A stretch of 26,094 bases of DNA, from IMG/VR virus record IMGVR_UViG_3300037502_000889, positions 1 through 26,094 of that record; one strand, written 5' to 3'. This document shows positions 1-26,094 of this stretch, in pieces. A model generated the notes under the pieces. That model was not told where the DNA came from. It worked only from the letters and a program-made list of their open reading frames with translations, and made no database searches. The position numbers and the translations under genes are program-made. Numbering within the stretch: position 1 is the first letter of the stretch; each line of letters opens with the position of its first letter. Origin of the DNA: a virus.

Positions 1-1
1 T

Positions 2-193
2 TGGGCTAAGCCGGGACAGCGGACGGAGTGGTACGACAGCGTTCGCCTCTTCCGTCAGAGTGGACATGGGGACTGGACGACAGTCTTTGGGGAATTGAAA
101 AAGGAGCTTCAGCATGCCTACGAAAACGGGCTTCTGGATTCGGGTCAAGAACGGTCAGGTCACGGACGTTTGGGACTACAAGCCGTCGGCTGA
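2..193 (+). CDS. Partial C-terminus, possible TPR-type glycosyltransferase
   Basis: Only the last 63 codons lie in the window; the frame is open from the left edge to a TGA at 191-193. The translated segment includes WYDSVRLFRQ (residues 10-19 of the fragment) and then GDW..V...L, which resembles the C-terminal signature (WYPxxRLFRQ, GDW..V) that I associate with TPR-containing, O-GlcNAc-transferase-like glycosyltransferases of bacteria and phages. Such an enzyme would fit the sugar cassette downstream. The frame overlaps the next gene, which has its own strong ribosome-binding site, by about 80 nt, so the last residues may be an unconstrained tail. The match rests on a short motif only; a chance open frame is the alternative. 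Confidence 0.4.
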   Translation, partial: WAKPGQRTEWYDSVRLFRQSGHGDWTTVFGELKKELQHAYENGLLDSGQERSGHGRLGLQAVG

Positions 194-539
194 CAAGCTG
201 GCGTCTGAGCCCGGCTGGCGTGAGGCTGTCGAGGTCATGCCTGATCTTGTGGCTAACCGCGAGATGGTAACCGCGCACCACTTCAACATCGACGTAGAAC
301 CTGCGCAGATCGTTTGGGGCAAGCGCGACATCGAGGTTGACGAGCGCAAGGATGGCTTGCGGGGGTCTGCCAAGGCCGAGTTCAAGGCTGTGGTTGATGC
401 AGAGGTTGCCAAGGAAACCGACCAGTATCCCGAGACGCAGTATGACGCTGCTGTCGTGGACGCGGCTCGCGTTGTCTTTGAGGCCCGCATGGACGAGATC
501 GCCGCTGCGACTACCCACGAGGCTGTTGACGCTCTGTAA
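114..539 (+). CDS. Small phage protein of unknown function
   Basis: The product is 141 aa, soluble and acidic, with no signal peptide or membrane segment. The start is set by an AAGGAG about seven bases before the ATG. The N-terminus (FWIRVKNGQVTDVWDYKP, residues 7-24) has the 'xVkNGxVtdVwdxxP' look of small proteins found beside tail-fibre genes, and the C-terminal half is a predicted Ala/Glu-rich helix. Its position just before the RCC1 tail-like protein suggests a tail-appendage accessory or chaperone role, but that is inference from position; I do not recognise the family. It overlaps the upstream partial frame by about 80 nt. Confidence 0.75.
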   Translation: MPTKTGFWIRVKNGQVTDVWDYKPSADKLASEPGWREAVEVMPDLVANREMVTAHHFNIDVEPAQIVWGKRDIEVDERKDGLRGSAKAEFKAVVDAEVAKETDQYPETQYDAAVVDAARVVFEARMDEIAAATTHEAVDAL

Positions 540-551
540 GGAGTATTTCCG

Positions 552-1763
552 ATGGGCGACCGCTTTCCCGGTGGCGTAATCAGCAAGACACCGCCCACGG
601 TCGTCGCACCCGTTGACGGCGAGGGCGGTTCCGCGTCTGGCGTCTGGACGCTGGCTGAGCAGCTTGGGTTGCAGAAGGCCGGGGTGTGGCCGCAGCCGAT
701 ATTGCCGAGGGAGCTCTATACTTGGGGCAACAACGGCAACGGCGAACTAGGCCAAAACAATACCATAAACTCTTCCAGCCCCGTCCAAGTGGGCGCTCTT
801 ACAAACTGGGCGCAGGTTGCGACGAACGACGGCCACACCGCCTGCGTCACAACGGCAGGAACTCTGTTTACTTGGGGCCGCGGCACCAACGGCCGACTCG
901 GCCACAACAACACCATCTACCGCTCCAGCCCTGTACAGGTTGGCGCACTTACCAACTGGGCGCAAGTTTCGGCAGGGCAAAGCTTCACCGCCTGTGTTAC
1001 TACCGCAAACACCTTGTTTACTTGGGGACGCAACGAGTTCGGCCAGCTTGGCGACGGCACGACCATTGATCGATCCAGCCCTGTTCAAGTCGGCGCGCTG
1101 ACTAATTGGGCGCAGGTTTCGGCTGGGCTTGAAAACACTGCTTGCGTTAAAACGGATGGCACACTTTGGACATGGGGTCGCGGTATATTTGGCCGACTCG
1201 GCCACAACAACTCAACCTACCTGTCCAGCCCTGTTCAAGTCGGCGCTCTGACAAACTGGGCGCAGGTTTCGGTGGGCGGTAACCACACCGCCTGCGTCAC
1301 GACAGCAGGCACCTTGTTTACTTGGGGCTTCAACGGCCAAGGCCGTCTTGGCCTCAACGACACCATCAACCGCTCCAGCCCTGTTCAAGTAGGTGCTTTA
1401 ACCAACTGGGCGCAGGCTGCAGCAGGCTACTTCACAGCCTGCGTCACTACCGCAGGCACCCTGTTTACTTGGGGACAAGGCAGTTTTGGGCGCCTCGGCC
1501 ACAACAACACAATCGACCTGTCCAGCCCAGTTCAAGTGGGCGCTCTTACCAACTGGTTGCAGGTTTCCGCAAGCAACCAAGAATTCACAGCTTGCGTCAC
1601 TACCGCAGGCACTTTATTTACTTGGGGTAGGGGCAGTGATGGACAACTCGGCCTTAACAGCGTTGCCAACTTCTCCAGCCCTGTCCAAGTAGGTGCCCTA
1701 ACTAGCTGGACACAGGTGTCTGCATTTAGCGCAGATCACACCGCTGCCATCACCAAAGGCTAA
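552..1763 (+). CDS. RCC1-repeat beta-propeller tail appendage protein
   Basis: The 403-aa product has an N-terminal segment of about 54 residues (PGGVISKTPPT ... GVWTLAEQ ... WPQP) of the type seen at the start of phage tail-fibre-like proteins. Seven consecutive repeats of about 50 residues follow. Each starts with LFTWG, has G.LG, then SSPVQVGALTNWAQV and TACVTTAGT. This is the RCC1 (alpha-tubulin suppressor-like) repeat, and seven copies match a closed seven-bladed propeller. A role as the exposed, receptor-binding or glycan-bearing part of the tail is inferred from the N-terminus and the position ahead of a sugar cassette. The start has an AAGGAG ribosome site. The repeats are also very similar at DNA level. 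Confidence 0.88.
   Translation: MGDRFPGGVISKTPPTVVAPVDGEGGSASGVWTLAEQLGLQKAGVWPQPILPRELYTWGNNGNGELGQNNTINSSSPVQVGALTNWAQVATNDGHTACVTTAGTLFTWGRGTNGRLGHNNTIYRSSPVQVGALTNWAQVSAGQSFTACVTTANTLFTWGRNEFGQLGDGTTIDRSSPVQVGALTNWAQVSAGLENTACVKTDGTLWTWGRGIFGRLGHNNSTYLSSPVQVGALTNWAQVSVGGNHTACVTTAGTLFTWGFNGQGRLGLNDTINRSSPVQVGALTNWAQAAAGYFTACVTTAGTLFTWGQGSFGRLGHNNTIDLSSPVQVGALTNWLQVSASNQEFTACVTTAGTLFTWGRGSDGQLGLNSVANFSSPVQVGALTSWTQVSAFSADHTAAITKG
714..1760 (+). repeat. Seven tandem ~150-bp coding repeats
   Basis: The propeller blades are encoded by seven tandem units of about 150 bp. The block coding for SSPVQVGALTNWAQV recurs almost unchanged (around 771, 921, 1071, 1221, 1371, 1518 and 1671). The short stretch after LFTWG, predicted to be a blade loop, varies most. 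Such spacing allows homologous recombination that gains, loses or swaps blades. Confidence 0.9.
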
Positions 1764-1766
1764 CCC

Positions 1767-2459
1767 GTGAAATCACTTAACTACGGCTACGACCAGACGG
1801 TCACTAAGGCCCACATCATCCGCATCCCGAGCCACGAGATGTCGATGCAGAAGGCGCAGCGCGCGGCGGAGAGCTGCGATCTGGCGGGGATGGACTGGGA
1901 ATACTGGGACGCCTACGACGGCATCCAGAACCCTATCCAGCCGCCAGCGCACCACGGCGGCGTCCCCGCCATGGTCAAGGTGACCGACCACTACATGACC
2001 CGAGGCGAGGTGGCCTGCGCCCTGAGCCACATCAGTCTCTGGCAGAAGTGCGTGTTGGAAGACCGCCCGCTCGTGATCCTCGAGCATGACGCCGTCATGG
2101 TGCAGCCCTACACGCAGCATGCCGTCTTCAACTCGATCTGTTATCTGGGCAGCAACGAGCAGGTGAACCAAGGCTGGGGTGTCATGCCGACGCCGCCGCA
2201 TGCCAGCGAGGGGCCCAACTACCACTTCATCTGCCGGGCCCACGCCTATGCCGTCGATCCTGCCGTGGCCAAGAACATGCTGGCCCATGTGCTGAAGTAC
2301 GGGATCAACGCCCCGCTTGATATTTTGCTGCGCGCCGACATTTTCCCCATTCACCAGATGGGCGTCTTCGCATATGACGTGAAGGACCAAGAGACGACGA
2401 TCTTGGGCCGCCCGAAAGAGGGCAGGAGCACCCTTCGCAACGATAGGCTGGACACGTGA
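1767..2459 (+). CDS. Glycosyltransferase family 25 (LPS-type)
   Basis: The 230-aa product matches the GT25/LPS-glycosyltransferase pattern: an N-terminal strand with IIRIP (17-21), a GEVACALSH motif (80-88) and the acidic motif LEHDAV (105-110) that takes the place of the DxD metal/nucleotide-sugar site. GT25 enzymes transfer a sugar from a nucleotide donor to lipooligosaccharide or to protein hydroxyl groups. The start is GTG, three bases after the previous stop. It opens a tightly overlapping cassette of nucleotide-sugar genes, so it is the likely user of the activated sugar made by the downstream enzymes. The acceptor (host LPS or virion protein) cannot be read from sequence. Confidence 0.85.
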   Translation: MKSLNYGYDQTVTKAHIIRIPSHEMSMQKAQRAAESCDLAGMDWEYWDAYDGIQNPIQPPAHHGGVPAMVKVTDHYMTRGEVACALSHISLWQKCVLEDRPLVILEHDAVMVQPYTQHAVFNSICYLGSNEQVNQGWGVMPTPPHASEGPNYHFICRAHAYAVDPAVAKNMLAHVLKYGINAPLDILLRADIFPIHQMGVFAYDVKDQETTILGRPKEGRSTLRNDRLDT

Positions 2460-3028
2460 ACTTTTCTGTCGTCTTCCATGACCACACCAAGGCGACCCTC
2501 TCACGCATCTTCAACGAAGTCCTGATCCCGAACACCGTCATTGAGATCGGCGTCTTTGAGGGCGAGACCACCTTCAACCTGACCAACCTGCTCCGAGGTT
2601 CGGGAGCCTACCGCCACTACGCCATCGACCCGTTCGCGGCGTCAGAGAACCTCACCGACACCACGGTGGCCTCGGCCCGCGAGGTCTTCACCAGCTTCCT
2701 GCCCGAGTTCCCCGAGGTTGAGCACATCGACAAGCCGTCGCTGGATGGGCTGATTGAGCTCAAACAGCGTGGCGTCGTGGCTGACCTGATCTACGTCGAT
2801 GGCTCACACTTCGCCAAGGACGTCCTCCTTGATGCGGCTCTTGGGTTCGAACTCCTGCGCGTGGGCGGCGTCATGGTCTTCGACGATGCGGTCAGCTGGC
2901 GATACGGCGAGAGCATCCACGACAGCCCGAAGCAGGCCGTTGATGCCTTCATCGCCTGCAACTGGAACCGCTTGAAGGTTCTGGAGACGCCCGGCGGCTA
3001 TCAAGTGGCGATCCAGCGCACATGCTAG
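2456..3028 (+). CDS. Class I SAM-dependent methyltransferase (Methyltransf_24-like)
   Basis: The 190-aa product has SAM-binding motif [13 protein letters not shown] (28-39), an acidic strand end AIDPF (56-60), and the motif DLIYVDGSH (110-118) followed by a hydrophobic segment ending VMVFDDA. That layout is typical of Methyltransf_24-type enzymes common in surface-polysaccharide clusters. It probably methylates a sugar or nucleotide sugar in this cassette; the substrate is inferred from context. The start is GTG, overlapping the stop of the preceding glycosyltransferase as GTGA, so translation is likely coupled. Its end overlaps the next gene by 7 nt. Confidence 0.85.
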
Positions 3029-3537
3029 TCTTCACCAACGGCTGCTTTGACATCCTGCACGTCGGCCACATCCGATACCTGCAGGCGTCGAAAGCACTCG
3101 GTACGAGGCTGGTCGTCGGCCTGAACTCTGACGCATCCGTCCGGCGGATCAAGGGGCAGGATCGTCCCATCAATTCCCAAGAGGATCGGGCCGAGGTTCT
3201 GCGGGCGCTGGCCTGCGTCGACGAGGTCGTGATCTTCGACGAGGATACCCCATACGAGCTGATCAAAAGCCTGCATCCTGACGTCATCACTAAAGGCGGT
3301 GACTATAGCGCAAATAATATTGTCGGAAGAGACTTGGCAAAGGTCGTCGTAATCCCTTACGTTGCCGACAAATCAACGACAGGGATTATTGAACATGCGC
3401 GTCGAAAAGGGTTGGGGACACGAGGAGATTTTTGCCTCGACGGAGACCTACTGTGGGAAACTTCTCTGCTTCGAGCCGGGGAGGAAGTTCTCGATGCACT
3501 TTCATCGGGACAAGGACGAAACGTGGTACGTCCTTGA
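3022..3537 (+). CDS. HldE C-terminal-type sugar nucleotidyltransferase
   Basis: The 171-aa product aligns by eye with the adenylyltransferase domain of HldE (RfaE2): [13 protein letters not shown] with the HxGH catalytic motif at 13-16, DRPIN...DRAEVLRAL (48-63), KGGDY (91-95) and STTGII (118-123). In the ADP-heptose pathway this domain attaches AMP to D-glycero-beta-D-manno-heptose 1-phosphate. The family usually ends soon after the STT..II motif, but here the frame continues for about 46 residues that lie over the start of the cupin gene in another frame. Specificity for heptose rather than another sugar-1-phosphate is inferred; the kinase partner is a separate gene two positions downstream instead of a fusion. 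Confidence 0.85.
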
Positions 3538-3742
3538 GGGCGTCTTCAAACTCACGACCATAGACACCAAGACCGCGACGCCGCACTCTCAGTATCTCCG
3601 CAAGGGCGATGTCTGGCGCAATACGCCCCTCCTGCCTCACCAACTGCAGTGCGTCACTGGCCCCGGCGTCATCATTGAAGTCTCAGGCCGTGACACCGTC
3701 GAGGACAACTTCCGCGTCCTGCCGGGAGACAGTCAGGCATGA
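3395..3742 (+). CDS. Cupin, mannose-6-phosphate isomerase-like
   Basis: The 115-aa product is a single cupin barrel. It begins [13 protein letters not shown], the KPWGxE-like opening of type-II phosphomannose isomerase cupins. It has metal-ligand candidates H35, H37 and E42 (motif [17 protein letters not shown]) and H82 in the second motif (PHQLQC). I chose the ATG at 3395 rather than an upstream one because the conserved opening starts exactly there. Its role is probably isomerisation or epimerisation of a phosphorylated or nucleotide sugar within the cassette. It overlaps the preceding nucleotidyltransferase frame by 143 nt and the following kinase by ATGA. Confidence 0.82.
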
Positions 3743-4455
3743 AAATCCTCGTGATCGGCGACGTCTGCGAGGACATTTACGTCTACGGGACGACGGAGCG
3801 GAAGAACCCCGAGGCGGCGGCCACCCTCCTGCGTCAGACCCACACGCGCCGATCACCCGGCATGGCGGCCAACGTGGCCGAGAACCTTCGCGCCTTCTGC
3901 GACGTCACCGTTCACTTCCCGTCTGAGCCTTACTCCAAGAAGACGCGCTTCTATGCCGAGGATGGGGTGACCCAGCTCATGCGCGTGGATCAGGACACTC
4001 AGAGCCAGCCCTACAAGGTCAACACGCCTGAGTTCTATTCAAAGTTCGACGCCATCGTTGTGTCGGACTACAACAAGGGCTTCATCACCCAAGACAACCT
4101 CTTGGCCCTCATCAACGCCTACCGTGGCCCGATCTTCGTTGACACCAAGAAGACGCACCTGAAGCCGCTCTCTGGCCCGATCTTCAAGATCAACAGCGTC
4201 GAGCATGACAAACTGAAAAGCGAGCCGGACGATCTGATCGTGACGTGCGGCGCTGGCGGCTGCTGGTACAGGGGCGAGAACTTCCCGGCACCCAAGGTTG
4301 ACGTGGTGGACGTCTGCGGCGCCGGAGACACCTTCCTCGCGGCGCTGGCCTACCACTACACCAAGTGGGGCGACATGCGCTCAGCCCTTGAGGCTGCCAA
4401 CCATTACGCCGCACAGGCATGCACGCAGCCGGGTGTCTATGCGATACGTAATTGA
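3739..4455 (+). CDS. PfkB-family sugar kinase, HldE N-terminal-like
   Basis: The 238-aa product resembles the kinase domain of HldE (RfaE1). It opens ILVIGDVCEDIYVYG (3-17) with ..NPEAA and PGMAANVAEN, the positions that read SPEAP and PGGAANVA in HldE. It has VVSDYNKG mid-protein and the PfkB signature VDVCGAGDTF, with catalytic Asp about 197. In HldE the domain phosphorylates D-glycero-D-manno-heptose 7-phosphate at O1. The protein is about 70 residues shorter than cellular HldE kinase domains, apparently by loss of internal segments rather than ends, so it is a compact form. The ATG overlaps the cupin stop (ATGA). Which sugar it uses is inferred. Confidence 0.85.
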   Translation: MKILVIGDVCEDIYVYGTTERKNPEAAATLLRQTHTRRSPGMAANVAENLRAFCDVTVHFPSEPYSKKTRFYAEDGVTQLMRVDQDTQSQPYKVNTPEFYSKFDAIVVSDYNKGFITQDNLLALINAYRGPIFVDTKKTHLKPLSGPIFKINSVEHDKLKSEPDDLIVTCGAGGCWYRGENFPAPKVDVVDVCGAGDTFLAALAYHYTKWGDMRSALEAANHYAAQACTQPGVYAIRN

Positions 4456-4720
4456 CATCGACGGGACGATTTGCACCCAGACGGCAAGCTCCTACCCGGA
4501 CGCTGAGCCCTACGCTGACCGGATTTCGAAGGTCAACGCGCTCTACGATCAGGGCTGCGAGATCGTCTACTGGACGGCCCGAGGCATGTCATCTGGCACC
4601 GACTGGTCGGAGCTGACGAAGAGGCAGCTGGATCAGTGGGGCTGCAAATACCATCACCTGTGGATGGGAAAGCCTTCGTACGATGTATGGGTGGATGATA
4701 AGGCACAATGGCTATTCTAG
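4439..4720 (+). CDS. Small HAD-superfamily phosphatase
   Basis: The 93-aa product carries HAD motif I DIDGT (6-10; nucleophile D6, acid/base D8), motif II Thr in WTAR (45-48), motif III Lys in GKPSYD (77-82) and motif IV VDD (85-87). All four catalytic motifs are present with no cap domain. It is much shorter than GmhB (about 190 aa) but could fill the same step, removing the 7-phosphate of the sugar bisphosphate made by the adjacent kinase. Small HAD proteins of this kind occur in capsule and phage sugar clusters. I set the start at the ATG that begins the MRYVIDIDGT motif; it overlaps the kinase end by 17 nt. Confidence 0.82.
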   Translation: MRYVIDIDGTICTQTASSYPDAEPYADRISKVNALYDQGCEIVYWTARGMSSGTDWSELTKRQLDQWGCKYHHLWMGKPSYDVWVDDKAQWLF

Positions 4721-5136
4721 GCTTCACCGCGTCGGCCTTCGACCTGATCCATGCTGGGCATATCTCAATGCTGGAGGAGGCTGCGTCGCTGTGCGACACG
4801 CTGATCTGCGGCCTGCACGTTGACCCGAGCACCGAGCGGGTTGAGAAGTCAAAGCCCGTGCAGCCCCTGTCTGAGCGCTATATCCAGCTCTCGGCCATCA
4901 AGTACGTTGGCAGGATCATCCCGTACCAGACCGAGGAGGAGCTGCTCCAGATCATCGCCTTGGTGCGGCCCAACATTCGGTTCTTGGGCGAGGAGTATCG
5001 CGACAAGGCCTTCACGGGCCGGGAACTCTGTGAGAGCCTTGGCGTCCACATCCACTACAACAGCCGGAGGCATGGCCTGTCTTCGACCCTGCAGCGCGCG
5101 AGGCTGGCACATGCCTATCCTGATCACCGGACATAG
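4708..5136 (+). CDS. Second cytidylyltransferase-like nucleotidyltransferase
   Basis: The 142-aa product has the opening GFTASAFDLIHAGH with the HxGH motif at 15-18, FLGEEYRDK (92-100) and a terminal RRHGLSST (120-127), the counterpart of the RTxGxSTT/SS motif of glycerol-3-phosphate cytidylyltransferase-type enzymes. It therefore activates a phosphorylated small polyol or sugar with CTP or ATP. It is clearly different from the HldE-type nucleotidyltransferase two genes upstream, so the cassette has two activating enzymes. It overlaps the HAD gene by 13 nt and the epimerase by 26 nt. Confidence 0.82.
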   Translation: MAILGFTASAFDLIHAGHISMLEEAASLCDTLICGLHVDPSTERVEKSKPVQPLSERYIQLSAIKYVGRIIPYQTEEELLQIIALVRPNIRFLGEEYRDKAFTGRELCESLGVHIHYNSRRHGLSSTLQRARLAHAYPDHRT

Positions 5137-5875
5137 GGGCTTCATCGGCCAGAACATGATGGACGCGCTGCCGGGCTCCGTGGGCCACGAGTGGGGCGAC
5201 GGCGAGCCTAACCTTGACGGCATCGACAGGGTTATCCACCTCGGCGCGATCAGCAGCACGGCTTGCCGGGATTGGGATGCGCTCTTGCAGCAGAACGTCA
5301 TCTCTTCCGTGCGCCTTATCACGGCCTGCGATGAGCGTGGCATCCCCATTCAAGTCGCCTCGTCGGCTGCCGTCTATGGACCCGACAACACCACCTTCGT
5401 TGAGACCGACAAGCCGCAGCCACTGAACCCTTATGCGCTGTCTAAGTTCATCGTGGAGAAATACGTCGAGCGTCATAACTGGTCGGTTCCTGTCCAGTTG
5501 TTCCGCTACTTCAACGTCTATGGACCGCACGAGGATCACAAGGATCAGCCATCGCCGCACAGTCTCTTCCGGCGGCAGGCGGCTGACGGTGTGATCAAGG
5601 TGTTTGAGGGTAGCGAGAATTTTCGGCGCGACTTCGTCCCAGTCGAAACCGTTATCGACATTCACAAGCGCTTCTTTGACCTACCCGTCTCGGGCGTGTA
5701 TAATGTCGGCACCGGAGAGACGGCCTCATTCATGGACGTGGCTCGGCGGGTTGCCTCTGAGACGGGGGCAGAAATCAAAGAGGTGCCTATGCCTGAGCAT
5801 CTGAAACGCAACTACCAATCCTACACACGGGCTGACATGGCGAAAACTCGCAGGGCTTTGGGGTCGGTGCAATGA
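5111..5875 (+). CDS. hldD: NAD-dependent epimerase, HldD-like
   Basis: The 254-aa product is an extended short-chain dehydrogenase: Rossmann motif TGHRGFIG (6-13), ASSAAVYG (83-90), catalytic Y108/K112 in NPYALSK, and RYFNVYGP (132-139) followed by EDHKDQPSP. The C-terminal half has RRDFVPVETV and VYNVGTGETASF. The run from RYFNVYGP through the HK residues to the RDFV and GTG motifs follows ADP-L-glycero-D-manno-heptose 6-epimerase (HldD/RfaD). The protein is shorter than cellular HldD (about 310 aa). The start is the ATG immediately before the Rossmann motif; an upstream in-frame extension to 4820 is a shadow of the previous gene. Another nucleotide-sugar epimerase or dehydratase remains possible. 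Confidence 0.85.
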   Translation: MPILITGHRGFIGQNMMDALPGSVGHEWGDGEPNLDGIDRVIHLGAISSTACRDWDALLQQNVISSVRLITACDERGIPIQVASSAAVYGPDNTTFVETDKPQPLNPYALSKFIVEKYVERHNWSVPVQLFRYFNVYGPHEDHKDQPSPHSLFRRQAADGVIKVFEGSENFRRDFVPVETVIDIHKRFFDLPVSGVYNVGTGETASFMDVARRVASETGAEIKEVPMPEHLKRNYQSYTRADMAKTRRALGSVQ

Positions 5876-5905
5876 CGCTTAAGACAGCACTCATGGAGCC
5901 TTCAG

Positions 5906-6397
5906 ATGTTCGACCCAGCCAGCATTGGTATTGCCCTTAGCGTTGGCAGTAAAGCCTTCAGCCTGCTCAAGCAGGGGATTGCGGCTGGTCGTGAAATCCA
6001 AGACATGGCGTCTCAGTTGTCGGAGTGGGGCAAGGCTGTCTCTGACATCGCCTACGCGGCAGAGAAGGCCAACGAGCCTCCGGGAATGTTTCAGACACTG
6101 CTCGGCAGTGGCAATCAGCAAAGCGCAATCGACATCTTTGCCGCTCAAAAGCAGTGCGAGCAGCAGCGCAAAGAATTAAAGCAGCTCATCACCTACACCT
6201 ACGGCAACGATGCGTGGCAGCAATTCACGGACATTGAGCGCCGGGTGCGGGAGAAGCAGCGCGAGCAAGTCTATCGTCGGCGGGAGATGATTGAGTCGCT
6301 TGTGGAATTTGCGCTTTGGTCTGGTATAATCTTGGTCACTGTGGCGCTGTGCGGTGTTGGTCTGTACTTCTGGGGCCGCTATCTGGGGAGGTGGTGA
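5906..6397 (+). CDS. Membrane-anchored phage protein of unknown function
   Basis: The 163-aa product has an N-terminal amphipathic/helical part (residues 1-70), a charged coiled-coil-like stretch rich in Gln, Glu, Lys and Arg (72-128), and one hydrophobic membrane segment near the C-terminus (about 135-155, LWSGIILVTVALCGVGLYF) ending in a short basic tail. It lies first in the block that leads to the holin-like protein and the endolysin, so a lysis or membrane role is plausible. A spanin-like role would need the opposite topology (N-terminal anchor), so I do not call it one. The next gene starts inside its stop (TGATG). Confidence 0.78.
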   Translation: MFDPASIGIALSVGSKAFSLLKQGIAAGREIQDMASQLSEWGKAVSDIAYAAEKANEPPGMFQTLLGSGNQQSAIDIFAAQKQCEQQRKELKQLITYTYGNDAWQQFTDIERRVREKQREQVYRRREMIESLVEFALWSGIILVTVALCGVGLYFWGRYLGRW

Positions 6398-6588
6398 TGG
6401 CACTTGAACACTGGGTTTGGCCTGTCTTTGCCATCGGCATTGGCCTGATCTTTTATTTTTCCGGGGACGGGTTTTACCGTTACCCGTGCCAAGACCCGGA
6501 AAATTGGTCTGCGTTGGAATGCCAGCCACCGATTTGCCTGCGCACTAAGAACTGCGCCGACGACCTAACTGGAGGGGTTGCACCTTGA
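6397..6588 (+). CDS. Small cysteine-rich single-pass membrane protein
   Basis: The 63-aa product has one N-terminal hydrophobic segment (residues 7-22, VWPVFAIGIGLIFYF) and then a hydrophilic C-terminal domain with four to five cysteines (YPCQDPENW, LECQPPIC, KNC). The cysteines suggest a disulfide-bonded domain on the periplasmic side. The ATG overlaps the previous stop by one base. Its place directly before a holin-like gene suggests an accessory lysis role, for example regulating the holin or bridging the periplasm; this is inferred from position only and the family is not recognised. Confidence 0.72.
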   Translation: MALEHWVWPVFAIGIGLIFYFSGDGFYRYPCQDPENWSALECQPPICLRTKNCADDLTGGVAP

Positions 6589-6857
6589 AAAAGAACGATC
6601 CTGATTTTCTGGAAGCCAAACTGCGCTACTTCATCGGTGTGTCTTTGACCCTGATCCTTGGCGGCAGCATCTTCATCATCCTCTACTCGCTGGTGTTCGT
6701 GACCCAGCCTCTGGGCGAAAGTTCTGAAAACGACCGGGCACTTTTTGCCATCCTAACCCCAATTGCCAGCTTTATCACTGGCGCCCTCGGCGGCGTCATG
6801 GCGGCTGGCAACAACCGCAAACGCGACGAAGAGTCGCCTGCACAGGAGTCTGACTAA
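6585..6857 (+). CDS. Holin-like membrane protein (two TM segments)
   Basis: The 90-aa product has a charged N-terminus, two hydrophobic segments (about 15-39 and 53-75, the second being FAILTPIASFITGALGGVMAAG) and a charged tail. This is the size and layout of class II holins, which form inner-membrane holes that release the endolysin. The start is TTG, overlapping the preceding stop as TTGA, with a GGAGGGG sequence upstream. The endolysin gene lies one gene downstream. Function is inferred from topology and neighbours. Confidence 0.72.
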   Translation: MKKNDPDFLEAKLRYFIGVSLTLILGGSIFIILYSLVFVTQPLGESSENDRALFAILTPIASFITGALGGVMAAGNNRKRDEESPAQESD

Positions 6858-7084
6858 TGATCGGCAAGATTATGAACATGTTCATGGGCCGCAAACTGAA
6901 AGAGAAAGCGGTTGACGCAGTGTTGGACAAGGTGAACCTGCCTGATCCAGTTGAGAACGCCATCAAGGCGGCGGCCACGGGCAACGTGGGCGATCTGCTC
7001 GGCGGCGTGGGCCAAGACGTGGCGAAAGAGGCCGTGATGGATGCGGTCGCCAAGAAGATGCGGGTTAGGAAGCCAAAGAAATGA
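6857..7084 (+). CDS. Small basic protein of unknown function
   Basis: The 75-aa product begins MIGKIMNMFMGRK and ends in a basic RVRKPKK tail. The middle is predicted amphipathic helix with a Gly-rich turn (GNVGDLLGGVGQDVAKE). It may associate with the membrane surface through the N-terminal helix, but no true membrane segment is present. It sits between the holin-like gene and the endolysin, overlapping both neighbours by one and four bases, so it is part of the lysis transcription unit. I do not recognise the family. Confidence 0.72.
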   Translation: MIGKIMNMFMGRKLKEKAVDAVLDKVNLPDPVENAIKAAATGNVGDLLGGVGQDVAKEAVMDAVAKKMRVRKPKK

Positions 7085-7935
7085 CCCTGCTGACCGTAGA
7101 TCAACTGCGTGCCATGATCCCGACCAACAAGGAGGTCGAGGCATGGTGCGAGGAACTCAACAAGGCGTTGCCCAAATACGACATCACGACGCCGCAAAGG
7201 ATTGCTGGCTTTACCAGCCAATGCGCCCATGAGAGCATGGACTTCAACGCGCTGTCCGAGAACCTGAACTACCGCCAAGAAACCCTACTCAAGGTGTTCC
7301 CGCGCTACTTCGGACCCGGAAAGCGCAACGCCGCCGAGTATGCCAAGAACCCTGAGAAGATTGCGAACTACGTCTACATGGACGAGTTCCGCACATCAAA
7401 GCTGGGCAACGTGCAGCCCGGCGATGGCTGGCGCTTCCGTGGCCGTGGGCTGAAGCAGTTGACCGGGCGTGACAACTACAGCCGCTTCGCCAAAGACTAC
7501 GACATGACAGCGGAGCAAGCCGCCGAGTGGCTGGAGACCAAGGAAGGCGCGCTGGCGTCGGCTCTGTGGTTCTGGAACACCAACAAGCTAAACGCCATCG
7601 CAGACACAGGCAACGTGGCTGCGCTGACCAAGAAGATCAACGGCGGCAACATTGGCCTCGCAGACCGTCAGGCGCGCTACGCTAGGTGCATGGCGGCTTT
7701 GGGTGGGAGGGTATCTGCCCCCGCTCCGAAAACCGCTCCTGCGGCCCCCGTTGTGACCCTGCGCAAGGGTGCTAAGGGTGACGCTGTCAAGCGCATGCAG
7801 GCCGCGCTGCGGATTAAGGCTGACGGTGACTTTGGCCCCGGCACGGAAGCTGCGTTGAAAAGGTGGCAGGCGGCCAACGGCTTGGTCGCTGACGGTGTGG
7901 CTGGCCCTAAAACGCTTTCCAAGCTTTTGGGATAA
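7081..7935 (+). CDS. Endolysin: GH19 glycosidase with peptidoglycan-binding domain
   Basis: The 284-aa product has an N-terminal GH19 (chitinase-like) lysozyme domain, about residues 1-205. It has AHESMDF (catalytic Glu about 51), SENLNY (Glu about 60), YAKNPEKIANYVY, and GDGWRFRGRGLKQLTGRDNY, which are the standard signatures of GH19 endolysins. An Ala/Pro linker (about 210-222) leads to a C-terminal PG_binding_1 repeat (about 225-284; LRKGAKGDAVKRMQ, DGDFGPGTEAALKRWQ, DGVAGPKT). It would cut the glycan strand of peptidoglycan at lysis. No signal peptide is seen, so export should depend on the upstream holin-like protein. The ATG overlaps the preceding stop as ATGA. Confidence 0.93.
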   Translation: MTLLTVDQLRAMIPTNKEVEAWCEELNKALPKYDITTPQRIAGFTSQCAHESMDFNALSENLNYRQETLLKVFPRYFGPGKRNAAEYAKNPEKIANYVYMDEFRTSKLGNVQPGDGWRFRGRGLKQLTGRDNYSRFAKDYDMTAEQAAEWLETKEGALASALWFWNTNKLNAIADTGNVAALTKKINGGNIGLADRQARYARCMAALGGRVSAPAPKTAPAAPVVTLRKGAKGDAVKRMQAALRIKADGDFGPGTEAALKRWQAANGLVADGVAGPKTLSKLLG

Positions 7936-7986
7936 CTGCCAGAGCCACTGGCCACTTACGTTGAATCCGGGGCGCGCTAAATTGGG

Positions 7987-8016
7987 TTGCCTCTCACTGC
8001 CTTTCAAGGCTATAAT
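7987..8016 (+). promoter_or_regulatory. Sigma70-like promoter ahead of structural genes
   Basis: A -35-like TTGCCT at 7987-7992 is followed after 18 bases by a perfect -10 TATAAT at 8011-8016. It lies in the 135-bp gap between the endolysin and the adaptor gene, one of the few real gaps on the + strand, and reads toward the tail and ejection module. The expected start of transcription is near 8023, giving a leader of about 48 bases. Confidence 0.6.
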
Positions 8017-8070
8017 TCACCGCACGGGCGCATGCTGCAACAGCCAGCGGAAACTAAATCCGGAGTCCGC

Positions 8071-8703
8071 ATGGCATACAGCATGACCTATGACAGCTTG
8101 TTAACGGACGTGCGCCGTTATCTTGAGCGTGGTTTCACCGCTGAGAGCGATCAGATCGTCTACGAGCAGCTGCCCCGTTTGATCACGCTGGGCGAGCGTC
8201 GGATTGCGCGTGAGCTGAAAATCCAAGGCTTCATCCGCGCGGTGCAGACCCCGCTGCAGGTGGGCGTCGCGGTTTACCTCAAGCCTGATCGGTGGCGCGA
8301 CACGATCAGCATGACCGTCAACGGCTCGCCGATCTTCGCCCGCTCGTATGAATACTGCCGCAGCTACTGGCCCAATGAGGCCCAAACCAGCGCGCCTCAG
8401 TTCTATGCTGACTACGACTACCAGCACTGGCTGATCACGCCGACCCCGGCCACCGCCCAGACGCTTGAGGTTCTCTACTATGAGCAGCCTCGCTTCTTGG
8501 GCGATGACTTTCAAACTAATTGGCTTACTGAATACGCTCCAGACCTTCTGCTTTATGCGGCGCTGCTTGAGGCGGCACCGTTCCTGAAGAAAGACGAGCG
8601 CATTCAGACTTGGCAAGGGATGTACGACCGTTCCGCTCAGGCTCTGAACGGAGAAGACCTGAAGCGCATCATGGATCGTTCGGCTAACAGGAGCGAAGCG
8701 TAA
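8071..8703 (+). CDS. Head-to-tail adaptor protein (SU10-adaptor type)
   Basis: The 210-aa product is mostly helical. It has YDSLLTDVRRYLERG (N-terminus), LPRLITLGERRIARELKIQGF, a beta hairpin region with WLITPTPATAQTLEVLYYEQP, and WLTEYAPDLLLYAALLEAAPFLKKDERIQTWQ. That order (helical start, ARELK-type helix, tyrosine-rich hairpin, 'yPdlllygaLleaapfl') is the pattern of the phage SU10-type adaptor family, functionally equivalent to T7 gp11. It would join the portal to the tail nozzle. I chose ATG 8071 because the conserved sequence starts there, after GGAGTCCGC. It is the first gene after the promoter at 7987-8016. Confidence 0.78.
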   Translation: MAYSMTYDSLLTDVRRYLERGFTAESDQIVYEQLPRLITLGERRIARELKIQGFIRAVQTPLQVGVAVYLKPDRWRDTISMTVNGSPIFARSYEYCRSYWPNEAQTSAPQFYADYDYQHWLITPTPATAQTLEVLYYEQPRFLGDDFQTNWLTEYAPDLLLYAALLEAAPFLKKDERIQTWQGMYDRSAQALNGEDLKRIMDRSANRSEA

Positions 8704-9902
8704 TGCCTATTTACACAGATGTGTTCGGCGGCGCGAACATTTACCCCAGCGAGATCAGCTACAGCTCCGTTGCCCTGACGACGGACATCACGCTCAGCTG
8801 GCCCGAGGAGACGTCAACCAACGTCAACCTTGCCACCCGCATCATGGACGTTACCCCGTCCACCACCGGGCTGAGCATCATCCTGCCCGACGCCAGCAAG
8901 ACCGGCACCGGCAATACCATCCTGTTCAACAACCGTGGCGCTAACACCTTTACGGTGCGGGACGCGACGGGCGTGCAGGTCGTCACGGTCGCGGCGGGCA
9001 CATTGTGGCAAATCTACCTGACCAACAACTCGACGGCGGCTGGCGTTTGGCGCTCTCTGCAGTATGGCGCCACGACATCTGTTGCCAACGCCTCGGCTCT
9101 CGCTGGCACGGGCATCGTCGCCGTCGGCGCGCTCCTGAGCCAGTCGGTCCCGGTCACCTCGTTCAACTCCAACTACACCACTACGCTGGCTGACCGCGCC
9201 AAGATGTTCAACTGGACGGGCGCGGGCGGCACGCTGACGCTGCCGGACCCGGTCACGGTCGGCAACAACTGGTTTGTCTACCTGCGCAACTCGGGCAGCG
9301 GGGCTATCTCTGCCGACGCTCCCGGCGTTTCGCTAATCAACGGAGCCTCGTTCCTGAGCTTCCAGCCGGGCGAGTCTGCCATTATCGCCTGCGACGGCGC
9401 CAACTTCTATACCATCGGCTTCGGCCAATCGGCGACGTTTGCCTTTGACTACACCGTGATTGATGTCGCCGGGACGGGCAACTACACGCTGGTCGGCACC
9501 GAACTCAACCGCGTGGCATATCGCTTCACGGGCCTGCTGACGGGCAACCGCAACATCATCGTGCCCGCCACGGTGCAGCAGTATTGGGTCGATAACCGGA
9601 CCACCGGCTCTTACACGCTGACCGTTAAGACGCCCGCTGGCCTCGGTGTGAGCGTCGCTCAGAACCAGCGTGCGATCCTTTATTCTGACGGCACCGACGT
9701 GCTGGACGCTGACACGGCAGGCGTCTCAATCCCTCTCGACGTCTCTCAGGGCGGCACGGGCGCGACCACCGCAGGCGCGGCAATTATCAATCTCGGCGGC
9801 ACGTCCGTCGGCATCGGCGTGTTCACTGCCGTGGATCAGGCTGCAGCTTGGGCCGCGCTCGGGCCTGCGCCTGTGGGCACCGTCAACGGCGGGAGCTTCT
9901 AA
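8703..9902 (+). CDS. Beta-rich virion structural protein, tail-fibre-like
   Basis: The 399-aa product is nearly all beta-strand by composition (Thr, Gly, Val, Asn). It appears to contain three tandem, similar domains of about 100 residues (roughly 45-125, 145-240 and 250-335), each with a LPD/IVP strand, a G(N)xxxVxNxG turn and a 'xxxDGxxW/F' ending. The C-terminus has LDVSQGGTGATTAGAA (about 344-360), a motif common near the ends of tail-fibre-type proteins. It is likely an outer virion or tail component. Position between adaptor and nozzle-like genes supports this. ATG overlaps the previous stop by one base. Confidence 0.75.
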   Translation: MPIYTDVFGGANIYPSEISYSSVALTTDITLSWPEETSTNVNLATRIMDVTPSTTGLSIILPDASKTGTGNTILFNNRGANTFTVRDATGVQVVTVAAGTLWQIYLTNNSTAAGVWRSLQYGATTSVANASALAGTGIVAVGALLSQSVPVTSFNSNYTTTLADRAKMFNWTGAGGTLTLPDPVTVGNNWFVYLRNSGSGAISADAPGVSLINGASFLSFQPGESAIIACDGANFYTIGFGQSATFAFDYTVIDVAGTGNYTLVGTELNRVAYRFTGLLTGNRNIIVPATVQQYWVDNRTTGSYTLTVKTPAGLGVSVAQNQRAILYSDGTDVLDADTAGVSIPLDVSQGGTGATTAGAAIINLGGTSVGIGVFTAVDQAAAWAALGPAPVGTVNGGSF

Positions 9903-11746
9903 TGGTCGACACGACGATCGTCCTCAAGTCTAGCCCCGGCATCAAGCGGGATGGGACAAAGTTTGAGGGCGACTTCTACGTGGACGGCCAGTGGGTGCGC
10001 TGGCAGCGCGGTCTGCCGCGTAAGATGGGTGGCTATAGGGCCACGCAGAAATACCTGACCGAGATCAGCCGGGGCTTCAGCACCTTCTCGCAGCAGAACT
10101 TTGTATACTGTCATTCTGGTGGCGCTACGACCCTAGAGCGGTTCACGCTGGACTCATCTCTGAACTCGTCAATCGTCACCGACCGGACACCTGCTGCGGT
10201 GGCTGGCACCTGCACGGTCACCCTAACCGGCGGCGCTGCTGGCTCGGTCGACACCATCAAAATCAATGGCGTTGACATCATGTCGGGTGCCGTTGCGTTC
10301 ACGACCGACCTCTCAACAACAGCCACAGCCGTGGCCTCAAACATCACGGCATTTGCCTCAACCCCGAACTATACGGCGGCAGCTGTCGGCGCTGTCATCA
10401 CGATCACAGCCTCGGCCACCGGATCTGCGTCCAATGGCGAGGTGGTCGTGACGGCCACGACGATCACGACGACCAACACCGACATGGTTAACGGCTCGGA
10501 TGCCCTCGCGGCCAGCCCCGAAAACATGTGGATGTTCGACTACCAGTACGATTCATCCACGAACCAGAACTACATCATGGCCCACGTTTCGCCGAACATG
10601 GCTTGCATCTGTAACGATGCAGGCGGCCAGATTTTCTTTGGCGAGGTTCTTGGCACCGGCGACCTGCTCAGCGTGAACCTGCCGCCTGACGCCAACGCCA
10701 CCGGCGGCATCGTCTCGCTGCACCCCTACATGTTCTACTACGGCACCGATGGCATCATCGGCTGGTCTGTTCCCGGCGAGCCGACCAACCTGACCGACTT
10801 TGGGAGCGGCGCTGGCTTGGCTCGCGTCTGGGGCCAGAAGATCATCAAGGGGCTGCCCCTGCGCGCTGGCTCCGGCACCGCCCCCGCAGGCATCTTTTGG
10901 GCCTTCGACGCGGTCATCCGCGCTACCTTCACGGGCGGCGCTACGGTGTTTCAGTTTGACGTGGTGGCGACCGACACCTCGATCCTCTCGCCGGGCTGCG
11001 TGATTGACTACGACGGCGTCTACTTCTGGGCTGGGGTTGATCGGTTCCTGATGTTCAACGGCGTCGTGCGCGAAGTCCCGAACTCCATGAACCTAAACTA
11101 CTTCTTCGACGGCCTGAACCGTCGGTACGCGACGAAGGTGTTTGCCTTCAAGGTGCCGCGCTATGGCGAAATCTGGTGGTGCTACCCGAAAGGCGACGCC
11201 ACCGAATGCACTCACGCCGTCGTATATAACGTCCGCGAGAACACTTGGTACGACACCCAGCTGCCGAACCTCGGACGCTCCGCTGGCCAGTTCAACAACT
11301 CGTTCGCCGCGCCGATCCTGACCGGCGTCCAAGGTGACCCCACCGACTATCGCGTCTGGGTGCATGAGCAAGGTGTTGACGAGATTGATGGCTCAATCAT
11401 CAACCCGATCCGATCCTATTTTGAGACGGCTGACTTGTCGTCGCTGCCGCAAGGTAGGAACGAATATCTGCGCATCACGCGGATTGAACCGGACTTTGTG
11501 CAGAATGGCCCGATGACCGTGCAGGTTACGGGTCGAGCCAACGCCCGCGCGCCTGAAGTCGTCAGCAGTATCTTTACCTTTGTGGACCCCAAAGACGTGG
11601 TCGAGCCGCAACAGCAGATCGTCATGCTCAAGGAGCAGCGTCGCGAGCTCCGCGTGCGCTTTGAGAGCAATGCCGTGTACGGGGACTACCAGATGGGACA
11701 GATCATCGGGCACGTCTCGCCCGGAGACGGGACGGTGCTGGGATGA
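9902..11746 (+). CDS. Tail nozzle-like structural protein
   Basis: The 614-aa product begins with a stretch (KSSPGIKRDGTKFEGDFYVDGQ..., then WVRWQRGLPRKMGGY at 31-45) that is typical of large podovirus tail proteins encoded after the adaptor. The body has repeated aromatic beta segments such as FYYGTDGIIGWSVPGEP and VYFWAGVDRFLMFNG, which suggests a propeller-like nozzle comparable in place to T7 gp12. A Thr/Ala-rich Ig-like segment (about 96-198) looks inserted. The nozzle assignment is inferred from gene order and fold pattern. The ATG at 9902 overlaps the previous stop by one base; longer in-frame starts overlap the upstream gene and are unlikely. Confidence 0.75.
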   Translation: MVDTTIVLKSSPGIKRDGTKFEGDFYVDGQWVRWQRGLPRKMGGYRATQKYLTEISRGFSTFSQQNFVYCHSGGATTLERFTLDSSLNSSIVTDRTPAAVAGTCTVTLTGGAAGSVDTIKINGVDIMSGAVAFTTDLSTTATAVASNITAFASTPNYTAAAVGAVITITASATGSASNGEVVVTATTITTTNTDMVNGSDALAASPENMWMFDYQYDSSTNQNYIMAHVSPNMACICNDAGGQIFFGEVLGTGDLLSVNLPPDANATGGIVSLHPYMFYYGTDGIIGWSVPGEPTNLTDFGSGAGLARVWGQKIIKGLPLRAGSGTAPAGIFWAFDAVIRATFTGGATVFQFDVVATDTSILSPGCVIDYDGVYFWAGVDRFLMFNGVVREVPNSMNLNYFFDGLNRRYATKVFAFKVPRYGEIWWCYPKGDATECTHAVVYNVRENTWYDTQLPNLGRSAGQFNNSFAAPILTGVQGDPTDYRVWVHEQGVDEIDGSIINPIRSYFETADLSSLPQGRNEYLRITRIEPDFVQNGPMTVQVTGRANARAPEVVSSIFTFVDPKDVVEPQQQIVMLKEQRRELRVRFESNAVYGDYQMGQIIGHVSPGDGTVLG

Positions 11747-11976
11747 GCATTCAGGTCACTCTTCCTACGGGCATGTCGTTGCGCGACTGGGCGGACCAGA
11801 TCGCCCTCGACCTTGATCCGTACGGTGCATTCGGTCGCCTTGACGACGAGACACAATGGCAGAACTGGGCTATGCAGTTCCTGAACAACATGAGCCTGAA
11901 AGAGAACTTTCCGGTTCCCTATAACTTTACCGACTGGCGTGAATGGGCAGAGCGTTTTGTCCAGACAATAGCGTAA
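11743..11976 (+). CDS. Small phage protein of unknown function
   Basis: The 77-aa product is acidic and rich in aromatic residues (LRDWADQIALDLDPYG, WQNWAMQFLNN, FTDWREWAERFVQ). It has no membrane segment and looks like a small helical protein with repeated Trp-Ala motifs. Its ATG overlaps the nozzle-like gene as ATGA, so it belongs to the structural operon. It could be a minor virion protein or assembly factor. I do not recognise the family. Confidence 0.75.
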   Translation: MSIQVTLPTGMSLRDWADQIALDLDPYGAFGRLDDETQWQNWAMQFLNNMSLKENFPVPYNFTDWREWAERFVQTIA

Positions 11977-11989
11977 CGGAGCAAGACAG

Positions 11990-13744
11990 ATGGAAATGCA
12001 GCAACTGATTCAACAAGCGGCCCAAGACCCGCGCTTTCAGCAGGCTCTGCAGGTTGCTCAGGCCGAGTTGTCGGACGCATCTCCTGAGCAGGTCGAGGAG
12101 CTGATTCAGCTTTTTGAGCTGATGCTTCAGAAGCCAGAGGAATATCAGGCCATCCTTCAGGCGGCGATTCAGGACGATATGGTCGAGCCGGAAGATATGC
12201 CGCAAGAGTTTGATGCCACGGTCATCGCCTCAGCTCTGGTCGTGCTCTACAAGCTGCGTGAAGGCGGCGGCCAAGCCCCGCAGATGTTCGCTCGCGGCGG
12301 TCTCGCTGGCATGCGGACTTTGGCGCGTCAGGGTCGCATGGGCGACACCATGATGGCCCACATCTCGCCTGAAGAGGCGGCGATGCTCAAGGCGCGCGGC
12401 GGCGCGGGCACCATCAACCCGCAGACCGGATACCCGCAGTATTTCTCGCTGAAGAAGTTGTTCAAGGCAATCTTGCCGATCGCCCTCAACTTCGTTGCTC
12501 CGGGCTTGGGTTCGGCTATCGGTAGCGCCGTCGGCCTGAGCGGGGCAGCAGCCACCGCATTTGGCGGGGCGATCATCGGCGGGGCATCCTCTGCACTGAC
12601 CGGCGGCAACGCTCTGCAGGGCGCTCTCATGGGCGGCTTGGGCGGCGGCTTGGGCAACGTCGTTGGTGGCGCTGCCAACAAGATGCTCGGGCTGAACTTG
12701 GGACAAGGCGCTCAGTCTATTTTGGGCAGCGGCCTTGTCGGCGGCGCGGCTGGCGCGGCCACGGGCCAAGGCTTCCTCAAGGGTCTGGGCCAAGGTGTGC
12801 TTGGCGGTGCGGTCGGCCAGCTGGCTGGCGGCGTGTCCGGCCCCACGGCATTCCAGCAGGGCTTGGGCGCTGCAGGCCAAACTTTCGGCCAAGCCCTTGC
12901 GGCTGGCTACGACCCCAAGAGCGCGCTGGTGGCTGGTGGCCTGAGCGGCTTGGCCAAGGGAATTTCGTATAGCCCGTCTGACGCTGCGGTGAGCGGCCTC
13001 AGAGGCGGTCAGCAGCCCGAGGCGCCCGCCAATCAGCCTGCAGCAACGGACGCGCAGCCGACGTTCCTTGAGCGCATTTCGGGCATCTTCGGCGGTGGTG
13101 ACGCGGCTGGCGGCGGAGGTAGCGGTTCGTTCGGCACCCTCGGCAAACTCGCTCTGGCAGGCTCTGCACTGTCCGGGCTGCTGTCTGCGCCTCCCGAGGT
13201 TAAGCAGGCGGCCTCAACGCTGTCTCCGGAGCAGCAGGAATACTTTAACCGCCCGAGCATCACTTGGGATTGGAACAGGATGCAGAGCGATGCCAACGCA
13301 TCCGGCATGAGCCTGAGCCAGTTTATGGCGCGCAACTGGAACAACATCGCCAGCGGCCAGTACAATGCGGCCCCAGCAGCCCCAGCAGCCCCAGCGCAGG
13401 CACCCAACGCGATGCCTGCCACTGCGATGGCCCCGCCAGCCATGGCCCACGGCGGTCGCCACATGATGGCCAACGGCGGCTCGCCTCTGAGCGCTGTTGC
13501 CCGGTTCGCCCGTGGCGCTGGCACGGGTCGCTCGGATGAAATCGACGCTAAACTCTCTGACGGAGAGTATGTTATTGATGCCGAAACTGTGGCAATGTTG
13601 GGTGACGGCTCAAGCAAGGCGGGCGCCCAGCGATTGGATCAGATGCGCGAGAAAATCCGCTCTCACAAGGGTAAGGCGCTGGCCAAGGGCAAGTTCAGCC
13701 CCGACGCCAAGTCTCCGCTGGCTTACATTAAAGGAGTTGCATGA
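11990..13744 (+). CDS. Internal virion / ejection protein, Gly/Ala-rich
   Basis: The 584-aa product has a Gln/Glu-rich helical N-terminus (1-80), then GDTMMAHISPEEAAMLKARG and GTINPQTGYPQYF (about 117-152), a pattern found in many phage virion proteins. A very Gly/Ala-rich hydrophobic stretch (about 160-330), able to form membrane-spanning helices, follows. There is an Ala-Pro linker (about 461-490), then RSDEIDAKLSDGEYVIDAETVAMLGDGS near the C-terminus, a motif common in phage DNA-ejection or structural proteins. The likely role is an internal protein released into the host envelope at infection. The start follows a GGAGC site. Confidence 0.72.
   Translation: MEMQQLIQQAAQDPRFQQALQVAQAELSDASPEQVEELIQLFELMLQKPEEYQAILQAAIQDDMVEPEDMPQEFDATVIASALVVLYKLREGGGQAPQMFARGGLAGMRTLARQGRMGDTMMAHISPEEAAMLKARGGAGTINPQTGYPQYFSLKKLFKAILPIALNFVAPGLGSAIGSAVGLSGAAATAFGGAIIGGASSALTGGNALQGALMGGLGGGLGNVVGGAANKMLGLNLGQGAQSILGSGLVGGAAGAATGQGFLKGLGQGVLGGAVGQLAGGVSGPTAFQQGLGAAGQTFGQALAAGYDPKSALVAGGLSGLAKGISYSPSDAAVSGLRGGQQPEAPANQPAATDAQPTFLERISGIFGGGDAAGGGGSGSFGTLGKLALAGSALSGLLSAPPEVKQAASTLSPEQQEYFNRPSITWDWNRMQSDANASGMSLSQFMARNWNNIASGQYNAAPAAPAAPAQAPNAMPATAMAPPAMAHGGRHMMANGGSPLSAVARFARGAGTGRSDEIDAKLSDGEYVIDAETVAMLGDGSSKAGAQRLDQMREKIRSHKGKALAKGKFSPDAKSPLAYIKGVA
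13372..13402 (+). repeat. Short in-frame CCCCAGCAG tandem repeat
   Basis: About three copies of the 9-base unit CCCCAGCAG encode the Ala-Ala-Pro linker of the internal virion protein. It is a slippage-prone coding microsatellite that would change linker length by three residues per step. Confidence 0.7.
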
Positions 13745-14982
13745 TGCGTAGTTTGTTCCAAGGCACGCCGCAGACGGCAACATCCTACGCCACTTCGTCC
13801 ACCGAGACGCCAAAGTGGATGCAGGACGCCATCTACAACCAAATCCAAGTGGCGCAAAACATCGCCAACATGCCGTATCAGGCCTACAACATGCCCACCG
13901 TAGCGGAACTCTCTCCGCTGCAGCAGAGGGCTTATGCCGACGTCGTTGCAAACCAAGGCTTTTGGAAGCCCGCGATGGGCAAGGCGCAGACTGGCATGGA
14001 GGGCTTCAGCGGCAAGGGTACTGCTGACCAGCTTCGTGCCGAGCAAGAAAGATACCTGCGCCAAGACTTGGTAAACAAGGGTCTCGACACCGGGCAGCAG
14101 TTGTTTGGACAGGCTGGGCAGGCCACGGCGCAATCTCTTTCTGAGCGCGCTCTGCAGGCTGCCAACCCCTACCTGCAGGCCTCTGCGCAGACTGCCGCCT
14201 CTCAGGTCGGTCAATACATGAACCCGTACCAAACGGGCGTCATGGACGTGATCGCTAAGCAGGGCGCACGCAATCTGACTGAGAACATCCTTCCGGGCGT
14301 CTCTGACGCCTTCATTAAAGCTGGCCAGTTCGGGTCCAGCCGCATGGGCGAAATGGGTTCTCGGGCACTGCGCGACACGCAAGAAGCGATCCTTGCGCAG
14401 CAGGCTAGGGCGGCGCAGGAGGGTTACGGTCAGGCGCTTGGTGCGGCACAAACAGACCTTGCCCGTCAGGCTCAGCTCGCTGGCACGGTCGGCAGCATCA
14501 GCGGCGCGGACCTTTCTCGCATCCTGCAGGGCGGCTCGCAGTATGGTCAGCTTGGCCAGATGCAGACGCAGGCTGGTCAGGCTCAGCAGCAGTATGGCCT
14601 AAGTGCTGCGCAAAACGCGCAAGCCGCTCAGGCTGATGATTACCGTCGTCAAATGACCGCGCTGCAGCAGATGGCTGCGATGGCTCAGCAGGAGCAGGGT
14701 ATGCGTGCGGCAGATGTCGCGGCTCTAGAGAGCGCGGGTGCGGCTCAGCAGGGACAGTTGCAAAGGCAGCTAGATGCGGCTCAGGCGCAGTTCCAAGCGG
14801 AGCAGCTTTATCCGAAACAGCAGATGGACTGGCTCAGCACGCAAATTCGCGGGATGGCGCCGATCACGCCGCAAACTCAAACGTCTTCGTCTACGACCAC
14901 TGGTGCGACTTACAATCCCTCGCCGCTGTCACAACTGGCAACGGGCTTGTATACGTACAAGGGTCTGCAGAATTTGGGTTAA
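13741..14982 (+). CDS. Internal virion protein, Gln/Ala-rich coiled coil
   Basis: The 413-aa product has an N-terminal domain with TPKWMQDAIYNQIQVAQNIANMPYQ and LSPLQQRAYADVVANQG (about 22-72), then MNPYQTGVMDVIAKQGARN and GQFGSSRMGEMGSRALRDTQE (about 160-220). A long Gln/Ala-rich helical region (about 220-365), likely coiled coil, follows, and the tail is Thr/Ser-rich. These features are shared by proteins encoded in the ejection modules of marine podoviruses; that assignment is from recollection of the pattern. Two ATG codons stand side by side at 13741 and 13744; the first overlaps the previous stop (ATGA) and follows AAAGGAG. Confidence 0.72.
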   Translation: MMRSLFQGTPQTATSYATSSTETPKWMQDAIYNQIQVAQNIANMPYQAYNMPTVAELSPLQQRAYADVVANQGFWKPAMGKAQTGMEGFSGKGTADQLRAEQERYLRQDLVNKGLDTGQQLFGQAGQATAQSLSERALQAANPYLQASAQTAASQVGQYMNPYQTGVMDVIAKQGARNLTENILPGVSDAFIKAGQFGSSRMGEMGSRALRDTQEAILAQQARAAQEGYGQALGAAQTDLARQAQLAGTVGSISGADLSRILQGGSQYGQLGQMQTQAGQAQQQYGLSAAQNAQAAQADDYRRQMTALQQMAAMAQQEQGMRAADVAALESAGAAQQGQLQRQLDAAQAQFQAEQLYPKQQMDWLSTQIRGMAPITPQTQTSSSTTTGATYNPSPLSQLATGLYTYKGLQNLG

Positions 14983-14991
14983 GGAGCGGTC

Positions 14992-17769
14992 ATGGGAAAC
15001 GAACTCAATAAGCTGATGCAGAGGTTCGGGGTCTCGACCCCGAGAATGGCTACTCCTTCCGCAACTATGAGCCCGGCACAAACGGTTGTTGCCCCCGCGT
15101 TGGCCACGATTGCCAACCAGCCGCACATGCTGGCGGGTGAGACCAAGAACTTTAGGGGCGGCGGCTCGACTAGTGGCGGCAGAGACCGTGACCGCCAAGG
15201 CGCGGGCAACGTCGGTGCTGGCAATAAGTCCGCCGGTCCGTCCGCCTCCAAAGGTGCGGCCTCTGCCCCGTCCAAGGGTGGTAATGCACCCTCTGCCCCG
15301 TCCAAGGGCGGCTACACCGGCCTGCGCGACATGCTTGACGGCGGAGGCCCGGGCAAGTCTGGAAAGACCTTTGAGGGCGGAGCCCTTTCTGGCCTCGCAA
15401 ACAGGCTCGGCATCTCGCCTGTTGGCGCAGGCGGGAACCGTGCAGGCTCGCAGGGTGTTCCTCGCGGCACGGTTGCCTTGGAAGACCGTGGCGGCTCGCG
15501 GAGTGACGGTAGAGGGGTTTCGGCTGTAACTCCGACGACCCCAACCACTCCGACGACGCCAACCACGCCAACGACCCCTATTATCTCGCCAACGCCAATC
15601 CCTCCGCACTTGGTGGATTACATCAGCAGTACCACGCCGACCACTCCCGCCACCGGAACCAATACCGGCGTGGTGACGGGCCCGAGTTCCATGGGGTATG
15701 AGCTCAGAAGGCTGCTGCAGCAGTACGGTGTCTCTACCCCGACTATGGCACCTTACACTGGGACTTCGGCTGCAGACGCTGCGGCCTATAACAGTTACGC
15801 TTCGGACTATCAGAATCGTCTGGCCAACACGAACATGTACAATCAGGCGCAGTTCAACACGACTGGCGTCAACTTCCCGGCGTTTCCCTCGTATTACGGT
15901 GCGCAGAATGCCGTGATGTCGCCCACCCCGATGGTGCCAACCCCGATGGCGCAAGTTCCGATGGTACAAGCACCGATGGCACAAGCACCTGTCGCCTCGT
16001 CTCCCGCCGCAGCTGGCTCTGGTTCTCCGGCACCAATGGCTGGAAACAAGCCGAATATGAAGGAGTTCATGGACGCCACTGGCGCCGACTTTCAGACTGC
16101 CTCGGAGATGCTCTATGGCGTCGTTGGTTCTAATACAGATACTCGGGATTGGGGGGCTATCATGTCCTCTGGTAACCCTGTGACAGCAGCGGCACAAGCC
16201 ACGGGACAGATGTACAACAATCCGGCGTCTACTGCTTTCAACCTGAATAGAAGCACCACCGACATTAATTTGCTCGGGTCAGACCCTACAAAAGAAGCGT
16301 TGAGATACGATAACCCTACTGGTCAGGCTGGCATTGTTCAGACTCCAGAAGGGTTTGCTCTGGTATCTGCAGATGGTATTGCTCTTCGTGGCGGTTACGG
16401 GACACTGGAACAGGCACAACAGGCAGGCAAGATGTTTGGTATTGGCGCTGCCCAAAACTACGCCCAAGGCGGCTCAGTCAAAGGCTACCGCCCCGGTGGC
16501 CCGGTTGACATGCTCTACGGCGGCGCTGGCAATGCCATGATGATGGGCGGCGAAGAGGACGACACCTTGACGACGCCTGCTCCAGCTCCCGTTGACCCCA
16601 TGGCCGAAATGCGCGCGATGCTTGATCTTTACGCGCGCCCTACCGTCACCAGCGAACAGATTGCTGCTGCCGCCGAGCGTCGTGCTGCAGAGCAGAAGGC
16701 GTTCGAAGACATCCTGCGCTCGCAACTGCAGGACACCGACGGCGTTCCGATGTCCAAGGCCGAGAAGTATTTCCGCCTTGCGGCAGCCTTCGGCGCGCCT
16801 ACGAAGACCGGCCACTTCGCCGAGAACCTTTCCCTTGTGGGCAAAGAGATGGCCGACCAGTTGGCGGCAAGAGCCGAGCTTGAGCGCGAAGCCCGCGAGA
16901 AGAGGCTGAACGTTGACTTGGAAATCCAGAAGGCGCGCATGGGCGCGGCTGATGAGGATTTGGAAGCGCTGCAAGGCCTGCAGGCCGAAGAAGCCAAGTA
17001 CCGTCGGGATGTGGGTAGAGAGCTGATCAAGGAATACGTCAAATCCGGTGAGCCGCAGTCGGCTGCGGGCAAGACGGCTCTGGACATGGGTCTGAAGCCG
17101 GGAACGCCTGAGTATAATGCAAAAGTCAAAGAGTTGGTTGATCTTGATGTTGCTCAGAAGCAAGCTGAAATTGACGCGCGGATAACAGCGGCAGAAGCTG
17201 ACCCAGCAGCGTTCAGGGCGCTTGATCTTCAGGCACGTGCTGCTGGATTTGTGCCCGAATCTGAGGGCGGCGATGGCAGATACGAGGAATTCATGGCAAC
17301 TCGTGGTTCTGGATTTGTTGCCGAGGCTGGGGCTATTGGGAAGGCCCGTGGAGAAGCTACTGCGGCTGCCCCGTCAGACATAAGAAGCGCAGAAGAGGCC
17401 TTGGATTATATTGAGAGCATAAGAACTCACCCTGGCCGTCAAGCCGGAACAGGTGGCTCATCTTGGGTTGGCATGATCCCAGGCACTGAAGCGCGTGAAT
17501 TCCAAATTGAGGTGAAGCGGTTGGGTGCGGGTGCGTTCTTGCAAGCGATTGAGCAACTTCGCGGTATGGGTGCCCTGTCTAATGCTGAAGGCCAGACAGC
17601 AACCGCAGCAGTCGCTGCGCTTGAGACTGAGGGCACTGAGGAAGGCTTCTTGAAGCGTCTTGGTGAGTATGAAGAAATTGTCAAAATTGGCCTTGAGCGT
17701 GCGCAAAATATTCTGTCAGCAGATTCTGGGCTGACTGATGAAGACCTGCAATATCTCGGAGAGAATTAA
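14992..17769 (+). CDS. Large internal virion protein with low-complexity N-terminal half
   Basis: The 925-aa product has two parts. Residues 1-500 are low complexity: Gly/Ser/Lys-rich, a TPT run (about 180-196), a Pro-Met-rich run (about 309-350), and a duplicated segment (MGNELNKLMQRFGVSTPRMA at 1-20; MGYELRRLLQQYGVSTPTMA at about 234-253). Residues about 530-925 are helical and charged, with SKAEKYFRLAAAFGAPTKTGHFAENLSL and a C-terminal domain (AFLQAIEQLRGMGALSNAEGQ, AVAALETEGTEEGFLKRLGEYEEIV) that recurs in phage ejection-type proteins. It is probably a large ejected protein. The start follows AAGGAGCGGTC. I cannot assign an enzymatic activity. Confidence 0.72.
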   Translation: MGNELNKLMQRFGVSTPRMATPSATMSPAQTVVAPALATIANQPHMLAGETKNFRGGGSTSGGRDRDRQGAGNVGAGNKSAGPSASKGAASAPSKGGNAPSAPSKGGYTGLRDMLDGGGPGKSGKTFEGGALSGLANRLGISPVGAGGNRAGSQGVPRGTVALEDRGGSRSDGRGVSAVTPTTPTTPTTPTTPTTPIISPTPIPPHLVDYISSTTPTTPATGTNTGVVTGPSSMGYELRRLLQQYGVSTPTMAPYTGTSAADAAAYNSYASDYQNRLANTNMYNQAQFNTTGVNFPAFPSYYGAQNAVMSPTPMVPTPMAQVPMVQAPMAQAPVASSPAAAGSGSPAPMAGNKPNMKEFMDATGADFQTASEMLYGVVGSNTDTRDWGAIMSSGNPVTAAAQATGQMYNNPASTAFNLNRSTTDINLLGSDPTKEALRYDNPTGQAGIVQTPEGFALVSADGIALRGGYGTLEQAQQAGKMFGIGAAQNYAQGGSVKGYRPGGPVDMLYGGAGNAMMMGGEEDDTLTTPAPAPVDPMAEMRAMLDLYARPTVTSEQIAAAAERRAAEQKAFEDILRSQLQDTDGVPMSKAEKYFRLAAAFGAPTKTGHFAENLSLVGKEMADQLAARAELEREAREKRLNVDLEIQKARMGAADEDLEALQGLQAEEAKYRRDVGRELIKEYVKSGEPQSAAGKTALDMGLKPGTPEYNAKVKELVDLDVAQKQAEIDARITAAEADPAAFRALDLQARAAGFVPESEGGDGRYEEFMATRGSGFVAEAGAIGKARGEATAAAPSDIRSAEEALDYIESIRTHPGRQAGTGGSSWVGMIPGTEAREFQIEVKRLGAGAFLQAIEQLRGMGALSNAEGQTATAAVAALETEGTEEGFLKRLGEYEEIVKIGLERAQNILSADSGLTDEDLQYLGEN
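15529..15578 (+). repeat. Coding ACNCCNACN-type Thr-Pro tandem repeat
   Basis: Five to six degenerate 9-base units encode Thr-Pro-Thr in a row within the large virion protein. The codon wobble between units shows that the repeat is old enough to have diverged, or that amino-acid content is what is kept. It probably forms an extended stiff linker. Confidence 0.75.
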
Positions 17770-19541
17770 TGGCTTACACTGAAGCGCAGCTCAAAGAAGC
17801 GGCCCGCAAAGCCTATGCCGCTGGTGACACGGCGGCGGCAAAGCGTTTCATTGCTGCGGCCCGTAAGGCTGCATCTGCTGCCCCGGTCGATCAGGGCCAA
17901 GCCATGCGTGACCGCATCGCAGCCGCCAAGTCTGGTACGCTGCAAATGCAACCCGGATCGGCTGAACGTGCTGCGGCTGCCAACGAGGAAGCGGCGGCCA
18001 TGATGCAGCCCGAGCGCACCGTCGGCCAGACGGTCTACGAGAACGTGATCGGCAGCGGCGCGGTTGACACTCCCTTCGAGCGGCTTGGTGAATTGATCCG
18101 TGGCGCAGGGGCTGCAACGGCTCGTGGCATTGCAGATGTTCCAGCTATCCCGGCAAACCTTGCTCAACTGGGCGCAATGGGTGTCGAAAAAGCGCTTGGA
18201 ATGGAGCAGCCGTCACTGGTGTCTCGCGGCCTTGCCGCGTTGCCAGAAACGCGCGAGATGCTTGCAGCCGTTCCTGTGATCGGCCCTGAAAGCCGCTATG
18301 TGGCCCCCGGCCTGCTCGGGAAATATATCTCAACAGGTGGAGAATTTGCAGGCGGCGCTGGCGCTCTGGCTGGCCCAAGGGCAATGCTGCGTTACGGCGT
18401 CATTCCGGGTGTTGCCAGCGAAGCCGCAGGTCAGGCCACAGAGGGCACGGCTGTTGAGCCTTATGCTCGCGTTGTCGCACCTATCATTGCAAGCCTCTTG
18501 GCTGGCCGTCCCGGCGCATTTGCTGGTGACGACGAAGCCGCGCGCATGGCAAATGTCGTTGAGCGCGCTGGCGTCCGTGGCGTGTCCGCTGGCCAAGCAA
18601 GCGGATCGCAGCCATTAATGCGCATGGAGGGTATGCTTCAGGCCACCGACAAGCAGCTTGAAGATTTCACCGCCGCTACGCTCAAGATGCTTGGAAGTGA
18701 CAAGAAAGTTGCAACACCAGCAAATCTGATGAACATTGAGAAAACCCTTGTCGATCAGATGGACAGCGCAGTGAGCGGAGTTAGCGTTGTCCCGAGCGCC
18801 GCAAATTCGGCCTCTGCGATTGATGTTGCCAAGAATTATATTGAACGTGTCCCCGCTGGGCAGTTGACGCCGCGCGTTCGCGGGATTGCTAGTGAAATCA
18901 ATGCATCGTCAAAGGCAGGAAAACCTGTTTCTTTGTCACAACTCAAAGAGTGGCGCAGCGACATTGGAAGATTAACGATTTCGCCGGATGCCGCCACCAG
19001 AGAGGCGGCCCACAGCCTTCGGAGTCTGCTTGATGAAATGACGGATGACGCGCTTATCGCCGCTGGACGAGAAAGTGATATTGCCGCGCTGGCTAAGGCA
19101 CGCGAGTCATATCGCAACTATATCGGCGTGCGAGATGCAGCATCACGCTCAGAGAGCGGCATCTTGTCCCCACAGGCTCTCAATCAGTCTATGATCCGTG
19201 CGCAGGGTCGCGAGTCCTATGCCACGGGCAGAAGCACACCGATGACTGATTTTACCCGGTCTGCGGCTGCCACTCTGCGTCCGGCACCGACCGTGTCTCC
19301 CGGTGGCGTCCGTTCTATTTCTGAGGCACTTCCTGCGGCCCTTGGTGCAGCTGGTGCAGGCGCGGCAGTTGGAGCTGGTCTTGGCCCGCTGGCGGCCATC
19401 GCTGGTGGCGTCGGAGGTGCCCTTGCCCCTGCGGTCGGACAAATCGCTATGCGGTCTGCCCCGGTGCAGGCGATGCTGCGTGATCCAAAGGGGACGCTCG
19501 CAAGACTGTCTCGCCTCGCGCCCGGCCTTCTTGGACAATAA
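17769..19541 (+). CDS. Internal virion / DNA-ejection protein
   Basis: The 590-aa product has an N-terminal helical tip (MAYTEAQLKEAARKAYAAGD..AAKRFI) often seen at the start of long phage ejection proteins. Next are a segment with YENVIGSGAVDTPFERLGELIRGAGAATARGIADVP (about 92-127) and hydrophobic Gly/Ala-rich stretches that could insert in membranes (about 165-245). A charged helical centre contains QLKEWRSDIGRLT and EAAHSLRSLLDEMTDDAL, and the C-terminus is Gly/Ala-rich and glycine-zipper-like (about 527-570). It is the last + strand gene of the structural block; ATG overlaps the previous stop by one base. Function is inferred. Confidence 0.72.
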   Translation: MAYTEAQLKEAARKAYAAGDTAAAKRFIAAARKAASAAPVDQGQAMRDRIAAAKSGTLQMQPGSAERAAAANEEAAAMMQPERTVGQTVYENVIGSGAVDTPFERLGELIRGAGAATARGIADVPAIPANLAQLGAMGVEKALGMEQPSLVSRGLAALPETREMLAAVPVIGPESRYVAPGLLGKYISTGGEFAGGAGALAGPRAMLRYGVIPGVASEAAGQATEGTAVEPYARVVAPIIASLLAGRPGAFAGDDEAARMANVVERAGVRGVSAGQASGSQPLMRMEGMLQATDKQLEDFTAATLKMLGSDKKVATPANLMNIEKTLVDQMDSAVSGVSVVPSAANSASAIDVAKNYIERVPAGQLTPRVRGIASEINASSKAGKPVSLSQLKEWRSDIGRLTISPDAATREAAHSLRSLLDEMTDDALIAAGRESDIAALAKARESYRNYIGVRDAASRSESGILSPQALNQSMIRAQGRESYATGRSTPMTDFTRSAAATLRPAPTVSPGGVRSISEALPAALGAAGAGAAVGAGLGPLAAIAGGVGGALAPAVGQIAMRSAPVQAMLRDPKGTLARLSRLAPGLLGQ

Positions 19542-19555
19542 CGAAGGCACGACAC

Positions 19556-19584
19556 GTCAAACCCATGAGTATCGTGAGGGGCGC
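19556..19584 (+). repeat. Imperfect direct repeat, left copy (flanks HNH gene)
   Basis: This 29-base segment matches 20216-20244 without gaps at 22 of 29 positions, including a perfect 13-base block TCGTGAGGGGCGC at the right end. The two copies are 660 bp apart and bracket the HNH gene. Similarity may continue a few bases further right (ATGGT...GGA) with small gaps. Confidence 0.65.
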
Positions 19585-19600
19585 TAATGGTGGATGGTGA

Positions 19601-20125
19601 TTAAACTCCATGCCTTTTGCTGTATCCAAGCGCAATCTGTGCTTTTGCTCTAGCAGCTTTGGCTTCAGAAATATCAGAAAACGATCCAAGGTGTTTGTTT
19701 TTCCCATTAATCTTTACACTGGCAGTCCAGTTTTGATTAGCTTTGCACCAATAAACACCGCAAACTCCACTTTTATTGTTTGACATTAATCCTCTGTTCT
19801 TCGCGTTTTCTGTATTTGACACCTCCCGCAAGTTAAAGATACGGTTGTCGGCTCTGTCTCCGTTGATATGGTCCAATTGCTCTTGTGGCCATTCGCCATA
19901 ATAAATTGCCCATACCATACGATGCGCGTAAATTTTCTTTCCAGCCAAACGACCGTGCAAATATCCATGTCCTGTTTTAGGAGTAAACGCCTCTTTTCCA
20001 GCAAACCTAGACCTCCAATGTTTTGGCATATCTTCACAATCTCGCCAAAACAGTTTGCCCGTCTCCGGCTCATAGCGAAGACGCTTGTGCAAATATTCGA
20101 TGGACGGTAGATTTTTGTCAGTCAT
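19601..20125 (-). CDS. HNH homing endonuclease with AP2-like DNA-binding domain
   Basis: The 174-aa product has an N-terminal segment (YLHKRLRYEPETGKLFW) typical of phage HNH proteins. The HNH core contains AHRMVW (H68), QLDHINGDRADNR (D85, H86, N94) and NLREVSNTENAKN. A C-terminal AP2/ERF-like DNA-binding domain (about 115-165) has SGVCGVYWCKANQNWTASVKINGK..HLGSF. Such proteins are usually free-standing homing endonucleases that cut a target site to spread their own gene. The gene is clearly more AT-rich than its neighbours and lies between convergent gene blocks, consistent with recent acquisition. GGAGGG precedes the ATG by six bases. Confidence 0.93.
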   Translation of the reverse strand: MTDKNLPSIEYLHKRLRYEPETGKLFWRDCEDMPKHWRSRFAGKEAFTPKTGHGYLHGRLAGKKIYAHRMVWAIYYGEWPQEQLDHINGDRADNRIFNLREVSNTENAKNRGLMSNNKSGVCGVYWCKANQNWTASVKINGKNKHLGSFSDISEAKAARAKAQIALGYSKRHGV

Positions 20126-20154
20126 CGATTGCCCTCCATTGGCATCGGTTGATA

Positions 20155-20188
20155 GGGGCGAGATTGACGCGCCAACGTCTCTCGCCCC
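20155..20188. promoter_or_regulatory. Strong stem-loop with 9-bp GGGGCGAGA/TCTCGCCCC stem
   Basis: GGGGCGAGA at 20155-20163 pairs perfectly with TCTCGCCCC at 20180-20188. Inside, GACG (20166-20169) can pair with CGTC (20176-20179) around a six-base loop, leaving a two-base bulge. It lies about 30 bases upstream of the HNH start on the - strand. No T-run follows on either strand, so attenuation, RNA protection or protein binding are as likely as termination. Confidence 0.65.
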
Positions 20189-20215
20189 GCAAACTTATCT
20201 GCGATGGCATGACCA

Positions 20216-20244
20216 GTCAAGAATATGGTTTTCGTGAGGGGCGC
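20216..20244 (+). repeat. Imperfect direct repeat, right copy (flanks HNH gene)
   Basis: This is the partner of the copy at 19556-19584, with the same 13-base block TCGTGAGGGGCGC. The GAGGGGCGC core also occurs in inverted form at 20311-20319, so the element is present three times around the HNH gene and the end of the early block. Confidence 0.65.
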
Positions 20245-20287
20245 GATGGTTGGAAACGGACCGTAGCGCAGAACCAGTTTTCGACCA

Positions 20288-20333
20288 ATACAAAACCGCA
20301 GGTTTCGTATGCGCCCCTCGTGATAAATTTATC
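20288..20333. promoter_or_regulatory. Hairpin plus 12-base perfect palindrome at end of early gene block
   Basis: At 20288-20310, ATAC and AAACC pair with GGTTT and GTAT around a GCA loop with one mismatch. At 20322-20333 lies GATAAATTTATC, a perfect palindrome that covers the TAA stop of the last gene of the early block. The set could help end transcription from either side or bind a dimeric protein. Confidence 0.5.
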
Positions 20334-20526
20334 GGGTCAGTTTGCGGCCCGCAATCGCTTTCTCCTCGGCCTCGGCCTTGATGCGGGTGATCTGAGACAG
20401 GTTTTGCCGGGCCATATATTCAATCAACTGCAGTTGCTCCTCAGTCACCCACCACGCAGGCAACTTGACAAATCCAGCCAGCCTCAAGGCTCGCGCTCCG
20501 GGGCTGTTGCTAACGTCGCGGCTCAT
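20329..20526 (-). CDS. Small phage protein of unknown function
   Basis: The 65-aa product is basic and helical, with the recognisable centre FVKLPAWWVTEEQLQLIEYMARQN (in two blocks around residues 19-42) and a charged C-terminus (RIKAEAEEKAIAGRK). The paired Trp residues and 'TEEQLQLIEYMA' look conserved rather than random, and the gene ends the early operon, starting by ATGA overlap with the gene before it. No function is known to me. Confidence 0.72.
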   Translation of the reverse strand: MSRDVSNSPGARALRLAGFVKLPAWWVTEEQLQLIEYMARQNLSQITRIKAEAEEKAIAGRKLTR

Positions 20527-20729
20527 GGTGCCTTATCGACCATCCGACCGTGCGTGATGTTCTTCTGGCCCCGGACTTTGGAGTTGTCCCACGTCCAGCA
20601 CTCACCATTGCTGTCGTTGAAGCAGACCCAAAGCAGGTTGTGCTCGGGCCCGTAGTCCATGACGAAGTGCGCCAGAGCGGAACCCTTGGGCGTGTCCAAG
20701 GGGATAGGCGGGTTTAGTTGCAGGATCAT
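20523..20729 (-). CDS. Small conserved phage protein, early region
   Basis: The 68-aa product has the pattern LDTPKGSALAHFVMDYGPEHNLLWVCF (in two blocks, about 11-37) followed by ECWTWDNSKVRGQKNITHGR. This 'TPkGxAxAhfxiDYGxEhdLxWvvf...GexWtwxNpxvR' layout is common among small proteins of environmental phages and reads like a compact beta protein. Its role is unknown. It is tied to both neighbours by ATGA overlaps. Confidence 0.8.
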   Translation of the reverse strand: MILQLNPPIPLDTPKGSALAHFVMDYGPEHNLLWVCFNDSNGECWTWDNSKVRGQKNITHGRMVDKAP

Positions 20730-20902
20730 GTCTGTTTTCCATCCTCGATCAATTCGTGCTGCACGATGGCAAGCACACCCACGGCAGCGGCCAGCGTCAC
20801 CCGCCCGCTATACTCGTAGATCAACTCTCTGATGCGCTCGGCCATCTCGCCCGTCACGTCCTCGGCCCTCTGGCCTGCGCCGGGTATGACTTTCAGGGTC
20901 AT
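20726..20902 (-). CDS. Short early protein of unknown function (58 aa)
   Basis: This 58-codon frame starts MTLKVIPGAGQRAEDVTGEM and continues ERIRELIYEYSGRVTLAAAVGVLAIVQHELIEDG. It is predicted to be helical, with a moderately hydrophobic segment in the middle (TLAAAVGVLAIVQ). It exactly fills the space between its neighbours, with ATGA overlaps at both ends, which is the main reason to accept it. No family is recognised. Confidence 0.7.
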   Translation of the reverse strand: MTLKVIPGAGQRAEDVTGEMAERIRELIYEYSGRVTLAAAVGVLAIVQHELIEDGKQT

Positions 20903-21057
20903 AGTTCAAACCTCCTCCATGCCCCGCACTTGGCGCAGCGACATTCTCTGTAGCTTCCGACGACAACCCCCTTGCGGTCAGTCAGGAAGCCGTGTTTTGA
21001 CGGTGCTTCCCACTCGTGAACATGGCCCAAGATCAGGTATTGCAGGAGTCGGATCAT
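20899..21057 (-). CDS. Short zinc-knuckle-like early protein (52 aa)
   Basis: The 52-aa product has HVHEW (12-16) and a C-terminal CRCAKCGAW (39-47), giving a plausible zinc site from the cysteines and the N-terminal histidines. The N-terminus (IRLLQYLILG) is hydrophobic but short. It fits exactly between its neighbours by ATGA overlaps and is preceded by GGAAGGAG. A host-factor binding role is possible for such small zinc proteins, but nothing specific can be said. Confidence 0.72.
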   Translation of the reverse strand: MIRLLQYLILGHVHEWEAPSKHGFLTDRKGVVVGSYRECRCAKCGAWRRFEL

Positions 21058-21338
21058 GGCTCCTTCCCCTCAATAAGATCAACGATACGCTGGGCCAAGA
21101 ACCCGATCTTCAGGTTCGTGCCTGTCACCCGGTGGGCGATGGCGTGTAGGGCTTCTTCGGTGAGTTCAAAGGTCGTGGACCTGCCGCCGCAGGATAGGCA
21201 GTCACGGCGTCTCCTCACCGCGTGGGCTGCGACACCAAACTCCTCCATGTGGATCGGCCTGCTGTCAGCCGTCCCGGCCAGACTTTTCTCACCGCACAGA
21301 GGGCAGATGAGGTGGTTGATTTTCAGTGCTCCGCTCAT
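21054..21338 (-). CDS. NrdR-type zinc-ribbon protein
   Basis: The 94-aa product has CPLCG (12-16) with GTADSRPI (22-29) and RRRRDCLSCGGRSTTFE (42-58). This closely follows the N-terminal zinc ribbon of the ribonucleotide-reductase repressor NrdR (CPFCG...VxDSR...xxRRRRxCxxCgxRFTTFE). The C-terminal part (TEEALHAIAHRVTGTNLKIGFLAQRIVDLIEGKEP) is only about 35 residues, too short for the ATP-cone that gives NrdR its nucleotide sensing. It may bind DNA (NrdR boxes or phage sites) without dATP control, or act in competition with host NrdR; both are inference. Confidence 0.82.
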   Translation of the reverse strand: MSGALKINHLICPLCGEKSLAGTADSRPIHMEEFGVAAHAVRRRRDCLSCGGRSTTFELTEEALHAIAHRVTGTNLKIGFLAQRIVDLIEGKEP

Positions 21339-21574
21339 GGCTTTCTCCCCGTCAGCGCCACCACACCTTCTTTATAGAAGGTGATGTAGCAGTGGTGGTC
21401 CTTCCCAATCCCCAGCAAAACCTCATACTCATGAGGTGTGCGGCTGGTTGGTGCCTCCACGATCCCGTTGCGGCGGATCAGTTCCCGCAACAAGTCCTCG
21501 TCGGTGAGTTTCGCCATAACTTGCGCGATGCTCACGGCCTCCCGCATGGCGGCGATGATCTTCTTTCCGCTCAT
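21335..21574 (-). CDS. Small early protein of unknown function
   Basis: The 79-aa product has a helical N-terminal half (KKIIAAMREAVSIAQVMAKLTDEDLLRELIRRNG) and a beta-like C-terminal half (EYEVLLGIGKDHHCYITFYKEGVVALTG). The first half ends in 'LTDEDLLRELIRR', a pattern seen in several small phage proteins. There is no catalytic motif or membrane segment. ATGA overlaps join it to both neighbours. Confidence 0.72.
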   Translation of the reverse strand: MSGKKIIAAMREAVSIAQVMAKLTDEDLLRELIRRNGIVEAPTSRTPHEYEVLLGIGKDHHCYITFYKEGVVALTGRKP

Positions 21575-21759
21575 GTCTTCTCCTCCTTCACATTCGCCCG
21601 CAGATACAGCCGCTTAGACCCGGCCCCGCAGGTCGGGCATTTGGTTTCACGGACCAGCTTGGTCAGCTTCTTCACGTCCATCGGGAAGACCGCGTCGGTG
21701 CTGAAGTTGGTATCGCAGTCTCCGCAGCGGAAGTGCATGCGCTTGTCTAGGTCACTCAT
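21571..21759 (-). CDS. Small zinc-ribbon protein
   Basis: The 62-aa product has two CxxC knuckles, CGDC (12-15) and CPTC (41-44), spaced as in a zinc ribbon, with HFRCGDCDTNFSTD and RETKCPTCGAGSKRLYLR. It is likely a small nucleic-acid or protein-binding zinc protein. It is the third cysteine-rich small protein within about 900 bp. ATGA overlaps tie it into the operon. Confidence 0.75.
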   Translation of the reverse strand: MSDLDKRMHFRCGDCDTNFSTDAVFPMDVKKLTKLVRETKCPTCGAGSKRLYLRANVKEEKT

Positions 21760-22331
21760 CCCTTCTCTCCCTCAATCTCGGCCAGCGTGGAGCGGGCGAT
21801 TTTACCAAAATCTGTGCTTCCGAGACCCCAAGGGCCATCACTTGGCAGGCCGTATCTATTTTCGTCCGCATAGAACCGCAGCGCGTCCACCGCCTTCGCC
21901 AGCTTGGCCTTAAGGTCGTCGATCTCCTTGTCGGCTTTGATAAGATCATCCTCCACCATGCAGGCTTCTTGCTCGTTGAGTTCGATCTCCTTCTCCAACT
22001 CCTCCGCATAAGCCTCGGCCTCCTTGGCGTCAGCACGGGCGGCTTCGAGTTGCTCGGTCAGGGCATCCGCTTCTTTCCGCCAATGCACAAACGACTTCCA
22101 ATGCTCGTCCCGCTCGGCGGTTAGTTTTTCATTAGCCTCCACCGCCTTCGCCAGTGTGGCGTCACGGTCGTCCATTAACTCCACCAAGGCTTCGTTCAGG
22201 TTAAGCAGGGCTTCGATGCGGTCGGCGGCTTCGAGAGCATCTTCATCTTCCCACTCAACCCGCTTGTATTCATCAATAAACTCAAACTCCTGCCGTTCTC
22301 GCAGCCGCTTCACCAGTTCTTCGTCGGTCAT
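21756..22331 (-). CDS. Coiled-coil phage protein of unknown function
   Basis: With the start at the ATG that overlaps the upstream stop (ATGA), the product is 191 aa. It has a short N-terminal part (MTDEELVKRLRERQEFEF, WEDEDALEAADRIEALL) and a long, strongly charged Glu/Lys/Ala-rich coiled coil (about 45-150). The C-terminal segment DALRFYADENRYG...DFGKIARSTLAEI is reminiscent of the Ea22-like and similar lambdoid early proteins. A longer in-frame start at 22358 overlaps the HTH gene and is less likely. No function is known. Confidence 0.75.
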   Translation of the reverse strand: MTDEELVKRLRERQEFEFIDEYKRVEWEDEDALEAADRIEALLNLNEALVELMDDRDATLAKAVEANEKLTAERDEHWKSFVHWRKEADALTEQLEAARADAKEAEAYAEELEKEIELNEQEACMVEDDLIKADKEIDDLKAKLAKAVDALRFYADENRYGLPSDGPWGLGSTDFGKIARSTLAEIEGEKG

Positions 22332-22486
22332 GTCTTCTCTCCCAATACCTTCCGCCATTTGTAAATGCTCGGCTCAGAGACGCGGTGCAAAACTGCGGAT
22401 TGCTTCACGCCGATGATCTCGGCGTCTTTGATGGCGGCTAAGCGCAACTCGTCAGGCAGGCCATAGTCTGGGTGGAAGCCAATCAT
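22328..22486 (-). CDS. Small helix-turn-helix protein (52 aa)
   Basis: The 52-aa product reads LPDELRLAAIKDAEIIGVKQSAVLHRVSEPSIYKWRKVLG, a helix-turn-helix of the kind found at the N-terminus of IS3-type transposase subunits and in small phage regulators: the second helix would be KQSAVLHRV and the recognition helix SEPSIYKWRKVL. It is complete and not flanked by any transposon, so it is probably a small DNA-binding phage protein. It fits between neighbours with ATGA overlaps at both ends. Confidence 0.75.
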   Translation of the reverse strand: MIGFHPDYGLPDELRLAAIKDAEIIGVKQSAVLHRVSEPSIYKWRKVLGEKT

Positions 22487-22887
22487 CTCGGCCTCCGCTG
22501 CTTGCTGTCTCGCCAGTCACACGTCCCGATCTGCACCACGATGCCGGGAAAGTCGTCGATGCGGATGCGTTTCGAGTGGCACATCCACAGACCCGAATAC
22601 AGTTGCATTTCAATATCAGCCGCATACACCCTGTTGTCTTGTTCCCTCGCTACCCACTCAACCCAATCAGGCAACCGATCCCATGCGATCACGTCTTGGG
22701 TCTTGGGCAGGGGGACGGTGCGGTAGGTGCCGTGATCGGTGAAACCACCTGAAGTTTTTATAAACCACGGACTTCCAAGTGTCGTTACGAGAAAATCGCC
22801 ACCCGCCTTCTCATGATCATGCAGCGCAGCCTTTTCCTCTTCGGTCAGCAGGCCGTACTGCACTCGGTTGTTGGTCATGTCGATCAT
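22483..22887 (-). CDS. Early phage protein of unknown function
   Basis: The 134-aa product begins MIDMTNNRVQYGLLTEEEKAALHDHE, a pattern ('xxxxGxLtxEEkaALxxHxxxGG') found in many small phage proteins, followed by a beta-rich body with several Trp residues and a basic tail (RDSKQRRPR). No catalytic motif is visible. I take the ATG at 22887, which overlaps the upstream stop (ATGA); the internal ATG at 22878 is an alternative. Confidence 0.75.
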   Translation of the reverse strand: MIDMTNNRVQYGLLTEEEKAALHDHEKAGGDFLVTTLGSPWFIKTSGGFTDHGTYRTVPLPKTQDVIAWDRLPDWVEWVAREQDNRVYAADIEMQLYSGLWMCHSKRIRIDDFPGIVVQIGTCDWRDSKQRRPR

Positions 22888-23135
22888 TTCAAAACACTCC
22901 TGACCTTGTTCTCAAAGTTCGCCTGAGCGGCATCTGTGGCTGACAGAACGTCAACGTATTGGTCCAATGCAATGCCGCCGGGCATCCCAAGATACACGCC
23001 AACCTTGTCGTCAAAGCGGTGCAGTTCGTATGTGCCGACGATGCTGTATGCAACGAGCCATAGGCCGCCAGTTGCGCCTTCTGGGATGGTCACGTCGCGC
23101 CAGATCAGGCTTTTGATTTTAACTTGTTCGCTCAT
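22884..23135 (-). CDS. Small early protein of unknown function
   Basis: The 83-aa product has VKIKSLIWRDV (5-15), then GLWLVAYSIVGTYELHRFDDKVGVYLG and a helical end (ATDAAQANFENKVRSVL). The arrangement 'KIKxLxW...W.A.s.vGxYxi...(d)A+aaAqxdfexRvrsxL' is common in small phage and prophage proteins; it suggests a compact beta sheet plus helix. Function unknown. The ATG used overlaps the upstream stop as ATGA; an in-frame ATG at 23153 lies inside the upstream gene. Confidence 0.76.
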   Translation of the reverse strand: MSEQVKIKSLIWRDVTIPEGATGGLWLVAYSIVGTYELHRFDDKVGVYLGMPGGIALDQYVDVLSATDAAQANFENKVRSVLK

Positions 23136-23347
23136 TTCCGCCCCCGCTCCCAAGCCGCCCGCGACAGCCGATTGGCCAGCGCGTCGATGTCCTCGACGCT
23201 GATCTGTCGATTGGCCATGATGGCCCAGTAGACCAAGTCCATGAACCGCTTGGGCGGCAGCACAGATGCCGCATTGCTGATCCCCAGTGCCGCCTCTGCC
23301 TGCACGTCACGGTGCGGCATGACCGCCTGCTTCTTTCTCCAGAACAT
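23132..23347 (-). CDS. Small early protein of unknown function
   Basis: The 71-aa product starts MFWRKKQAVMPHRDV and is mainly helical, with RFMDLVYWAIMANRQISVEDIDALANRLSRAAWERG. The last part resembles small helical domains that bind protein or nucleic acid, but no family is recognised. A 10-base gap separates it from the upstream gene, and it overlaps the downstream one by ATGA. Confidence 0.68.
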   Translation of the reverse strand: MFWRKKQAVMPHRDVQAEAALGISNAASVLPPKRFMDLVYWAIMANRQISVEDIDALANRLSRAAWERGRK

Positions 23348-23357
23348 ATCTATCTCC

Positions 23358-23621
23358 CTAGTGTGTTGTTTGCTTGCTTTTCATTTCGTCGTGCAGGTCT
23401 GCCGTCATCCGAAGACCGAGCGAAATCCTGTCTTTGCTGATGCCCTTGGTGTCGCCGTAGGTGTAAATCGCGGCGATCAGAGACGAGATTATCTCCCTCG
23501 GGTTTTCTTGGTAGGCGCTGTAGATCGTCAGCGTCAGCGCGCACAGTTCGGCCTCGTCCATCTCATCGGGCAGCGCGTCCATCACGGCAGTCAAGTGAGC
23601 GTCTGTCATGTTCTTGCTCAT
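23358..23621 (-). CDS. Small helical early protein of unknown function
   Basis: With the start overlapping the upstream stop (ATGA), the product is 87 aa and almost entirely helical and acidic: MTDAHLTAVMDALPDEMDEAELCALTLTIYSAYQENPREIISSL (as two helices), then AAIYTYGDTKGISKDRISLGLRMTADLHDEM. There is no metal site or membrane segment. Function is unknown; it could be a small inhibitor-type protein given its acidity, which is a guess. Confidence 0.7.
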   Translation of the reverse strand: MSKNMTDAHLTAVMDALPDEMDEAELCALTLTIYSAYQENPREIISSLIAAIYTYGDTKGISKDRISLGLRMTADLHDEMKSKQTTH

Positions 23622-24028
23622 GCCAGCACCCGCAGGTCCATAGCGTCCAAAGCCCACAGTTCCGTGTGCGGCAGCCGCATCGTGCGCAGCTCCGCCTCCA
23701 CGTCCCTCACCTCGGCGCCCAGCGCGTTGGCCAGCTCGTAAACCGTCGCCGCCCCGTTGCCGAGTTCGGCGCGGATGCGGTCACGCAGGCTGGTGTCGGA
23801 CGTCGCATCCTTTTCGCTGCCGTGCAGCGCGATGCAGAGCCACGGCGTCTTTTCCGGCTGCTGGATGTTCGGCACGAGGTTGGCCATGATTTTCATGCCG
23901 GGCCGCACGTTGGCTTCCAGAGCCAGCTTGGACGGGATGAAGATGTTCTGCGTCATGTCGTCGGCCAGAACAGCGAAGGCCGTCCCAGTCTGGAGGCGGT
24001 TTGTTACAATAATCTCAACGGGTTTCAT
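23618..24028 (-). CDS. OB-like plus winged-helix-like early protein
   Basis: The 136-aa product has a beta-rich N-terminal domain (VEIIVTNRLQTGTAFAVLADDMTQNIFIPSKLALEANVRPGMKI, in strands) whose 'G.AFa...d...FIP.kla....v..GM.v.A' layout is like a cold-shock/OB fold. A C-terminal helical domain (LRDRIRAELGNGAATVYELANALGAEVRDVEAELRTM) reads like a winged helix. A single-strand nucleic-acid-binding regulator is a reasonable guess. The start is the ATG after GGAGAATAGCA; it lies inside the end of the methyltransferase gene (14-nt overlap). Confidence 0.72.
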   Translation of the reverse strand: MKPVEIIVTNRLQTGTAFAVLADDMTQNIFIPSKLALEANVRPGMKIMANLVPNIQQPEKTPWLCIALHGSEKDATSDTSLRDRIRAELGNGAATVYELANALGAEVRDVEAELRTMRLPHTELWALDAMDLRVLA

Positions 24029-25049
24029 TGCTATTCTCCAAAAACATATCAGGCGTTTCTCCCGCAATTGCCGCAATGCGCGTGGGTATCATGGCTGCGT
24101 ATTGGGGGTTGAGTTCGCAGAGCACAGCTTTGCGTCCGTTCTTCAGCGCCACGCCCGCTGTGGTGCCGCTGCCGCCGAAGGGGTCCAGAACAACGCCACC
24201 GACAGGGCAGCCCGCAAGGATGCATGGTTCAATCAGATCGGGCGGGAATGTTGCGAAGTGCGCGCCTTTGAACGGCTTTGTCGTGACGGTCCAGACGCTG
24301 CGACGGTTGCGATGTTTAGGCAAGCCTTCCTCGTGGTATTTTCCGATGAAACTTGTCAAGCCAGCGTTGCCACCATTCATCTCTCCGTAATGTGTGGTCT
24401 GCTTAATTTTTCGACCCGGCATTTTTGTATTTACGGCACCCTCTTTGATCGAATCCGCATCGAAGTAATATCTTGCCGACTTGGACAGCAGGAACACATA
24501 CTCATGGGCCTTGGTGCAGCGGTCGGTTACGCTTTCCGGCATGGGGTTTGGCTTGTGCCAGATGATGTCCTGCCGCAGATACCAGCCGTCCGCTTGCAGC
24601 GCAAAGGCGACGCGCCACGGGATGCCGATTAGGTCTTTTGGCTTTAGTCCCGGTGCATGTGTGCCGTCCATATTTCGGCGAGACATCCCGTCAGACCTAA
24701 CCGAACCATCAGCACGGGCTGCTCCTTCGCGCCACATTCTTTTGCTTGCTCCGACGCCATTTTGATTGTCGTTTTTTCCGGCGCGGACGCTGCCAATGCT
24801 GTTGTAACTATCTCCAAGGTTCAGCCACAGCGTCCCGTCATCGCGCAGCACCCGCCGCACTTCGCGGAACACCTCGACCAGCCGCGCCACAAAGGCGTCA
24901 GGCGTTGCCTCAAGCCCAATCTGCCCGTCTACCCCATAGTCGCGCAGGCCGAAGTATGGCGGGCTGGTGATGCAGGTTTGCACAGACTGATCTGGCATGG
25001 CGCGCAGACTGGTCAGGCAGTCCCCGACATGGATTATTGGCGCGCTCAT
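24015..25049 (-). CDS. Site-specific DNA methyltransferase, beta class
   Basis: The 344-aa product has motif IV TSPPY (28-32) near the N-terminus and motif I DPFGGSGTT (about 289-297) near the C-terminus, the order that defines beta-class amino-methyltransferases. Other conserved parts are HVGDCLTSLRAMPD, GTLWLNLGDSY, KPKDLIGIPWRVAFALQADGWYLRQDIIWHKPNPMPES and HEYVFLLSKS. SPPY instead of DPPY is more often seen in N4-cytosine enzymes, but N6-adenine is not excluded. No restriction nuclease is nearby, so it is an orphan enzyme that may protect phage DNA. The start at 25049 overlaps the upstream stop by one base; ATG at 25055 is an alternative. Confidence 0.93.
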   Translation of the reverse strand: MSAPIIHVGDCLTSLRAMPDQSVQTCITSPPYFGLRDYGVDGQIGLEATPDAFVARLVEVFREVRRVLRDDGTLWLNLGDSYNSIGSVRAGKNDNQNGVGASKRMWREGAARADGSVRSDGMSRRNMDGTHAPGLKPKDLIGIPWRVAFALQADGWYLRQDIIWHKPNPMPESVTDRCTKAHEYVFLLSKSARYYFDADSIKEGAVNTKMPGRKIKQTTHYGEMNGGNAGLTSFIGKYHEEGLPKHRNRRSVWTVTTKPFKGAHFATFPPDLIEPCILAGCPVGGVVLDPFGGSGTTAGVALKNGRKAVLCELNPQYAAMIPTRIAAIAGETPDMFLENSNETR

Positions 25050-25240
25050 CACCACACCTCCAGACGATCCAGCGCAAAGAACGACCGCTTGTACGACTTG
25101 ATGAGGCGGTCAACGCTGTCAATTCTGGCCTGTATATGCGGGGTGGGCGCAGTGTCGTTGCAGGTGGTCAGGGTCTCGCGGTAATCCCACAGCGCGGTCA
25201 GCACGATGTGGGTGTCCATTGCTCCGAGTTTGACAGCCAT
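25049..25240 (-). CDS. Small early protein of unknown function
   Basis: The 63-aa product (MAVKLGAMDTHIVLTALWDYRETLTTCND, then IQARIDSVDRLIKSYKRSFFALDRLEVW) is predicted to be two helices joined by a short loop, perhaps a helical hairpin. It lies between the possible Nmad5 gene and the methyltransferase, sharing one base with each, so it is made with them. I do not recognise the family; a longer in-frame start at 25270 would overlap the upstream gene. Confidence 0.68.
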   Translation of the reverse strand: MAVKLGAMDTHIVLTALWDYRETLTTCNDTAPTPHIQARIDSVDRLIKSYKRSFFALDRLEVW

Positions 25241-25821
25241 CACGCAGCCTCCTCTTTGTCCTTGGGCCACCCCATTTCGCGCAGGCCAGCCACGACATAT
25301 GGCACCAGCGCCGTCGATGCCTGCGCGGGCTTGGGTTCCTTAGGCGGCTCTTCCGGCAGGTACTTGTGAAGCTCCTTCTCAAGCAGCGTCTTGGCCTGCT
25401 TCAGGGTGCGGATGTCGTAGAACATCATCCTGAGCTTGTCCTCCATCGAGCGACGTTCCTTCCACTGCTCCTCGGCGGCTTTGGCAAGCTCGTAAATCTG
25501 TTCGTGGACCTCGGACATAAGCTCTCGGTCCTCCGGGTCGCCGTTGCGCCCGCAACGTGAGACGTAGAGCCAGTCTCCCGCCCCCGTTCTGTTCTGCCAG
25601 AAGATGTAGGAGCCAGAAAGGTGGGTGTGGTGCGAAGCGTAGCGCTTAGCCAGCCAGTGGCGCATGTCCGGGTTGTCGTAGACCGCCCGCACCTCGGCAG
25701 GCATCTTCTCGATGGCCTTGGCTTGCAGCAGAGCCTGCGCCTGCGCGCTGTAGTCGATCATGGGGATGTCGGCCATGATGTCGAGGACGATCTTGGCCTT
25801 GTGGCCTTTGTTGAGGTTCAT
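25240..25821 (-). CDS. Possible Nmad5-type nucleotide-modification-associated protein
   Basis: The 193-aa product starts MNLNKGHKAKIVLDIMADIPMIDY, then AQALLQAKAIEKMPAEVRAVYDNPDMRHWLAKRYA. This resembles, from memory, the N-terminus of Nmad5 proteins ('LTxxxRxxIxxxvmxDiPxiDYxxqaxxLxxxxaxxxLPxxVRAvydDpxLrxyl'), a family found in phages and named for association with DNA base modification. The rest has a beta region (SGSYIFWQNRTGAGDWLYVSR), a charged coiled coil and a Pro-rich linker. Close linkage to a DNA methyltransferase supports the idea. The start chosen begins the conserved motif; an in-frame ATG at 25845 lies inside the gene before it. Confidence 0.6.
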   Translation of the reverse strand: MNLNKGHKAKIVLDIMADIPMIDYSAQAQALLQAKAIEKMPAEVRAVYDNPDMRHWLAKRYASHHTHLSGSYIFWQNRTGAGDWLYVSRCGRNGDPEDRELMSEVHEQIYELAKAAEEQWKERRSMEDKLRMMFYDIRTLKQAKTLLEKELHKYLPEEPPKEPKPAQASTALVPYVVAGLREMGWPKDKEEAA

Positions 25822-25822
25822 C

Positions 25823-25921
25823 TCACCACCCCATCCCATGGCCAAACAGAAGGCCCGCGTAGAGCATGACGAAAAGGCACACGGTGCCGATCATGGCGGA
25901 AAGTACGTCGCGGATACGCAT
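25823..25921 (-). CDS. Very small single-pass membrane protein (32 aa)
   Basis: This 32-codon frame has a basic N-terminus (MRIRD) and one hydrophobic segment (about 8-29, SAMIGTVCLFVMLYAGLLFG), so it would sit in the inner membrane. AGGAGAC precedes its ATG with a spacing of about eight bases, and its stop is one base before the next start, so it fits the operon exactly. Such tiny membrane proteins in phage early regions often act on host membrane processes, but no role can be given. Confidence 0.6.
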   Translation of the reverse strand: MRIRDVLSAMIGTVCLFVMLYAGLLFGHGMGW

Positions 25922-25936
25922 GTTGTTAGTCTCCTA

Positions 25937-26094
25937 TCAAAACGGCGGTTCTTCGCCGGGGTAAGTTGGTTTCCACTGGGGCGGCGCGTAGGCCGCTGGC
26001 TGGGGGCGGGGTTTTGGCGGGGCGATGACGCCCAGCCTGCTGAGTTCAAGTTCGAGGTCAGTCAAAGCGGACGTATCCGAAGCAGTCGTCGCCT
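25937..26094 (-). CDS. Partial C-terminus with SSB-like acidic tail
   Basis: The frame is open to the right edge and ends at TGA 25937-25939. The visible 51 residues contain a short helix (LTDLELELSRLGV), a Pro-rich low-complexity linker (APPKPRPQPAAYAPPQW) and the terminal TYPGEEPPF. A disordered linker ending in acidic residues and a final aromatic is the pattern of single-stranded DNA-binding proteins (DDDIPF in E. coli SSB), used to recruit partners. The rest of the gene is outside the window, so this is a suggestion only. Confidence 0.5.
   Translation of the reverse strand, partial: ATTASDTSALTDLELELSRLGVIAPPKPRPQPAAYAPPQWKPTYPGEEPPF

Follow-up and report, generated by a model that had tools for sequence, protein, structure and literature searches.

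Arrays of phage genes for seven-bladed RCC1 propellers are tightly linked to a gene for a sulfotransferase-TPR-GT9 enzyme, and this link is new: within a searched literature that largely excludes subscription papers, no paper was found that pairs RCC1 with a sulfotransferase or treats phage RCC1 proteins as swappable adhesins. The RCC1 protein of the window (the whole 26,094-nucleotide stretch analysed, positions 1 to 26,094 of IMG/VR virus record IMGVR_UViG_3300037502_000889) is probably an exchangeable tail adhesin, with N-terminal docking, host contact through a loop face, swapping of propellers and modification by the linked enzyme. If so, phage RCC1 proteins would be a large class of modular tail adhesins rather than DNA-condensing proteins, each built on an unchanging frame of seven blades with a loop face that can be swapped, and frequently present three times in a genome; prediction of host range from metagenomes would be helped, and the enzyme would be a phage-encoded adhesin-modifying system.

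The RCC1 gene (552-1763, plus strand) encodes 403 amino acids, with an N-terminal segment of about 50 residues followed by seven blades. The count of exactly seven given in the preliminary description is borne out by PF00415 (E 2.2e-80), which matches seven RCC1 stretches in the record. Blades 1 to 7 are delimited by the Pfam RCC1 matches and by blade comparison:

552 to 701, plus strand: anchor-like N-terminal segment, codons 1-50, common to other phage proteins
714 to 863, plus strand: RCC1 blade 1
864 to 1013, plus strand: RCC1 blade 2
1014 to 1163, plus strand: RCC1 blade 3
1164 to 1313, plus strand: RCC1 blade 4
1314 to 1460, plus strand: RCC1 blade 5
1461 to 1613, plus strand: RCC1 blade 6
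1614 to 1760, plus strand: RCC1 blade 7, followed by the stop codon at 1761-1763

The blade starts are spaced 150, 150, 150, 150, 147 and 153 nt. The blades are not the near-identical DNA repeats that they had been taken for: nucleotide identity between pairs is 56-78% (mean 68%), dS runs from 0.58 to saturation with dN below dS, and the blades share exact DNA repeats of at most 23 nt. The identity and dS values rule out recent amplification as a source of near-identical repeats in this gene; near-identical blade stretches, of up to 95 nt, are present in some relatives. The richness in Asn, Ser and Thr that had been remarked on is real, at 28% of the RCC1 protein versus 13-18% in eight other window proteins, but is not unique to it, since the tail-fibre-like protein at 8703-9902 also reaches 28%. 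Ten N-glycosylation sequons occur in the RCC1 protein. In an AlphaFold2 model built on an alignment of ten relatives (pLDDT 85.5, pTM 0.83), the protein is predicted with good confidence to be a closed seven-bladed RCC1 propeller, and the N-terminus, except around a helix at residues 34-42, is modelled with low confidence. The model resembles HERC2 RLD2 (Z 51.9 over 350 residues), UVR8 (Z about 48), eukaryotic RCC1 (Z 46.6) and BLIP-II (Z 31); unlike the window protein, the eukaryotic RCC1-like domains and BLIP-II have no phage role, and their sequence identity to it in the alignments is 19-34%.

The presence of RCC1 in a phage, presented earlier as unusual, is common: a profile search confirmed RCC1 in at least 592 IMG/VR stretches, from which 80 loci were kept, and PHROG families for phage RCC1 exist, categorized under DNA metabolism, with the window protein matching phrog_4219 (E 1.1e-34). 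Among 50,697 phage records, tblastn found RCC1 relatives in 25, the best being S-SRM01 (45%). Blades were counted in 173 complete RCC1 ORFs (154 distinct) from 92 RCC1 loci, a sample found with seven-bladed queries and counted with an HMM that also favours seven-bladed relatives; 165 of the 173, or 146 of the 154 distinct, have seven blades. The counts of the eight other distinct ORFs are 14, 14, 46, 3, 11, 6, 6 and 4, but the two 14-blade ORFs are 2 x 7, the ORF called as 46 has 42 blades by Pfam, and those with 3 and 11 are one broken 14-blade gene. Instead of the blade-number variants that had been anticipated, the number is fixed at seven or its multiples, and so seems to be set by ring closure rather than by drift. 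Constancy of both blade number and loops across relatives had been named as evidence against a variable binding surface; the blade number is constant and the loops are not. The broken 14-blade gene (L003:5588-7554) lies in a 124-kb contig, where a break in the reading frame separates 3 blades from 11. A single ORF of 2118 amino acids (L001:2562-8918) contains about 42 RCC1 blades (6 x 7); upstream of it is a tail assembly chaperone gene, and downstream are genes resembling GT9 and sulfotransferase.

Entropy per blade position, calculated across the 146 distinct proteins with seven blades (1,022 blades), is highest after WG (3.3-3.7 bits at positions 6, 8 and 9). The stretch after LFTWG, already singled out as variable, thus differs between window blades and is also among the most variable positions of the larger set. 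A second peak, missed in the preliminary description, follows the last strand (2.9-3.7 bits at positions 39-41), and the loop between strands D and A is as variable as the B-C loop. Entropy is low in the A-B turn (KTDG, below 1 bit) and in the C-D turn (GALT; 0.19, 1.50, 0.69 and 0.67), and two strand positions, 34 and 43, are variable too (3.0 each). Because the B-C and D-A loops of a four-stranded meander share one face, hypervariability is predicted to be mostly confined to that face, as follows from the topology and the strand order of the model rather than from measured coordinates. Blades at the same position across phages are 0.525 alike versus 0.509 for different positions; blade position across phages is nearly uninformative.

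The propeller changes while its surroundings stay the same. The window compared with L014 and L015 has 94% and 93% amino acid identity in the upstream gene, 94% and 94% in the anchor, and 95% and 95% in the downstream GT25 gene (dS 0.3), versus 54% and 65% in the propeller (dS 2.7 and 1.5). Two natural pairs, both from metagenome assemblies, in which repeats can be mis-joined, each show a propeller replaced in its entirety. L021 and L027 are for the most part 99-100% identical along a 6-kb stretch that includes RCC1 genes 1 and 2 (96-97% in the lowest 100-nt bins), fall to 46-63% of nucleotides in RCC1 gene 3, the slot occupied by the window's gene, from anchor codon 14 onward, and regain identity inside the GT25 gene; L178 and L180 share only 72.5% of amino acids in RCC1 gene 2 and about 100% in gene 3 and the glycosyltransferase. 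Slot comparisons over 115 contigs (91 after repeated contigs were collapsed) gave less than 75% amino acid identity in 22 of 23 cases where the glycosyltransferase was 95-98.5% identical; where it was at least 98.5% identical, three of six were at least 95%, one was in between and two were below 75%. Exact shared DNA between RCC1 copies within one phage extends to 89 nt (median longest match 20.5 nt, 22 pairs), the three longest matches all coming from L019, versus a median below the 20-nt floor and a maximum of 35 nt between copies of different phages (276 pairs). Such exact sharing supports blade exchange in relatives, which is old or absent in the window's copy. A swapped, hypervariable binding part set against conserved flanks is thus found here, as in tail adhesins. 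Retroelement-driven diversity finds no support: no reverse transcriptase (RVT_1) was seen in the window or in 15 related records, which may be fragments, and saturated synonymous change also argues against it. At the DNA level, the first 8 kb of the window yielded only short matches to the 50,697 phage records, all at 6448-7913 around the endolysin.

The N-terminal segment is shared more widely than the propeller. With residues 1-54 as the query, 33 IMG/VR loci were found with seven types of C-terminal domain behind it: RCC1 (10), Gly-rich (4), Lcl_C (2), SBBP-like (4), two unnamed repeat types (5 and 6) and LamG (2), as judged by scanning ten proteins and grouping the others by eye. Phage DSL-LC04 has a LamG protein with the same N-terminus, which belongs to no named family. 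This conserved N-terminus with exchangeable C-terminal domains is likewise a property of tail adhesins. The two unnamed repeat families (GIFALG... and IDYVTIAST...), which follow the shared N-terminus in most of L031-L036 and L041-L046, are possibly further propellers. In the RCC1 gene at L027:6001-7227, the anchor motif SGVWSL...GFWP lies inside blade 1, as if it were a movable segment. The tail-fibre-like protein at 8703-9902 of the window has weak PHROG tail fibre matches, and it has relatives close to several of the loci with the shared N-terminus.

Complete relatives carry three RCC1 genes per array, all within a single operon. There are 21 blades per record in L014, L015, L016, L017, L019 and L021, 14 in L022, and 20 by Pfam or 21 by the HMM made for this analysis in L027. 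The order in L015 is a small gene of tail fibre type, a small gene, RCC1 genes 1 and 2, the sulfotransferase-TPR-GT9 gene, a small gene, RCC1 gene 3, GT25, heptose-type genes and a holin; its tail-fibre PHROGs fall on a small gene shortly before RCC1 gene 1. The window begins within the corresponding enzyme gene, the end of which (2-193) was missed in the preliminary description, so RCC1 genes 1 and 2, if present as in the relatives, are off the left edge. The features around the window's RCC1 gene are:

2 to 193, plus strand: C-terminal end of the sulfotransferase-TPR-GT9 gene, 63 amino acids, 83% identical to the C-terminus of L015:3816-5639
114 to 539, plus strand: small upstream gene, 141 amino acids, 92-94% identical (amino acids) in L014-L016, with no Pfam or PHROG match
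1767 to 2459, plus strand: GT25-type glycosyltransferase (PF01755, E 8e-14), 95% amino acid identity in L014 and L015
2456 to 3028, plus strand: methyltransferase, Methyltransf_24 (PF13578, E 9e-15)
3022 to 3537, plus strand: heptose-1-phosphate adenylyltransferase-like, HldE domain II (TIGR02199, E 1.5e-53, 180.5 bits against a cut-off of 181.5)
3362 to 3742, plus strand: cupin (PF07883, E 2.2e-8)
3739 to 4455, plus strand: PfkB kinase resembling heptose-7-phosphate kinase, HldE domain I (TIGR02198, E 6e-30, below cut-off)
4298 to 4720, plus strand: HAD-type phosphatase ORF (phrog_1238, E 5.6e-30), true start probably further in
4708 to 5136, plus strand: second HldE-II-like nucleotidyltransferase (TIGR02199, E 4.4e-21, below cut-off)
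5111 to 5875, plus strand: NAD-dependent epimerase resembling ADP-heptose 6-epimerase (TIGR02197, E 5.7e-58, below cut-off), start placed from the L015 homologue at 10008-10769

The 141-amino-acid gene occupies the place taken in other RCC1 phages by a tail assembly chaperone gene; such a gene precedes RCC1 in L001 and in Synechococcus phage BUCT-ZZ01, with PF16778 matching in L001 and falling below cut-off in BUCT-ZZ01. Sugar genes do lie directly after the RCC1 gene, as had been pointed out: GT25 starts at 1767 and the ADP-heptose-type genes follow. Since the HldE-II-like, kinase and epimerase matches are all below curated cut-offs, the sugar may not be heptose itself. The cassette (3022-5875) has two different HldE-II-like nucleotidyltransferases. 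The ADP-heptose-type genes were rejected as part of the core of the system, for their homologues are present in only 19 of 148 distinct loci, and in 8 of the 44 where the sequence continues for at least 4 kb past the last RCC1 gene.

The sulfotransferase-TPR-GT9 gene is the usual companion of the RCC1 genes. Its GT9 part lies within 1.5 kb downstream of RCC1 in 46 of 55 distinct loci that have at least 2 kb after the RCC1 gene, the sulfotransferase does so in 44 of the same 55, and 60 ORFs carry both. As a control, loci in which the same N-terminus precedes another domain were reduced from 23 to 14 distinct and 11 with at least 2 kb downstream; GT9 or sulfotransferase is present in 0 of these 11 (Fisher p 1.6e-7, relatedness ignored). 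Reciprocally, among 56 distinct enzyme loci there are 44 flanked by 2 kb on either side, and RCC1 is within 2 kb in 42 of them. Bacterial and archaeal genomes gave 13 enzyme matches, with RCC1 close by in each of the top six (L210-L215) and absent from the locus in the seven remote ones. Among phage records, the GT9 part was found in BUCT-ZZ01, AG-345-E08 and S-SRM01, the three that also rank highest for RCC1, and one further match is weak, covering 14%. The sulfotransferase by itself is not strictly linked to RCC1 in cultured phages: S-SKS1, S-SCSM1 and two single-cell marine viruses match it without being among the records listed for RCC1.

The enzyme model (pLDDT 78, pTM 0.57) points to two catalytic domains. 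Residues 2-259 resemble tyrosylprotein sulfotransferase (TPST; Z 17). PRSGST and Rx7S, taken here to be the PAPS-binding motifs, are both present in eight of nine enzyme sequences that hold the sulfotransferase domain; the exception, L084, as read begins after the first motif. Sugar-acting sulfotransferases score Z 14-15, so the substrate may be a protein or a sugar. Residues 328-594 resemble the heptosyltransferases WaaC (Z 16.2), WaaF (16.0) and TibC (15.2 over 245 aligned residues), with Z 15.0-16.2 across these three enzymes; the model has the GT9 catalytic fold, and the sequence match to PF01075 is weak. TibC heptosylates serines in a repeat adhesin (PMC4358343, available parts). The linked enzyme differs from TibC in having TPR-type helices and a sulfotransferase instead of an N-terminal beta-barrel, and in lacking the four-cysteine iron finger, with no CxxC in nine of ten aligned enzyme sequences and one isolated CxxC in L001. 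In L014, L015 and L016 the glycosyltransferase part of the enzyme is 96-97% identical in nucleotides, while all three propellers are 55-63% identical in amino acids.

An exchangeable tail adhesin would explain the shared N-terminus, the swapping, the one-sided variation and the tail neighbours. The N-terminus of about 50 residues would dock the protein to the virion, the conserved strands and tight turns of the propeller would form the scaffold, and the 14 variable loops (seven B-C and seven D-A) on one face would contact the host surface. Diversification would proceed by replacement of the whole propeller through recombination in the conserved flanks, as in the two natural pairs, and also through blades being exchanged or duplicated inside one copy or among the three. 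The suggestion that the protein is a receptor binder on the tail is supported by the domain swaps, propeller replacement, one-face variability and, elsewhere, tail neighbours and a T7-type tail fibre fusion. Against an adhesin are the low confidence of the docking N-terminus in the model and the absence of a match between the upstream 141-amino-acid gene and any known chaperone; and because the window has another tail-fibre-like protein (8703-9902), the main receptor binder may be something other than RCC1. The near-exclusive link to RCC1, and the constancy of the enzyme while the propellers change, make modification of the propeller the most economical account. The enzyme encoded between RCC1 genes 2 and 3 would then probably decorate the propellers on their invariant frame, the window's ADP-heptose-type cassette may supply the sugar, and a role of the propeller as glycan carrier, as proposed earlier, becomes plausible given the RCC1-specific GT9/sulfotransferase gene. 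The fuller version of this reading, that in a widespread phage system the TPST-like sulfotransferase-TPR-GT9 enzyme both glycosylates and sulfates the invariant frame, leaving the loop face free for swapping and drawing on ADP-heptose-type genes where, as in the window, they are present, is put forward tentatively, at somewhat less than even chances; the site may perhaps be one per blade, such as the near-invariant Ser-Ser-Pro. Ser-Ser-Pro is not supported as a marker for presence of the enzyme, because S-SRM01, with GT9 and sulfotransferase, has mostly x-Thr-Pro.

The enzyme could instead act on host surface glycans, for receptor masking or exclusion of rivals, with the propeller merely binding that glycan. 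Most GT9 enzymes with an established function take part in LPS synthesis, the best fold matches include WaaC and WaaF, and the window genes resemble those of ADP-heptose synthesis. Modification of O-antigen by phages is also known (PMC11990801, available parts). Action on host glycans is nevertheless less likely than action on the propeller, because the glycosyltransferase part does not track binding specificity, being nearly constant where the propellers diverge, because the enzyme is missing from all 11 control loci with the same N-terminus, and because the TPR helices and the TPST-like domain hint at protein substrates. An adhesin is also favoured over a head or tail decoration that binds environmental particles or glycans instead of the infection receptor. 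The three copies per genome besides another tail-fibre-like gene would suit such a decoration, as would E. coli phage W70, in the virions of which three RCC1 proteins (W70_237-239, phrog_4219), from three consecutive genes, were detected by mass spectrometry with 141-233 spectra each (PMC11370258, available parts). This is improbable, since recombinational replacement and face-specific diversity fit a change of host range better, and the genes are positioned among tail-type genes.

It is very unlikely that the proteins are inhibitors of host proteins outside the virion, in the manner of BLIP-II, an inhibitor of the same fold that binds a protein through its propeller loops, for the genes are in a tail module and the N-terminus is common to lectin-type domains. 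RCC1 proteins are moreover found in virions of other phages, namely those of W70 and gp1 of GAP32, the latter also by mass spectrometry (PMC5259590; available parts of both papers). Least credible of all is that they order or condense DNA inside the capsid, as suggested for jumbo coliphages by analogy with eukaryotic RCC1 (PMC7247149, repeated in PMC11370258; available parts) and as their presence in virions would allow, given the one-sided hypervariable loops, cassette swapping, tail chaperone neighbours, joining to the N-terminus of a tail fibre and the exchange of domains with lectin-like folds.

The available parts of the W70 and GAP32 papers, which suggest a DNA role, do not describe the sulfotransferase-GT9 link, the shared N-terminus or swapping. 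In Pseudomonas phages PollyC and Ppr_SeaP2, the gene that takes the place of the tail fibre carries RCC1 repeats after an N-terminus of the T7 tail fibre type (23 bits, just below the cut-off of 25.2). These phages differ from the window in having another anchor, one gene and diverged blades (25-28% identity), and no sulfotransferase-GT9-type enzyme is among the annotated neighbours viewed. BUCT-ZZ01, whose host is a laboratory cyanobacterium, has 14 RCC1 blades side by side with a GT9-type gene (E 4.6e-90). S-SRM01, also a Synechococcus phage, has RCC1 genes of 7, 7 and 6 blades, a GT9-type gene (E 5.5e-48) and a sulfotransferase (2.8e-49) encoded by a separate gene, unlike the fused enzyme; the window's N-terminus was not found in either phage. 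The receptor-binding protein of phage phi11 contains a beta-propeller (PMC4901313, available parts), which, unlike the window's, has five blades and belongs to a different family. Highly repetitive RCC1/BLIP-II propellers, a few of them viral, are treated in the available parts of PMC9218822. Judged by their available parts, five other papers were set aside: 'RCC1' is a strain number or gene tag in PMC12906663 and PMC10218006, and PMC12923769, PMC8557907 and PMC12648861 do not bear on the present question; nor does the nozzle propeller of PMC9509320, likewise seen in part. Elsewhere in the window, an ORF on the minus strand (19601-20125) resembles an HNH homing endonuclease by eye and lies beside the end of the structural genes.
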